Under the pieces are notes generated by a model, which was not told where the DNA came from, ran no database searches, and saw nothing but the letters and a program-made list of their open reading frames with translations. The translations under genes were made by a program, and so were the position numbers. Positions 1-64,000 of a DNA stretch of 64,000 bases are shown here, one piece after another; within the stretch, counting starts at the first letter, position 1; every line of letters begins with the position of its first letter. The stretch lies in the NCBI GenBank assembly GCA_001544655.2, contig FCOD02000018.1, positions 50,120 through 114,119 of the forward strand, given 5' to 3'. Origin of the DNA: Caballeronia turbans (GTDB lineage Bacteria > Pseudomonadota > Gammaproteobacteria > Burkholderiales > Burkholderiaceae).

Positions 1-52
1 GGTGAGAAATACCCTTTGAACCTGATCTGGATAATGCCAGCGCAGGGAAGCG
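1..52 (+). promoter_or_regulatory. TPP (THI-element) riboswitch, 3' part only
   Basis: The window opens inside a thiamine pyrophosphate riboswitch. The conserved block with CCTGATCTGGATAATGCCAG followed by CGCAGGGAAG is the 3' half of the THI box (pyrophosphate-binding helix and closing strand). The 5' half lies before base 1. It sits about 155 nt upstream of thiC, the usual target, and is expected to repress thiC expression when TPP is abundant. No clear terminator hairpin is visible between it and thiC, so control may be at translation, but this is inference. Confidence 0.93.
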
Positions 53-136
53 TTCGGGTTCCATGGTTCGCAGCATCCAGACCACTTCTTCCGGACCCGT
101 ACCTTTCCATCTCGTTCCTCCCTGTTTAGCTCCTGA

Positions 137-2140
<2,004 letters not shown>

Positions 2141-2158
2141 TGCTCGTTTTTGGCTGAC

Positions 2159-2198
2159 AACGGCCTTTCGCACAGCGCGTGCGAAAGGCCGTTTTTTT
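2159..2198 (+). terminator. Intrinsic terminator of thiC
   Basis: A near-perfect hairpin (AACGGCCTTTCGCAC pairing with GTGCGAAAGGCCGTT) is followed at once by a run of seven T. It begins 19 nt after the thiC stop codon. Confidence 0.95.
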
Positions 2199-2402
2199 AT
2201 GGGGACCGGGCGCAATGTCTTGTCGCGCCTGGAGGAAAGATTGATCTGACGATTCAGGCACCTTTTCTGCTGGAGATGTGCACGAACCGGCGAAAACATG
2301 GCGGCCCCCCTTTGGGCCGACGCCGAAACGGTTGCACCGCGTCGCGCGTAGTCGCGGGCGAACCGGAGCCGATTCATCTCATCATCGAATTGGAGAGTCG
2401 AC

Positions 2403-2615
2403 ATGAAAAACATCAAACAGATCGGCGCCGCTGCAGTGGTCGTTGCGTTTCTGGGAGGATTGACCGCTTGTAGCGACATGACCACGCGTCAACGGGATAC
2501 CGCCATCGGCGCTGGCGTCGGCGCGGCCGGCGGAGCGGTGATCGGCGGCAGCGCACTTTCGACGCTGGGCGGCGCCGCCGTTGGGGGCATCATCGGGAAT
2601 CAGGTCGGCAAGTAG
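2403..2615 (+). CDS. Small glycine-zipper lipoprotein (OsmB-like)
   Basis: A 70-residue precursor. A hydrophobic signal peptide ends in the lipobox LTAC (Cys23), giving a 48-residue mature lipoprotein. The mature part begins with a short polar stretch (SDMTTRQRDT) and then repeats small-residue GxxxG patterns (AIGAGVGAAGGAVIGG, GGAAVGGIIG), the glycine-zipper signature of OsmB/Rick-17kDa-like outer-membrane lipoproteins. A GGAGA-type ribosome site precedes the ATG. The exact role is unknown; relatives are often stress-induced. No operon partner is visible. Confidence 0.85.
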   Translation: MKNIKQIGAAAVVVAFLGGLTACSDMTTRQRDTAIGAGVGAAGGAVIGGSALSTLGGAAVGGIIGNQVGK

Positions 2616-2826
2616 CGAAACCGTTGCCTGTGCGGCGAAGTGTTCCGCTTCGCCGCCATAAAAGAGTCCGCCGTTTCAAATTTGTTACAGAAAAACGCTT
2701 CGGTAATGCTTTGTCACATGACGCCGGACGCTTGCCCCTCATCGTTGGCCTAAGCTGTTTCTTGACGGACCGTTCGATTTTTATCGATCCCGGAGTCCGG
2801 CCAGCCGTAGTGCAAGGAGCAGCATC

Positions 2827-3318
2827 ATGATTTCCGCCCGCAGCATTCCCGGACTCGTAACGGCCGCCGCCGCGCTCGCCGTCGGGCTTCTTCTGAGCGG
2901 GTGTTATTACCCTTACGGCTATCCGGCTTATCCATCCTATCCCGTCACCAGCGCGATCTACACGCAGCGCGAATTCACGGTGCCGGCGTCGGGTGCGGCC
3001 GTCGCTTCGTCGCCTGCCACCCTTCCGCCGCAATACGAGTACGCAGTCGGCTCGCCCTATTCCGACTACTACCAGACCTATCCGTACCCTTATCCGTACT
3101 ATCCGCCGTACGCCGCTTACCCGGCTTATTACCGCTATGGCTACGGCTATCCGGCGGTCTCGTTTGGATTCGGTTATTGGGGCGGCGGCGGTTGCTGCTG
3201 GGGCCACGGCGGGCACGGCGGCGGTTGGCACGGCCACGGCGGGCATGGCGGGCATGGCGGAGGCGGATGGCACGGCGGCGGCGGCAGCTGGCATGGTGGC
3301 GGCGGCCACGGCCACTGA
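2827..3318 (+). CDS. Tyr/Pro-rich and Gly/His-rich lipoprotein
   Basis: A 163-residue protein with a signal peptide and lipobox LLSGC (Cys26). The mature chain has strongly biased composition. The first half is Tyr/Pro-rich (repeated YPYPYYPPY and YPAYYRYGYGYP patches); the last 50 or so residues are built of Gly, His and Trp (GHGGHGGGWHGHGG-like repeats). Such tails are typical of low-complexity cell-envelope proteins and could bind metal through His, but that is inference. A GGAGCAGC ribosome site precedes the ATG. Not assignable to a named family by eye. Confidence 0.75.
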   Translation: MISARSIPGLVTAAAALAVGLLLSGCYYPYGYPAYPSYPVTSAIYTQREFTVPASGAAVASSPATLPPQYEYAVGSPYSDYYQTYPYPYPYYPPYAAYPAYYRYGYGYPAVSFGFGYWGGGGCCWGHGGHGGGWHGHGGHGGHGGGGWHGGGGSWHGGGGHGH

Positions 3319-3350
3319 GCGCGGTGCCGCGCGTCGGCGCGCGCGACATG

Positions 3351-3375
3351 CGACGGAAAATCGTTTTTTCCGTCG
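3351..3375 (+). terminator. Candidate hairpin downstream of the Gly/His-rich lipoprotein
   Basis: CGACGGAAAA pairs with TTTTCCGTCG across a 5-nt loop, 32 nt after the preceding stop codon. The T run lies in the stem rather than after it, so this is a weak intrinsic terminator or a bidirectional structure. Confidence 0.4.
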
Positions 3376-3611
3376 CCCCGTAACAGGGCTGCAACATTTT
3401 CTGACGCGCACACGCCTTCGCGCGCGGATTGCGCGACTGTGCGCCCGGACACTTTCCTTATCCGACAAGGCTTCGGCACATTTCGCCAGACGATTGGCAC
3501 AGTTCTGGCTACATAGGTCCCCTATTCGCCACGCCGCAATGGCGATCCAAGCACCTAGCAGCAAAACTTCGCGCGCATCATCGGCGCACTTTCCGTATCG
3601 GGGGATCGGAC

Positions 3612-3740
3612 ATGATGGCCTTTATGTTTTTTTTGCTGTGGATGCTTGCCTCGCTCGGCCTGTTGACCGTGTGGGTGTTCCGCCAGACGCCTCCTGCCGG
3701 CCCTGACGATCGCGCGCCCGATGCGGTCGCCAAAGGCTGA
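3612..3740 (+). CDS. Very small single-span membrane protein
   Basis: A 42-residue reading frame starting MMAFMFF, preceded by GGGGATCGG. Residues about 3-22 form one hydrophobic helix rich in Phe, Leu and Met; the rest is a short Pro/Asp-rich polar tail ending AVAKG. The upstream in-frame extension (from 3429) lacks coding character, so the ATG at 3612 is preferred. Function unknown. It could be an unrecognised small membrane protein or a chance frame; the ribosome site and clean topology favour a real gene. Confidence 0.45.
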   Translation: MMAFMFFLLWMLASLGLLTVWVFRQTPPAGPDDRAPDAVAKG

Positions 3741-4005
3741 CGCCCGCCACTTACGCACGCTCCCGCGCCACTCGCGCATCGACGACGCGCCCCAAGCGGC
3801 GCGCTTCGTCACGCCCGCGCCCTACGCCCACGCCGCAATAACCGGCATTCACGACTTGACGCAGGCCGTTCGCGCCCTATTCTTAGTGGGCGCGTTTATG
3901 CGTTTGCTTAAGTCGGCGGCCGACTCCTGCTGAACATCAAACTCCACGCGCATCGCGGCTTTGCTTCGCGCCGCTTCGGCTCATGACAAAGAGAAGGAGA
4001 CCCTG

Positions 4006-5616
4006 ATGTTTCACCAGCTACTCACCCCGATCGCCAATTCGCTGTTCGCGTCCTTTATCGTCGCCGCGCTGCCGATCATCCTCGTGCTCGTGCTGCTGGG
4101 CTGGGCGCGCCGCCCCGCGTGGCAGGCATCGCTCGCCGGATTGATTCTCGCGTTCGTGATCGCCGTGGCGGGCTGGCGTTTCCCGGCCGGGCTCGCGCTC
4201 GATTCGGTCGCGGCCGGCGCCGTCTTTGCGCTGTGGCCCGTCATGTGGATCGTCTTCGCCGCGATCCTGCTCTACAACGTCGCGCAACGCTCGGGGCGTT
4301 TCGAAGCGTTTCGTCTGTGGATGGTCGACAACCTCCCGAACGACCGGCGCATCGTGCTGGTGGTGATCGGCTTCTCGTTCGGCGCGCTGCTCGAAGGCAT
4401 CTCGGGCTTCGGCACGCCGATCGCCATCACGAGCTCGCTGCTGATTCTGCTCGGCTTCCCGACGCTGGAAGCGCTCACCTTCACGCTGATCTTCAACACG
4501 GCGCCGGTCGCGTTCGGCGCGCTCGGCGTGCCGATCACCGTGCTCGGCGCGGTCACGCACCTGCCGACCGACGCCCTCGCGAAAATGGTCGGCCGCCAGT
4601 TGCCGTTCTTCGCGTTCTTCCTGCCGTTCTACGTGATCGGCATCTACGCAGGCTTTCGCAACATGACGCGCGTCTGGCCCGTGCTGCTCGTCTCCGGGGG
4701 CGCGTTCGCGCTCACGCAGTTCGTGACGTCGAACTACATCAGCTATGCGCTGACCGACGTGCTCTCCTCGCTCGTCTCGCTGATTCTGACGATCGCGTTC
4801 CTGCGCGTGTGGAAGCCCGTCGCCGACGAGCGCTTCGCCGTAAACGTCGAGCGCCTCGGCGATAAAGACGACAAGCGCGCGGCGCTTTCGGGCGGCCACG
4901 GCTGGGTGCCGTGGATCGTCGTGTCGGCGGTCGTGATCGTGTGGACGGTGCTCAAGATTTTCCTGATCGGCGACGTCAAGGTCGCGTGGCCCGGACTCGA
5001 CAAGGCCGTCTATATCACGCTCTATAAGCAGCCGTACGGCGCGATCTGGGACTTCCAGCCGCTCGCGACCGGCACCGCGATTCTGGTGGCGTCGATCATC
5101 ACGGCGCTCCTCGTGAAGTTGCCCGCGCGCGAGTACGGCGCGGCGATCGTGGATACGTGGGTGCAGACGCGCATCGCCATTCTGACGGTCGCGACGATCG
5201 TCGGCCTCGCTTATCTGATGAACTACTCGGGCATGAACTACACGCTGGGTCTGGGCGTGGCGTCTGTCGGGCCGTTCTTCCCGCTCGTGTCCGCGTTCCT
5301 CGGCTGGGTGGCGGTGTTCCTCTCGGGCAGCGACACGTCGGGCAATGCGCTCTTCGGCAATCTGCAGGTGGTCGCGGCGAACCAGCTGAATCTGAACCCG
5401 GTGCTGATGGCGGCGACCAACTCGTCGGGCGGCGTGATGGGCAAGATGATCTCGCCGCAAAACATCTCGACCGGCGTGGCGACGACCGAACTCAAAGGCA
5501 AGGAAGGTCTCGTCTTCGCGCGCACATTCAAGCATTCGATCCTGCTCACGATCGTGCTCGGCGTGCTCGTGTGGCTGCAGCAGAACGTGCTGACGTGGAT
5601 GATTCCGCCGCATTGA
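4006..5616 (+). CDS. lldP: L-lactate permease
   Basis: A 536-residue polytopic inner-membrane transporter of the LctP family, importing lactate (and often glycolate) with protons. Family-typical stretches include LLEGISGFGTPIAI, NTAPVAFGALGVP, FLSGSDTSGNALFG and NSSGGVMGKMISPQN. A dozen or more hydrophobic segments run along its length. The start at 4006 follows an AGAAGGAG ribosome site 7-8 nt upstream; the longer frame from 3961 lacks such a site. No lactate dehydrogenase genes are adjacent, so regulation cannot be read from context. Confidence 0.95.
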   Translation: MFHQLLTPIANSLFASFIVAALPIILVLVLLGWARRPAWQASLAGLILAFVIAVAGWRFPAGLALDSVAAGAVFALWPVMWIVFAAILLYNVAQRSGRFEAFRLWMVDNLPNDRRIVLVVIGFSFGALLEGISGFGTPIAITSSLLILLGFPTLEALTFTLIFNTAPVAFGALGVPITVLGAVTHLPTDALAKMVGRQLPFFAFFLPFYVIGIYAGFRNMTRVWPVLLVSGGAFALTQFVTSNYISYALTDVLSSLVSLILTIAFLRVWKPVADERFAVNVERLGDKDDKRAALSGGHGWVPWIVVSAVVIVWTVLKIFLIGDVKVAWPGLDKAVYITLYKQPYGAIWDFQPLATGTAILVASIITALLVKLPAREYGAAIVDTWVQTRIAILTVATIVGLAYLMNYSGMNYTLGLGVASVGPFFPLVSAFLGWVAVFLSGSDTSGNALFGNLQVVAANQLNLNPVLMAATNSSGGVMGKMISPQNISTGVATTELKGKEGLVFARTFKHSILLTIVLGVLVWLQQNVLTWMIPPH

Positions 5617-5694
5617 AATCGCGGCGCCTTTCTCCCGCTTCTTGCGCTTTCGTTCGGCGGGCGTTTTATCGGTATGAGCGCGGTGCTAACATGC

Positions 5695-5725
5695 GCGGAC
5701 TTTTGATGAGCATCCCGAAGTCCGC
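5695..5725 (+). other. Hairpin in the 5' leader of the EamA gene
   Basis: GCGGACTT (5695-5702) and AAGTCCGC (5718-5725) form a perfect 8-bp inverted repeat with a 15-nt loop. The right arm ends 6 nt before the ATG at 5732, where a Shine-Dalgarno sequence would be expected. It could be a leader structure or an operator. Confidence 0.4.
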
Positions 5726-5731
5726 CCTGTT

Positions 5732-6664
5732 ATGTCACCCGCCAATCTGTTGCAACTGATCGTGCTCGCCGCCTTGTGGGGCGCATCGTTTCTCTTTATC
5801 CGCGTCGGCGTCGTCGAATTCGGCGTAGCGCCGCTGATGGCCCTGCGCGTCGGAATCGGCGCCGTGTTTCTGATCGCGATGCTGCTGGCGCGCCGCCCGT
5901 TCGCCGCCTCTGTCGCGACACTGCGCGCGCGCTGGCTTCAGTTGCTGGCCGTCGGCATTCTCAACTCCGCCGCGCCCTTCTGTCTCTTCGCCTACGCCGA
6001 ACTGACGCTGTCGGCGGGCGCGACGTCCGTCATCAACGCGACGACGCCGCTCTTCGGCGCGCTCGTCGCCTTCCTGTGGCTGCGCGATCGCCTGACGACG
6101 GCACGCACGATCGGCATGGCAATCGGCTTCGCGGGCGTGCTCGTGCTGGTGTGGAACCAGATCGCGCCCGGGCACGCGGGGCATGACGCGGCGCTGCCGG
6201 TGCAGGGCATCCTCGCGGCGGCCGCGGCGCTCGCGGCATCCGCGCTCTACGGCGTCGCGGGCAACTTCGCGAAGAAGTATCTGATGGACGTCGACGCGAT
6301 GACCAACGCCGCCGGCAGCATGATCGGCGCAACGCTCACGCTTGCGCCCATTGCGTTCCTCACGTGGCCCGCCGCGCCGGTTTCCGCCCACGCGTGGGGC
6401 GCGGTGCTCGCGCTCGGCATCGGCTGCACGGGCATCGCGTACTTCATCTATTTCCATCTGGTCGCGGTCGCGGGTCCGGCCCGCGCGATGACCGTCACCT
6501 TCGTCATTCCGCTCTTCGGCATTCTGTGGGGCGCGGTGTTTCTCGGCGAACATGTGTCGATTGCGATGATCGCGGGGTGTGGGATCGTGCTTGCGGGGAC
6601 TTCGCTTGCTACCGGCGTTGTGAAGCGTGTGCCGTTCATTGGGCGGCGTAAGCTTGCGCCGTGA
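5732..6664 (+). CDS. EamA/DMT-family transporter
   Basis: A 310-residue inner-membrane protein with two tandem five-helix EamA repeats (about residues 5-140 and 155-295). The typical N-terminal signature LAALWGASFLFIRVGV and the motif SVINATTPLFGALVAF are present. Family members export amino acids or other metabolites, or act as permeases; substrate cannot be told from sequence. It lies 115 nt after lldP with no convincing terminator between, but the hairpin-containing leader argues for its own signals. The start codon has no strong Shine-Dalgarno sequence. Confidence 0.9.
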   Translation: MSPANLLQLIVLAALWGASFLFIRVGVVEFGVAPLMALRVGIGAVFLIAMLLARRPFAASVATLRARWLQLLAVGILNSAAPFCLFAYAELTLSAGATSVINATTPLFGALVAFLWLRDRLTTARTIGMAIGFAGVLVLVWNQIAPGHAGHDAALPVQGILAAAAALAASALYGVAGNFAKKYLMDVDAMTNAAGSMIGATLTLAPIAFLTWPAAPVSAHAWGAVLALGIGCTGIAYFIYFHLVAVAGPARAMTVTFVIPLFGILWGAVFLGEHVSIAMIAGCGIVLAGTSLATGVVKRVPFIGRRKLAP

Positions 6665-6754
6665 GCCAGGCTTCTGCCAGGAACGCTGGACGCCGCGGCG
6701 ATTTCTTCGTTTTCTTGCTTCTGCATACCGTCGACATCGTTCGCGCTCTGATGG

Positions 6755-7078
6755 TCAAAGGCACCGGCGGCGCGCTGCCGACTTCCATCCCGGTAATCGG
6801 ATCGCCAAGGAACGAAAGCGCTCCATGCGCTCGTGAATAGCGTCGAGTACCGCAAACAGCGGCGGTCCGTTCTTGTAGTTCGACCGGCGCGTCGGTTCGA
6901 TATCCCCGCGTGCGTGCTGATGAATAAGGACTTGACCGGCGAGACGCTCGCTTCCCTGCGCGGGTGCTTCGGCTTCGACCTGGAACAGGTGGAGCGGCGC
7001 GCAGCGGCCCCCGATTGCTAGCTCCGCCGGCCATTCGATTTGGGCAGTTCCTATTTTCGGTTGCGCGAAGTCAGGCAT
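6755..7078 (-). pseudogene. Unidentified coding-like frame, probably decayed
   Basis: A 107-codon minus-strand frame starting MPDFAQPKIGTAQIEWPAEL. The first 90 or so residues look protein-like; then the sense seems to pass to another frame (reading DPITGMEVGSAAGAFDHQSA) near 6800-6830, suggesting a frameshift. Its ATG overlaps the stop of the coding-like remnant upstream (ATGCCTGA). I do not recognise a family. It borders the T6SS island and is probably part of the same mobile material. Confidence 0.3.
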
Positions 7079-7249
7079 CTTTCACCACGAATTGATACAC
7101 AAATTCTCTCGGCTGCGCGTTAGCCTCCGTATCGCTAACGGCTCGCGCTCCGAGACGTCGGCCACTTCGGATTCCGGAATACCGAGCTGGTGCACAAACC
7201 CATTCAAAATGATCGGCAGGTTCCTGAAGTTGAGCACTGCTTTGGACAC
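7071..7249 (-). pseudogene. Unidentified gene remnant, frameshifted
   Basis: Read from a GTG at 7249, one minus frame gives a protein-like segment (SKAVLNFRNLPIILNGFVHQ and onward) for about 36 codons. A second frame then gives a natural-looking C-terminus (QPREFVYQFVVKDA) ending with TGA at 7071. The switch of sense between frames near 7135-7150 points to one indel in a formerly intact gene. The start is lost or uncertain. Family not recognised. Confidence 0.25.
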
Positions 7250-7269
7250 GCTGCGGCGGGTCTTTTTTG

Positions 7270-7295
7270 TTTTGGCTACGCGCTTTTAGCCAAAA
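7270..7295. other. Palindrome just upstream of the vgrG remnant
   Basis: TTTTGGCTA (7270-7278) and TAGCCAAAA (7287-7295) form a 9-bp inverted repeat, immediately followed by GGAGG (7297-7301), the ribosome site of the vgrG remnant. Neither strand has a T run after the hairpin, so it is more likely an operator or leader structure than a terminator. Confidence 0.4.
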
Positions 7296-7306
7296 AGGAG
7301 GATTAG

Positions 7307-9231
7307 TTGAATCGCAGAGACGAATACTTTGAAAGACGTGAGCGCGCTTTTCAAGGACAGCATCAGCCCTACTTTCTTGAGATAAGAAGCGCGCCGAGTT
7401 CGGCCACGGCGGATGTCTTCAGCATTGAGGGCGAGGAAGCCATCGGGCAGGAGAGCCGCTTCAAGATTCAGTTCACGCACACATCGCACGACTTGTCCCA
7501 GCGCGAGTATCTGGGCAAGCGGGGTTCGCTTCTCGTGCAGCCGCCGCATGACCCGACTCGCCAACTCAAGCCCGATCCGGCACGTCACAAATTTGGCGTA
7601 ATCACAGGCTTCTCCAAACTCTCGACTCTTCGCGGGCAATCCGGACCTCCCGTACATACTCCATGCGCTGCATAACTCGCAGGATACCGACCCGGTTCAT
7701 CAGGAACACAAGTGGCGCACGCGCAACGTCGTCATTCACACGGTTCGCAACAACACGATTCAGGTCGAGGACCGCGAGAACCAGGAACATATCAAGATCG
7801 CGACGGAGCCGGGCAAGTCGCAACTGAACCTCGGTCACGCGGTCGGCCGTGATGACAAAGCTCGCGGATTCGGCTTCGAACTGCGTCTGCGCCGGAAATC
7901 ATGCATTTGGCAGGGCCTGCGTTCGCGCCCGTGGTCGTGCCGTTTAAAACGGGTTGCGACGCGTGGCTGTACTCCGAGAGTTTCGCGGAGAAGACGACGC
8001 CGCCCGGATCGAAGCAAGTGAACTGGGAGCAGCCGCAGAGTGCAGGCGCGGTGCCTGCTGCGCCCCCTTCGCCGTCAACGTCCGACGCGAGCGCGTCGAG
8101 TGCGCCGTCGGCCAATGCTGCCGCGTACGATCAGCCGTCCCCCGATGCGCCCGAGGCGGATCATGATTCCAAGCATGAAATGAAGAAATCGCCAGCGTCA
8201 AAGGAGACCGATCCTGAGCCGGAACCGATCAAACTCGCCGAGCCGGTTTGGTGTGACTGGAACCTGAGAAGGTTGAAACCGAATGCGACGGCGCAACCGA
8301 AACGGGAGAATATAAGGCACTGACTAATACGAAGACTCCTTGGCTTAATCTAGACAACAGCCAACGCATCGGCGGGGGATCATTCCCTACTACGTTCGAA
8401 CTGCTTTATGAGCCGGACACAAAAACACTGACAGCTTCCGTCCGTGTAAAAATAATACCGGTTGACCTAATTAAGGCCGACAGCACCGGTCAAGCGATCC
8501 TCGATTGCGACGGGCGTAAGCAGTCTGTGCCATACGAAAACAGCGCGCACTGGCGAAATGTTGCGAATGGTGTCGGATCGCCGTTTGCCGGACTCGTCAT
8601 GGAATATCGCGATGCGGCAGGATCAAATGTCGATCTTGTTGCGTTGAAACGGCAGGTAGAAGCAACGCTGAATGGGCATAAGAGCCAATTGATTCTTGCC
8701 GGATGTTCAAAGGCCGCTTCGTGTGGCTGCCGGGTCAAGGTTAGATTCAATGTGACGTTCTTATTGAGCGTTAAGAATTGCCACGTCGGAGAATATCACA
8801 AAGAAATATGGTTATTTCCGAAAACAGACCGCGCCGACGCTGCATCATGGGGCGAGTCAAATTTCGACCCCATACCTAAAGATCCGAATCGGTATGTATC
8901 GCTCTCTGAAATGAACATTGTTGCACACGAATGCGGTCATCTGTTTAATTATCCCGATGAATACTGGGCGTTCGGCGGTTTTGTTCACAGTGACTATATA
9001 AACAATGGTGAGCTTGATTTTAAGAAAGCCGATGAATTGAAACTCAAGCAAACGTGGAAAATGATGTCTACACCTAATCTCATGGGGTCGGGCGCCCGAC
9101 GACAAAGCGCGAAAACGCGCTCCTACTATCTTCGATACGTCAGGCAGCACTTTTCGAAAATGACAAATAAGACTTGGAATATTGGTTATGAAGAAGAATT
9201 GGTGTGCGACGAAAATTCGCAAATTAATTAG
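7307..9231 (+). pseudogene. Decayed evolved vgrG (T6SS spike) with C-terminal HExxH metallopeptidase domain
   Basis: From a TTG behind a GGAGG site, the first 110 or so codons read as the N-terminus of a type VI secretion VgrG (YFLEIRSAPSSATADVFSIE; SREYLGKRG-like LSQREYLGKRG). At about 7637 the sense jumps frame to a later VgrG segment (NPDLPYILHALHNSQ ... VEDRENQEHIKIAT ... SQLNLGHAVGRDDKARGFGF). Near 7885 it jumps again to the C-terminal end (PEIMHLAGPAF), so most of the gp27/gp5 body and DUF2345 repeat region is deleted. A Pro/Ser/Ala linker follows, then after another frame change near 8256 a long open region to 9231. That region has a Cys cluster, the zinc motif HECGH (8926-8940), PDEY (8953-8964) and NLMGSG further on, as in secreted zinc peptidases. 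Pseudomonas VgrG2b is a known VgrG with a metallopeptidase tail. The spike itself cannot be functional as read. Confidence 0.75.
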
Positions 9232-10594
9232 AAACATCGCAGTCGAAAAGAAGACTCTCACGAAATTACTAGTGATTTATTTAGGAGGTTTTGCTGTGCC
9301 GATTCTCTCTGCCGCCGCGACAGTGCCGAGCGTCGCCGATGAAGGTTTCTCCATGAGTAGGATGGGCGGTCATCAGTACGGCACTAATGGAATCGGAGTA
9401 TGGACTTCAGGGAGGGTTCGTGTTGGTCTATCAGACACAATTCAAACAGAGTTTAATGGCGCTGGAATTATAGAGAATCAGCTTACATCGGAAGACGTTA
9501 AGCAGGCTAGAGACATTCATCGTCAGCTATGTGAAATTGCTGATTCCAAGCCCGCAACAGACATGAAACGGATTGATCCGCCGACTGTATATTCCGCCAG
9601 CTGTGTACAAAATGGCAAGAAAACCGTTTATCAAGGAAGGATAGACGAGCTACCTAGAGAACTTTGCTTTCTTATGGATAGCTTCTATTTAAGAACTCGG
9701 GATTCTTATGCACGTGACGGCCGCGCTATTGCCAAGCTTGATGTTTCCGTAGAGAGCATTGTCCGGCAAAGAGATGGATTCCAGATATCGGTCAAATTCA
9801 TCAATAGCGGAGATTACCCTATGATTACTCTCCCCCCCGACCACTGGAGCGGTGTATGGGGAGAAGATTTAATCTGGATCCACGGACAAAGCGCGGACGG
9901 CAAGCATAAGTGGAATGTCGATCTATCGGCGTTGCCCTTGATCAACAAGGCCGACTTCCCCGGAGACACCGTGACCATTCCACCGAGGAGTTCTGTAACG
10001 TACAAATTCTTGACCCTTCCCGATGAAAAGCTAATTGCTGGAATATACAGCTTCGAAGCCCAAGTTTTTATGAGCGTCGGCGCAGAAGACGGCCCCGTTG
10101 CCAGCATGGGCAAAGTCGATTTCCACTCAGACCGCACCAAGCCCACCCGCGTAACTTTCGACCGCGACTACCCCTCAACCCCGCAAGAGTGGAAGGATTT
10201 CGAAGCGCGTAAGGCTAAGGAAGTGTCTTTCCTAATGCCCGGCGCGACGGTGGCCGAATCCGGCTACTACCGCGCTGCGTCGATTGCCGGAACCCGCGAT
10301 CAGTTCGTGAGGAAGTTCGAGCAAGGCACCGCTGCGCCCGACCTTGATTTCCAACGCTGGGACCGTTGGGAATGGGAGGCGGATCTAGCTCGCGCGACCG
10401 TCTGCAAACCCGGCGAGACGTGCCCGCGCGAGGGTCGCTGGATACTGCGCGCGAAAGACTACTCCTACGGCAGCAAGGGCGATCTCACTTACCCACAGCA
10501 TCAGCAACTTTTCCGGATGGGCGAGCAGAGTCGCTCCATTGATGTTGCCAACGTCGATGGGTCGAGACTCTTCTGGGAATGGTTGAGCGCGTAA
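9188..10594 (+). CDS. Exported protein overlapping the metallopeptidase region; candidate immunity protein
   Basis: A 468-residue protein with a basic N-terminus and a hydrophobic signal segment (KLLVIYLGGFAVPILSAAA), so it should reach the periplasm. No named domain recognised. The middle (about residues 180-290) has the alternating pattern of a beta-sandwich, including VTIPPRSSVTYKFLTLPDEK. It overlaps the 3' end of the vgrG/peptidase remnant by 44 nt and has no own ribosome site, so it was probably translationally coupled to it. That arrangement and its export fit an immunity protein to a periplasm-acting T6SS toxin; this is inference. Its 5' half is AT-rich like the toxin region. The frame is intact although the partner is broken. 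Confidence 0.7.
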   Translation: MKKNWCATKIRKLIRNIAVEKKTLTKLLVIYLGGFAVPILSAAATVPSVADEGFSMSRMGGHQYGTNGIGVWTSGRVRVGLSDTIQTEFNGAGIIENQLTSEDVKQARDIHRQLCEIADSKPATDMKRIDPPTVYSASCVQNGKKTVYQGRIDELPRELCFLMDSFYLRTRDSYARDGRAIAKLDVSVESIVRQRDGFQISVKFINSGDYPMITLPPDHWSGVWGEDLIWIHGQSADGKHKWNVDLSALPLINKADFPGDTVTIPPRSSVTYKFLTLPDEKLIAGIYSFEAQVFMSVGAEDGPVASMGKVDFHSDRTKPTRVTFDRDYPSTPQEWKDFEARKAKEVSFLMPGATVAESGYYRAASIAGTRDQFVRKFEQGTAAPDLDFQRWDRWEWEADLARATVCKPGETCPREGRWILRAKDYSYGSKGDLTYPQHQQLFRMGEQSRSIDVANVDGSRLFWEWLSA

Positions 10595-10662
10595 CGCGCC
10601 GCCGATCCTGTCCAAGCCGGGGCATTGCGCCCCGGCGTCCTATCTGTTCCTAAAGATTGAAC

Positions 10663-10920
10663 ATGAAAAACCCAGTATGCAAAGGCGATCCGACCTCACA
10701 TGGCGGCGTCGTCAAAACCGCCTCTTCCAGCTTCGACATTGATGGGCGCATGGTCGCGCTGCTGCATGACATCGTTACGTGCCCTCAACACGGAGACAAC
10801 CCCATCATTGAAAGCGGCGAAGGTTATGAGGAAGACGGTCGCAAGTGGGTCGCCGATGGATGTCTGACCCGATGCGGCAGCGTTGTCCACGCTACTACCA
10901 AGGGAATGGACATCGCATGA
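10663..10920 (+). CDS. PAAR-domain protein (T6SS spike tip)
   Basis: An 85-residue protein covering one PAAR domain: KGDPTSHGGVVKTAS at the N-terminus, VTCPQHGDNPI in the middle, and DGCLTRCGSVVHATT near the end. PAAR proteins cap the VgrG trimer, binding zinc through His/Cys residues, and carry or recruit effectors. The ATG at 10663 is preferred over the in-frame TTG at 10657. Its stop overlaps the start of the next gene (ATGA), so the two are translated together. Confidence 0.88.
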   Translation: MKNPVCKGDPTSHGGVVKTASSSFDIDGRMVALLHDIVTCPQHGDNPIIESGEGYEEDGRKWVADGCLTRCGSVVHATTKGMDIA

Positions 10921-12341
10921 GGACATGGCGCGTTCCAAACGTTCCCGAGGAAAAGCACATCGAACCGCCGTCCATCTGGATAGCGGTGTTTGCCTTTGTC
11001 GTGCTGCTCATAGCGGGCTTCATCATCACGATTCTGAACTGGAAACAAGGCGCCTCGATCGTATCGGCGAAGTTTTTTGGCTTTGCGCTGGGCCTGCCGC
11101 TTCTGGTCTGGGGCGCGCTCTGCGGCTTGCTCTATCTGCCATCCGAAGACTGGAACGACCGCGCAGACCTGTGGAATTTTCTTTGTACAGACAACTTCAA
11201 CAATTGGCGCGCGTGGTCACAGTGGAACCTGTGCATTCTCGATACCGTGACGCTTACGCCCGAGGTTGAGCTTGCCGAGCGCGTCCTCGGGCTGGAGGGA
11301 AGCGCACCGACGAACAAAGGCAAGGTGCTGAGCTTGCAAGCCGAAGGGGATGTCATCGTTGATACGAAGCTTGAGGACGTTCTGACGCAACTCGTTACGC
11401 CCTTTGTCGGAACGCTTCAGCGCTTCACCGGAAAGCGAACGGTGCATATTGCCCTTCAGTCAACGCAGGATGCCCATTTGGCAGTCTTGCGCACCGTGCT
11501 TCAAAGGCTGGAAATCGCGCATGAGCACATCGCCCTGTCTCGCTACACGATGAAGGACGTGCCGAGCATTCTTGACGAATGGATGGAAAACCAGAAGGTG
11601 CGCTATGACTACGGCTATCGAGAGCGAAAGATCATGCCGGACCTATGCCTGATGCTAGCGTGTCAGTTCAACGAGGACGGCGCCCCCACGGTATCCGAGG
11701 CGGCGCTCGGGCTTCTGTTCGGCTCGTGGCAGATGCTTGAAGATACGAAGCTTAAAGTCAAGGCGCGGCTGTTCCGCTCAATTCCCACGACGACCGACGA
11801 AATCGCCGCTGCCCTCAAGACATTGCAGACGGCCGAGCCGACGCCCCTTAAACGGCTGCGCAATCTATGGGTCAGCAACCTGGCGAAACGGGACGGTCAT
11901 ATCGTGCGGGCCATTGCGAAGGATAGCGAACCGGCTCTGACCTTGATTGACCTCGATGAGGCGCTAGGCGTGCCGGGACCGGCTAGTCCGCTGCTGTTGC
12001 AAGCGCTGGCCGCACAGACGGTTCAATTCGGACAGGGGCCGCAACTGGTCGCGATGCCGGACGCTGAAGGCTTACGCTTGAATCTCGTGGGGAACGGCTA
12101 CGCCGAGATTGCAGAGGCCAAAAGGCCCGAACCCGAATTTTGGCCGGTTTCGTATGCAGCGGTGTTCGGGTCTCTACTGCCCCTGATAGAAGTCGCGATG
12201 ATCGCATCGGATGCCGGCGCCGTCTGGACATGTAGCGTTTTAGGCGTGGGCCTTCTGCTTTTTCTTGTAGGGATTCCAGCAGGGAGGGTATTCAGGCTTC
12301 GGGGCGTGTCGCGAGAGTTCTACGAGCGTGCGCGGGGATAA
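10917..12341 (+). CDS. Membrane protein coupled to PAAR; candidate T6SS effector or partner
   Basis: A 474-residue protein starting MRTWRVPNVPEEKHIEPPS at the ATGA overlap with the PAAR gene. Two hydrophobic segments lie at about residues 20-45 and 55-75 (PSIWIAVFAFVVLLIAGFI; FGFALGLPLLVWGALCGLLY) and a hydrophobic hairpin near the C-terminus (VSYAAVFGSLLPLIEVAMIA; SVLGVGLLLFLVGIPAG). Between them lies a soluble region of about 330 residues with no recognised motif. Co-translation with PAAR suggests a PAAR-loaded effector or its chaperone, but nothing in the sequence reveals the activity. An upstream in-frame extension to 10845 overlaps PAAR and is rejected. Confidence 0.8.
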   Translation: MRTWRVPNVPEEKHIEPPSIWIAVFAFVVLLIAGFIITILNWKQGASIVSAKFFGFALGLPLLVWGALCGLLYLPSEDWNDRADLWNFLCTDNFNNWRAWSQWNLCILDTVTLTPEVELAERVLGLEGSAPTNKGKVLSLQAEGDVIVDTKLEDVLTQLVTPFVGTLQRFTGKRTVHIALQSTQDAHLAVLRTVLQRLEIAHEHIALSRYTMKDVPSILDEWMENQKVRYDYGYRERKIMPDLCLMLACQFNEDGAPTVSEAALGLLFGSWQMLEDTKLKVKARLFRSIPTTTDEIAAALKTLQTAEPTPLKRLRNLWVSNLAKRDGHIVRAIAKDSEPALTLIDLDEALGVPGPASPLLLQALAAQTVQFGQGPQLVAMPDAEGLRLNLVGNGYAEIAEAKRPEPEFWPVSYAAVFGSLLPLIEVAMIASDAGAVWTCSVLGVGLLLFLVGIPAGRVFRLRGVSREFYERARG

Positions 12342-12485
12342 GCGCGGCGGGCGGTTGAGCGTTGGAAGGCCATGCCCGCCTCTGTCGCATACGTTGATAT
12401 TAACGATGGTACAAGCGGACAGCATTACAGCCGCTGCAATCAGCACGACCCCGAATGCAATGCGGCAACATGTTTGCGCAGTCAA
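12240..12485 (-). CDS. Possible small lipoprotein
   Basis: An 81-codon frame on the minus strand from a TTG. A hydrophobic signal segment (FGVVLIAAAVMLSAC) ends in the lipobox LSAC at Cys25, followed by TIVNINVCDRGGHG and a Pro/Lys-rich tail. The signal and lipobox are convincing. The TTG start and the 102-nt convergent overlap with the PAAR-coupled gene lower confidence. Function unknown. Confidence 0.4.
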   Translation of the reverse strand: MTAQTCCRIAFGVVLIAAAVMLSACTIVNINVCDRGGHGLPTLNRPPRLSPRTLVELSRHAPKPEYPPCWNPYKKKQKAHA

Positions 12486-12611
12486 CCGATACGCCAGTGA
12501 AAACCCGGACCGCCGCCTGGCATCGCTAAAAAATAACGACGAACTTACGATCGTTGATCGTTACTAGAAAGACGCTCGCCGCTTGTCCTTCTGCTTCCGA
12601 TCAAGTCCAAC

Positions 12612-13025
12612 TCAATCCCCCCGCACCGGCCCCCTTCCCGCCTTGATCGCACCGCGCTTCACCTTGCTCTCCACGCGACGCCGTTGCGATGCGCGCGTCG
12701 GCTTCGTCGCGATCCGCTTGCGCCGCGTGACGGCGACACTCCGAATGAGCTCATCCAGCCGCGCGAGCGCCGCCGCGCGATTCATGTCCTGCGTGCGATG
12801 CTCCTGCGCCTTGATGACGATCACGCCCTCGCGCGTGACGCGGCTGTCGGTGAGCGCGAGCAGGCGATCCTTGATGTGCTCCGGCAGCGACGACGCGCGA
12901 ATGTCGAAGCGCAGATGGATCGCGCTCGACACCTTGTTGACGTTCTGACCGCCCGCGCCTTGCGCGCGCACGGCCGTCAGCTCGATTTCGTTCGGCGGCA
13001 CGGCGAAGCTGTCGGTCATCGTCAT
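12612..13025 (-). CDS. arfB: Peptidyl-tRNA hydrolase ArfB (ribosome rescue)
   Basis: A 137-residue release-factor-like protein that hydrolyses peptidyl-tRNA on stalled non-stop ribosomes. The catalytic GGQ is at residues 25-27 within RAQGAGGQNVNKV, and the Lys/Arg-rich C-terminal tail (from about residue 100) matches the part of ArfB/YaeJ that enters the empty mRNA channel. An AAGGAG lies 7 nt before the first ATG. It begins 25 nt after the recD stop codon, so it is probably the last gene of the recCBD operon. Confidence 0.95.
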   Translation of the reverse strand: MTMTDSFAVPPNEIELTAVRAQGAGGQNVNKVSSAIHLRFDIRASSLPEHIKDRLLALTDSRVTREGVIVIKAQEHRTQDMNRAAALARLDELIRSVAVTRRKRIATKPTRASQRRRVESKVKRGAIKAGRGPVRGD

Positions 13026-13050
13026 CGGTCGGCTCCTTGTCGTCCTGCGT

Positions 13051-15060
13051 TCATGTGAGACGCCGCATTCTCGCGGCGAGCCCGGAATCGCGCCGCGTCG
13101 GCTCCCGGACGGCCTGCGCGAAGATCGCCGCGGAGCCGATCACTTCGACCCTGCGCTTCGCACGCGTGATCGCCGTGTACACCAGCTCGCGCGACAGCAC
13201 GCGCACGAACGTGCCGGGCAGCACCAGCGCCGCGTGCTCGAATTCCGAGCCTTGCGATTTGTGCACCGTGAGCGCGAACGCGGTGTCGTGCGGCGGCAGC
13301 GCGGCGGGCGACACGTAGCGCAGCGCGCCATCGGCCATGCGGAACGCGACCCGCAACGAGCCGTCCGCGCCCGGCAAAGCGATGCCGATATCGCCGTTGA
13401 AAAGTCCGAGCGCATAGTCGTTGCGCGTGACGATCACCGGCCGTCCGGCGAACCACTGTGCACCGAGCGCAAGCGCAATGCCGGCCTGCTCGCGCACTTT
13501 CGCCGCGATGCGCGCGTTCACTTCATCGACGCCGCGCGGCCCCTTGCGTGTCGCGCACAGCACGCGGAAGCGATTGAGCGCGTCGAAGAGCCGCGTGTGA
13601 TCCGCTTGGGTGCCGTCGAGCACGGCGCAGAGCGCATCGGCATACGGCGCGAAGCCGTTGGCGAGACGGGTGAGCGTGCGCTCGGACAGCGCAGCGTCGC
13701 CGTCGTCGAAAAGCACGGCCGCGCGCGCGCCGGATGGATCGAGCGCATCCAGCGCGGCCTGTTCGTCGCCGTTGCGAATCGCGATCGAAAGACGCCCGAT
13801 GTCCGAGTCCAGCCCGAAGCGATAATTCTTCTGCAGCCAGACGACGCAATCGGTGAGCGTGGCTTCCCCTTCCTTGCCGGCGTCGCCCCAGTCACCGGGC
13901 AGCGTATCGAAGAGCGCGCCGTAGCCTTCGGAATCGTCGACGGGCGCGGCGTCGAAAAGTCCCAGTTGCGGCTGGCGCTTCGGCATTTCCGCATGCGGCA
14001 ACGCGGCTTCGAGCCGCTTCGCATCGATCGAGAGTGCCGAGGCGATGCGCGCCACACCCGCGACGCTGAACGACGGCTGCGCGCTCAGCTCGGCGAACAC
14101 CGCGCCGGCTTCCACGGCCGACAACTGATCCTTGTCGCCGAGCATCACGAGACGGCTCGCCGGCGCGACCGCTTCGAGCAGATGCGCCGCGAGCGCGACG
14201 TCGATCATCGAGGCTTCGTCGACGACGATGACGTCATACGGCAAAGGATTGTCGCGATGATGCCGGAAGCGCCCGTCCGACTGCACGCCGAGCAGCCGCT
14301 GCAAGGTGAACGACGTCCGCGGCAGGCGCTCCGCGAGTTCCGGCGGGAGTTTGTCCGCGCGTTCGATGAGCGCCTCCTGCATGCGCTGCGCGGCTTTGCC
14401 GGTCGGCGCGGCGAGCGCGATGCGCAGTTCCGGATCGGCATCGAGCAGGCACGCGAGCACGCCGACCACCGTCGTCGTCTTGCCGGTGCCCGGCCCGCCG
14501 CTCACGATCGTGAGCCGTCCGGCCAGCGCCGAGAGCGCGGCGACGCGCTGCCAGTCGATGTCGTCGTCCTTGCCCGGACCAAAATAACGCGCAATGCGCC
14601 CGGCTTGTTGCGCGATGTCCTCCCGCGAGACGGGCGCGCGCGCATCGCGCGAGCGTTCGACGAGCGCCCGGGCCAGCCGCCGCTCGTAATCGAAATAGCG
14701 CGCGAGGTAAAGCCGCCCATCCTCGTCGATGACGAGCGGCAGCAGATCGGCGGCGTCCGCGCGTGCGTCACTGCGCGCGAGGCACGCGACGCCGCTCGCG
14801 AGCAGCGCGTCGCGGGCTTCGGCGAAGCGTGCGTCGTGACGCCGGGCGAGCGCGGCGAGCGACAGGCACACGTGGCCTTGCGCGGTCGCGCGGCTCATCG
14901 CGAGCGCGGCGCGCTCGGCCCACAGCACGCCGCGCTCGTTTGCGCCCAGCCGCGCCGCGAGCGCGCTCAGGCGTCGCGCGAAGCCTTCGGCGAGGGCCGC
15001 GCTTTCGTCCGCAAGCGCGGGCACGGGGCGCGCCGCTTCAATTTCATCGAGCGTGCTCAT
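13051..15060 (-). CDS. recD: Exodeoxyribonuclease V subunit alpha (RecD)
   Basis: The 5'-3' helicase subunit of RecBCD, which processes double-strand DNA ends for recombination. 669 residues. Walker A GGPGTGKT is at residues 188-195, with later SF1B helicase motifs VVDEASMID, GDKDQLSAVEAG and ALTVHKSQGSEF. A region of low similarity to the usual pattern (about residues 345-400, after the DQLSAVEAG motif) is moderately extended. The start overlaps the recB stop by 4 nt, so the subunits are translationally coupled. Confidence 0.97.
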   Translation of the reverse strand: MSTLDEIEAARPVPALADESAALAEGFARRLSALAARLGANERGVLWAERAALAMSRATAQGHVCLSLAALARRHDARFAEARDALLASGVACLARSDARADAADLLPLVIDEDGRLYLARYFDYERRLARALVERSRDARAPVSREDIAQQAGRIARYFGPGKDDDIDWQRVAALSALAGRLTIVSGGPGTGKTTTVVGVLACLLDADPELRIALAAPTGKAAQRMQEALIERADKLPPELAERLPRTSFTLQRLLGVQSDGRFRHHRDNPLPYDVIVVDEASMIDVALAAHLLEAVAPASRLVMLGDKDQLSAVEAGAVFAELSAQPSFSVAGVARIASALSIDAKRLEAALPHAEMPKRQPQLGLFDAAPVDDSEGYGALFDTLPGDWGDAGKEGEATLTDCVVWLQKNYRFGLDSDIGRLSIAIRNGDEQAALDALDPSGARAAVLFDDGDAALSERTLTRLANGFAPYADALCAVLDGTQADHTRLFDALNRFRVLCATRKGPRGVDEVNARIAAKVREQAGIALALGAQWFAGRPVIVTRNDYALGLFNGDIGIALPGADGSLRVAFRMADGALRYVSPAALPPHDTAFALTVHKSQGSEFEHAALVLPGTFVRVLSRELVYTAITRAKRRVEVIGSAAIFAQAVREPTRRDSGLAARMRRLT

Positions 15061-18000
15061 GCCGCGCCTCCCGACATCAGGCGATCGAGCGCTTCGACGA
15101 GTTCCAGCGACGGGCGTCCGCGATGCACGCCGCTTGCCGATTCGCCGTCACGCCAGCCGGGACGAACGCCGCGCACGAAGAGATACAGGTACCCGCCGAT
15201 ATGCGTGTCGTATGCATAGTCCGCCAGACGCGCGCGCAAGTAGCGATGCAGCGCCACCACGTAGATGAGCGCCTGAAGGTGATACGCATGGTCCGCCATC
15301 GCCGCGGCGAGCGGCGCGGCGGCGTAGTCGGATGCGGCATCGCCCAGATGATTCGACTTCCAGTCGATGATCCAGTAGCGGCCTTCATGCTCGACGATCA
15401 TGTCGATGAATCCCTTGATGAACCCGCGCAGCGCGCCGTTTTCGAGCGCGACGTCGGGAAAGCCGTGCGCGGCCAGCAAACGCCGCAACGCGGTGAAATC
15501 GAGTGCTTGCGCCGGAAACAGAAACTCCAGCTCGTTCATGCGGCGCGTCATCGCGATGGTTTGCAGCCGCATGGCGGGCGCGATCTCGGCGGCGACCGTA
15601 TCGGCGAGCAGGCGCAGCATCATCGGACGCAGGCGCGAAGCGAGCGCTTCCGGCGCAGGGGTCGGATGCTCGTGCAGCGCGCGCTCGACGGCAGCGGGCC
15701 AGCCGGATGGCTCGGTGAAATCCGCAAGCTCGAACATGCGATGCAGGCACTCGCCCGCCGCCGCGCCGCGCGGGAACGCGAGAATGTCGTCGGGGGCGAG
15801 TTGCGAATCGTCGCGTGGGGACGCCGCTATTCGCGCGGCGTCATCGAGCGCGGCGAGTTCGTCGTGATCGGGACGCGCTTCGACGGGCTGCGCCTGATTC
15901 GCCTCGTCGCGTGCGCCGGCCGCGATCAGCGCGCTGAAACTCGCCATCCGCCAGCGATCGCGCAGGATGCGCTGATTCACGCGCGCGGCGATTTCGTGGC
16001 GATGGGCGGCATCCGCGACGAGCGGCTCGCGCATGTCGATCACGGGCAGAGGCGCGACGCCGATCGCGCCGCCCGAGCGCGCGGCGACCGCATGCCAGGC
16101 CGCGACGATGTCCGCTTCCTCGGGCGGCGCCTCGCAGAACGCATCGAAGTCTTTCCCGTTGCCCGCGACGAGCCAGTTGAGCACGCTGCGGCGCGATTCC
16201 TTCGTCGAACGGTTCGACACATAGAAACCCGCGACGACGTAACAGCGGAACACCGCGCGCGTCAACGCGACGTAGACGAGACGCGCGCGCTCGGCCGCCT
16301 GCTCGCGCGCGATCAGCGCGCTCACGCGATCGTCATGCTCGCCTTCGATGCCGTAATGGAGCACGGCTTCGCCCGTGTCGTCGTGATACTCGCGCGCGTC
16401 GGGCAAGCCCGATTTCGACGAATCTCGTGACGCGCCGTCGTTCAAAAACGGGCAGAACACGACCGCATATTCCAGTCCTTTCGACTTGTGAACGGTCACG
16501 ATCTGCACGAGATTGCGATCGGATTCGAGACGCAACTGCGCTTCCTCGCCGCCGCCCTGCTGCTCGCGTTGCGCGGCAAGCCAGCGCAGCGTCGGCGCGA
16601 TCCCGGGCTGTTCGGCCGAACGCGCCTGCAGCAACTCCGCCAGATGATTCACGTTCGTGAGCCTGCGCTCGCCGTCGGGCCGCGCGACGAGACGCGTCGC
16701 GATCGACAACTCGCGCGCGAGCGTGCGCCACATCACCGCGAAGCCGCGCTCGTGCCAGATCGTGCGATAACGCGAGAAGCGCTCGACCCAGCTCGTGGAA
16801 TCGATCGGCGCGCCGTGCGGATCGGCCGCGTCCGCGTGCTCCAGCCGCCAGAGCGCGGCGGCGTCGAGCCCGAACCAGTCGGTTGCGAGCGCCGCGCGCA
16901 GACGGCGCAAGTCGCCCGGCGTGTCGATGGCGGCGAGCACGCGCTCGATCTGCTCTGCATCGGGCGAGCCGAACACCGACGCCTGCGCGAGCTCGACGCT
17001 GCCGATGCCCCATGCGGCAAGCACGCGCTTCACGAGGCTCCCCTGCCGATGCGTCTGGACGAGCACCGCGATATCGCCCGCCGAAAGCGGCGCGCGGCCG
17101 ATCGTCACCTCGCCGCGCTGCGCGCCGCGCAGCAGCCGCGCGATCTCGGCGGCGCAGGCTTCGGCAGCGTCGCGCTGCGCGCTGGTTTTCAATAGCGCCG
17201 ATTCGCCGTCCGGCAGCATCCACACACAGAAATCGGCGATGTCGGAATAAGCTGCGGCCGGCGTGGCGTCGACGAACGGCCCGCGTTTGCGGGTGCCGGC
17301 ACGCACCGGCTGATAGTCTAGCCCGTCGAGAATGAACGCCGCCGGATTCGCTTCGAACACGCGATTGCACGCCTCGATGATCTGCGGCGTCGAGCGCTGG
17401 TTGACCGCGAGCGTATAACGCGCGCTCGCGCCTTCGCGCGCGGCGAGATAGGTGTGCAGGTCGGCGGCGCGGAAGCTGTAGATCGCCTGCTTCGGATCGC
17501 CGACGAGAAAAAGCGGCCCGTGCGGCGCGAACACGCGGTTGAAGATGGCGTATTGCAGCGGATCGGTATCCTGGAATTCGTCGATGAGCGCCGCCGGATA
17601 GCGCGCGCGCAACGCCTCGGCGAGCCACGCGTGCCTGACGAGCGCGTGATGCAGGTTCGACAGCAGGCCGTCGAACGATACGACGCGGCGCGCGCGCTTT
17701 CGTGCGGCGAGTTCTGCGGGCGCGTGATCGAGCCATTCGCGCACGATGCCGAGCCACATCGCGCGCTGCGACGCCTCGGCAGCGGCGGCGGTCACGGCGA
17801 GCGCATCGGCTTGATCGAAGAACGCGTGCACCGGCGGCGGGTGCTTGCCCTTGGTGCCCTTCGCGAGCGCGGTGGCGGTGAGCTTGAGCGCTTCCTTCGG
17901 CGGCGGCGCATGACAGTCGGCGCTGGCGAAATAGTCGGCCCACGCGTCGATCGCCGCATCGATGATCGTGCGCTTGTGCGTCGTCTTGTTGAGGATGGCC

Positions 18001-18761
18001 TCGGCGTCGAAGAGCAGCTTCGCGATCGTGTCGCGCTCGGCGTGCCACAACGCGCAGGCCTCATCGAACAGCGCCTGCATGTCCGCCGATTCGGCGGCGT
18101 CCGTATCACCGAAGCGCAGCGCAGCGAGCGGCTTTTTCAGACGCCGGGCGAGCTGCGCATCGAGCGATGCCGGTCCCGCGCCCTTCGCGACGAGCCACGA
18201 CGCGAACGACGGCGTGCGCGCCGCGACCGGCTCCACGCGCTCGCGCCAGAAATCCGCCGCGAGCTCGAAACGCAGCGCGCTGTCGTCGGCTTCCATGTCG
18301 AACGCGAACGGCATCGCGGCGGCGAACGGCGCTTCCTGCAGCGCGCGCTGGCAGAACGCGTGAATCGTGTGGATCGCGGCCTGATCGAACGTCGACACGG
18401 CGATGCGCAAGCGCTTCGCGGCCTCGTTTGCGTCGATTGCGGCGAGCGTCGTTTCGAAGAGTTGCTCGATGAACGGATCGCCGGCCGCATCGCCGTTTTC
18501 GATCGCATGCGCGACGCCCGCGAGCCGCGAGCGGATGCGTTCGTGCAACTCGGCGGTCGCGGCCTTCGTGAAAGTCACGACGAGAATCTGCTCGACCGAC
18601 AGGCGCTTTTCGAGCAGCAGCCGCACGTATAGCGCGCAGATGTTCCAGGTCTTTCCCGTGCCGGCGGAAGCCTCGATCTGGTTCACGCCATCGAGCGCGC
18701 AAGCGAAGACATCGAGTTCCTGCACGCCGATGTCATCGACGGATGCCGTGAGATTCGTCAT
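15057..18761 (-). CDS. recB: Exodeoxyribonuclease V subunit beta (RecB)
   Basis: The 3'-5' helicase and nuclease subunit of RecBCD, 1234 residues. Walker A ASAGTGKT is at residues 31-38. SF1A UvrD-like motifs follow, including LIDEFQDTD, FLVGDPKQAIYSFRAAD and VTVHKSKGLEY. The C-terminal RecB nuclease domain carries the YWIIDWKSNHLG signature near residue 1130 with its metal-binding Asp and Lys. The start at 18761 overlaps the recC stop (ATGA). The open frame extends 216 codons further upstream, but only through the shadow of recC. Confidence 0.97.
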   Translation of the reverse strand: MTNLTASVDDIGVQELDVFACALDGVNQIEASAGTGKTWNICALYVRLLLEKRLSVEQILVVTFTKAATAELHERIRSRLAGVAHAIENGDAAGDPFIEQLFETTLAAIDANEAAKRLRIAVSTFDQAAIHTIHAFCQRALQEAPFAAAMPFAFDMEADDSALRFELAADFWRERVEPVAARTPSFASWLVAKGAGPASLDAQLARRLKKPLAALRFGDTDAAESADMQALFDEACALWHAERDTIAKLLFDAEAILNKTTHKRTIIDAAIDAWADYFASADCHAPPPKEALKLTATALAKGTKGKHPPPVHAFFDQADALAVTAAAAEASQRAMWLGIVREWLDHAPAELAARKRARRVVSFDGLLSNLHHALVRHAWLAEALRARYPAALIDEFQDTDPLQYAIFNRVFAPHGPLFLVGDPKQAIYSFRAADLHTYLAAREGASARYTLAVNQRSTPQIIEACNRVFEANPAAFILDGLDYQPVRAGTRKRGPFVDATPAAAYSDIADFCVWMLPDGESALLKTSAQRDAAEACAAEIARLLRGAQRGEVTIGRAPLSAGDIAVLVQTHRQGSLVKRVLAAWGIGSVELAQASVFGSPDAEQIERVLAAIDTPGDLRRLRAALATDWFGLDAAALWRLEHADAADPHGAPIDSTSWVERFSRYRTIWHERGFAVMWRTLARELSIATRLVARPDGERRLTNVNHLAELLQARSAEQPGIAPTLRWLAAQREQQGGGEEAQLRLESDRNLVQIVTVHKSKGLEYAVVFCPFLNDGASRDSSKSGLPDAREYHDDTGEAVLHYGIEGEHDDRVSALIAREQAAERARLVYVALTRAVFRCYVVAGFYVSNRSTKESRRSVLNWLVAGNGKDFDAFCEAPPEEADIVAAWHAVAARSGGAIGVAPLPVIDMREPLVADAAHRHEIAARVNQRILRDRWRMASFSALIAAGARDEANQAQPVEARPDHDELAALDDAARIAASPRDDSQLAPDDILAFPRGAAAGECLHRMFELADFTEPSGWPAAVERALHEHPTPAPEALASRLRPMMLRLLADTVAAEIAPAMRLQTIAMTRRMNELEFLFPAQALDFTALRRLLAAHGFPDVALENGALRGFIKGFIDMIVEHEGRYWIIDWKSNHLGDAASDYAAAPLAAAMADHAYHLQALIYVVALHRYLRARLADYAYDTHIGGYLYLFVRGVRPGWRDGESASGVHRGRPSLELVEALDRLMSGGAA

Positions 18762-21700
18762 GCGGCGCTTTCCAGATGTTGTACGAGCGGCTCGAACACG
18801 ATGCGCGCGAGCGCGGCGAAGGCATCGTCGAGCGTGAGATCCGCGCCGCGAAACGCGATGCGAAACACCGGGTCGTCGGATTCGGCGTGTGTGCGTTCGG
18901 ACTCCCACGCGGCCTGCGCTTTCGAATCGCCCTCTTTCACCTTGAGCCACGCGCTTTTCGGAAAGAACCTGAGCGGCATGCGTCGTCCCGCGCGATAGAG
19001 CGCCGCCAGCGCGGCGAGATGCGCGAGCGGATCGGCGACGGGCATCAGCGCGAAATCCGCCGATTGCGCCCCGCGACCGTGCCAGATCGTGCGGCGCGGG
19101 CCATCGGGGAGCGCCGCGCAATACGCGAGATGCGCGAGCCACGCGGACAAGTAATCCCGCGCGCGCGGCGTGTCGTAGCGATAGATCACCTGGCCTTGCG
19201 GCGTGAGCGCATTGAGCGTGCCGACGAGCGTCATCGGACGAATGTCGATGAGTGCGTCGTCGTGTGCGCCGAAGAGCGCGATGCCGGCGGTGTCGGGCCA
19301 GCGCGGCGCGAGATCGAGCGAGAACGGCAGACGCTCGACACCCGCGGACGTCGAAGCGCGCACGCGTTCGGCCAGTTGACCGAGCGCGTGAAGCTCGCGC
19401 GCCTGCCACACGCCGCCCGTCGCGCCGCCGGGCATTTCAGGACTCGCGCGCGCGACGCGTCTCGCGCGTTCGCGTGCGGCACGGTCGCCCTCGTCGGCGG
19501 CTTCGAGCAGCGCGGGCAGCACGCGCGCGGCGAGCGCATCGCGGCCCGCGAAGCCCAGTTCGAACGGCTCGGTCTCGTCGAGCTCGGCTTCGGCATCGAC
19601 GAGCGCGATGCCGAGACGGTCACGCAACAGCGCGCGCGCGGGATGACGCCAGAAGCGCACGAAGTCGTCGAACGCGACAATTGCGACGTCGTCCTCCTGC
19701 GGCAAGGGCGCGGAGAAAAACCGCGCGACGGGCTGCGATTTGCCCGACTCCAGTGCGCGAGCGAGTTCGGCGCGCTCGGGCTCGTAGGTGAAGAGCCTGC
19801 CGTGCGCGTGAAAATAGTCCGGCGCATAGGGCTGCAACGGGTGCTCGAACACGAAACGTGCGCGGGCCTCTGCGAGTTCACTGGGTCCGGCATGCCTGCC
19901 CGCGACGGACTGCGCGAGATAGTCGAGCAGCTCGTCGATGAGCGCGGCGGGCGGCAGCACCGCGTTGTCGCGGATACTGCGCCCCGTGTACGCGATCATT
20001 AACCGATCGCGCGCGGCGAGCATGAGATCGAGGAACAGGTTGCGCTCGTCATCGCGGCGCTGGCGGTCGCCGAGCTTGCCGAAACACGCCATCAGATCGA
20101 ACTCGTCGGCGCGCGTGAGGCTCGGAAGCATGCCGTCGTCCATGCCGAGCAGGCACACCACGCGATAAGGCAGGCCACGCAGGCTCGTCAACGACGAGAA
20201 CGTGACACCGCCCCACGGCACGCCGCCGCGCGCGGGATCGTCGAGCGTATCGGTGAGCGCGGTGCGGATCACGGCGGCCGATACGTCGGTATCGCCCGCG
20301 CCTTCGTCCATCGCGGCGACGAGCGAATCGACCGCGCGGCGCACGTCGCCGATGGCGTCGGTGAATGCGATGCCCGCGTCGAAGAAACGCTCGAGCGCAT
20401 CGAGCAGCAAAGCGCCCCACGCGCGCGCGGTGCGCGGCGTCGCGATGCGCTCGGCGAACGCGTCGATATCGTCGACGAAGCGCGTCAGACGGCCGAGCAA
20501 TTCGGCATCGGAGCCGTTCGCGCCTTGTATGGGCAGCCACTCGCCTACCGGTGACCCGCCCTCGGGCAACGCGTAGCCGAGATAAAGACGCGTGAGCGCA
20601 TCGGCGAATGTGTGGCGCGCGGCGGGCACGTCCGCGGCGGTGACTTCGTCCGGCCGTAACCCACGACGCGCGCCCGCGGCGGCGAGCCATGCCTGCGCCG
20701 TTTCGAGCGCGATCGCGTCGATGCCGTAACGCGCCGCGATCGCATCCACACGCAGCCATTCCACGAGTTCGGGCGCGCCGACGCCGCGCTCGGTAAGCGC
20801 GAGCCAGTCGATGAGCGCGCGCGCGACGGGATTCGCCTGCGACGGCGGCAGGCCCGTGATGCGATACGGAATGCGCCGCCGCTCGTTGCTCGCGCTCGCG
20901 GGCGCGGTGCCGAAGATGCCGTCGATGAGCGGCCCCGCCACCGCGAGGTCCGGAAACGCGACGAGCACATCAGACGGCTCCAGGCCTTCGATGTCGTCGA
21001 ACCAGTCGAGCAGACGATCGTGCAGCACTTCCAGCTGGCGCGACAGGCTATGACAGACATGCACTTCGATGCCGTTCTCCACGATCGTTTCAGGCTGCGG
21101 CTGCGCGTTCTCTTCATCGAGCGCCAGGATGCCGTTCTGCACGCGCGCGAGCCACGTGGGCGCGGGATTGTCCTCGAAGAGTTGCCGCTCGCTCGAGGCC
21201 GCGCTTTCGGTCAGCTCGTGCAGCATGTGCAGTTGCGCCTGCGTCTGGCGGCCCCATTCGGCAAGCAGCGGATGGCCGACTTCCTGATAATCGGCTTCGC
21301 CCTTCAGCTCGAGCTGCTCGACGCGCGCCGCGCTCACGATGTCGTACCAGAACTCGCGGCAGGGATTCTGCGCATAGACGCGCACGTCGATCCAGCGAGA
21401 CAGCTCGCGCAACAGCGCGATATGCAGCGGCGGCATTGTCGGCAAGGCAAACACGCTGATGCGGCGCGGCCATTGCGCGCGCATCACGGCATCGAGGTCG
21501 AGGCCGGGCGCGTCGGCGAGAAAGCGGTACGCGGGCGGCGTCGGATCTTTCTCGTCGCCGTTCGCATCGCGTGCGAGATCCGCGAGCAACGCGCGCCAGA
21601 GGGCCGCCTGCCAGCGCTCGTCCTCGCGTTGAATATCGTTCGCGCCGGAAAGACGCGGGCCGCGCGCATCGGTCCTGGCGCCGCTGCCCGCGAGAATCGA

Positions 21701-22156
21701 GCCGCCCGCCTGCCAGTGCGTGAGCCACTCGGGCCGATACGTCAGATAGTGATCGAAAACCGTCGCGATGCGGCGCGCTAGCTCGTAGCGCATCGAGTCG
21801 TCGGCGGCGTTGAGATACGTGGACAGCCGCGCCGAATCGCCGATCGACGGATCCTCGAAGAGCCGGTAGCAGCGCCACGCAAGCCGGTCCGGCGCGAACG
21901 GCGAATATGCGGGCACGGGCAGCACGCGTCCGATCTGCGCCCAAAGCCATTGCGCGAGATAGCAGAAATCGACGTTCGCGCAGATGCCGAAGCGCTCGGC
22001 CATGTCGAGTTCGAGCCGCCGCCGCACGGCCGCGCTCGGCACGATGACGGCTTCGCGCGCGAAGGGATCGCTCTCGCGCATCGCGAACGCGTCGAGGTCC
22101 TCGAAGAGCGCCGCGGCGAGCGTCTCGTGACGATTCGAATAAAAGAGTTCGAGCAT
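18758..22156 (-). CDS. recC: Exodeoxyribonuclease V subunit gamma (RecC)
   Basis: The Chi-recognising, inactivated-helicase subunit of RecBCD; 1132 residues from the start MLELFYSNRHETLA at 22156. The typical RecC sequences GICANVDFCYLAQWLW, QLEVLHDRLLDWFD and YRVVCLLGMDDGMLP are present. The upstream in-frame ATG at 22225 would add 23 residues without family similarity. First gene of the recC-recB-recD-arfB operon; its promoter should lie in the 195-bp divergent gap to the FUSC gene. Confidence 0.96.
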   Translation of the reverse strand: MLELFYSNRHETLAAALFEDLDAFAMRESDPFAREAVIVPSAAVRRRLELDMAERFGICANVDFCYLAQWLWAQIGRVLPVPAYSPFAPDRLAWRCYRLFEDPSIGDSARLSTYLNAADDSMRYELARRIATVFDHYLTYRPEWLTHWQAGGSILAGSGARTDARGPRLSGANDIQREDERWQAALWRALLADLARDANGDEKDPTPPAYRFLADAPGLDLDAVMRAQWPRRISVFALPTMPPLHIALLRELSRWIDVRVYAQNPCREFWYDIVSAARVEQLELKGEADYQEVGHPLLAEWGRQTQAQLHMLHELTESAASSERQLFEDNPAPTWLARVQNGILALDEENAQPQPETIVENGIEVHVCHSLSRQLEVLHDRLLDWFDDIEGLEPSDVLVAFPDLAVAGPLIDGIFGTAPASASNERRRIPYRITGLPPSQANPVARALIDWLALTERGVGAPELVEWLRVDAIAARYGIDAIALETAQAWLAAAGARRGLRPDEVTAADVPAARHTFADALTRLYLGYALPEGGSPVGEWLPIQGANGSDAELLGRLTRFVDDIDAFAERIATPRTARAWGALLLDALERFFDAGIAFTDAIGDVRRAVDSLVAAMDEGAGDTDVSAAVIRTALTDTLDDPARGGVPWGGVTFSSLTSLRGLPYRVVCLLGMDDGMLPSLTRADEFDLMACFGKLGDRQRRDDERNLFLDLMLAARDRLMIAYTGRSIRDNAVLPPAALIDELLDYLAQSVAGRHAGPSELAEARARFVFEHPLQPYAPDYFHAHGRLFTYEPERAELARALESGKSQPVARFFSAPLPQEDDVAIVAFDDFVRFWRHPARALLRDRLGIALVDAEAELDETEPFELGFAGRDALAARVLPALLEAADEGDRAARERARRVARASPEMPGGATGGVWQARELHALGQLAERVRASTSAGVERLPFSLDLAPRWPDTAGIALFGAHDDALIDIRPMTLVGTLNALTPQGQVIYRYDTPRARDYLSAWLAHLAYCAALPDGPRRTIWHGRGAQSADFALMPVADPLAHLAALAALYRAGRRMPLRFFPKSAWLKVKEGDSKAQAAWESERTHAESDDPVFRIAFRGADLTLDDAFAALARIVFEPLVQHLESAA

Positions 22157-22351
22157 GGAAGCGGCGTGCTTTGCGGCTTGAAATGGGGGGATTTGAAAAG
22201 CTTTGCAACGTTCAGGCGCCAGCATAGCAAAGCGGGCGCGGCGGCGAGAACCTGGCCGAATGGCCGAGGGTCGAAGCCCGGGTGAGTTGGGTTAGACTCG
22301 TTTCTCGCCTCGTCCCCTTAGAACATCAACGAGCGTCAAGACAGGAAGTCG

Positions 22352-24901
22352 ATGCGTTATTCGTTCGAAATCAGGAAGTTCATCTACAGCCAGTATTTCT
22401 TCGGCGGCTTGCGCATCGCTTTGGGCGTGTCACTGCCCGCCGTCCTCATGCTCATCGTCTTCGACAATCGCGAGCTCGGCTTCACGATCGCAACCGGCGC
22501 GCTCGGCGCGTGCGTCGTCGACATGCCCGGGCCGCTCAGGCACAAGCACAACGAGATGCTCGCCTGCACGCTGATCGGCTTTCTTGCGGCGCTCGCAACA
22601 GGAATCGCGACGGCGCATCCGCTCACGCTCTGGCTGACCATCGTGCCATTGACCTTCGTGCTGTCGCTGATCGTCGTCTATGGCAATCGCTGGCCGCAAA
22701 TCAGCTTCGCGACGCTCTTCATGATGGTCGTCACGCTCGAAGAGCATTTCACGCCCTTGCAGGCGCTCATCAACGCGTCGTGGATTCTCGTGGGCGGCCT
22801 CTGGTACACCTACTGGGCGACGCTCGTGAGCCGCCTGCTCGTGTATCGCATCGAGCAGCAGGCGCTCGCCGAAAGCATTTTCAGTTGCGCGGAGTACCTG
22901 CTCGCGCGGGCCGAGTTCTATGACGGCGACGCCGATCTCGACGAGTGTTATCGCGTGCTCATCGAAAAGCAGATTGCGGCCGTCGAGCGGCAGGACGCGG
23001 CGCGCGACATCGTGCTGCGCAACCTGCCGAAAGTGAAAAGCGGCAAGCTCGACGCGCGGCGCGCGCGGCTCTTCAATCTTTTCATCAACGTGGTGGATCT
23101 GCACGAGTTCTTCGTCGGCGCGCACACGGACTATCCGCTCGTCAGAAAGACCTTCGCGGGCTCGGACGTGCTCATCTTCTATCGCGATCTGATGCGAAAG
23201 GCGAGCGCGGATCTCGAGGAAATCGGCCTCGCCGTGCTGCAGAACAAGCCGGCCGGGCGGCAGATCAGCATGAAGGCCGAATTGCGCGCGATCGAATACG
23301 AACTCGAACTGATGCGCAAGCACGGCCTGCCGGAGAAGAATCCCGAAGCGTACACGGCGGCAGCGGCGGTGTTCAGGCGGCTCTGGAGCGCGACGCGACT
23401 CATCGACAAGATGCGTCGCCGCACACGCGACGACGCGAGCCCGATCGAGACCGAAGTGCAGATCGATCACGCATTGTCGCGGTTCATTTCGAGCCGGCGC
23501 GTGCCGTTCATGCAGATCTTTTCGAATCTCACGATGGCCTCGCCGAGCTTTCGCCACGCGCTGCGCGTAACGATCGCGGTTGGCATCGGTTACTGGCTCG
23601 GACGTCTGCTGCCGCTCACGAACGCGTACTGGATCGTGATGACGACGGTCATCATTCTGAAGCCCGGCTATTCGCTCACGAAGCAGCGCAATACGCAGCG
23701 GATCATCGGTACGGCGATCGGCTGCGCGGTGACCATCGCGCTAATTCTCTTCGTGAAAGAGCCGCATATCCTGCTCGTCGTCATGTTCGCGTCGATGGTG
23801 ATGAGCTATAGCCTCCTGCTCTTCAACTATGCGGCGAGCGTCGTGTTCACGTCGTCGTATGTGCTTCTGATGTTCCATCTGCTCGCGCCCGGCAGCTTGC
23901 GGCTGATCGGCGAGCGGGCGATCGACACCGTGGTCGGCTGCGCGATCGCCATCGCGGCGAGCCATCTCTTCCCTTATTGGGAATACCGGTTGATGGGCAA
24001 GCTCGTGAAGGATCTGCTCGCCGCGACGCGCAATTATCTGGAAGCCAGCTGGTGGTGGAAAGCGAAGCCGGCCACGCAGGCCGAGAAGGCGCGCGCGGCT
24101 TCGTCATCGGCGGTGGAAACGCCCGTCGAACGCGCCGTGTTCGCCGATGCCAACGCCGGCGCGGTGGCGGCGGCGTTGCCTGTCGAGGCGCCCGCGCAAA
24201 CGGTGACCATCACGGCGGTCGCGGCCAGCGAGCCGGGCACCGTCACGCCGCCGCTCGATCCGGCGCTGGTCGTCGATTCGCAGATGAAAGCCGCGAGTGC
24301 CACGGCGCAGCGGTTGTCGTCGGTGAGTATCGGGGAAAGCACGGCGGCCACGGCGAGCAAGGGCGCGTCCGCCGCGGCAACGGTCGCGGCCACCGCGCTC
24401 GATCGTGACTTCCGTTATCGGCTCGCGCGCAAGAACGTGCACATCGCTTTCGCCAATCTCGCGCAAGCGTTCCAGCGCATGATGCTCGAGCCGAAGGCGC
24501 AGCAACGGTATGTCGCCGAATTGAACGATCTGCTCGTGCAAAGCCATGTCCTCGCCTCGCAGATCACCGCTGTGGCGCCGCTCCTGCAGTCGCTCAACGA
24601 AGCGGGCGGCCAGCCGTTCGAACCGGTGCAGCGCACGTTCGGCATCGTGCGCGACAATCTCGCCGGCGCCGTCGGCGAACTGCCTGCCGCGCCCGGGCCC
24701 GATGCGCCGCCCGCACAGACGGACGCGCTCAAGGAACTGCGGCGCGATCTGGACAAGATGGTCGTCGATGCCGAGCGCGCGCAAGCGCTGCCCGCCGATG
24801 CGCTTCACGATCTCAAGCTGCTCGCGCATCAATGCAAACAGATGCTGACCGCGTCATCGCTCATCGGCAAGGACGCGGCGCAGATTCGCCTGCCGGTCTG
24901 A
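22352..24901 (+). CDS. FUSC-family inner-membrane protein (YccS-like)
   Basis: 849 residues with two clusters of membrane helices (about residues 15-165 and 395-550). These frame a cytoplasmic domain, the layout of the fusaric-acid-resistance/YccS family. Recognisable pieces are LGACVVDMPGPLRHKHNEM near the N-terminus and NAYWIVMTTVIILKPGYSLT in the second cluster, the FUSC core. A low-complexity Ala/Thr/Val stretch (about residues 575-690) is inserted before the C-terminal helical domain, longer than usual. Likely an exporter of aromatic acids or a cell-envelope transporter; substrate unknown. AGGAAG precedes the ATG. Confidence 0.9.
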   Translation: MRYSFEIRKFIYSQYFFGGLRIALGVSLPAVLMLIVFDNRELGFTIATGALGACVVDMPGPLRHKHNEMLACTLIGFLAALATGIATAHPLTLWLTIVPLTFVLSLIVVYGNRWPQISFATLFMMVVTLEEHFTPLQALINASWILVGGLWYTYWATLVSRLLVYRIEQQALAESIFSCAEYLLARAEFYDGDADLDECYRVLIEKQIAAVERQDAARDIVLRNLPKVKSGKLDARRARLFNLFINVVDLHEFFVGAHTDYPLVRKTFAGSDVLIFYRDLMRKASADLEEIGLAVLQNKPAGRQISMKAELRAIEYELELMRKHGLPEKNPEAYTAAAAVFRRLWSATRLIDKMRRRTRDDASPIETEVQIDHALSRFISSRRVPFMQIFSNLTMASPSFRHALRVTIAVGIGYWLGRLLPLTNAYWIVMTTVIILKPGYSLTKQRNTQRIIGTAIGCAVTIALILFVKEPHILLVVMFASMVMSYSLLLFNYAASVVFTSSYVLLMFHLLAPGSLRLIGERAIDTVVGCAIAIAASHLFPYWEYRLMGKLVKDLLAATRNYLEASWWWKAKPATQAEKARAASSSAVETPVERAVFADANAGAVAAALPVEAPAQTVTITAVAASEPGTVTPPLDPALVVDSQMKAASATAQRLSSVSIGESTAATASKGASAAATVAATALDRDFRYRLARKNVHIAFANLAQAFQRMMLEPKAQQRYVAELNDLLVQSHVLASQITAVAPLLQSLNEAGGQPFEPVQRTFGIVRDNLAGAVGELPAAPGPDAPPAQTDALKELRRDLDKMVVDAERAQALPADALHDLKLLAHQCKQMLTASSLIGKDAAQIRLPV

Positions 24902-24919
24902 ACGCGACGTGCTATTGCG

Positions 24920-25138
24920 TCACTGCGATGCGCCGATCGCGGGCACCGCGGGGCGCACGTCGCTTGCCGCGGACGGTTGCGCGTTTTGCTGATCGAACTC
25001 GCGCTTTTCGCGAATCGCGTTGAAGAGAATCGTGCCGATCACGAGCAGCACCACGACGACGATGAACACGCTGACGGCGCGGGTCGGGTTCTTCGGCTTA
25101 CCGTCCGGGCGGCGAGGATCGCGGGAATCGTGGTTCAT
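24920..25138 (-). CDS. Small single-span membrane protein
   Basis: 72 residues beginning MNHDSRDPRRPDGKPKNPTR, then one hydrophobic helix (AVSVFIVVVVLLVIGTILFN) and a polar tail. The basic N-terminus predicts a cytoplasmic N-end. The longer frame from 25249 has no coding character before this Met. It converges with the FUSC gene, 18 nt from its stop. No family recognised. Confidence 0.6.
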   Translation of the reverse strand: MNHDSRDPRRPDGKPKNPTRAVSVFIVVVVLLVIGTILFNAIREKREFDQQNAQPSAASDVRPAVPAIGASQ

Positions 25139-25312
25139 GAAAAGGTTCGTGGCGACGTTTCGGGAAAGACCCGACATGGTACTCGCGTTGGGTTTCAGTT
25201 GGGTTGCGAGGCATATCGGTCCAGCACCCGCTGATGCGGTTCGCCGCACTTCGGCTCATGTCGTTTCGATACGCGCACGCCGACGGCGAAATTCTGTGCT
25301 GCACCGCGCCGC

Positions 25313-25342
25313 TTGAAAGGCTCCCGTCCGGACGACGATACT
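25313..25342 (+). promoter_or_regulatory. Candidate sigma70 promoter for an sRNA
   Basis: TTGAAA (25313-25318; five of six to the -35 consensus), an 18-nt spacer, then GATACT (25337-25342; four of six to the -10). A start near 25349 would give a roughly 98-nt RNA ending at the terminator at 25423-25446. Confidence 0.4.
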
Positions 25343-25348
25343 GATTTC

Positions 25349-25447
25349 GATTCCATGCGCGTCCGATCCCGGCGAGGGCGGCAAGGGCAGGTGTCGGGAT
25401 AACCTTGTGACCGGACGTGTTGAGCCGCCCTCCCGGGCGGCTTTTTG
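25349..25447 (+). ncRNA. Candidate small RNA, no known family recognised
   Basis: An intergenic segment with a plausible promoter in front and a strong terminator behind, and no gene on the plus strand between. It can fold: CGTCCG (25360-25365) pairs with CGGACG (25412-25417) and, next inside, ATCCCG (25366-25371) with CGGGAT (25395-25400), leaving an 11-nt bulge on the 3' side. No significant reading frame lies inside. Transcription is not shown by sequence alone. Confidence 0.45.
25423..25446 (+). terminator. Intrinsic terminator, not explained by any annotated gene
   Basis: AGCCGCCC pairs with GGGCGGCT around a TCCC loop and is followed by TTTTT. The T run is only on the plus strand, where no protein gene precedes it within the gap. 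Confidence 0.85.
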
Positions 25448-25515
25448 TTTCATGCATGCGCGGCGAACGCGCCCCGCATCGCTTGATCATCTTGAGCTGA
25501 TGCGCTCGCGAACGC

Positions 25516-25989
25516 TCACGGCGCGAGCGTCGGCCTCACCGGCAGCGCCGTCGAATACTTGATCTGCTCCATCGCGAAACTGGAACTCACGTCATACAGA
25601 GGCACCGCGCGAATGAGCTGCTTGTACACGCGGTCGTAGTCGTCGATATCCGACACCACGACGCGCAGCAGATAGTCGGTTTCTCCGCTCATCCGATACA
25701 CCTCGACCACTTCCGGAATGTCGCGGACCGCGCGCGTGAAATCCTCCGCCCACGTCTGCGTGTGCTGATTCGTGCGCACCGCGACGAACACCGTCGTACC
25801 GACGCCCAGTTTCTTCGGATCGCATAGCGCCACCTGCGCCCGGATCACGCCCGTTTCCTTCAGGCGCTGAACGCGCTTCCAGCACGGCGTCTGCGACAGA
25901 TTCACGCGTTGCGCGAGTTCCGCGATGGGCATCGTCACGTCGTTCTGCAGCAACTCGAGCAGTTTGCGGTCGATGAGGTCCATTCCCAT
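25516..25989 (-). CDS. Lrp/AsnC-family transcriptional regulator
   Basis: 157 residues from MGMDLIDRKLLELLQ. The N-terminal winged helix-turn-helix (about residues 5-60, AELAQRVNLSQTPCWKRVQRL) is followed by the ligand-binding RAM domain (about residues 70-150, with SGETDYLLRVVVSDIDDYDR). AGGGGTGCAGC precedes the start; the in-frame extension to 26115 runs through the promoter region. It is divergent from the cysteine-dioxygenase-like gene and probably controls it and itself in response to an amino acid. Confidence 0.95.
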   Translation of the reverse strand: MGMDLIDRKLLELLQNDVTMPIAELAQRVNLSQTPCWKRVQRLKETGVIRAQVALCDPKKLGVGTTVFVAVRTNQHTQTWAEDFTRAVRDIPEVVEVYRMSGETDYLLRVVVSDIDDYDRVYKQLIRAVPLYDVSSSFAMEQIKYSTALPVRPTLAP

Positions 25990-26004
25990 GCTGCACCCCT
26001 TATA

Positions 26005-26057
26005 GGAAATTATTCTATTTCTCGATGGTCGAGCGAAATTATATGGAAACTTATTCT
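26005..26057. promoter_or_regulatory. Candidate Lrp-type operator pair
   Basis: In the 127-bp gap between the divergent Lrp regulator and the dioxygenase gene, GGAAATTATTCT (26005-26016) recurs as GGAAACTTATTCT (26045-26057). The copies are about 40 bp apart, roughly four helical turns. The first copy is part of a perfect inverted repeat GAAAT-N6-ATTTC (26006-26021). The gap is AT-rich against a GC-rich background, as expected for Lrp binding. Confidence 0.5.
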
Positions 26058-26116
26058 GGAGGCAAGCCGGTATAAATGAGTGCAACAGGCAACAACGAAG
26101 AGACGGCCCTTCCACT

Positions 26117-26716
26117 ATGCAACTCGAACATGTCAGCCGCCCGGCGCGGCCCTTTTCTCCGGCTGCGCCGGCTTCCGGTCCGGCTTCCCGCCAGAGCGCG
26201 GCGCTCGAGCAACTATGCCGCGAGCTGGATGCCGCTTTCTCTGCCGCCGAAAGGGGGCCGCGCGCTTCGTTCGGACAGCGCGTGCGCCTGGCGCTGCAAC
26301 GGGCGATCGCCGATCCGGGCCTGTTGCGTCCGGATCAGCGCGCAAGCAATCCGCAGAGTTATTGCCGCCATCTGCTCGCCGCCGATCCGCTCGACCGCTA
26401 TGCGATCGCCGCGCTCGTCTGGGCGCCGGGCCAGGCGAGCCCGGTGCACGGTCATCGAACGTGGTGCGGCTATGCGGTGATGGAAGGCACGCTCGAAGAA
26501 ACGCTTTATCGCTGGGACGCGCTCGAGCACTGCGCGATTAAAACGCGGCGTCATCCACGCCCGCCGGGCGCGGTGTCGTATGTGGACGCGGGACGTGGCG
26601 CGATTCATCAGCTCGGCCTTCCCGCCGATGCCGCCGCGCGCGCCGTCTCGCTGCATGTCTACGGCGTCGCGGGCGAGCAGATCTCGACGCACGTCAACGA
26701 TCTGCTGGCGGCCTGA
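26117..26716 (+). CDS. Cysteine dioxygenase-like cupin (thiol dioxygenase)
   Basis: 199 residues of the CDO_I cupin family, mononuclear iron enzymes oxidising cysteine or 3-mercaptopropionate to the sulfinate. The probable iron ligands are His111 and His113 in SPVHGHRTWCG and His164 in GAIHQLG, with the family's spacing. The cupin core is at residues about 95-185. At the position of the eukaryotic cross-link cysteine the sequence has Gly118 next to Cys117, as in bacterial types. Cysteine versus mercaptopropionate cannot be settled by eye. Likely regulated by the divergent Lrp protein. Confidence 0.88.
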   Translation: MQLEHVSRPARPFSPAAPASGPASRQSAALEQLCRELDAAFSAAERGPRASFGQRVRLALQRAIADPGLLRPDQRASNPQSYCRHLLAADPLDRYAIAALVWAPGQASPVHGHRTWCGYAVMEGTLEETLYRWDALEHCAIKTRRHPRPPGAVSYVDAGRGAIHQLGLPADAAARAVSLHVYGVAGEQISTHVNDLLAA

Positions 26717-26723
26717 AGAAAGC

Positions 26724-29393
26724 TCAGCCTTTCCCCGGCTCGGAGGCCGTCGGAATCTGCGGCGGAATCGGCACGGACTGATCGGTCGGCGGAGGCGCCG
26801 GCTGCGGCTCGTGGGAAACGTCGCGCGCCGCGGCCGCCGCGACCTTCGCCTCACGCGAAAGTCCCGGGCCGACCGCCTGTTCCTCTTCGTGTGCGGCCGG
26901 CGGCGCTTCGCCCGTCCAGATGCGCCGCCCGCGCCCTTCGGCGGCGTCGGCGCCGAGCATGGCATCGCGCGTCATCTGCACGTGCATCTGCGGGACGGGA
27001 ATCTCCATGCCCGCCTCGTCCATCTTGCGCTTGATGCGCAGATTGAACGCCCGCGCGACGCTCCATTGCTGCAGCGGCCGCGTCTTGATCTGCCCCTTCA
27101 CGACCATCCAGTTGGGATCGAAGCGGTCCAGCCCCCACACCTCGACCGGTCCCAGCATCTCGAGCCGATAGCGGAAATCGGCCATCAGATCGGCGCCGAC
27201 TTCGCGAATCATTTGCGTCACTTCCTCGACGTCGGCGGTAAACGGCACGCGCACCTCGAACACCGCATATGCGAAATCGCGCGACAGATTCTTGACCGTC
27301 TTGATCTGCGAGAACGGGATCGCGTGGATCGCGCCCTGACCGTCGCGCAGGCGCACGGTGCGAATCGTCAGGCTTTCGACGATGCCCGCGTGGCCGCCCT
27401 CGACCTCGATCGAATCGCCAACCGAAATCGTGTCCTCAATGATGATGAAAAGCCCCGTGATCAGATCCGCGACGAGCGACTGCGCGCCGAAACCGACCGC
27501 AAGACCGATCACGCCCGCGCCCGCGAGCAGCGGCGTCACGTTCAGGCCGAGGTTGGCGGCCGTGACGATCGCCGCGACCGTCAGCAGGAACACGAACACG
27601 ACGTTGCGCACGAGCGGCAGCATCGTGCGGGCGCGCATGCTCGGACCGCGCCCGCCGCGCCGTGCCGCGTCCGGCCTGAGCGCCTCCTGAATGCCGGTGT
27701 CGATGAGAATCCAGATCAGCCATACGACGAAGAACGTCAGCACGATCATCGCGACCGCGTGCGTGATGCCGCGCGCGGCAACGCTCTCCTCGGCCATGTG
27801 GGCGAGCGAGAAGCCCCAGAAACGCGACGAGAGTTCAAGGAACACGAGCCACACGCCGACCACGATCATCGTGCCGACGAACTTGACGAGCCTGCGCACA
27901 TAGGCCGATTGCCGGCGCGGTTTGCGCGACCTGGGCCGCGTGATGCGCACGATGATCGCGGAGAGAAAGAACGCGACGACGAGCAGGCCCGCGGTCGCGA
28001 TCGCCATCTGCAACACATTCTCCGACGTGCCAATGCCCATCAGCGTCGCCACCACCGACGCCGACGCGAGCAACAGCAGCGGCAGTTGCCACAGCGACGC
28101 GACGACTTCGAAGGTTTCTGTCGCGGCCTTGCGCGTGTTGCGCTGCTCGTAGCTTCGGCTTCGGATCAGATGCGCGACGGGGCGCTGGAACGCGAGCGCG
28201 AAATACGCGGTGAGGCCCGCGGCGCCCATGTTCGCGCAGGTCGAGATGAGCCCGGCCAGATTGGTGCCGAGTTGCTGAGCGACGTCGTAGTTGGCGGCGG
28301 CGTCGCCGAGCGCGCCGAGCGTGCCGATCAGAAAGAGCAGCCGGCGCGCGCGAAGGATCAGCAGGTTCACCGCGACGCGCCGGTGCGCCGAGCCGAACAG
28401 CGAGAACATGATGAGGCAGATCGCGGAAAACACCGCGCCCGCGACGATTGCGTACGCGGTGACCATCGCGAGCGTGCGGCCGAGCGAAAGCGGCATGTAG
28501 TGCGTGAAGGTCAGCGCGGCGAAGAACGCGAAGAGATACGGCGCCACACGGCGCAGCGCGAAGAGCAGCAACTCGCGCGTCGTCGGATTCGAGTGCAGGC
28601 CGGCGCCGATGCCATAACGCGCCTGCACGCGCCGCTGCAGATAGACCAGCGTCATCGCGCACGCGGCCCATCCCGCCAGCGTCGCGAAGAAGTTGAAGAG
28701 CGTGCGGCCGAACGGCTCGCGGCTCTGGCTCGTGACGATCGTGAAAAGCTCGTTGCCGGCCGCGTTGAAGCGCCCGATCCAATAGGCGAAGGGCGTCTTG
28801 CCGCGCTTCACGTCGGCTTCGATATTGGTGAGCGCCGACGCGATCGCTCCGAGCAGGCCCGCGTTCTGCGCGATGGTCGCCACGACCGAGGAGGCCGTCG
28901 AGCCGGACGTCGGCGTCGCGCCCGAGGCGGCCGTGCTGCTTGCCGCGGCGTCCGCCGTCGCGGGAGCCGCGGCCGGGCCGGACGCCGGAACCGCGGCATC
29001 GGCAGCGCGCTTCGCATCGCGCAAGTGCTTCAACTGGGAGACGAGCGCGGCGCGCTGCTTGTCGCTGTCGAGCGTGGAGATGATGTTGTCGAGCGAGCGC
29101 AGCATCTCGGCATCGGACATGGCGGGCGCAGACGCGGCATCCGGCGCGGACGCGGGCGCGGCCGGCGTGATCAGTTCCTGAAAAGTGGGCAGCGTGAGCG
29201 CGGGAGCCGCCTGTGCGGCGGGCGCCGCGAACGCGATCGACGCGACGAGCACGGCAAGCACCGACGACATGACGAGCGAAAGAGCGCGCGACGCATGGTG
29301 CATGAGCGCGGCGCTGCAACGCACGCGCGCCGCCATCCAGGAGATCGCGACAGACGCCGCCGCGCGTGCAGGCGCGAGCTTGCGTGACTTCAT
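26724..29393 (-). CDS. Large mechanosensitive channel of the MscS family (YbiO/MscM-like)
   Basis: 889 residues from MKSRKLAP. A signal-like N-terminus is followed by an Ala/Pro-rich periplasmic part, then about ten hydrophobic segments, and the MscS pore and beta domain at about residues 590-780 (LAGAGVIGLAVGFGAQSLV; DTISVGDSIEVEGGHAGIVE; FSQIKTVKNLSRDFAY). The C-terminal tail is Pro-rich. Such proteins open under membrane tension to release osmolytes. It ends 8 nt from the convergent dioxygenase gene. Confidence 0.93.
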   Translation of the reverse strand: MKSRKLAPARAAASVAISWMAARVRCSAALMHHASRALSLVMSSVLAVLVASIAFAAPAAQAAPALTLPTFQELITPAAPASAPDAASAPAMSDAEMLRSLDNIISTLDSDKQRAALVSQLKHLRDAKRAADAAVPASGPAAAPATADAAASSTAASGATPTSGSTASSVVATIAQNAGLLGAIASALTNIEADVKRGKTPFAYWIGRFNAAGNELFTIVTSQSREPFGRTLFNFFATLAGWAACAMTLVYLQRRVQARYGIGAGLHSNPTTRELLLFALRRVAPYLFAFFAALTFTHYMPLSLGRTLAMVTAYAIVAGAVFSAICLIMFSLFGSAHRRVAVNLLILRARRLLFLIGTLGALGDAAANYDVAQQLGTNLAGLISTCANMGAAGLTAYFALAFQRPVAHLIRSRSYEQRNTRKAATETFEVVASLWQLPLLLLASASVVATLMGIGTSENVLQMAIATAGLLVVAFFLSAIIVRITRPRSRKPRRQSAYVRRLVKFVGTMIVVGVWLVFLELSSRFWGFSLAHMAEESVAARGITHAVAMIVLTFFVVWLIWILIDTGIQEALRPDAARRGGRGPSMRARTMLPLVRNVVFVFLLTVAAIVTAANLGLNVTPLLAGAGVIGLAVGFGAQSLVADLITGLFIIIEDTISVGDSIEVEGGHAGIVESLTIRTVRLRDGQGAIHAIPFSQIKTVKNLSRDFAYAVFEVRVPFTADVEEVTQMIREVGADLMADFRYRLEMLGPVEVWGLDRFDPNWMVVKGQIKTRPLQQWSVARAFNLRIKRKMDEAGMEIPVPQMHVQMTRDAMLGADAAEGRGRRIWTGEAPPAAHEEEQAVGPGLSREAKVAAAAARDVSHEPQPAPPPTDQSVPIPPQIPTASEPGKG

Positions 29394-29529
29394 AACGGTC
29401 TCGATTCTGAAAGACCGCCAGTTTAGCGGCTGTGACAGGAACACCGCCCAACGGGGACGTAACGGAATGTTAAGCCGATTCGCGTGATTTTTTCAGACGA
29501 ATGAGCGCTGATGCCGGCATCGGCTCGCG

Positions 29530-30000
29530 CTATTTGTCCATCTCGGTGCGGGCGCCGCTGCCATCGGCGGCCGGGCTTGCGACCGAGCCCTGCGCGCTCG
29601 CCTGCGGATTCGATGCGCCGCCGTTCGCGGACCATTCCTGCAGCTTGCGACCCGCCGATTGCAGGCCGGCGCCCGTCGCGCTCGCGGCATTGTTGATGGC
29701 GGCATTCGTGGCGCTCGCCGCGCTGTCGAAGTTCGATCGCGCCGTCGCGGCGACGCTGCTCGCCGACACATCGGGCATCGATCCGGCGCCATCGACATTC
29801 TGTTGCGCCGACTGCCTGGCCGCATCGACCTTCTGGCCGACATAGCTCGCCGCCTGGTCGAACTTCTGGCTGGTCTGGCTCGCGAGGTTGTTGAATGCGC
29901 CCGCGGCTTGCCCCGCGGTGGCGTCGTGTTTCTCGCACGCCGCCAGCACGCCGAGCGCCGCGAGCGCCACGGCGATGCGGCTCATGGGAGTCATTTGCAT
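29530..30000 (-). CDS. Ala/Ser-rich lipoprotein
   Basis: 156 residues beginning MQMTPMSRIAVALAALGVLAAC; the lipobox LAAC gives the modified Cys. The mature chain is mostly Ala, Ser, Gln, Asn and Asp in helical repeats (KFDQAASYVGQKVDAARQSA; NAAINNAASATGAGLQ). This resembles late-embryogenesis-like or apolipoprotein-like envelope proteins. GAAGGTAAC precedes the ATG; the in-frame extension to 30177 is not coding-like. Function unknown. Confidence 0.8.
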   Translation of the reverse strand: MQMTPMSRIAVALAALGVLAACEKHDATAGQAAGAFNNLASQTSQKFDQAASYVGQKVDAARQSAQQNVDGAGSMPDVSASSVAATARSNFDSAASATNAAINNAASATGAGLQSAGRKLQEWSANGGASNPQASAQGSVASPAADGSGARTEMDK

Positions 30001-30191
30001 GGTGTTACCTTCTGCCTGTTTCGTGATCTCAAAAAACTCGCGCACATCATACGCTGCCGGGGCGCAGTCTCTCCGGAATGCTGCTCCGCCGTGTCGCATG
30101 CGACGCGCAACTGAATAGTAGACTGGTCCGCGTTGTGCGCCTTGCACGCCGCACGGTGCATCCGACAACCCATTCACTGACGAGGCTAGCG

Positions 30192-30773
30192 ATGGCTGCG
30201 AAGAAGATTCTTTTCCTCACCGGCGATTTCGCCGAAGACTATGAAACGATGGTCCCGTTCCAGGCGCTGCAGGCCGTCGGCCATACGGTCGATGCGGTGT
30301 GCCCCGGCAAAGAGCGCGGCGATTACGTGAAAACGGCGATCCATGATTTCGAGGGCGATCAGACTTACACGGAGAAGCCCGGCCACCGCTTCACGCTCAA
30401 CGCGAGCTTCGACGATGTCGATCCGGGCGGTTACGACGCCCTCGCGATCGCAGGCGGGCGCGCGCCGGAGTATTTGCGACTCGATGATCGCGTGCTTGAA
30501 CTGGTGCGCCATTTCGCGCGGTCGAACAAGCCGATCGCCGCTGTCTGCCACGGCGCGCAGGTGCTCGCGGCCGCAGGCGTGATCGAGGGACGACGCATTT
30601 CCGCTTATCCGGCCTGCGCGCCCGAAGTGCGGCTCGCCGGCGCGACCTTCGCAGATATCGCAGTGGACGACGCCGTGACCGATGCGAATTTCGTCACCGC
30701 GCCCGCATGGCCTGCTCATCCCGCGTGGATCAGGCAATTTCTCGCGCTGCTCGGCACACGCATCGAACTCTGA
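30192..30773 (+). CDS. DJ-1/PfpI family protein
   Basis: 193 residues with the class-I glutamine-amidotransferase-like fold. The nucleophile is Cys119 in [14 protein letters not shown], with the acidic partner Glu15 in GDFAEDYE. Relatives act as deglycases/glyoxalases, chaperones or proteases, and which applies here cannot be told. The start at 30192 is chosen over 30078 because family homology begins there ([13 protein letters not shown]). It is divergent from the lipoprotein gene. Confidence 0.92.
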
Positions 30774-30814
30774 AACCTTGCATCGCAGGGGAACCTGGCT
30801 GGCGCGCGAAGATT

Positions 30815-30921
30815 GCGCTGGCCTTTCGGCAACCAGCGCGACGCGGAACTGAAGTAGCAAACGGGAAATAGAATTTTCCCTCTATATTTAAGAGACTTCT
30901 GCTTTTGGTGCCTACTTCAGT
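30815..30921. other. Nested inverted repeats between DJ-1 and the next gene
   Basis: Three structures lie in the 192-bp gap: GCGCTGG/CCAGCGC (30815-30821, 30833-30839); a perfect 10-bp pair ACTGAAGTAG/CTACTTCAGT (30848-30857, 30912-30921); and inside it GGGAAA/TTTCCC (30863-30868, 30875-30880). None has a proper T run. They may form the DJ-1 mRNA end, a structured leader of the small membrane protein at 30966, or a regulator-binding site. Confidence 0.45.
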
Positions 30922-30965
30922 GGCATATATTCGCCGACGTTCCAGCCTCCACGAAGTCTCGCACC

Positions 30966-31274
30966 ATGCTTCTCATGAATGTCGCTGTCGCCCTGGTCGC
31001 AGGGTTGATGTTGTTCGAGCCGTTCACTCGCGCGCCCGTCTCCCGCTTCGCCACGCCCCGCATGCGCCGCAATCTCGCCAGCCGATCGTTCTATCAGGCA
31101 GGCGCGGCATTTCTCACGGCATTGTTCATCGCAACGAACCCGCCCGCGCCGGAACGTATTTCGCCGCTTGTGGTACTGGCCGTCGCCCTGCTGCTCGTAT
31201 GCGCGAGCGTCTACTGGATCGTGCGCGGCAAGCGCCTCCTCAGGCAGCCGCGCGTGTTCAACAACATGTACTGA
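30966..31274 (+). CDS. Small membrane protein, unknown function
   Basis: 102 residues with three hydrophobic segments: residues about 2-17 (LLMNVAVALVAGLMLF), about 44-57 (YQAGAAFLTALFIA) and about 67-86 (PLVVLAVALLLVCASVYWIV). The loops are Arg-rich and the tail RGKRLLRQPRVFNNMY is basic. No strong ribosome site is visible; starts at 30966 or 30975 are both possible. A GC-rich hairpin follows the stop. No family recognised. Confidence 0.65.
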   Translation: MLLMNVAVALVAGLMLFEPFTRAPVSRFATPRMRRNLASRSFYQAGAAFLTALFIATNPPAPERISPLVVLAVALLLVCASVYWIVRGKRLLRQPRVFNNMY

Positions 31275-31282
31275 TTCCCTCG

Positions 31283-31305
31283 ACGCGGCGCACTATGCGC
31301 CGCGT
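31283..31305 (+). terminator. Hairpin after the small membrane protein
   Basis: ACGCGGCGCA pairs with TGCGCCGCGT around CTA, 9 nt after the stop codon, with only TTT afterwards. A plausible but weak terminator. Confidence 0.55.
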
Positions 31306-31464
31306 TTGCCGTCGACCGGCGAAGATCTACGCCGCCGGTTTCCCTCCTCGCATTCCCCTTCGCTCGCGGCATCCCGATCTAGAGGATTGCGCACGATCGA
31401 TTCAGTTCTATTGCCCTTCGGGTATATTTGCGTCAAAGCGTTTTAGCGAACGCACGGACGAAAA

Positions 31465-31530
31465 AAAAGGCGCTACGTTGCCGTAGCGCCTTAAAAGTTC
31501 TAGCCATTCCGAGGGCCGTGCTAGAACCTG
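31465..31530 (-). ncRNA. 3' end of a possible minus-strand small RNA
   Basis: Read on the minus strand, a stem GTTCTAGC/GCTAGAAC (31527-31520 and 31504-31497, 15-nt loop) is followed by the terminator hairpin at 31492-31467 and eight T. Two consecutive hairpins ending in a T run, with no minus-strand gene before them, suggest a non-coding transcript. Its 5' end is not defined. A TTGACT near 31628-31633 is a possible -35 but no good -10 follows. The rest of the 532-bp gap (31275-31806) shows no gene. Confidence 0.35.
31467..31492 (-). terminator. Strong intrinsic terminator, minus strand
   Basis: AAGGCGCTACG pairs with CGTAGCGCCTT around a 4-nt loop. Eight consecutive A on the plus strand (31461-31468) give the T run for minus-strand transcripts. 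On the plus strand the tail is only TTAAAAG. Confidence 0.85.
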
Positions 31531-31806
31531 AGAGCCTGTCTTTCGAGCCCTGAGCGGAAAGCGCCGACGCGCACGTCACCTTCGGTTTCGAAATTCGGTT
31601 CCATTTTTTTCCGGGATCGCTGCCTAAGTCAAGCAAAATTTCGCCGTTCGGGCAACTGCCCAAGTTTCGTTCAAGGCACGGCAGTCGGCGTAAAAGTTTC
31701 ATCGTGTATGCAGCTTATCGTGAAGCCTTGCATCGTTTGCAAGTTTGGCCGTGTCGCCCGGTAGAATTGCGCCCGCCATCAAATAAAACAATGTTTCACA
31801 AAACGA

Positions 31807-32646
31807 ATGCCTATGCCCAATGAGCAGTCCTCATCCAGAGAGCGCGTCCGTGAGAAAGACGGCGAGGAAGTGACGGCGCTCGCGCGCGGGCTCGATGTGT
31901 TGCGCCGGATCGCCGCCGCCGACGCGCCTGTGAGCAATCGCGAACTGACCGACTGGACCGGCATCCCCAAGCCGACGGTTTCGCGTATCACCGCGACGCT
32001 CGTCGGTGCCGGTCTGCTGCTCCGGTTGCCCGATAGTGAGCGTTTCGTGCTCACCGCATCGGTTCTCGAGCTGAGCAACGGATTCTTACGCAACTTCGAT
32101 ATTCGTGCACGGGCGCGCCCGTTCCTCATCCGGCTCGCGGATCAAACCGGGTTGTCCGTTCACCTCGCCGTGCGCGATCGTCTGGAAATGGTTGTAATCG
32201 ATGCCATCCGGCCTCGCTCCGCCGTGCTCGTCTCGCGACTGGAAGTCGGTGGCAGGATGGATCTGAGCCGCACGGCGGTCGGCCGCGCATACCTTGCGGT
32301 GCTGTCGGAACCGGACCGGCGCGCGCTCATCGGCAGTTTGCAGACCGCATCGGGCGACGACTGGCCGGCCATCGCGGGTGGCTTGCAGCACGGCCTCGAC
32401 GATGCCTTGCGCCTCGGCTTCGCCCTCTCCGTCGGGGAATGGCATCAGGGGCTGAACGCGGTCGCAGCGGGCTTCGTGGGACCGTCCGGCGAACGGTATT
32501 CGGTCAACTGCGGCGGCGCCGCGCATCAGTGCCCGCACGACGTACTGATCGAAGAAGTCGCGCCGGCGCTGCTCGATTGCGTCGAGCAGATCACGCGCGA
32601 GATCGGCGGCACGCGCGCGACCAACGGCGCACACGCCGCCGGTTAG
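31807..32646 (+). CDS. IclR-family transcriptional regulator
   Basis: 279 residues. An N-terminal winged helix-turn-helix (about residues 20-80, SNRELTDWTGIPKPTVSRIT) precedes the IclR effector-binding domain (about residues 95-265, GLSVHLAVRDRLEMVVID and CGGAAHQCPHDVL). It regulates catabolic or multidrug genes in other species; its target is unknown here. AT-rich sequence including ATGTTTCAC sits just upstream of the start and may be an autoregulatory site. The next gene downstream, 332 nt away, is mdtA. Confidence 0.93.
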   Translation: MPMPNEQSSSRERVREKDGEEVTALARGLDVLRRIAAADAPVSNRELTDWTGIPKPTVSRITATLVGAGLLLRLPDSERFVLTASVLELSNGFLRNFDIRARARPFLIRLADQTGLSVHLAVRDRLEMVVIDAIRPRSAVLVSRLEVGGRMDLSRTAVGRAYLAVLSEPDRRALIGSLQTASGDDWPAIAGGLQHGLDDALRLGFALSVGEWHQGLNAVAAGFVGPSGERYSVNCGGAAHQCPHDVLIEEVAPALLDCVEQITREIGGTRATNGAHAAG

Positions 32647-32978
32647 ACTAAGCGACCACGCCTCTGCGCGGCGCGCGACGAAGCCCGTCGAAAGCTCGCG
32701 TCAGCGCGCATGTAACAGTCGTAATCAACAGAAAGAATGGCCGGTAGACGGCCCCCGGTGCGGGACGTAGCATCATGCTTCGCGCGCACCCGGGCCGCGC
32801 CGGGCTCCCCGCCTGAATTGACAGGCAGGCTTTCCAGACGCTTTCGACGGCCCCGCCATTTTCACGGTCCCCGCTTGAGTCACGGTTCATGCGCGCGGCG
32901 CATCGCTTTGCGCGACCGAACCGTGATCGCCGCCCGTCCGCGCTCCGTACAGATTTGAAAGACCCAGCCACCGAACCG
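32647..32978. other. Intergenic region before mdtA
   Basis: 332 nt between the IclR gene and mdtA. It should contain the mdtABC promoter, but I see no clear promoter, terminator or reading frame with coding character. The in-frame extension of mdtA back to 32889 lacks a Shine-Dalgarno sequence. Confidence 0.5.
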
Positions 32979-34325
32979 ATGGACGACCAAAAGAATCCTC
33001 CCGCGCAGCCGCGCCCGACGCCTCCAACGCCCGCCGTCATCGAACCCGCACGACGGCGGCGCCGGATGGTTCCGCTCATCGTCGCGCTCCTGGTCGTCGC
33101 CGGCGCGCTCGCGTGGTGGCATCCGTGGAATCGCGGCAGCGGCGGCGGCACGGGCGCCTCGCAGGACGCGCGTCAAGGCGGACGGCGCGGCGCGCAAGCA
33201 GCAAACCAGCCGCAGCCGGTGCATGTGGCGACCGTCACGCAAGGCGAAATGCCCGTCGTCATCAATTCGCTTGGCACCGTCACGCCGCTTGCAAACGTCA
33301 CGGTCAAGACGCAGTTGAACGGCACGCTGGTCGACGTCGCGTTCAAGGAAGGCCAGATGGTCAGGAAAGGCGACGTGCTCGCGCAGATCGATCCGCGTCC
33401 CTACGAAATCTCGCTGCGCAACGCGCAAGGCGCGCTCGCGAAAGACCAGGCGTTGCTGCAGACCGCGCGTCTCGACTTGCAGCGCTACCAGACGCTGCTT
33501 TCGCAGGACTCCATCGCGAAGCAACAGGTCGACACGCAGGCGTCGCTCGTGAAGCAGTACGAAGGCGCGGTGAAGTCCGATCAGGCCAACGTCGATACCT
33601 ACAAGCTCGATCTGACTTACGCGCGCATCACCGCGCCGGTGTCGGGGCGCGTGGGTCTGCGCCAGGTCGATCCGGGCAACTACGTGACGACGGGCGACAC
33701 CAACGGCGTCGTCGTCATCACGCAGTTGCAGCCGATCAGCGTGATTTTCACGACCTCCGAGGACAACCTCGCCGCGATTCTCAAGCCGCTGCACGCGGGC
33801 ACGAAGATGTCGGTGACCGCATACGACCGCTCGAACACGACGCCGCTCGAAGCGGGCTACCTCGAAACCGTCGACAACCAGATCGACACGACCACCGGCA
33901 CCGTGAAGCTGCGCGCCACCTTCGACAACAAGGAAAGCATGCTCTTCCCGAATCAGTTCGTGAACACGAAGCTGCTCGTCGATGTCATCAAGAACGCGAC
34001 CATCGTGCCCACTTCGGCGGTGCTGAACGGCTCGTCCGGCTCGTTCGTCTATGTCGTGAAGCCGGATAACACCGTCACGGTGCGCAACGTGAAGGCGGGC
34101 CCGGTCGACGGCGAGCGCACCAGCATCAAGTCCGGGCTGCAAGTGGGCGAGCGCGTGGTGATCGACGGCTCCGACCGCCTGAAGGAAGGCGCGAAGATCA
34201 CGATTCCGGCTGAAAAGGCGCAGGCGGCATCGGGTGCTTCCGGCGCATCGGCGGCGGCGCCGGCTTCGGCGGCATCGGGGGCGCGGCACGGCGGGCATCG
34301 ACGTCAGCAGTCGCAGCAGCAGTAA
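32979..34325 (+). CDS. mdtA: RND efflux periplasmic adaptor (MdtA-like)
   Basis: 448 residues of the membrane-fusion-protein family linking the inner-membrane RND pump to an outer-membrane channel. One N-terminal anchor helix (MVPLIVALLVVAGALAWWHP) precedes the barrel-sandwich (biotinyl-lipoyl-like) halves and an alpha hairpin (about residues 150-230, KDQALLQTARLDLQRYQTLL). The beta-barrel with GRVGLRQVDPGNYVTTGDTN follows. The C-terminal tail is Ala/Ser/Gln/His-rich. First gene of mdtABC. Confidence 0.93.
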   Translation: MDDQKNPPAQPRPTPPTPAVIEPARRRRRMVPLIVALLVVAGALAWWHPWNRGSGGGTGASQDARQGGRRGAQAANQPQPVHVATVTQGEMPVVINSLGTVTPLANVTVKTQLNGTLVDVAFKEGQMVRKGDVLAQIDPRPYEISLRNAQGALAKDQALLQTARLDLQRYQTLLSQDSIAKQQVDTQASLVKQYEGAVKSDQANVDTYKLDLTYARITAPVSGRVGLRQVDPGNYVTTGDTNGVVVITQLQPISVIFTTSEDNLAAILKPLHAGTKMSVTAYDRSNTTPLEAGYLETVDNQIDTTTGTVKLRATFDNKESMLFPNQFVNTKLLVDVIKNATIVPTSAVLNGSSGSFVYVVKPDNTVTVRNVKAGPVDGERTSIKSGLQVGERVVIDGSDRLKEGAKITIPAEKAQAASGASGASAAAPASAASGARHGGHRRQQSQQQ

Positions 34326-34352
34326 CCGCAAGCATTACGTAACGAATCCGGC

Positions 34353-37300
34353 ATGAACCCATCTCGCATTTTTATCCTGCGTCCGGTCGGCACGGCGCTC
34401 CTGATGGCGGCGATCATGCTGGTCGGCCTCGTCGCGCTGCGCTTCCTGCCGCTCTCGGCGCTGCCCGCCGTCGACTATCCGACGATCCAGGTCCAGACCT
34501 TCTATCCGGGCGCGTCGCCGGATGTGATGACATCGAGTGTCACCGCGCCGCTCGAAAAGCAGTTCGGGCAGATGGCGAGCCTGAACCAGATGTCGTCGCA
34601 GAGCTCCGCGGGCGCATCGGTCATCACGCTGCAATTCAGCCTCGACCTGCCGCTCGATATCGCCGAGCAGGAAGTGCAGGCGGCCATCAACGCGGCGGGC
34701 AACCTGCTGCCGTCCGATCTGCCCGCGCCGCCGATCTACGCGAAGGTGAACCCCGCCGACGCGCCGATCATGACGCTCGCGGTGAGCTCGAAGACACTGC
34801 CGCTCACGCAGGTGCAGGATCTCGCCGACACGCGTCTCGCGCAAAAGATCTCGCAGGTCGCGGGCGTGGGCCTCGTGTCGGTGAGCGGGGGCAATCGTCC
34901 GGCCGTGCGCATCCGGGCGAACACGCGCGCGCTCGCCTCCTACGGCCTCAACATCGACGATCTGCGCACGACGATTTCGAACCTCAACGTCAACACGCCG
35001 AAGGGCAACTTCGACGGCCCCACGCGCGCCTACACGATCAACGCGAACGACCAGCTCACCGACGCCGACGCCTACAAGAGCGCGGTGGTCGCCTATCGCA
35101 ACGGCCGCCCGGTCATGCTGACGGACGTCGCGAGCATCGTCCAGGGACCGGAGAACACGAAGCTCGGCGCGTGGGTCGACGCGACACCCGCGATCATCCT
35201 GAACGTGCAGCGCCAGCCGGGCGCGAATGTGATCGCGGTCGTCGACGGTATCAAGAAAATTCTGCCGCAGTTGCAACAAGCGCTGCCGGCGGCGCTCGAC
35301 GTGCGCGTCGTCACGGACCGCACCACGACCATCCGCGCATCGGTTCGCGACGTGCAGTTCGAGCTCGCGCTTTCCGTCGTGCTCGTCGTGCTGGTGATCT
35401 ATCTCTTCCTCGCGAACGTCTACGCGACCATCATCCCCAGCTTGTCCGTGCCGCTCTCGCTTGTCGGCACGCTTGCAATCATGTATCTGTGCGGCTTCTC
35501 GCTCGACAACCTCTCGCTGATGGCGCTGACCATCGCGACTGGCTTCGTCGTCGACGACGCCATCGTGATGATCGAGAACATCGCGCGCTACGTGGAGGAA
35601 GGCGAATCGCCGCTCGAAGCCGCGTTGAAGGGGTCGAAGCAGATCGGCTTCACCATCATCTCGCTGACGGTTTCGCTCATCGCCGTGCTGATTCCGCTGC
35701 TCTTCATGGGCGACGTGGTCGGCCGCCTCTTCCACGAATTCGCAATCACACTCGCGGTGACCATCGTCATTTCGGCGATCGTCTCGCTCACGCTCGTGCC
35801 GATGATGTGCGCCAAGCTCCTGCGCCACACGCCGCCGAAAGAAAGCAAGCGCTTCGAAGCGCGCGCACACCAGTTCATCGACTACGTCATCGGGCGATAT
35901 GCGGTCGCGCTGAACTGGGTGCTCGAGCGTCAACGCGCGACACTGCTCGTTTTCGTGCTCACGCTCATCTGCACCGCGGTGCTGTACGTGTACATCCCGA
36001 AGGGCTTCTTCCCCACGCAGGACACCGGCGTGATCCAGGCGATCACCCAGGCGCCGCAGGCGGCGTCGTATCAGGCCGTCGCGGAGCAGCAGCAGGCGCT
36101 CGCGCAGAAAATCCTGCAGAACGCGGACGTGGAAAGCCTGACTTCGTTCGTCGGCGTCGATGGCACGAACATCACGCTCAACAGCGGGCGCATGCTCATC
36201 AACCTGAAGCCGCGCGACGACCGCAGCAATACGTCGAGCGACATCATCCGCACAATCCAGAGCGAAGTCGCGGACATTCCCGGCATCAAGCTCTACATGC
36301 AGCCGGTGCAGGATCTGACGATCGATTCGACCGTCAGCCCGACGCAGTACCAGTTCATGCTGACGGACCCGAATCCGTCCGAATTCGCCGAATGGGTGCC
36401 GAAGCTCGTCGAGCGCCTGCAGCACACGTCGATCCTCACCGATGTCGCCACCGACCTGCAGCAGAACGGCCAGTCGGTGTACATCGAGATCGACCGCGCG
36501 ACCGCCGCGCGCTTCGGCATTACGCCGGCGACCGTCGACAACGCGCTCTACGACGCGTTCGGCCAGCGCATCATCTCGACGATCTTCACGCAGTCGAACC
36601 AGTACCGCGTGATTCTCGAAGCCGAACCGAGCGACGCGCACTACAGCGACACGCTCAACGGCATCTATCTGCCCTCCTCCACCGCGAGCAACGGACAGGT
36701 GCCGCTGTCGGCCATCGCGAAGTTCCACGAGCGCGCGGCGCCCTTGCTCGTCACGCACCTCGGCCAGTTCCCGGCGACGACCGTCTCCTTCAATCTCGCC
36801 AAGGGCGCGTCGCTCGGCGAAGCGGTGAAGGCGATCGAGCAGGCGAAAGAGGAGATCGGCCTGCCCGCATCGTTCCAGATCCGCTTCCAGGGCGCGGCGC
36901 TCGCGTTTCAGGCGTCGCTGTCGAACGAACTGTTCCTGATTCTCGCGGCCATCGTGACGATGTACATCGTGCTCGGCGTGCTGTACGAGAGTTTCATCCA
37001 CCCGATCACCATTCTCTCGACGCTGCCGTCCGCGGGCGTCGGCGCGCTGCTCTCGCTGATGATCACCGGGCACGATCTCGACATCATCGGCATCATCGGC
37101 ATCGTGCTGTTGATCGGCATCGTGAAGAAGAACGCGATCATGATGATCGACTTCGCACTCGAAGCCGAACGCGATCAAGGCAAGTCGCCGCGCGAGGCGA
37201 TTTTCCAGGCGTCGCTGTTGCGCTTTCGCCCGATTCTCATGACGACGATGGCCGCGTTGCTCGGCGCGCTGCCACTGATGCTCGGCTGGGGCGCGGGTTC

Positions 37301-37472
37301 GGAGCTGCGGCATCCGCTGGGCATTGCGATCGTCGGCGGTCTCATCGTGTCGCAATTGCTCACGCTTTTTACGACGCCGGTGATCTATCTCGGCTTCGAT
37401 TCGCTCGCCCGCAAGCTGCGCGCGCGGTTTCATCGAGGCGCGCCGCCGGCGCCGGCCAGTGAGGGACGCTGA
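34353..37472 (+). CDS. mdtB: RND multidrug efflux permease MdtB
   Basis: 1039-residue inner-membrane proton-driven pump of the HAE1/AcrB family, starting [20 protein letters not shown]. Twelve helices and two large periplasmic loops are in place. Conserved TM4 Asp pairs lie in [14 protein letters not shown], and the pattern [16 protein letters not shown] is in the C-terminal half. MdtB pairs with MdtC as a heteromultimer. It lies 27 nt after mdtA and 3 nt before mdtC. Confidence 0.95.
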
Positions 37473-37475
37473 GCC

Positions 37476-40400
37476 ATGAATCTGTCGCGCATCTTCATCG
37501 CCCGGCCGGTCGCGACGACGCTCCTCGCGATCGGCATCGCGCTCGCGGGCATGTTCGCGTTCGTGCGGCTGCCCGTGGCGCCGCTGCCGCAGGTCGATTT
37601 TCCGACGATCTCCGTGCAGGCGACGCTGCCCGGCGCGAGCCCGGAGACGGTCGCGACAAGCGTGGCGAGCCCGCTGGAGCGGCATCTCGGCACCATCGCC
37701 GACGTGAGCGAGATGACGTCGATGAGTTCGGTGGGCTCGACGCGCATCACGCTGCAATTCGGCCTCAATCGCGATATCGACGGCGCCGCGCGCGACGTGC
37801 AGGCCGCGATCAACGCCGCGCGCGCCGATCTGCCGACCTCGCTGCGCCAGAACCCGACGTATCACAAGGTCAACCCCGCCGACGCACCGATTCTGGTGCT
37901 CGCGCTCTCGTCGCCCACGCGCACGGCGGGCTCGCTTTACGATTCCGCCGCGACCGTGCTGCAGCAGACGCTTTCGACCGTGCCGGGCGTCGGCGAAGTC
38001 GACGTGAGCGGCTCGGCGAATCCGGCGGTGCGCGTCGAGCTGGAGCCGGGCGCCCTCTTTCACTACGGCATCGGGCTGGAGGACGTGCGCGCCGCGCTCG
38101 CATCGGCGAACGCGAACAGTCCGAAGGGCGCGATCGAGTTCAAGGGCAACCGCGTTCAGCTCTACACCAACGATCAGGCGAGCAAGGCTTCGCAATACAG
38201 GGATCTCGTCGTCGCGTACCGCAACGGCTCGGCGGTGAAGCTCTCGGATGTGGGTGAAGTGGTCGATTCGGTCGAAGACCTGCGCAACCTCGGCCTCATC
38301 AACAACAAGCGCGCGGTGCTCGTCATTCTGTATCGCCAGCCGGGCGCGAACATCATCGAGACCATCGACCGGGTGAAGTCGATGCTGCCGCAACTTCAGG
38401 CGGCGCTGCCCGCCGACGTGCAGATCACGCCGACCGCCGACCGCTCCGTGACGATCCGCTCGTCGCTGCACGATACCGAGCTGACGCTCGTGATCGCGGT
38501 GGCGCTGGTCGTGATGGTCGTATTCCTGTTTCTGCGCAACTGGCGCGCGACACTGATACCGAGCGTCGCCGTGCCGATTTCGATCATCGGCACCTTCGCC
38601 GCGATGTATCTGCTCGGCTTTTCGCTCGACAACCTGTCGCTGATGGCGCTGACCATCGCGACGGGCTTCGTCGTCGACGACGCCATCGTCGTGCTCGAGA
38701 ACATCACGCGGCATGTGGAGAAAGGCGTGCCGCGCATGCAGGCCGCGATTTTGGGCGCGCGAGAAGTCGGCTTCACGGTGCTGTCGATCAGCGTGTCGCT
38801 CGTCGCGGTGTTCCTGCCTATTCTGCTGATGGGCGGCATCGTCGGGCGGCTGTTCCGCGAGTTCGCGCTGACGCTCTCGCTCGCGATCGCGGTGTCGCTC
38901 GTCGTGTCGCTGACCGTCACGCCGATGATGTGCTCGCGCCTCCTCCAGGAACCGCACGACCGCAAGGAAGAGGGCCGCGTCGCACGCTGGCTCGAGCGCC
39001 AGTTCGACCGCATGCAGCGCGCCTACGCGCGCACGCTGGGCTGGGCGCTCGCGCATCCGCGCACGATTCTGCTGATTCTGCTCGCGACCATCGGGCTGAA
39101 CATCTATCTGTACGTCATCGTGCCGAAGGGATTTTTCCCGCAGCAGGACACGGGGCGCATCATCGGCGGCATTCAGGCGGACCAGAGCACGTCGTTCCAG
39201 GCAATGAAGATCAAGTTCGCGGAGATGATGAAGATCGTCGAGGCGGATCCGGCCGTGGATAGCGTCGCGGGCTTCACCGGCGGCCGTTCGACCAATTCGG
39301 GCTTCATGTTCATTTCGCTTAAACCCAAGAGCGAGCGCAAGGTGTCCGCCGATCAGGTGATCAACCGGTTGCGACGTCCGCTCGCGGACGTCGCGGGCGC
39401 GCGCACATTCCTGCAGGCGGTGCAGGACATCCGTGTGGGCGGACGGCAGTCGAATGCGCAATATCAGTTCACGCTGTTGTCCGACACGACATCCGATCTC
39501 TACAAATGGGGGCCGCTGCTTACCGACGCGCTGCAAAAGCGGCCCGAGCTCACCGACGTCAATTCCGACCAGCAACAAGGCGGCCTCGAAGCGATGGTCA
39601 CGTTCGACCGCTCGACCGCCGCGCGCCTCGGCATCAAGCCCGCGCAGATCGACAACACACTCTACGACGCGTTCGGCCAGCGCCAGGTCTCGACCATCTA
39701 CAACCCGCTGTCGCAGTATCACGTGGTGATGGAACTCGCGCCGAAATACTGGCAGAACCCGGAGACGCTCAAGCAGATCTACATCAGCACGTCGGGCGGC
39801 ACGGCGAGCGGCTCGGCATCGACACAATCGACCACGACGTCCGGGGCGACGTCGACCGCGTCCACTTCTGCGACCGGATCGACCGGCGCGGGCGGGTCAT
39901 CGACGAGCACGAGCGACACCACGGCCGCCCTCGCGCTTGCCGCGGTGAAGAACTCCGCCACCAACGCGATCGCGGCGACGGGCAAGAACGGTTCGTCGTC
40001 GGGCGCGGCGGTATCGACGTCGAAGGAAACCATGGTCCCGCTTTCGGCCATCGCGAAGTTCGGGCCGGGCAATACGCCGCTTTCGGTGAATCACCAGAGC
40101 CAGTTCGTCGCCTCGACGATTTCGTTCAACCTGCCGCCGGGCAAATCCCTGTCCGACGCGACCGCGGCCATCTACGAAACCATGGCCGAGATCGGCGTGC
40201 CGCAGACCATCCACGGCAGCTTTCAGGGCACGGCGCAGGCGTTTCAGCAATCGCTCAACGACCAGCCGCTCCTGATTCTCGCGGCGCTGGCGGCGGTGTA
40301 TATCGTGCTCGGCATCCTGTACGAAAGCTACATCCATCCGATCACGATTCTTTCGACGCTGCCGTCCGCGGGCATTGGCGCGCTGCTCGCGCTGCTTTTG

Positions 40401-40811
40401 TTCAAGACGGAGTTCAGCATCATCGCGTTGATCGCGGTGATATTGCTTATCGGCATCGTGAAGAAGAACGCGATCATGATGGTCGATTTCGCGATCGAGG
40501 CGACGCGGCACGGCGCGCAGACGCCGCAGGACGCGATTCGCGAAGCGTGTCTGTTGCGGTTCCGCCCGATCATGATGACGACCGCGGCCGCCCTGCTCGG
40601 CGCGCTGCCGCTCGCGTTCGGCACCGGCGAAGGCTCGGAGATGCGCGCGCCGCTCGGTATTGCGATCGTCGGCGGGTTGATCGTGAGCCAGATGCTCACG
40701 CTCTATACGACGCCGGTCGTGTATCTCTATATGGACCGATTCCGCATTCGTGGGGAGGAGCGGCGTGCGCGCCGACAGCGGCGTGCACGGCCGGCGAGCG
40801 CGGCGGAGTGA
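37476..40811 (+). CDS. mdtC: RND multidrug efflux permease MdtC, with low-complexity insertion
   Basis: 1111 residues, about 70-90 longer than typical MdtC. The start [20 protein letters not shown], the TM4 motif [14 protein letters not shown] and [16 protein letters not shown] match the family. The extra length comes from an insertion at about residues 773-848 made almost only of Ser, Thr, Ala and Gly ([19 protein letters not shown] and so on), in the second periplasmic loop just before [11 protein letters not shown]. The insertion keeps the frame. Partner of MdtB. No outer-membrane channel gene follows. Confidence 0.95.
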
Positions 40812-40973
40812 ATGGAGTGAATGGCGTTCTTGGCTTTCGCCCCGGCCGTTCGTACCCCGCCCACGCCAGCCGAAAATGCTGCAAACGCAAATGCATCCCA
40901 CAGCGCGCCACGCAAAAATCGCCTACTTTGTCGGGTAAAGGCTCACTGCGACCACAGCGAAGGAGCGTCCCGC

Positions 40974-41666
40974 ATGAAACCGCTAAAGGTTTTGCTGATC
41001 GGCGCACACGGTCGCACGGGCCGACTGATCGCGCAGCGGCTGCATGACGAAGCCATACCGTTTCGCGCCATGCTGCGCAAATCCGCCCACAGGAGCGAGT
41101 TCGCGGCGATGGGCGCCGAAATCGTCCTCGGCGATCTCACCAACGACTTCTCCCACGCCTTCGACGACATCACGCACGTGATCTACGCGGCCGGATCGGC
41201 GGAAACGGAAAGCGTGCACGAGCAACGCGCGATCGACCGCGACGCCGTCATGCACGCCGCCGACTACGCAAAGCGCCGGCGCGTGCAGCAGATCGTCGTC
41301 ATTAGCGCGCTGTCGGCGTTTTATCCCGAGCGCAGCGGATTTGCGCTGCGCCACTATTCGCGGATGAAGCGCGAAGCCGACCAATACGTCGCGCACCGCG
41401 GCGTGCCTTACGCGATTCTTCGGCCCGGGCCGCTATCGGATGAACCGGCGCACGGCGCGATCGCGCTTGCCGGCGAACTCACGAAGCACAAGCCCGAGGT
41501 GTCGCGCGCCGACGTCGCGCGCGTCGCGCTGCAATGCGTGACATCCGGCATCAACAACCGGATGATCGCGTTCGTCGGCGGCGACGAGCCGATCGACATC
41601 GTGCTGGATTCGCTCCGGCTCGAATCCGCGCACACCTTCCGTCACGCCGCGCCGACGAGCCTGTAG
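40974..41666 (+). CDS. NAD(P)H-binding atypical SDR protein
   Basis: 230 residues of the NmrA/YhfK-like NAD(P)-binding family. The nucleotide-binding glycine motif is GAHGRTGRLI near the N-terminus, followed by VISALSAFYPERSGFALRHYSRMK and ILRPGPLSDEP. AAGGAG lies 7-8 nt before the ATG at 40974; the longer frame from 40821 is not coding-like. Substrate unknown. Its 3' end overlaps the convergent kdpE by 25 nt. Confidence 0.88.
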   Translation: MKPLKVLLIGAHGRTGRLIAQRLHDEAIPFRAMLRKSAHRSEFAAMGAEIVLGDLTNDFSHAFDDITHVIYAAGSAETESVHEQRAIDRDAVMHAADYAKRRRVQQIVVISALSAFYPERSGFALRHYSRMKREADQYVAHRGVPYAILRPGPLSDEPAHGAIALAGELTKHKPEVSRADVARVALQCVTSGINNRMIAFVGGDEPIDIVLDSLRLESAHTFRHAAPTSL

Positions 41667-42340
41667 CCGACGCCCGTTTCCGTCACGATATGCTCGGGCT
41701 GCGCCGGATCGCGCTCGAGCTTCTGGCGCAGATGCGCCATGTAGATGCGCAAGTAATGCGGGCTTTCGACATGCGACGGCCCCCACACTTCCACCAGCAA
41801 TTGCCGATGCGTCAACACGCGCCCCGCGTGCCGCACGAGCGTCGATAGCAGGCGATATTCGATCGGCGTCAGATGCACGTTCTCGCCGTTCTTCACGACG
41901 CGGCGCAGCGCCAGATCGACGCTCACGTCGCCGAACGCGACCACCGGCGTCTCGCTCGCCTGCGCCTGATTACGCCGCCGCAAATGCGCGCGAATCCGCG
42001 CCATCAGTTCGGAGACGCCGAAGGGCTTCGTGAGGTAGTCGTCGGCGCCGGCATCGAGCGCGGCCACTTTCTCTTCTTCCTGCGTGCGCGCCGACAGCAC
42101 GATGATCGGCAACCCCGTCCAGCCGCGCAACTCGCGGATCACGTCGATGCCATCGGTATCGGGCAAACCGAGATCGACGATCACGAGATCGGGCTTGCGC
42201 GTCGCGGCTTCGACGAGGCCCTTCTGCCCCGTTTCCGCCTCATGGACCGTCATGCCCTGCGCTTCGAGCGACACGCGCACGAAGCGGCGAATCTGCTTTT
42301 CGTCCTCGATCAGGACGACGGTGAAGGACGGCTCGCTCAT
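41642..42340 (-). CDS. kdpE: KdpE-like OmpR-family response regulator
   Basis: 232 residues. The receiver domain (about residues 7-120) has the phospho-acceptor Asp56 in LVIVDLGLPD, acidic pocket Glu12/Asp13 and Lys105 in YLTKPFG. The OmpR-type winged-helix domain occupies the C-terminal 100 residues. Wording such as KPDLVIVDLGLPDTDGIDVI and SHVESPHYLRIYMAHLRQKL is typical of KdpE, activator of the potassium-ATPase operon. No kdpD or kdpFABC lies next to it here. It is the last gene of the minus-strand run after qor. Confidence 0.9.
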   Translation of the reverse strand: MSEPSFTVVLIEDEKQIRRFVRVSLEAQGMTVHEAETGQKGLVEAATRKPDLVIVDLGLPDTDGIDVIRELRGWTGLPIIVLSARTQEEEKVAALDAGADDYLTKPFGVSELMARIRAHLRRRNQAQASETPVVAFGDVSVDLALRRVVKNGENVHLTPIEYRLLSTLVRHAGRVLTHRQLLVEVWGPSHVESPHYLRIYMAHLRQKLERDPAQPEHIVTETGVGYRLVGAA

Positions 42341-42385
42341 GGTTCTATTGGTGTTGATGGTGACGAACCGCCCTCGCGCTTCACG

Positions 42386-43360
42386 TCAGGGCAGAAGGAT
42401 CGTCGAGCCGGTCGTCTTGCGCGCTTCGAGCTCTTCATGTGCGCGAGCCGCATCGGACAAGGGATAACGCTGGCGCACGTTCGTCTTCACCTTGCCCGAG
42501 GAGACGACGTCGAACAACTCCGCCGCCATCGCATCGAGATCGCTGCGTTTGGCGATGTAGCTGAAGAGCGTCGGCCGCGTGAAGTAGAGCGAGCCGCGTC
42601 CTGCGAGCTCCGACGAATCGATCGGCGGCAGCGGCCCCGACGAATTGCCGAAGCTCACGAAAAGGCCGAGCGGCGCGAGGCAATCGAGCGACGCGATGTA
42701 CGTGTCCTTGCCGATCGAATCGTAGACCACCGGCACGCCCGCGCCGTTGGTGATCTCGCGCACGCGCTGCGTGAAGTTCTCGCGCGTGTAGACGATCGGG
42801 TAATCGCAGCCGTGCGCCTTCGCGAGCTCGGCTTTCTCGTCGGAACCGACAGTGCCGATAACCGTCGCGCCCAGCGCCTTCGCCCACTGGCACGCAAGCA
42901 TGCCGACGCCGCCCGCCGCCGCGTGGATCAGCACGGTATCGCCGGCCTTCACGCGATACGTCCGCCGCAGAAGATATTGCGCGGTCAGGCCTTGCAGCAT
43001 GATCGACGCGGCGTCCTCATAACTGATCGAATCGGGCAGCCTGACGACGTAATCCGCCGACATCACGCGCTCTTGCGCATACGCGCCCGGCGGACGCGAC
43101 GCGTACGCCACGCGATCGCCCGGCTTGAATTGCGTGACGCCCTCGCCCACCGCCGTCACCTCGCCGGCGGCCTCCATGCCGAGGCCGCCGGGCAGCGGCA
43201 TCGGATAAAGACCGGTGCGGAAGTACACGTCGATGAAATTCAGGCCCACCGCATGATGCTTCACGCGGATCTCGCCCTTGCCCGGCGCGCCCACGTCCAC
43301 GTCGACCCATTTCATGACTTCCGGGCCGCCTGCCTTGTCGAATCGGATTGCCTTGGTCAT
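42386..43360 (-). CDS. qor: NADPH:quinone oxidoreductase (zeta-crystallin type)
   Basis: 324-residue zinc-free medium-chain dehydrogenase. The N-terminal GroES-like domain contains HHAVGLNFIDVYFRTGLYP; the Rossmann part has AAAGGVGMLACQWAKALGATV for NADPH binding. It reduces quinones by one electron. GGAGAAC precedes the ATG. It begins 22 nt after mgsA on the same strand, so they are probably co-transcribed. Confidence 0.93.
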   Translation of the reverse strand: MTKAIRFDKAGGPEVMKWVDVDVGAPGKGEIRVKHHAVGLNFIDVYFRTGLYPMPLPGGLGMEAAGEVTAVGEGVTQFKPGDRVAYASRPPGAYAQERVMSADYVVRLPDSISYEDAASIMLQGLTAQYLLRRTYRVKAGDTVLIHAAAGGVGMLACQWAKALGATVIGTVGSDEKAELAKAHGCDYPIVYTRENFTQRVREITNGAGVPVVYDSIGKDTYIASLDCLAPLGLFVSFGNSSGPLPPIDSSELAGRGSLYFTRPTLFSYIAKRSDLDAMAAELFDVVSSGKVKTNVRQRYPLSDAARAHEELEARKTTGSTILLP

Positions 43361-43381
43361 CGCTTGTTCTCCATCGGTTCG

Positions 43382-43768
43382 TCAAGCCCGCGCAAAGCGC
43401 TGGCGCAAGTCGTCGAGAATCATGCGCGCCGTCGCGATGTTGGTCGCGCACGGCACGTTGTGCACGTCACAGGCGCGCACGAGCGCGTTGATGTCCGGCT
43501 CGTGCGGCTGCGGTGTCATCGGATCGCGCAGGAAAATCACGAGGTCGACGCGGCCCTCGGCCAGTTCCGCCCCGATCTGCAGGTCGCCGCCGTGGGGGCC
43601 GGAGAGCTTGCGCTCGACCTCCAGCCCGTGCGCCGCCGCGATGCGTCCGCCAGTCGTGCCCGTCGCAACGAGATCGCATTGCGCAAGCGTGTCGACGAAC
43701 TCGCCCGCGAGCGTGACGATGTCGTCCTTCTTCATGTCGTGCGCGATCAGCGCGACGCGTGTGGTCAT
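43382..43768 (-). CDS. mgsA: Methylglyoxal synthase
   Basis: 128 residues. It converts dihydroxyacetone phosphate to methylglyoxal and phosphate, a bypass relieving sugar-phosphate stress. Catalytic Asp62 lies in HGGDLQIGA, with His10 in IAHDMKKDD, the phosphate-binding GTTGGRI and the FLRDPM motif with His89. Length and motifs are complete. It lies 15 nt after the SDR gene and 22 nt before qor. Confidence 0.97.
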
Positions 43769-43783
43769 ATGCGTGATCCTCGA

Positions 43784-44563
43784 TCAGTACGTGCCGGGGT
43801 AAGCGCCGCCGTCGATCAGCAGGTTCTGACCGGTGATGTAGCCCGCGTGCACGCTGCATAGAAACGCGCACGCCTTGCCGAATTCTTCCGACGTGCCGAA
43901 GCGTCCCGCAGGCAGACTCTGCGCTCGACGCGCGCGCATCTCCTCGATCGGGATGTTCTGCGCCTTCGCCTGCGCTTCCATCGTCACGGCGATGCGGTCG
44001 GTGTCGAAGGTGCCGGGCAACAGATTGTTGATCGTGACGCCGGTCGATGCGACCTTGCGTGCAACGCCCGCGACGAAGCCCGTGAGCCCGGAACGCGCGC
44101 CGTTGGACAGGCCGAGCACGTCGATCGGCGCCTTCACCGACGAACTCGTGATATTCACGATGCGACCGAAGCCGCGCTCGATCATGCCGTCGATGGTCGC
44201 CTTGATCAGCTCGATCGGCGTCAGCATGTTGCCTTCCAGCGCCTTGATCCACATGTCGTGCGTGAAGGTGCGGAAGTCGCCCGGCGGCGGGCCGCCCGCG
44301 TTGTTGACCAGAATGTCCGGCGCGGGGCACGCGGCGAGCGCGGCGGCGTGGCCTTCGGGCGTCGTGATGTCGCCCGCGACCGTCGTCACGGTGACGCCGT
44401 ACTGCGCGCGGATGTGCGCGGCCGTCGCTTCCAGCGTTTGCGCCGTGCGCGCGGTGATGACCAGATTCACGCCCTCGGCGGCGAGCGCCTCGGCACAGCC
44501 TCGTCCGAGGCCCTTGCTCGCCGCGCACACCAGCGCGGTGCGGCCCGCGATTCCCATGTCCAT
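43784..44563 (-). CDS. Short-chain dehydrogenase/reductase
   Basis: 259 residues of the classical SDR family. The cofactor motif [15 protein letters not shown] is at the N-terminus and NNAGGPPPG follows. The catalytic region is unusual: the Ser is in NITSSSVK, but the position of the usual YxxxK reads [10 protein letters not shown], so the canonical Tyr and Lys are replaced (Leu-Ser-Asn-Gly). This fits the atypical 3-oxoacyl reductase-like subgroup with altered catalysis. GGAGG lies 7 nt before the ATG at 44563. First gene of the run SDR-mgsA-qor-kdpE. Confidence 0.88.
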
Positions 44564-44801
44564 CGTCCATCCTCCGTCTTCGTTGTAGAGTTGCCTCGCA
44601 CGCGCGTCGCGGCGCATGCGAGGGTGCCATGTCTCTCGCGCATTCTAGAAGAATCGGGGCGGCAACGTCGGCGGTCCCTCGGCACCACGCGATTCTTCTT
44701 AGGTGCGGGCGGCCTTTTGGGTAAACTGTCGCCACTGTCCGCTCCCCGAGCGTCGAAGGCAGAACATCACACGAGCAGGACGCGCAGCGCGCGCGAGACC
44801 C

Positions 44802-45455
44802 ATGAAACAAGACAGCCGCTTCCCCAATCTCTTCATCCTCGATCACCCGTTGATCCAGCACAAGCTCACTCACATGCGCGACAAGGACACGTCGACGCGC
44901 ACGTTCCGCGAGCTGCTGCGGGAAATCACGCTGCTGATGGGCTACGAAATCACGCGCAACCTGCCGCTCACGACCAAGCGCGTGGAAACGCCGCTCGTCG
45001 AGGTCGACGCGCCGGTGATCGCCGGCAAGAAGCTCGCGATCGTGCCGGTGCTGCGCGCGGGCATCGGCATGTCGGACGGTCTGCTGGATCTGGTGCCGTC
45101 GGCGCGCGTCGGGCATATCGGCGTGTATCGGGCCGAGGATCATCGCCCGGTCGAGTATCTCGTGCGGCTCCCGCCCGATCTCGAGGAGCGCGTCTTTATT
45201 CTCTGCGATCCGATGGTCGCGACCGGCTACTCGGCGGTGCACGCCGTCGACGTGATGAAGCGCCGCAAGGTGCAGAGCGAGAACATCGTGTTCGTCGCGC
45301 TGGTGGCGGCGCCGGAAGGCGTCAAGGTATTCCAGGACGCGCATCCGGAAGTAAAGCTCTACGTTGCGTCCCTCGATTCGCATCTGAACGAGCATGCGTA
45401 TATCGTCCCGGGGCTCGGCGACGCGGGAGACCGCCTGTTCGGCACGAAGAACTGA
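44802..45455 (+). CDS. upp: Uracil phosphoribosyltransferase
   Basis: 217 residues. It salvages uracil to UMP with PRPP. The PRPP loop is [17 protein letters not shown], the uracil-binding end is [16 protein letters not shown], and the N-terminus [20 protein letters not shown] is family-typical. The ATG at 44802 matches the family start; the extension to 44703 does not. Divergent from the SDR gene and closed by a terminator. Confidence 0.97.
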
Positions 45456-45488
45456 GCGCCCGCAACATTTTCGCGATTCCTGTTCATC

Positions 45489-45515
45489 CCGCCGCGCCGT
45501 CCGCGCGGCGGTTTT
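45489..45515 (+). terminator. Intrinsic terminator of upp
   Basis: CCGCCGCGC pairs with GCGCGGCGG around CGTCC, then TTTT, starting 33 nt after the stop codon. The remaining part of the 341-bp gap to yebC (45516-45796) shows no gene and should contain the yebC promoter. Confidence 0.85.
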
Positions 45516-45796
45516 GCGTTTACTGCCGCCTTTTCGAGTTTTCGCCGCGATTCGCCGGAATTTCACGCCGTTTGCATCACTTTTCCTGTGTCTGTCCGCG
45601 CGCAGCGGTTCTGAGAGCGGGCGCCGCCATGCTAAAATTTCGGTCTGTTCCTATCCGGGTTCCGCCAGATTCGGCGATCCGCGAGCGGACTCGCGACCGG
45701 CGCACAAGCGCGGCGCGGACAGACACATTCGGCATCACAAAGCACGACAGCACACTAGGCGCACGGCTAGACGCCCGCGCGCGATGGAGAAAGGTA

Positions 45797-46525
45797 ATGG
45801 CGGGTCATTCGAAATGGGCCAACATCAAGCATAAGAAAGCCGCGGCCGACGCGAAGAAGGGCAAGGTCTGGACGCGCCTCATCAAGGAAATCCAGGTCGC
45901 CGCGCGCATGGGCGGCGGCGAGGTCGATTCGAACCCGCGCCTGCGTCTCGCCGTCGACAAGGCCTACGACGCCAACATGCCGAAGGACAACATCAACCGC
46001 GCGATCCAGCGCGGCGTAGGCGGCGTCGATGGCGCGAACTACGAAGAAATCCGTTACGAAGGCTACGGCATCGGCGGCGCGGCGATCATCGTCGACACGA
46101 TGACGGACAACCGCACGCGCACCGTCGCGGAAGTGCGCCACGCATTTTCGAAGTTCGGCGGCAACATGGGCACGGACGGCTCCGTGTCGTTCATGTTCGA
46201 TCACGTCGGCCAGTTCCTTTTCGCACCCGGCACGCCGGAAGACAAGCTGATGGATGCAGCGCTCGAAGCCGGCGCGGACGACGTGGTAACGAATGAGGAC
46301 GGCAGCATCGAGGTGATCTGCCCGCCGAACGACTTTCAGAAGGTGAAAGACGCGCTCGAAGCCGCGGGCTTCAAGGCAGAACTCGCCGAAGTGACGATGA
46401 AACCGCAGACGGAAGTCGAATTCAGCGGCGACGACGCAGTGAAGATGCAAAAACTGCTCGACGCGCTCGAAAATCTAGACGACGTGCAGGAAGTCTATAC
46501 AAACGCGGCGATCAACGAAGACTGA
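45797..46525 (+). CDS. yebC: YebC/PmpR-family protein
   Basis: 242 residues starting [20 protein letters not shown], the invariant N-terminus of this family. [25 protein letters not shown] and [18 protein letters not shown] are also present. Members have been described as DNA-binding regulators and as ribosome-associated factors that ease translation of proline stretches; YebC is commonly beside ruvC, which is not the case here. AAAGG precedes the ATG. Confidence 0.96.
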
Positions 46526-46782
46526 ACTTCGTATCGCACGGGGCGTGGCGCAAACGAAAGCGCCCCGCCCTCGCATGGAACATCTTTCGCTTCGGCTCGC
46601 ATGCCGGAGCAGCGCCGCGTGATCTTTGCGGCGCGGCATCGCCACTGGAAGGCGCGTGACGCAGCCGATGTCAGCGCGAGCCGCCTTCGCGACGCTTTGA
46701 CGGTCGTCATGCGCGCAAGCCAGGGGCCGTGCGCCCGCCGCTTTTTCTCAAGCCGCTTTTTGTCAGGATTTCGGGGATTCAA

Positions 46783-48084
46783 ATGAAGTTACTCGTCGTC
46801 GGTTCCGGCGGCCGCGAACATGCGCTGGCCTGGAAGCTCGCGCAATCGCCGCGCGTGCAGATCGTCTATGTCGCGCCGGGCAACGGCGGCACCGCGCAGG
46901 ACGAGCGTCTGCGCAACGTCGACATCACGGACCCGGCGGAACTCGCCGATTTCGTCGAGAAAGAGCATGTAGCATTCACGCTCGTCGGGCCGGAGCAGCC
47001 GCTTGCCGCGGGCATCGTCAATGTGTTCCGTTCGCGCGGCCTGAAAATCTTCGGACCGAGCAAGGAAGCCGCGCAGCTCGAAAGCTCGAAGGACTTCGCC
47101 AAGGCGTTCATGAAGCGCCACAACATCCCGACGGCCGAATACGAAACCTTCTCCGACGCCGCCGCCGCGCACGCGTACATCGACGCGAAGGGCGCGCCGA
47201 TCGTCGTCAAGGCGGACGGACTGGCCGCCGGCAAGGGCGTCGTCGTGGCGATGACGCCGGAAGAAGCGCACGCCGCCGTCGATTCGATGCTCGCCGACAA
47301 CAAGCTCGGCGATGCGGGCGCACGCGTCGTAATCGAGGAGTTTCTCACGGGCGAGGAAGCGAGCTTCATCGTAATGGTGGACGGCAAGCACGTACTCGCG
47401 CTCGCGTCCAGTCAGGACCACAAGCGCCTGCTCGACGGCGACAAGGGCCCGAACACGGGCGGCATGGGTGCGTACTCGCCCGCGCCGATCGTCACGCCGC
47501 AATTGCACGCGCGGGTGATGCGCGAAATCATCCAGCCGACGGTGCGCGGCATGGAAAACGAAGGCATCCGCTTCACGGGCTTCCTGTACGCCGGTCTCAT
47601 GATCGACGCGAACGGCAATCCGAAAACGCTCGAATTCAATTGCCGCATGGGCGATCCGGAGACGCAGCCGATCATGGCGCGCCTGAAGGGTGACTTCTCG
47701 AAGGTCGTGGAAATGGCCATCGACGGCAAGCTCGACAGCGTCGATCTCGACTGGGACCGCCGCACGGCGCTCGGCGTCGTCCTCGCGGCGCACAACTATC
47801 CGGAGACGCCGCGCAAGGGCGACCGTATCAGCGGGATTCCGGCGGAAACCGACAGTTCCGTCACTTTCCATGCCGGCACGACGCTCACTGACGGCAAACT
47901 CACGACCTCGGGCGGACGCGTGCTGTGCGTCGTCGGTCTGGCGGATTCCGTGCGCGGCGCGCAATCCGTGGTCTACGATACAGTCAACCAGATCTCGTTC
48001 GACGGCATGCAGTACCGCCGGGATATCGGTTATCGGGCGGTGAACCGCAAGCAGTCGGCGGACAAGCCCGGCGACAAGCACTGA
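46783..48084 (+). CDS. purD: Phosphoribosylamine-glycine ligase
   Basis: 433 residues. The ATP-grasp enzyme of purine synthesis, making GAR from phosphoribosylamine, glycine and ATP. N-terminus MKLLVVGSGGREHALAWKLA, ATP-grasp core IVVKADGLAAGKGVVVA and NCRMGDPETQP near the metal site are intact. The start at 46783 matches the family; the longer frame from 46729 is not similar. Confidence 0.97.
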   Translation: MKLLVVGSGGREHALAWKLAQSPRVQIVYVAPGNGGTAQDERLRNVDITDPAELADFVEKEHVAFTLVGPEQPLAAGIVNVFRSRGLKIFGPSKEAAQLESSKDFAKAFMKRHNIPTAEYETFSDAAAAHAYIDAKGAPIVVKADGLAAGKGVVVAMTPEEAHAAVDSMLADNKLGDAGARVVIEEFLTGEEASFIVMVDGKHVLALASSQDHKRLLDGDKGPNTGGMGAYSPAPIVTPQLHARVMREIIQPTVRGMENEGIRFTGFLYAGLMIDANGNPKTLEFNCRMGDPETQPIMARLKGDFSKVVEMAIDGKLDSVDLDWDRRTALGVVLAAHNYPETPRKGDRISGIPAETDSSVTFHAGTTLTDGKLTTSGGRVLCVVGLADSVRGAQSVVYDTVNQISFDGMQYRRDIGYRAVNRKQSADKPGDKH

Positions 48085-48120
48085 CACGTAACCGCGCGGC
48101 TTTTGCCGCACGAATCAACG

Positions 48121-48154
48121 CGCTGCCGGACCTCGTGTCCGGCAGCGTGCTTTT
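48121..48154 (+). terminator. Intrinsic terminator of purD
   Basis: CGCTGCCGGAC pairs with GTCCGGCAGCG around CTCGT, then TGCTTTTG, 36 nt after the stop codon. Confidence 0.8.
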
Positions 48155-48222
48155 GAGAGTTTTGAGGCGAAGGGTTTACCCCCGCCCATTCATGGCCGCC
48201 CGCAGGGCGCACGCAGCAATCG

Positions 48223-49182
48223 ATGAGTGAACCGAACCGCAGCGCGGAACAACGTAAAGAACACGACGCAGCCCACGATATCGGGGCCGTCCGCGATTAT
48301 CTGACGGGCCTGCAGACGCGCATCGCCGATGCCCTCGGCGCCTTCGACGGCACCGCCTTCGCCACCGATGCCTGGACGCGCGAGCCCGGCGCGCATCTGC
48401 GCGGGGGCGGCGTCACGCGCATCCTGGAAGGCGGCGGCTTTTTCGAGCGCGGCGGCATCGGCTTTTCGGACGTGCAGGGCGACGCGCTGCCGCCCTCCGC
48501 GAGCGCGGCGCGTCCGCAGCTTGCGGGGCGCGGCTTCGAGGCGCTCGGCGTGTCGCTCGTGATGCATCCGCGCAATCCGCACTGCCCCACTGTGCACATG
48601 AATGTGCGCATGCTCACCGCGACGAAGGCAGGCGAAGCGCCGATCTTCTGGTTCGGCGGCGGCATGGATCTCACGCCGATATACGGCTACGAGGAAGACG
48701 CGCGGCATTTTCATCGGATCTGCCGCGACGCGCTCGATCCGTTCGGCGCGGACCTGTATCCGCGCTTCAAGACGTGGTGCGACGAGTACTTCTATCTGAA
48801 GCACCGCAACGAGCAGCGCGGCATCGGCGGGATTTTCTTCGACGATTTCTCGGAGCCCGGCTTCGAGCGCTCGTTCGCGATGATGCAAAGCGTCGGCGAT
48901 GCGTTTCTCAATGCGTATCTGCCTGTCATCGAGCGCCGCCGCGACACGCCGTATTCCGAGCGCGAGCGCGAGTTCCAGGCGTACCGGCGCGGGCGCTACG
49001 TCGAATTCAATCTCGTGTTCGACCGCGGCACGCACTTCGGCCTGCAAAGCGGCGGACGCACCGAGTCGATTCTGATGTCGATGCCGCCCGTCGCGAACTG
49101 GCGCTACGACTGGAAACCCGAGCCCGGCACGCAAGAAGCGCGGCTGTACGAAGATTTTCTGGTGCGGCGGGAATGGCTGTGA
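48223..49182 (+). CDS. hemF: Oxygen-dependent coproporphyrinogen III oxidase
   Basis: 319 residues. It decarboxylates two propionates of coproporphyrinogen III in aerobic haem synthesis. Conserved pieces include [31 protein letters not shown] and [16 protein letters not shown], ending with [12 protein letters not shown]. First gene of a tight row: it overlaps nadD by 10 nt. Confidence 0.97.
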
Positions 49183-49883
49183 CCCGGACCGCACCGGCGC
49201 GCGCGTCTTGTGCCAAACGCGTCGGCATATTTGGCGGCACCTTCGATCCGATCCACAACGGGCATCTCGCGCTCGCGCGGCGCTTCGTCGAGTTGCTGCG
49301 ACTGACCGAGCTCGTGCTGCTGCCCGCCGGCCAGCCGTGGCAGAAGGCGGGCGTATCGGCGCCGGAACATCGGCTGGCGATGACGCGCGCGGCGGCGGCA
49401 TCGCTCGTGCTCGACGGCGTGCAAGTCATCGTCGCCACCGATGAAATCGACCGCCAGGGCGACACCTATACCGTCGACACGCTCGCCCGCTGGCGCGAGC
49501 GCGAAGGCGCGGATGCGTCGCTTTCGTTGCTGATGGGCGCGGATCAGCTCGTCAAGCTCGACTCGTGGCATCAATGGATGCGGCTCTTCGACTACGCGCA
49601 TATCTGCGTGGAAACGCGCCCGGGATTCGATGTCTCGACGCTGCCGGCGGTGGTCGCCGCGCAAGTCGGACAGCGCGCCGCATCGCCCGAAACACTGCAA
49701 GCGAGCCCGCACGGGCACGTGCTCGTCGACGAGACGCTTCTACTCGACGTATCCGCCACGGCGATCCGCGAGGAAGCGCGCACGATGACAGACGAACACG
49801 GCGCCCGCGCACATGCACGCAATCAGGTCCCGCCCGCTGTATGGGACTATATTGTTCAACATCACCTGTACCAGACACGGTAA
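49173..49883 (+). CDS. nadD: Nicotinate-nucleotide adenylyltransferase
   Basis: 236 residues. It joins nicotinate mononucleotide and ATP to deamido-NAD. The nucleotidyl-transferase motif [11 protein letters not shown] is at residues 21-31, and the second motif ISATAIR is here [11 protein letters not shown] near the end. The ATG at 49173 lies within the hemF end; this small overlap suggests coupling. Confidence 0.96.
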
Positions 49884-49885
49884 CT

Positions 49886-50338
49886 ATGGAACTTCAGAAG
49901 CTTCAACGCGCGATCATCGACGGTCTCGAAGACGTCAAGGCGCAAGACATCAAGGTGTTCAACACGACCCATCTGACGTCGCTGTTCGACCGCGTGGTCG
50001 TGGCGAGCGGCACGTCGAACCGGCAGACCAAGGCGCTCGCCAATAGCGTGCGCGAGAAGGTCAAGGAAGCCGGCGGCGACATCATCAGCACGGAAGGCGA
50101 AGAGATCGGCGAATGGGTGCTGGTCGATTGCGGCGACGCGGTCGTCCACATCCTGCAACCCGCGCTGCGCCAGTACTACAACCTCGAGGAAGTCTGGGGC
50201 GACAAGCCCGTGCGCGTGAAGCTTCAAACGCCGAACATGTTCGGCGGCGCGAACGTGACCGCCGACGAAGACGAGGACGAGGAAGACGCCGCACCCGCGG
50301 TCAAACGTCCCGCGCGCAAGACCACGCGCAAGCACTGA
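49886..50338 (+). CDS. rsfS: Ribosome silencing factor RsfS
   Basis: 150 residues. It binds ribosomal protein L14 and prevents subunit joining when nutrients are poor. The core covers residues 1-115 ([45 protein letters not shown]). An acidic then basic tail ([22 protein letters not shown]) extends the usual length. It begins 2 nt after the nadD stop. Confidence 0.96.
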
Positions 50339-50352
50339 AGCCGCTTCATTCG

Positions 50353-50823
50353 ATGAAGCTGGTCATCCTCGCCGTCGGACACAAGATGCCCGACTGGATC
50401 ACGAATGGCTTCGACGAATACGCGAAGCGCATGCCGCCCGAACTGCGCATCGAGCTGAAGGAAATCAAGCCCGAACAGCGCTCGGCGGGACGCAATGCCG
50501 AAAGCGTGATGGCAGCCGAGAAGCAGCGCATCGAAGCCGCCTTGCCGAAGAACGCGCGCGTCGTCGCACTCGACGAACGCGGCCGCGACTGGACCACGAT
50601 GCAACTCGCGAACGCCCTGCCCGGCTGGCAACAGGACGGGCGCGATGTCGCGTTCGTGATCGGCGGTGCGGACGGGCTCGATCCGGCAGTGAAAGCGCGC
50701 GCCGAACTGATGCTGCGCGTGTCGAGTCTCACGCTGCCGCATGGCATGGTGCGCGTGCTGCTCGCCGAACAGCTTTACCGCGCGTGGAGCATCACGCAGA
50801 ATCATCCCTATCATCGCGCGTGA
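50353..50823 (+). CDS. rlmH: 23S rRNA pseudouridine1915 N3-methyltransferase RlmH
   Basis: 156 residues, the SPOUT-fold methyltransferase acting on pseudouridine 1915 of the 70S ribosome. The knot region [10 protein letters not shown] and [20 protein letters not shown] are conserved. It begins 14 nt after rsfS, its common neighbour. Confidence 0.97.
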
Positions 50824-50878
50824 GGCTTTTTCGACGTTGGATCGAATGCCGTGCGCGCCATTCGAACCCGACTTCAAG

Positions 50879-51493
50879 ATGCCGACTCATCGCTTCGTTT
50901 ATCTCGCGTCTCAAAGCCCGCGCCGTCAGGAGCTGCTGCGTCAGCTCGGCGTGCAGTACGAACTCCTGCTTCCCCGTCCCGATGAAGACGCCGAAGCGCT
51001 CGAAACCGAGCTGCCAGGCGAGTCCGCCGATGCGTACGTCGTGCGCGTATGCGCGCTGAAGGCGCACGCGGCGCGCGCGCGGCTGCTTGCGGGCGGCCAT
51101 GCAAGCGCGCCGGTGCTGGTCGCCGATACGACCGTGACCATCGACGGCCTGATCCTCGGCAAGCCGCGGCACGAAGAAGACGCGGTTGCGATGCTCGAAC
51201 GCCTCGCGGGACGCGAGCACGAAGTGCTGACGGCGCTCGCCGTCGTCGATGCGGATGGCGCGCTTCTCGAACCTGCGCTCTCGCGCTCGACGGTGCGTTT
51301 CGCGCGTGCCGATCGTGCTGCGCTGCAGCGCTATGCGGCGTCCGGCGAGCCGCTCGGCAAGGCGGGCGCGTACGGCATACAGGGACGCGCGGCGGAGTTC
51401 ATCGAGCGAATCGACGGGTCCTATTCGGGTATCATGGGTTTGCCCCTTTTCGAAACAGCAGCACTATTGCGCGTGGCGCGCGTCGCATTCTAA
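50879..51493 (+). CDS. Maf-family nucleoside triphosphate pyrophosphatase
   Basis: 204 residues from [20 protein letters not shown]. The SxSPRR motif, ADTTVTIDG with the catalytic Asp, and [15 protein letters not shown] are present, placing it in the YhdE-like dTTP/UTP pyrophosphatase branch. An upstream in-frame ATG at 50846 would add 11 residues without similarity. It sits between rlmH and rng in the same row. Confidence 0.94.
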
Positions 51494-51500
51494 ACAGGCC

Positions 51501-52970
51501 ATGAACGAAGAAATCCTGATCAACGTCACACCGCAGGAATCCCGGGTCGCACTGGTTCAGCAAGGCGCCGTTCAGGAACTTCACGTCGAGCGCACGCTTT
51601 CGCGCGGACGCGTCGGCAATGTCTATCTCGGCCGTGTCGTGCGCGTGCTGCCGGGCATGCAGTCCGCGTTCATCGATATCGGTCTCGAGCGCGCCGCGTT
51701 TCTTCATGTCGCCGACATCTGGCATCCGCGCATCGCGGGCGAGCCGCATTCGTCGGCGCCGCATGTGCCGATCGAGAAGATCGTCTTCGAAGGGCAATCG
51801 CTGATGGTGCAGGTCGTGAAGGACCCGATCGGCACGAAGGGCGCGCGGCTGTCGACGCAGGTGAGCATTGCGGGACGCACGCTCGTGTATCTGCCGCAGG
51901 AGCCGCATATCGGCATCTCGCAGAAGATCGAGAGCGAGGCGGAGCGCGAGGCCGTGCGCGCGCGCCTCACGGCCGTGTTGCCCGCCGACGAGAAAGGCGG
52001 CTACATCGTGCGGACCATTGCCGAAGACGCGACGAGCGAAGAGCTCGCGGCCGATGTCGCGTACCTGCGCAAGACCTGGGCGACGATCGTCGCTCAAGCG
52101 CAGCGCGTGCCGCCCACGACGCTGCTCTATCAGGACCTGAACCTCGCGCAACGCGTATTGCGCGACTTCGTGAATGACGAGACCACGCGCATTCAGGTCG
52201 ATTCGCGCGAAACATATCAGATGCTCGCCGACTTCGCGGCGGAGTTCACGCCGGCGGTGGCTTCGCGTCTGCATCACTACACCGGCGAGCGGCCGCTCTT
52301 CGATCTGTACAACATCGAAGCGGAGATCCAGCGCGCGCTGTCGCGGCGCGTCGATCTCAAGTCGGGCGGTTACCTGATGATCGACCAGACCGAGGCGATG
52401 ACGACCATCGACGTCAATACGGGCGGCTACGTCGGCGCGCGCAACTTCGACGACACGATCTTCAAGACGAATCTCGAAGCGGCGCATACCATCGCGCGGC
52501 AACTGCGCCTCAGGAATCTCGGCGGGATCATCATCATCGACTTCATCGACATGGAGAATGTCGAGCACCGCGATCAGGTCCTGGGGGAACTCAAGAAGGC
52601 TTTGTCACGGGACCGCACGCGCGTGACGGTGAACGGGTTCTCGCAGCTCGGGCTCGTGGAGATGACGAGAAAGCGCACGCGTGAGTCACTGGCTCACGTA
52701 TTGTGCGAACCGTGCCCGACGTGCGAGGGGAAAGGTCAGGTGAAGACGCCGCGCACCGTGTGCTACGACGTGCTGCGGGAAATCATGCGCGAGTCGCGGC
52801 AGTTCAATCCGCGTGAGTTCCGGGTGGTCGCGTCGCAGCAGGTCATCGATCTCTTTCTCGAAGAAGAGTCACAGCATCTGGCGATGCTGATGGACTTCAT
52901 CGGGAAGCCGGTTTCATTGCAGGTGGAGAGCAATCTCAGTCAGGAGCAGTACGACATCGTGCTGATGTAG
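51501..52970 (+). CDS. rng: Ribonuclease G
   Basis: 489 residues. An endoribonuclease of the RNase E/G family, involved in 16S rRNA 5' end maturation and mRNA turnover. The N-terminal S1 domain (about residues 37-125, RGRVGNVYLGRVVRVLPGM) is followed by the catalytic domain with MIDQTEAMTTIDVNTGGYVG and FIDMENVEHRDQV. The zinc-link CEPCPTCEGKG lies near residue 400. No long C-terminal scaffold is present, so it is RNase G and not E. It starts 7 nt after maf. Confidence 0.96.
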   Translation: MNEEILINVTPQESRVALVQQGAVQELHVERTLSRGRVGNVYLGRVVRVLPGMQSAFIDIGLERAAFLHVADIWHPRIAGEPHSSAPHVPIEKIVFEGQSLMVQVVKDPIGTKGARLSTQVSIAGRTLVYLPQEPHIGISQKIESEAEREAVRARLTAVLPADEKGGYIVRTIAEDATSEELAADVAYLRKTWATIVAQAQRVPPTTLLYQDLNLAQRVLRDFVNDETTRIQVDSRETYQMLADFAAEFTPAVASRLHHYTGERPLFDLYNIEAEIQRALSRRVDLKSGGYLMIDQTEAMTTIDVNTGGYVGARNFDDTIFKTNLEAAHTIARQLRLRNLGGIIIIDFIDMENVEHRDQVLGELKKALSRDRTRVTVNGFSQLGLVEMTRKRTRESLAHVLCEPCPTCEGKGQVKTPRTVCYDVLREIMRESRQFNPREFRVVASQQVIDLFLEEESQHLAMLMDFIGKPVSLQVESNLSQEQYDIVLM

Positions 52971-53018
52971 GTTCCGCGACAACCTCGCCCGAAGCGCATT
53001 CGAGCGAGGTCCGGAACC
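52970..53018. other. Long hairpin between convergent rng and msbA
   Basis: GGTTCCG/CGGAACC (52970-52976, 53012-53018) encloses ACCTCGC/GCGAGGT (52982-52988, 53004-53010). There is no T run on either strand. It fills most of the 72-bp gap and probably marks the 3' ends of both transcripts. Confidence 0.6.
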
Positions 53019-53042
53019 AGGACACAACGCAGCCTTCGCGCC

Positions 53043-54827
53043 TCACGCCGCCTGCTGCTGATACTGAATCCGATGCAGATGGGCATACAACCCATCCTTG
53101 CGCAACAGCTCGGCATGACTTCCCTGCTCCGCGATCTTCCCTGCTTCCATTACGAGAATGCGGTCCGCGCGCTCGATCGTCGACAACCGGTGCGCGATGA
53201 CGAGCGTGGTGCGTCCTTTCATGAGCGTCTCGAGCGCCGACTGCACGTGGCGCTCCGATTCCGAATCCAGCGCTGAGGTCGCTTCGTCGAGAATCAGGAT
53301 CGGCGCGTCTTTATAGATCGCCCGCGCGATCGCGAGACGCTGGCGCTGCCCGCCCGAGAGCCGCATGCCGTTACCGCCGACCAGCGTGTCGATCCCATCC
53401 GGCAGCGACGACACCACATCCGACAGATTCGCCGCGGCGAGCGCCGACATCACGCGCTCGCGATCCGGCGTCTGACCATACGCGACGTTCGCCGCGATCG
53501 TATCGTTGAAGAGCACGACGTCCTGGCTGACCATCGCAAGCTGACCGCGCAGATCGTGCAGGTTGTACTCGGTGATCGGCACGCCATCGACGAGCACCTG
53601 ACCGGCGCGCGGATCGAAGAAGCGCGGCAGCAAATTCACGAGCGTCGTCTTGCCGCTGCCCGACGGACCCGCAAGCGCGACCATCTCGCCCGGCGCAACC
53701 TTGAACGACACGCGATCGAGCGTCGGCCGGTCGATGGAGCCGTAGCTGAACGTCACGTCGCGGAATTCGACCTCGCCGCGTGCGCGCGGAAGACGCCGCC
53801 CGCCGCCCTCGGGCTCGGCCGGTTCGTCGATCAGGCCGAAGATCAGCTCGGCCGCCGTCATGCCGCGCTGCAGGGGCTGGTTGATATCGATCAGATGCTT
53901 GAGCGGCGAGATCACGAGCAGCATCGACGTGACGAACGCGACGAAACCGCCGACCGTGGTTTGATCGTTCGCCGACTGCACGACCGCGATCGTGATGACG
54001 ATCGCTAGCGCGATCGACGCGAGAAACTGCGTGAGCGGCTGTGCGAGCCCGCCCGATACCTGCATGCGCATCGCATAGCCGCGCAGGCGATGGCTCATCT
54101 CCGAGAAGCGGCCAATCTCATACGGCTCGCCGTTGTGCACCTTCACGACCTTGTAGCCGCCGACCGTCTCCTCGACGATATACGACAGTTCGTTGGTCAG
54201 CGTCTGATGCTCGCGGTTCAGGCGCCGCAGCCGGCGGTTGATCTTGCTGACGAGCCAGCCGATCGCGGGGAGGATCACCGCGACGATCAGCGTGAGGCGC
54301 CAGTTGAGGATGAACAGATAGCCGAGCAGGAAGACGACCGTGAGCGAATCGCGCACGAGGGTGACGACCACGCTCGACAGCACGCTCAGGATCTGATTGA
54401 CCTCGAAGACGATCGCGTTGATGACCGTGCTCGCGGTCTCGCGCTGGAAGAAGCCGGCGCTCGTGTGGATCATGCGGTGGAACATTTCGAGCCGCAGTTG
54501 CAGCAGGATCTTGTTCGTCACGTAGGAAAGAAAATAGCCGGATGCGTATTGCGCCGCGCCGCGCACGAGCGCGAGGCCGATGACCGCGGCCGGCACGAGC
54601 CACTTCGCGTGATCGCTGCTCTTGGCGCCGAAGCCGTGGTCGAGCAAAGGCTTCAGCAGCATCGGGATGCCCGCCTCGGTCGCGGCGACGATGCCCATCG
54701 TCAACAGGCCGAGAAGAACCATGCCCATCAGCGGTCGGATGTACGGCCATAGGCGTTTCATGACCGCCGTGGGCGAGCTGCTTTCGCCCGCGCCGATGGT
54801 CTTGCGCAATGTCTGCTTCTCGCTCAA
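53043..54827 (-). CDS. msbA: MsbA-like lipid A export ABC transporter
   Basis: 594-residue half-transporter fusing an ABC exporter membrane domain (six helices, about residues 30-330) to an ATPase domain. Walker A GPSGSGKT lies near residues 387-394, signature [14 protein letters not shown] and Walker [13 protein letters not shown] follow. It flips lipid A-core across the inner membrane. The neighbouring LPS glycosyltransferases support that role over a drug exporter. The 248-bp gap upstream holds no gene. Confidence 0.92.
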
Positions 54828-55075
54828 ATCTTTCCTCGGTGTTCGGTTTGCATGAAAGTGCGCCAGTTTGATTCGCCGCGCGGGTCAGCATACGAGAATC
54901 CGCCATTCTAATCCTGTGAGGGACGCTATCGAAGAAACGCCTGTGCAGCCGATCCCGATGGAATCGAGCGCGATGCTCCCAGGTGCTGTCGCATGGGCGA
55001 ACGCCACGATGAAAAGAATGAGGGGCGCGCCAGTTTAGAGAAACAAATCCGGCTGAAAACGATACGTTTTTGTCG

Positions 55076-56212
55076 TCATGGACCTTCCGCCAGCATCTCC
55101 TCCAGCGCCCGGCTCACCGCTTCGAGCGAAATGAGGCCCATGCATGCGGCATGATCGCCGCGCCAGGCGACACACGTCGTTTCATTGCGATCGCAGCGGC
55201 GCACCCACGAAACATGCCGCCGAAAAATGATCGGCTCGTCGCGGCACGGCATGTCGACGATGGAAACCGGCCTGAAGGGCGCGTCGCGCCAGAATTCGCC
55301 CGCGCCGTGGATCATCGCGTTGCCCGGACCGAAGAGCGTTACCGTCGGCACGCCCACCATTCGCCCCAGGTGCGCGACGCCCGTGTCGGGACAGACGACT
55401 GCGCGCGCGCGCCCAAACAGCCACCAGAGTTCGCCGAGCCCCATACGGCCCGCGAAGCTCGGATATCGTCCTTCAGGGTCGATTGCACGTACCAGGTCGG
55501 CTTCAGTCGGACCGCCGCTCCACACCGGCACGTAGCCGAGCGCCTCGATGAGCCCGGCGAGCGCGCGCCAGCGATCGTTCGGCCAGCGCTTGACAGACGT
55601 GCTCGCGCCCGGATGCAGCACCACGTAGGGTCGCGCGAGCAACGCGGCGTCCGCCTGCGTGAGCGGCGCGCTCGCCGGCGCCGGCCAGTCGCTCGGGCGA
55701 TAAGGCGCTGGCGGCGGCCCGTCGATTAGCGTCGCGGCGATGTCGGCCCATGCAGCGGGTTCCGGCGGATAGGGATGCAACTCGTCGAGCGGCCAGTTCT
55801 TCCACGCGGGCGTGTCGCCGCCGTGGCCTATGATCCACCGGCACTTCGCGGCGATGGCGAGCCACGCGTGACGATTGTCGCCGACTACGATGCCGAGATC
55901 GTACGGGCCGGACTTCAGCACGGCCGAGACGCTAGCGGCATCACGCGGATCGAAGGGCAGCGCCTCCGCGCCATAGGGACGTCCCGCGTAGAGCGGCATG
56001 ATCGCCTTCGGACACGTGAGCACGATGCGCGCGTGCGGATATTGCATGCGCAGCTTCGCGACGAGCGGCGTCAGCAGCAAGGTATCGCCGAGCAGCAAGT
56101 GATGCGCGATCAGAATGCTCGACACGTCGGTCGGCCTCTGGCGGAACGCCTTGAACGCAAGCTTGGGTATCGCTCGGGCAATGATGCGTATGCGCCCGGA
56201 GAGTCGGCTCAT
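55076..56212 (-). CDS. Glycosyltransferase family 9 (heptosyltransferase type)
   Basis: 378 residues. ADP-heptose:LPS heptosyltransferase-like with two Rossmann halves: SSILIAHHLLLGDTLLLTPL near the N-terminus, then HPGASTSVKRWPNDRW and CPDTGVAHLGRMVGVPTVTLF for donor binding. Predicted to add a sugar to the LPS inner core at the cytoplasmic face. The start MSRLSGRIRI at 56212 is chosen; the frame continues to 56368 without similarity. The ribosome site is weak. Confidence 0.9.
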   Translation of the reverse strand: MSRLSGRIRIIARAIPKLAFKAFRQRPTDVSSILIAHHLLLGDTLLLTPLVAKLRMQYPHARIVLTCPKAIMPLYAGRPYGAEALPFDPRDAASVSAVLKSGPYDLGIVVGDNRHAWLAIAAKCRWIIGHGGDTPAWKNWPLDELHPYPPEPAAWADIAATLIDGPPPAPYRPSDWPAPASAPLTQADAALLARPYVVLHPGASTSVKRWPNDRWRALAGLIEALGYVPVWSGGPTEADLVRAIDPEGRYPSFAGRMGLGELWWLFGRARAVVCPDTGVAHLGRMVGVPTVTLFGPGNAMIHGAGEFWRDAPFRPVSIVDMPCRDEPIIFRRHVSWVRRCDRNETTCVAWRGDHAACMGLISLEAVSRALEEMLAEGP

Positions 56213-56442
56213 AGAATCAAAACAGGATTGCTCGGGGTGCTGTCCACCGGCGAAGCAGGCGCAAAACACGCTTCTGCTGCAGATGGGATTCGTCAGGCCG
56301 CATGTTTCATGGACACCGATGCGGCTCGCGAAGAAAACCCGGTGCTCGATGGCCGACGTGACGGGCAACCAGACCCGCCTCGATCGAACTTTTGCTGGGC
56401 GCTCCCGTCAGGCACACTATCGGCCTCATCGACGATGAAACG
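56213..56442. other. Intergenic region between divergent glycosyltransferase genes, left part
   Basis: Together with the sRNA candidate at 56443-56519 this makes up most of the 346-bp gap. No reading frame with coding character is seen in this part; it should hold the promoter of the family 9 glycosyltransferase. Confidence 0.4.
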
Positions 56443-56464
56443 AAAAGAGGCCCGCGGCCTCTTT
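56443..56464 (-). terminator. Intrinsic terminator, minus strand, not explained by a gene
   Basis: AAAGAGGCC pairs with GGCCTCTTT around a 3-nt loop. On the minus strand the stem is followed by a T run (TTTTCG); on the plus strand by TTTACA, which is weaker. Confidence 0.75.
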
Positions 56465-56519
56465 ACACTCGGTTCGGGCGAGACGGAATGCCTCGCATAA
56501 CGCCACGCCCGACCGCTAT
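56443..56519 (-). ncRNA. Candidate small RNA, no known family recognised
   Basis: A perfect TATAAT stands on the minus strand at 56531-56526, with a weak -35 (TGGACC, 56552-56547, 15-nt spacing). A transcript from about 56519 would fold: CGGT/ACCG and CGGGCG/CGCCCG pair (56515-56506 with 56480-56470, one bulged base), then a terminator hairpin at 56464-56444. Length about 77 nt. No minus-strand gene before it explains the terminator. The start site and the transcript are inferred. Confidence 0.45.
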
Positions 56520-56558
56520 TCAATAATTATACCAACTCGCACCCCCGGTCCACGCTCC

Positions 56559-57320
56559 ATGTCACGCCCCACGCTCGGCATCGCCATCATCACCCACAAC
56601 GCCGCCGCGCGGCTCGCACAATGCCTTCAGGCGGTCTCCTTCGCCGACGAAATCGTCGTCATCGACGGCGGGAGCACCGACGCGACCGTGGGCATCGCCG
56701 AGGCGCTTCGCGCGCGCGTGATCGAGGCGCGCGACTGGCCGGGCTTCGGCCCGCAGAAAAACCGCGCGCTCGACGCGCTCTCGACAGACTGGGTGCTCTC
56801 GATCGACGCCGACGAAATCGTGTCGCCGGAACTGGCGGCGTCCATCCAGGCGGCGATCACCGATCCGCAGGCAGACGTCTACGCGGTCGATCGCCTGTCG
56901 AGCTTTTGCGGCGTGTGGGTGAAGCACAGCGGCTGGTATCCCGACTGGATTCCGCGGCTCTTCCGGCGCGGCACGGCGCGCTTTTCGCCCGATCTCGTGC
57001 ATGAGCGCCTCGTGCTGTCGACGGGCAAGCCGGTCGCCCGCCTCTCCGGCAAGCTGATGCACTACTCCTACGAGGATTTCGAAGCGGTGCTGCGCAAGCT
57101 GGATGCATACTCGACGGCGGGCGCGCAGCAACGTCATGCGGCCGGCAAACGTGGCGGCTTCGGCATCGCGCTCGCGCGCGGCGCGTGGGCGTTCGTGCGG
57201 ACTTATGTGTTGCGGCGCGGCTTTCTGGACGGCAAGGCCGGCTTCATGATCGCGGTGTTCAACGCGCAGACGGTCTACTACCGGTTTCTGAAACTCGCGC
57301 ACCTGAACCAGATGCGCTGA
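56559..57320 (+). CDS. Glycosyltransferase family 2 (LPS core type)
   Basis: 253-residue GT-A enzyme resembling WaaE/KdtX-type core glucosyltransferases. N-terminal GIAIITHNAAARL, the nucleotide-sugar motif VVIDGGSTDAT and the DXD-like LSIDADEIV are present, followed by GWYPDWIPRLFRRGTARF and LVHERLV. It should work in the cytosol on inner-core LPS. Its stop faces the end of the family 4 glycosyltransferase 5 nt away. Confidence 0.9.
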   Translation: MSRPTLGIAIITHNAAARLAQCLQAVSFADEIVVIDGGSTDATVGIAEALRARVIEARDWPGFGPQKNRALDALSTDWVLSIDADEIVSPELAASIQAAITDPQADVYAVDRLSSFCGVWVKHSGWYPDWIPRLFRRGTARFSPDLVHERLVLSTGKPVARLSGKLMHYSYEDFEAVLRKLDAYSTAGAQQRHAAGKRGGFGIALARGAWAFVRTYVLRRGFLDGKAGFMIAVFNAQTVYYRFLKLAHLNQMR

Positions 57321-57325
57321 GCGTC

Positions 57326-58390
57326 TCAGCGCTTCGTGGCGATGTCGCGCGCAATGTCGATCAGCGCTCGCACGTGCGAATCGACACGGGTGTCGTAGCG
57401 CACCGCGTCATCCGGCACGCGCGCGGCGTCGCGCCGCGTTTCGATGGCATCGAGCACCGTGCGGCGCAGATCGCCGGCGTCGCCGGACTTGAAGACGTGC
57501 TTCGCGTGGTCCGCGATCGCATCGCAGCAGCCGATGCACGCCGGAAAGATCACCGGTGTGCCACACATGACCGATTCGATGCCGACGAGCCCGAACGGCT
57601 CGTAACTCGACGCGAGGATCGTGAAATCCGCTGCGCGATACGCATCCTCGATGTTCTTCGCATAACCGACGTAGCGCACGTTCGCCGCGGCCTTCTCCGG
57701 CGCGCGACCCGCGACGGCGATCACCACGTTCATGCCGGCGAGCGCCTTTTCGATCAGCGGCAAGCCCTTGCGTTCGTGACTGCTAGACGGAAAGAGCAGC
57801 ACGGTCTCATCGGGTTTGAAACCGAAGCGTTCGCGCAGGCGTGCACGCGTAGCGGCATCGACCGGTGAGAATCGCGCGCCGTCGACGGGCGGATAAAGCA
57901 CGCGGATTTTCCGGCTGTCGACACCGTATAGCGCGCGCAGTTCGTCGCTCATCATGTCCGAATGCGCGACGATCACCTCGGCCTGAGCGTACTGGCGGCG
58001 TTCCAGCGCGATCTGCCGCGTGTCCGAGCGCTTCTCGCGCCGCCCGGTCGCGCGCAAAAAGCCGATGTGCGTGCCGCCGCAAATGGCGATCTCGGAACCT
58101 TCCACGCGATTGCAACCGATGAGCACATCGACCTTCGCACGTTTGCGCGCGCGCTTCAGCGCCCACGAGAAGTAGGCGTCGCGCAGCTTGCCCGGCAGAA
58201 ACGACACTTTGATTCGATGCGCCTCGATCAGCCGGCTTTCGGCCAGCGACATATCGATCTTGCGCGCGAAGAACGCGGGCTTGCGCTTGCCGTCGAAGCC
58301 CGCGGCGGCGAGACCGCGCACGAGATCCATCGCATAGCGCTCGAGACCGCCGGAATGCTTCAGCGCATTCGCCGATATGCCGATGCGCAT
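57326..58390 (-). CDS. Glycosyltransferase family 4 (WaaG-like)
   Basis: 354-residue GT-B enzyme similar to LPS core glucosyltransferase WaaG. N-terminal GISANALKHSGGLERYAMDL, then FPSSSHERKGLPLIEKAL and the donor-site EX7E region SSYEPFGLVGIESVMCGTPV. Its start overlaps the dnaE stop (TGATG), which is unusual for a glycosyltransferase and suggests translational coupling to dnaE. Confidence 0.9.
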   Translation of the reverse strand: MRIGISANALKHSGGLERYAMDLVRGLAAAGFDGKRKPAFFARKIDMSLAESRLIEAHRIKVSFLPGKLRDAYFSWALKRARKRAKVDVLIGCNRVEGSEIAICGGTHIGFLRATGRREKRSDTRQIALERRQYAQAEVIVAHSDMMSDELRALYGVDSRKIRVLYPPVDGARFSPVDAATRARLRERFGFKPDETVLLFPSSSHERKGLPLIEKALAGMNVVIAVAGRAPEKAAANVRYVGYAKNIEDAYRAADFTILASSYEPFGLVGIESVMCGTPVIFPACIGCCDAIADHAKHVFKSGDAGDLRRTVLDAIETRRDAARVPDDAVRYDTRVDSHVRALIDIARDIATKR

Positions 58391-61300
58391 CAGTAGACGA
58401 TTTCGATCGCGCTGCCCGCGAATTCACCGCGCAACGCCGTGATGAGTTCGTCGGTCGGCTTGACCCGCCATGCGTCACCGAGGCGCACTTCGCCTTCAGC
58501 GTGCTCGCTGCGATAGACGATGCTTACGTTCAGGCCGTTAGGAATGGGCGCGCTTTGGCGCGAACGTCCGTTATCGCGAGCGGGCGGCGCGGCAACAGGC
58601 GCCGGCGTTTCAGCGCCCGCCGCATGCGCTTCGAGCACACGGCGCAGGCGCAACGCATCGGCGTTGCCGTTCATCTCGACCTTCACCGACTGCGCATAGC
58701 GGCTGCGCGCGCGCTCGAGATCCATCGCCGTATCGACGGTGAAGCGAATGCCGCCCGTGAAGGCGTCGTTGCGCGCCTGACCTTGCACGACGAGCAACTC
58801 GTCTTCCTTGAAGAGCGCCTTGTTCGCTTCGAACTGCTCGTTGAAGACGGTGACTTCGCACTGCCCGCTGCCATCGTCGAGATTGACGATCAGCATCTTG
58901 CCCCGCTGCGTCATCTGCGTGCGCATCGCCGAAATGACGCCCGCGACCAGCTTGTCGCGCCCTTCCTTCAACTCGCCGATTTTCTGGCGCACGAAGCGTC
59001 GCACTTCGCCTTTGTAGGCATCGAAGAGATGCCCCGACAGATAGAAGCCGAGCGCGGTCTTCTCTTCCTGCAAGCGCTTCTTGTCCGACCACTCGGGTTC
59101 GTCGACATATTCGTGTTTCGCGAGCGGCGCGTCGCCCATGTCGAAAAGGCCGGCCTGCATCGCGTTGGCGGCGGCCTGATCGGCGGCTTCCATCGCGAGC
59201 GGCACCGATGCGAGCAGCTGCGCACGATTCGCATGCACCGTGTCGAACGCGCCCGAGCGGATCAGCGCTTCCACCGTGCGACGATTCACGACACGACGGT
59301 CTATGCGCTCGCAGAAGTCGAACAGATCGACGAACGGGCCGTCCTCGCGCGCGCGCAGGATTTCCTCGATCGCGTTCTGACCGCTGCCCTTTACCGCGCC
59401 GAGACCATAGCGAATGGTTTTCGAGCGCTTGCCGTCGGCTTGCGCAACCGGCTCGAAGCGATACGCCGAGCGGTTGATGTCCGGCGGCAGCACCGCCATG
59501 CCGTTCGCGATGCAGTCCTCGAAGAGGATCTTCACCTTGTCGGTGTCGTCCATGGCGAGCGACATGTTGGCCGCCATGAATTCAGCCGGATGATGCGCCT
59601 TCAGCCACGCCGTGTGATACGCGAGCAACGCATAGGCGGCCGCGTGCGACTTGTTGAAGCCGTAGCCAGCGAACTTCTCCATCAAGTCGAAGGTCTCGTC
59701 CGCCTTCTCGCGCGTGAGGCCGTTCTTCGCCGCGCCTTCCGCGAAAATCTCGCGATGCTTCGCCATTTCCTCCGGCTTCTTCTTGCCCATCGCGCGACGC
59801 AGCAAGTCCGCGCCGCCGAGCGAGTAGCCGCCGATGATCTGCGCCATCTGCATCACCTGCTCCTGATAGACCATGATGCCGTAGGTCTCTTTCAGAACAG
59901 GCTCGACTCGCGGGTCCGGATATTCGACGATCTCCCGCCCGTGCTTGCGCGCGCAGAAGCTCGGGATCAGGTCCATCGGGCCCGGACGATACAACGCCAC
60001 GAGCGCGATGATGTCCTCGAAGCGATCCGGCTGCGCGTCCTTCAGCATGCCTTGCATGCCGCGGCTTTCGAGCTGGAACACAGCGACGGTGTTTGCTTTC
60101 TTGAGGATCGAGAACGACGCCGGATCGTCGAGCGGCACCTGCGAGAGATTCCAGTCCTTTTTCGACGGATCGAGCCGGCGAATATAGCGCTCGGCCCAGT
60201 CGAGAATCGTGAGCGTGGTCAGGCCCAGAAAGTCGAACTTCACGAGGCCGACGGCTTCCACGTCGTCCTTGTCGTACTGGCTGACGACGCCGCCGTCCTC
60301 GCCTTGCGTATAGAGCGGACAGAAATCCGTGAGCTTGCCCGGCGCGATCAGCACGCCGCCCGCGTGCATGCCGACGTTACGCGTGAGCCCTTCCACGCGC
60401 TGCGCGAGTTCGAGCAGCTGATGCACTTCGTCTTCGCTGTCGAAGCGTTCCTGCAGAGTCGGCTCTTCCTTCAGCGCATCCGCGATGGTCACGTGCTTGC
60501 CTGGCTTGAACGGAATCAGCTTCGCGATGCCGTCCGTGAACATGTAGCCGAGATCGAGCACGCGGCCGATGTCGCGTACCGCGGCCTTCGCGGCCATCGT
60601 GCCGAAGGTCGCGATCTGCGAGACCGCATCTGCGCCGTACTTTCCCTTCACATACTGGATGACGCGGTCGCGCCCTTCCTGACAGAAGTCGATATCGAAG
60701 TCGGGCATCGACACGCGTTCCGGATTCAGGAAGCGCTCGAACAGCAGGTTGTAGCGCAGCGGATCGAGGTCCGTGATGCCGAGCGCATACGCGACCAGCG
60801 AGCCCGCGCCCGAACCGCGCCCCGGGCCGACCGGCACGCCATTGTTCTTCGCCCACATGATGAAGTCGGCGACGATCAGGAAGTAGCCCGGAAAGCCCAT
60901 CTTGATGATCGTGCCGCACTCGAAGTCGAGGCGCGCGTAGTACGTTTCGCGCTGCGCTTCACGTTCGGCTTCATCCGGATAAAGCTGTTGCAGACGGACT
61001 TCGAGACCTTCCTTCGACAACTGCACGAGGTAGTCGTCGAGCGACATGCCATCGGGTGTCGGGAAAAGCGGCAGCTTCGGCTTGCCGAGTTCGAGCGTCA
61101 GATTGCAGCGCTTCGCGATCTCGACCGTGTTCGCGAGCGCCGACGGAATGTCGGCGAAGAGCGCACACATCTCGTCCTGCGTGCGGAAATACTGATCGTT
61201 CGTGAAGCGCTTCTGACGACGCGGATTGGCGAGAATGTCGCCTTCGGAAATGCACACGCGCGCTTCGTGCGCGGTGTAGTCGTCGGGCGTCATGAACTGC

Positions 61301-61908
61301 AGCGGATGCGTCGCGACCACGGGCAGCTTCAGCTTCGCGGCGAGCTTGACCGCTTCCTGAACGTAGGCCTGCTCACCCGGCAGACCCGCGCGTTGCAACT
61401 CGATGTAGAACGCGTTCGGAAAAAGTGCCGTCCAGCGCTCGGCGTTGCGTTGCGCGCCGGCTGCATTGCCTGCCGCGAGTGCCATGCCGATGTCGCCCGT
61501 CTGCGCGCCCGAGAGCGCGAGCAGTCCTTGGGCCAGGCCTTCTTCGAGCCATTCGACCATCACCTCGGCGCGGCCGCGATACTGGTTCGTCAGCCATGCG
61601 CGGCTCAACAGCTCGCACAGATTGAGATAGCCCTGCTTGTCGCGCACGAGGAGCAGCAGGCGCGAGGGCTTGTCGCGATCGGCGGGATTCGTGATCCAGA
61701 CATCGCAACCCGCGATGGGCTTGACGCCATTACCGCGCGCTTCCTTGTAGAAGCGCACGAGGCCGAACGCGTTGCCGAGATCGGTCAGCGCAAGCGCGCC
61801 TTGCCCGTCTTTTGCGGCAGCCTTGACGACGTCGTCCAGCCGCACGATGCCGTCGGCGATCGAGAATTCGGAGTGGACGCGGAGATGAACGAAGCGGGGA
61901 TCTGACAT
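58390..61908 (-). CDS. dnaE: DNA polymerase III alpha subunit
   Basis: 1172 residues, the replicative polymerase. PHP domain at the N-terminus (FVHLRVHSEFSIADGIVRLD), catalytic Asp pair in MPDFDIDFCQEGRD (about residues 398-411), then GVLIAPGKLTDFCPLY, YGFNKSHAAAYALLAYHTAW, and a C-terminal OB-fold and tail. The start MSDPRF at 61908 fits the family. Divergent from trhO. Confidence 0.97.
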   Translation of the reverse strand: MSDPRFVHLRVHSEFSIADGIVRLDDVVKAAAKDGQGALALTDLGNAFGLVRFYKEARGNGVKPIAGCDVWITNPADRDKPSRLLLLVRDKQGYLNLCELLSRAWLTNQYRGRAEVMVEWLEEGLAQGLLALSGAQTGDIGMALAAGNAAGAQRNAERWTALFPNAFYIELQRAGLPGEQAYVQEAVKLAAKLKLPVVATHPLQFMTPDDYTAHEARVCISEGDILANPRRQKRFTNDQYFRTQDEMCALFADIPSALANTVEIAKRCNLTLELGKPKLPLFPTPDGMSLDDYLVQLSKEGLEVRLQQLYPDEAEREAQRETYYARLDFECGTIIKMGFPGYFLIVADFIMWAKNNGVPVGPGRGSGAGSLVAYALGITDLDPLRYNLLFERFLNPERVSMPDFDIDFCQEGRDRVIQYVKGKYGADAVSQIATFGTMAAKAAVRDIGRVLDLGYMFTDGIAKLIPFKPGKHVTIADALKEEPTLQERFDSEDEVHQLLELAQRVEGLTRNVGMHAGGVLIAPGKLTDFCPLYTQGEDGGVVSQYDKDDVEAVGLVKFDFLGLTTLTILDWAERYIRRLDPSKKDWNLSQVPLDDPASFSILKKANTVAVFQLESRGMQGMLKDAQPDRFEDIIALVALYRPGPMDLIPSFCARKHGREIVEYPDPRVEPVLKETYGIMVYQEQVMQMAQIIGGYSLGGADLLRRAMGKKKPEEMAKHREIFAEGAAKNGLTREKADETFDLMEKFAGYGFNKSHAAAYALLAYHTAWLKAHHPAEFMAANMSLAMDDTDKVKILFEDCIANGMAVLPPDINRSAYRFEPVAQADGKRSKTIRYGLGAVKGSGQNAIEEILRAREDGPFVDLFDFCERIDRRVVNRRTVEALIRSGAFDTVHANRAQLLASVPLAMEAADQAAANAMQAGLFDMGDAPLAKHEYVDEPEWSDKKRLQEEKTALGFYLSGHLFDAYKGEVRRFVRQKIGELKEGRDKLVAGVISAMRTQMTQRGKMLIVNLDDGSGQCEVTVFNEQFEANKALFKEDELLVVQGQARNDAFTGGIRFTVDTAMDLERARSRYAQSVKVEMNGNADALRLRRVLEAHAAGAETPAPVAAPPARDNGRSRQSAPIPNGLNVSIVYRSEHAEGEVRLGDAWRVKPTDELITALRGEFAGSAIEIVY

Positions 61909-62134
61909 GGCGGTATTGTACATGCGGGATACACGCGAAAACGGGCGCGGCGAAGCGCGTTGGCCGAACGGATAAGGCCTGCGCGCACGCCCGACATTGC
62001 GCACGCGCAAGACCCGGCGACACGGCAGATCGAATCCCGGAGAGCCACGCGCCGTTTGCGGGATAATACGTGTTTTGCGCGCGTTTCATCCGCGCACTTT
62101 TTACCCGTTACAGCCGTTTGCGCGTCATCCGATC

Positions 62135-62998
62135 ATGAGCATTCTGAATCTCTCCGCCTACAAATTCGTCACCATCGAGGACGGCCCCGCGTGGCGGCCG
62201 CTCGTCACCGAACGCTGCAACGCGCTCGGCCTGAAAGGCACGATTCTGCTGGCGCCGGAGGGCATCAATCTTTTCATTGCCGGTCCGATTGCCGAAGTCC
62301 GCGAATTCATCGACTACATTCGAACGGATGCCCTCTTCGGCGGCCGTTTCGCCGATCTGCAGTTCAAGGAAAGCCTCTCCGCGAAGCAGCCGTTTCGCCG
62401 CATGCTGGTGAAGCTCAAGCGCGAAATCATCACGATGAAAAAGCCCGCGATCAAGCCGGAACTCGGTCGCGCGCCTTCCGTCGACGCGCCCACGCTGAAA
62501 GCCTGGCTCGACCGCGGCCATGACGACGAAGGTCGTCCGGTCGTGATGCTCGACACGCGCAACGCATTCGAAGTGGACGTCGGCACGTTCGACGACGCGC
62601 TCGATTACCGCATCACGAAATTCAGCGAGTTTCCCGAGGTGATCGAGCAAAATCGTGCGGATCTGCAGGACAAGACCGTCGTGTCGTTCTGCACCGGCGG
62701 AATCCGCTGCGAAAAGGCCGCGATTCACATGAAGGAAGTCGGCATCGAGCACGTTTATCAGCTCGAAGGCGGCATTTTGAAGTACTTCGAGGAAGTGGGC
62801 GGCGCGCATTACACCGGCGAATGCTTCGTGTTCGATTACCGTACGGCGCTCGATCCGAACCTGCAGCCCACCGCGACCGCGCAGTGCTTCGGCTGTCGCG
62901 CGGTGGTGTCGGTCGAAGATCAGATGTCGCCGTTCTACAAGCCAGGCGAAACGTGCCCGGCTTGCCATCCCGACGCAAAGGTTAGCCGCGCGGCCTAG
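62135..62998 (+). CDS. trhO: tRNA uridine(34) hydroxylase TrhO (YceA family)
   Basis: 287 residues. It hydroxylates U34 of certain tRNAs toward 5-hydroxyuridine, using oxygen and a rhodanese fold. An N-terminal ferredoxin-like part (about residues 1-100) is followed by the rhodanese domain with Cys186 and Cys192 in [15 protein letters not shown]-terminal cysteine-rich segment ([15 protein letters not shown]) may bind zinc. The ATG at 62135 gives the family start. Confidence 0.93.
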
Positions 62999-63015
62999 AG
63001 ATCGACAAGAGCCCG

Positions 63016-63885
63016 ATGACCTATCGCGGCCGCTTCGCGCCCTCGCCCACTGGACCGCTGCACGCGGGTTCTCTCGTCAGCGCGCTCGCGAGTTTTCTCG
63101 ATGCCCGCGCGCACGGCGGGAGCTGGATCGTGCGCATCGAGGATGTCGATGCGCCGCGCACCGTGCCCGGGGCCGCCGATGAAATCCTCGCGACGCTCGC
63201 GCATTTCGGTATGCCTTCGGACGAACCGCCGGTCTGGCAAAGCGAGCGCGGCGATGCATATCAGGCCGCGTTCGAACGTCTTCAGGCGGCAGGCTTCATC
63301 TATCCCTGCGGCTGCACGCGACGCGAAATCGCGGATTCGCTGGTGCACGCGCACGCGCGCCATGCGACGCTCGCCTATCCGGGAACATGCCGCGGCGGCC
63401 TGCATGGCAAGCCCGCGCGCGCATGGCGGCTGCGCGTGCCGGATGGCGATGCGGCGGTCGTTACGTTCGTCGATCGCTGGCAAGGACCGCAAACGCAGAA
63501 TCTCGCAACCGAGGTCGGCGATTTCGCGCTAAAGCGCGCGGACGGGCTGTGGGCATATCAACTGGCGGTCGTCGTCGATGACGCCGACGCCGGAATCACG
63601 CACATCGTGCGCGGCGCGGATCTGCTCGATTCGACCGCGCGGCAGATCTATCTCCAGCGCTGCCTCGGTGTGCCGACGCCGGCTTATCTGCATGTGGCCG
63701 TCGTCAACAACGACGTCGGCGAGAAACTGAGCAAGCAGACGGGCGCGGCGCCGCTCGATCGGCACGCGCCTCTCCAGGCGCTCGTCGCAGCGGCGCGGCA
63801 TCTGGGCATCGATGTCTCGACCGATTCCCTCGACACGTTCTACAGCGCCGCGACGGCCGAATGGGCGAAGCGCTTCGCGCGCTAG
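63016..63885 (+). CDS. gluQ: Glutamyl-Q tRNA(Asp) synthetase
   Basis: 289-residue truncated GluRS-like enzyme that attaches glutamate to queuosine in tRNA-Asp; the anticodon-binding domain is absent as expected. HIGH-like [12 protein letters not shown] (residues 9-20), zinc ligands Cys98, Cys100, Tyr121 and Cys125, and the KMSKS-like GEKLSKQTG are visible. It starts 17 nt after trhO, so the two tRNA-modification genes are likely one unit. Confidence 0.96.
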
Positions 63886-63923
63886 ATTCGTCGCCCGAAA
63901 GCAAAAAAGGCAGCCGCGCGGGC

Positions 63924-64000
63924 TAATGCCGTTCAGTTAAGGTCTTTTCTTAGATAACGAACGGTGTACCGTTTAGGGCGGGATTTGACGACCCGGTCGC
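63924..64000. mobile_element. End of an IS4-like insertion sequence, cut by the window edge
   Basis: TAATGCCGTTCAGTTAAG (63924-63941) closely matches the terminal inverted repeat of IS4-family elements as I recall it (TAATGCCGATCAGTTAAG in E. coli IS4). The following sequence is AT-richer and has no coding frame, as expected of an IS end. The transposase would lie beyond base 64000. Element name and orientation are not determinable here. Confidence 0.65.

Follow-up and report, generated by a model that had tools for sequence, protein, structure and literature searches.

Organization of the vgrG island

The window, the whole stretch of 64,000 nucleotides that was analysed from the soil bacterium Caballeronia turbans, carries between ~7082 and 12371 an island in which a decayed vgrG gene is followed by open genes for immunity-type, PAAR and membrane-type proteins. 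Its features, all on the forward strand, are as follows (L numbers denote individual loci):

7082..7306, +: 5' flank of the vgrG island, where homology to two other islands begins sharply (blastn to L010 and L027/L014 from 7082-7083)
7307..7626, +: N-terminal VgrG relic in frame 2, starting at a TTG (89% identity to L014 residues 1-112)
7627..7885, +: relic of the VgrG middle, frame 3 (~1070 bp missing before it, ~640 bp after it; PF13296, E 5.4e-11)
7886..8256, +: C-terminal VgrG relic plus a Pro/Ala/Ser-rich linker, frame 2 (82% DNA identity to L014 over 7885-8262)
8257..9231, +: toxin domain of a probable metzincin-like peptidase family, frame 1, without a usable start (family in 11/58 genomes of the genus; model pLDDT 80.8)
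8704..8724, +: cysteines C150 and C156 of the toxin stretch, both invariant (20/20 toxins)
8926..8958, +: putative zinc-site motif HECGHLFNYPD (H224, E225, H228, D234; HExxHx5D in 20/20)
9082..9084, +: M276 of NLMG, candidate Met-turn (invariant in 20/20; 52-55 residues downstream of the first His)
9188..10117, +: N-terminal part of the immunity-type protein (residues 1-310), with an export-type segment and a toxin-covarying part; overlaps the toxin stop
10118..10594, +: immunity-type protein, C-terminal part (residues 311-468), co-varying with the VgrG backbone
10663..10920, +: PAAR protein, open (PF05488, E 9.8e-16)
10917..12341, +: membrane-type protein, open (91% identical to L012, 92% to L014)

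The stretch 7307-9231 was originally predicted to hold an evolved VgrG that bears a peptidase-like tail and has lost internal segments, and comparison with intact homologues supports this. A tblastn search with the first 800 residues of the VgrG of the intact relative L014 recovered a single vgrG in three ordered pieces lying in frames 2, 3 and 2, namely 7307-7642 (L014 residues 1-112), 7626-7916 (residues 464-560) and 7886-7996 (residues 764-800, where the query ended). DNA comparison places the junctions at ~7627 and ~7885, with the same ~1070 and ~640 bp absent relative to both L014 and the paralogue L010, which has a whole VgrG (the sizes are differences of DNA-alignment coordinates). No long microhomology is seen at the two deletion junctions, the maximum being 1 bp. 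A third frame change lies near 8257, and DNA similarity to L012 and L014 likewise stops at 8262. In an evolved VgrG the core and the effector extension share one frame, as in relatives such as L014 (1207 aa); the window copy, interrupted by three frame changes, is a remnant of such a protein and in itself an ordinary pseudogene. Neither the vgrG relics nor the toxin stretch can be ascribed to chance, because PF13296 (T6SS_Vgr) matches the middle relic at the above E-value and the toxin has relatives in other genomes with E-values down to 2.3e-95.

The unit recurs elsewhere, in L010 and L027, with an almost identical 5' edge; in the window and at these two sites the left edge (7082) agrees to within a few bases. 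No exact repeats of at least 9 bp are shared between 7000-7120 and 12330-12450. The right flank (12607-17334) matches Caballeronia jiangsuensis L031 at 92%, and this locus is therefore likely to be the positional counterpart of the window locus; its toxin is open, and its vgrG is truncated by the end of the contig. Across the 23 loci examined, several of them cut by contig ends, PAAR was matched in 8 and the membrane-type protein in 11; the latter has no Pfam family above cut-off in its window version (10917-12341) and is, by position only, a candidate loading factor. The genome itself encodes T6SS machinery, as judged by two TssB (PF05591) genes, and has VgrG N-domains above cut-off in four long frames and one split place. 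The split place (G000:C72:15581-16059) has its N-domain distributed over two frames and is possibly a further decayed vgrG.

Affinities of the toxin domain

The toxin frame stays open for 324 codons from 8257 before its stop (tblastn match 8257-9228) and contains, after the linker, the GCSKAASCGC, HECGH, PDEY and NLMGSG motifs as originally described. The cysteine-rich core, which had not been placed in a peptidase family, proved to be conserved in part, with C150 and C156 invariant across the 20 toxins and C158 variable. Searches of Pfam, PADLOC, PHROGs and PDB sequences returned no family above cut-off, and the toxin family is accordingly absent from these catalogues at that threshold. When a profile of the family was run against PDB chains, no peptidase appeared at E-values up to 10; the hits to protein spackle in the PDB profile search and to photoproteins in phmmer searches look like chance.

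The likeness that emerges is to the metzincins. All 20 toxins have an HExxH motif with Asp at +10, where metzincins have Asp or His, together with an invariant downstream Met, a candidate Met-turn residue, which lies in a stretch of the structure model with pLDDT of 54-58 (overall pLDDT 80.8, pTM 0.79). In the fold comparison all 50 structures among the matches listed are metzincins, judged from their titles, at low Z. The NCBIfam M6 domain (TIGR03296) matches 15/16 members weakly (best E 5.3e-6, E up to 0.5), and Pfam M7 matches 3/16 (best E 0.072). Profile comparison favours M6 (92%) over the M48 control (31%), on just 22 and 15 columns respectively. With M6 and other metzincins the family shares HExxHx5D, a Tyr two residues further on and the downstream Met. 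It differs in scoring well below the curated M6 cut-off (18.2 bits for P0002 vs 110.8 bits), in placing the Met further downstream, and in possessing a beta-rich front part and a VgrG fusion. The metzincin Gly at +7 is present in only 2/20 toxins, although a distant relative, L078, has it; we therefore call the domain metzincin-like and do not file it as a member of the metzincins. Taken together, the motif, and less strongly the fold, suggest that the toxin is probably a zinc-dependent, metzincin-like peptidase.

The nearest functional parallel is the VgrG2b-PA0261 pair of Pseudomonas aeruginosa, in which an evolved VgrG likewise ends in an HExxH domain and is followed by an immunity protein that requires its signal peptide (PMC6899460). 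The original prediction of a metallopeptidase tail drew on this case; the peptidase call stands in qualified form, but the parallel does not seem to extend to the class of enzyme. VgrG2b uses Glu983 as its additional ligand and resembles thermolysin-like enzymes (PMC6899460), whereas the Asp at +10 and the downstream Met seen here point to metzincins. VgrG2b was not among the matches listed in the PDB profile search or the fold comparison, an absence that carries no weight against a relationship. The present family thus appears to add to the known VgrG-borne toxins a set of metzincin-like tails that fall below every Pfam cut-off and look distinct from VgrG2b.

The immunity-type gene and its two-part pattern

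An immunity-type match lies 3' of the toxin on the same strand in all 22 distinct places with a toxin match among the 23 loci examined, though at L010 it is a fused remnant and at L018, L019, L022, L029 and L064 it is only partly covered. The remaining locus, L062, has an immunity-type frame that lacks its own front behind a truncated VgrG without the toxin, and at L017 a whole immunity frame stands behind a VgrG-toxin remnant. A hydrophobic N-terminal stretch is present in 12/12 immunity-type proteins by a simple hydropathy check, used in place of a signal-peptide predictor. At two loci this gene looks broken beside an open VgrG-toxin frame. At L011 (the same place as L021, Caballeronia arvi) it is split over two frames at 5829-7050, which may be an error in the sequence or may leave the toxin with no complete immunity gene. 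At L029 (8950-9942) the immunity-type frame stops early, 331 residues from its first Met.

Comparison of pairwise distances revealed that the gene is bipartite, its front tracking the toxin and its tail tracking VgrG. Over 17 loci, toxin distances correlate with those of immunity residues 1-318 at r 0.89 (0/2000 permutations) and with those of the tail at r 0.35 (6/2000). Over the 12 loci with a VgrG part longer than 600 residues, the tail follows VgrG at r 0.83 (0/2000), while the toxin and the immunity front do so at 0.47 (5/2000) and 0.48 (6/2000). When the two most distant loci are dropped, the toxin-tail and toxin-VgrG correlations both fall to 0.19 (224/2000 and 236/2000), and that between the toxin and the front is still 0.89.

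The switch was localized with 40-residue blocks of the immunity protein over 11 loci (55 pairs), a set that includes two VgrG parts cut by contig ends and omits the window (no whole VgrG), L011 (split immunity frame), L018 and L019 (no VgrG), and L016 and L067 (most distant). Blocks in residues 31-310 correlate with the toxin at 0.59-0.83 and with VgrG at 0.04-0.46; in residues 311-468 the values change abruptly to 0.07-0.31 and 0.71-0.91. A scan of the VgrG-toxin frame in the same loci, from L014 residue 381 onward, shows a similar change: residues 381-780 follow the immunity tail (0.75-0.91), residues 781-860 are mixed, and those from 861 follow the immunity front (0.55-0.82). The linker, the toxin and the immunity front therefore behave as one exchange cassette. 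A comparable boundary is seen among the window, L012 and L014, where the synonymous divergence of window pairs is near saturation through the toxin and the immunity gene to ~10145 and beyond that falls towards the level of the PAAR and membrane genes.

These patterns bear on the role of the downstream protein. The allegiance of its C-terminal third to VgrG rather than to the toxin would suit a chaperone or spike partner, but the exported look of its N-terminus and the way in which the first two thirds vary with the toxin, as expected of an inhibitor, make this alternative to an immunity function unlikely, if the most credible of those we weighed. Less credible still, and very unlikely, is that the tail is aimed at eukaryotic hosts or predators. 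A role in entering eukaryotic cells was once suggested for VgrG2b (PMC6899460), but an effector of that kind would need no immunity protein, let alone one that accompanies the toxin in every place and co-varies with it. The constant pairing of the toxin with an immunity-type gene thus lends indirect support to the antibacterial role originally predicted.

That immunity function granted, the two-part pattern might reflect a protein with two allegiances, whose front would neutralise the toxin and be swapped along with it, and whose tail would stay fixed to the spike lineage, perhaps because of a contact with the VgrG, the PAAR protein or the membrane protein of its island. Incoming toxin-antitoxin pairs could then join a standing platform at one preset joint within the immunity gene. 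We offer this only as a tentative proposal, with the odds against it. An exchange joint inside the immunity gene provides a clear, testable case of how toxin and immunity could remain matched during swaps, since specificity may be separable from the remainder of the protein.

Several elements of this picture are already known. In Vibrio cholerae, swapped effector-immunity modules and orphan immunity genes have been reported, as have breakpoints that fall within immunity genes (PMC5361080), and in agrobacteria toxin ends and immunity genes are exchanged behind a conserved vgrG, again with orphan immunity genes (PMC8546570). Both resemble the present family in this exchange and in immunity genes that outlive their toxins. 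The V. cholerae breakpoints are described as varying greatly in position (PMC5361080), whereas here one boundary near immunity residue 310 fits all 11 loci. Among the titles and opening lines of abstracts listed from the open-licence PMC literature, none concerned the present toxin family or an immunity protein in two parts. The immunity tail gave one weak hit to TaeI, confined to L078 (E 0.0092; 0/7 members), and a link to that family was dropped.

Phyletic distribution and divergent relatives

With one genome sampled per species, the toxin family was detected in 11 of the 58 genomes of the genus, the present one included, and the immunity-type protein in the same 11. Beyond the genus its phyletic pattern is sparse, with 2/300 genomes of the order and 1/398 of the phylum, the present genome being counted in both. 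No toxin match was found on plasmids, and a single-protein scan of genome contigs with the toxin found nothing. The scan with an alignment yielded 15 loci, seven of which duplicate places already recorded (L021=L011, L024=L064, L025=L013, L026=L015, L027=L014, L031=L012 and L032=L016).

A distant relative, L078 (1311-4481), belongs to a genome of another family; its toxin relative is 26% identical and contains HEIGHLLGYPDEY. This toxin relative forms a separate frame behind a VgrG, and two export-type frames that resemble each other lie in tandem after it; the first of the two matches the window immunity protein weakly (E 3e-5).

Proposed function and probable recent decay of the island

We consider it likely that the window holds a recently decayed evolved-VgrG island, whose intact relatives wield a spike with a probably zinc-dependent, metzincin-like tail and whose downstream exported immunity protein would spare kin. 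In such relatives a VgrG trimer capped by PAAR would be fired by the T6SS, the peptidase tail would act in the envelope of the rival, and kin would be spared through binding of the tail by the exported immunity protein. The spike is likely to have served in the past to carry a protein-cutting toxin to competing bacteria. In the window two deletions removed most of the spike and a frame change severed the tail, which would silence the weapon, while the immunity, PAAR and membrane genes are open; the open immunity gene could still give protection. Of this account, the lesions, the homology, the conserved site, the order of the genes and the two-part pattern of the immunity protein are observed directly, and zinc binding, proteolysis, a periplasmic site of action, the immunity function and the silence of the toxin frame are inferred.

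The substitution pattern suggests that the decay of vgrG is recent. In the N-terminal relic dN/dS is 0.07 against both L010 and L014, compared with 0.14 for pairs of other loci. The corresponding ranges for window pairs and other-locus pairs are 0.06-0.12 and 0.05-0.09 in the middle relic, and 0.13-0.26 (three relatives) and 0.20-0.29 in the end with the linker. The relics hence show little sign of relaxed selection, with slightly more in the middle piece only, and it is from these low values that we take the decay to be recent. For the toxin of the window, synonymous sites are saturated and dN/dS has no usable value.

The weapon is very probably silent, because no whole VgrG remains and the toxin frame has no start before 8527, where the earliest ATG/GTG/TTG, a GTG, is found. 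The alternative, that this frame is still used through an internal start or frame slippage and is kept by selection, draws on the 324 open codons without a lesion and on the departure of the window toxin at just 2/42 columns invariant in the other 15 rows, within the 0-9 seen in other members. Direct translation from 8527 would, however, drop ~90 toxin residues that include one invariant and several nearly invariant columns, and the spike for delivery is gone from the gene. Furthermore, three randomly placed lesions would spare the toxin with a probability of 0.40, so its unscathed state needs no selection. Continued use is therefore very unlikely in our estimation, and of the original statement that the toxin region stays open, the openness holds and selective maintenance finds no backing.

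An artefact of sequencing or assembly deserves equally little credence. The draft genome (120 contigs) does contain a similar second island, on contig C61, whose matching stretches are 77-90% identical at the DNA level, and the small frame change near 8257 could by itself be a sequencing error. To either side of each junction, however, the relics diverge from L010 (86, 90 and 77% identity) and are thus not its pieces, and losses of ~1070 and ~640 bp are not base-calling errors.

A recently decayed, very probably silent island is thus the reading we retain, and the second island, L010, has suffered a fate of its own. There the VgrG is whole, but an in-frame loss deprived the toxin of its second half and the immunity protein of its first, such that one long frame (4072-7854) runs from the VgrG core through what remains of the two. 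In addition, a stop codon interrupts the PAAR gene of L010, and its membrane gene survives in pieces. The damage in the two islands is complementary, and neither amounts to a complete weapon.

At a further locus, L013 (3030-6041), the VgrG is a mosaic relative to L014, its front being 52% and its back 84% identical, with ~165 middle residues absent and the whole retained in one frame.
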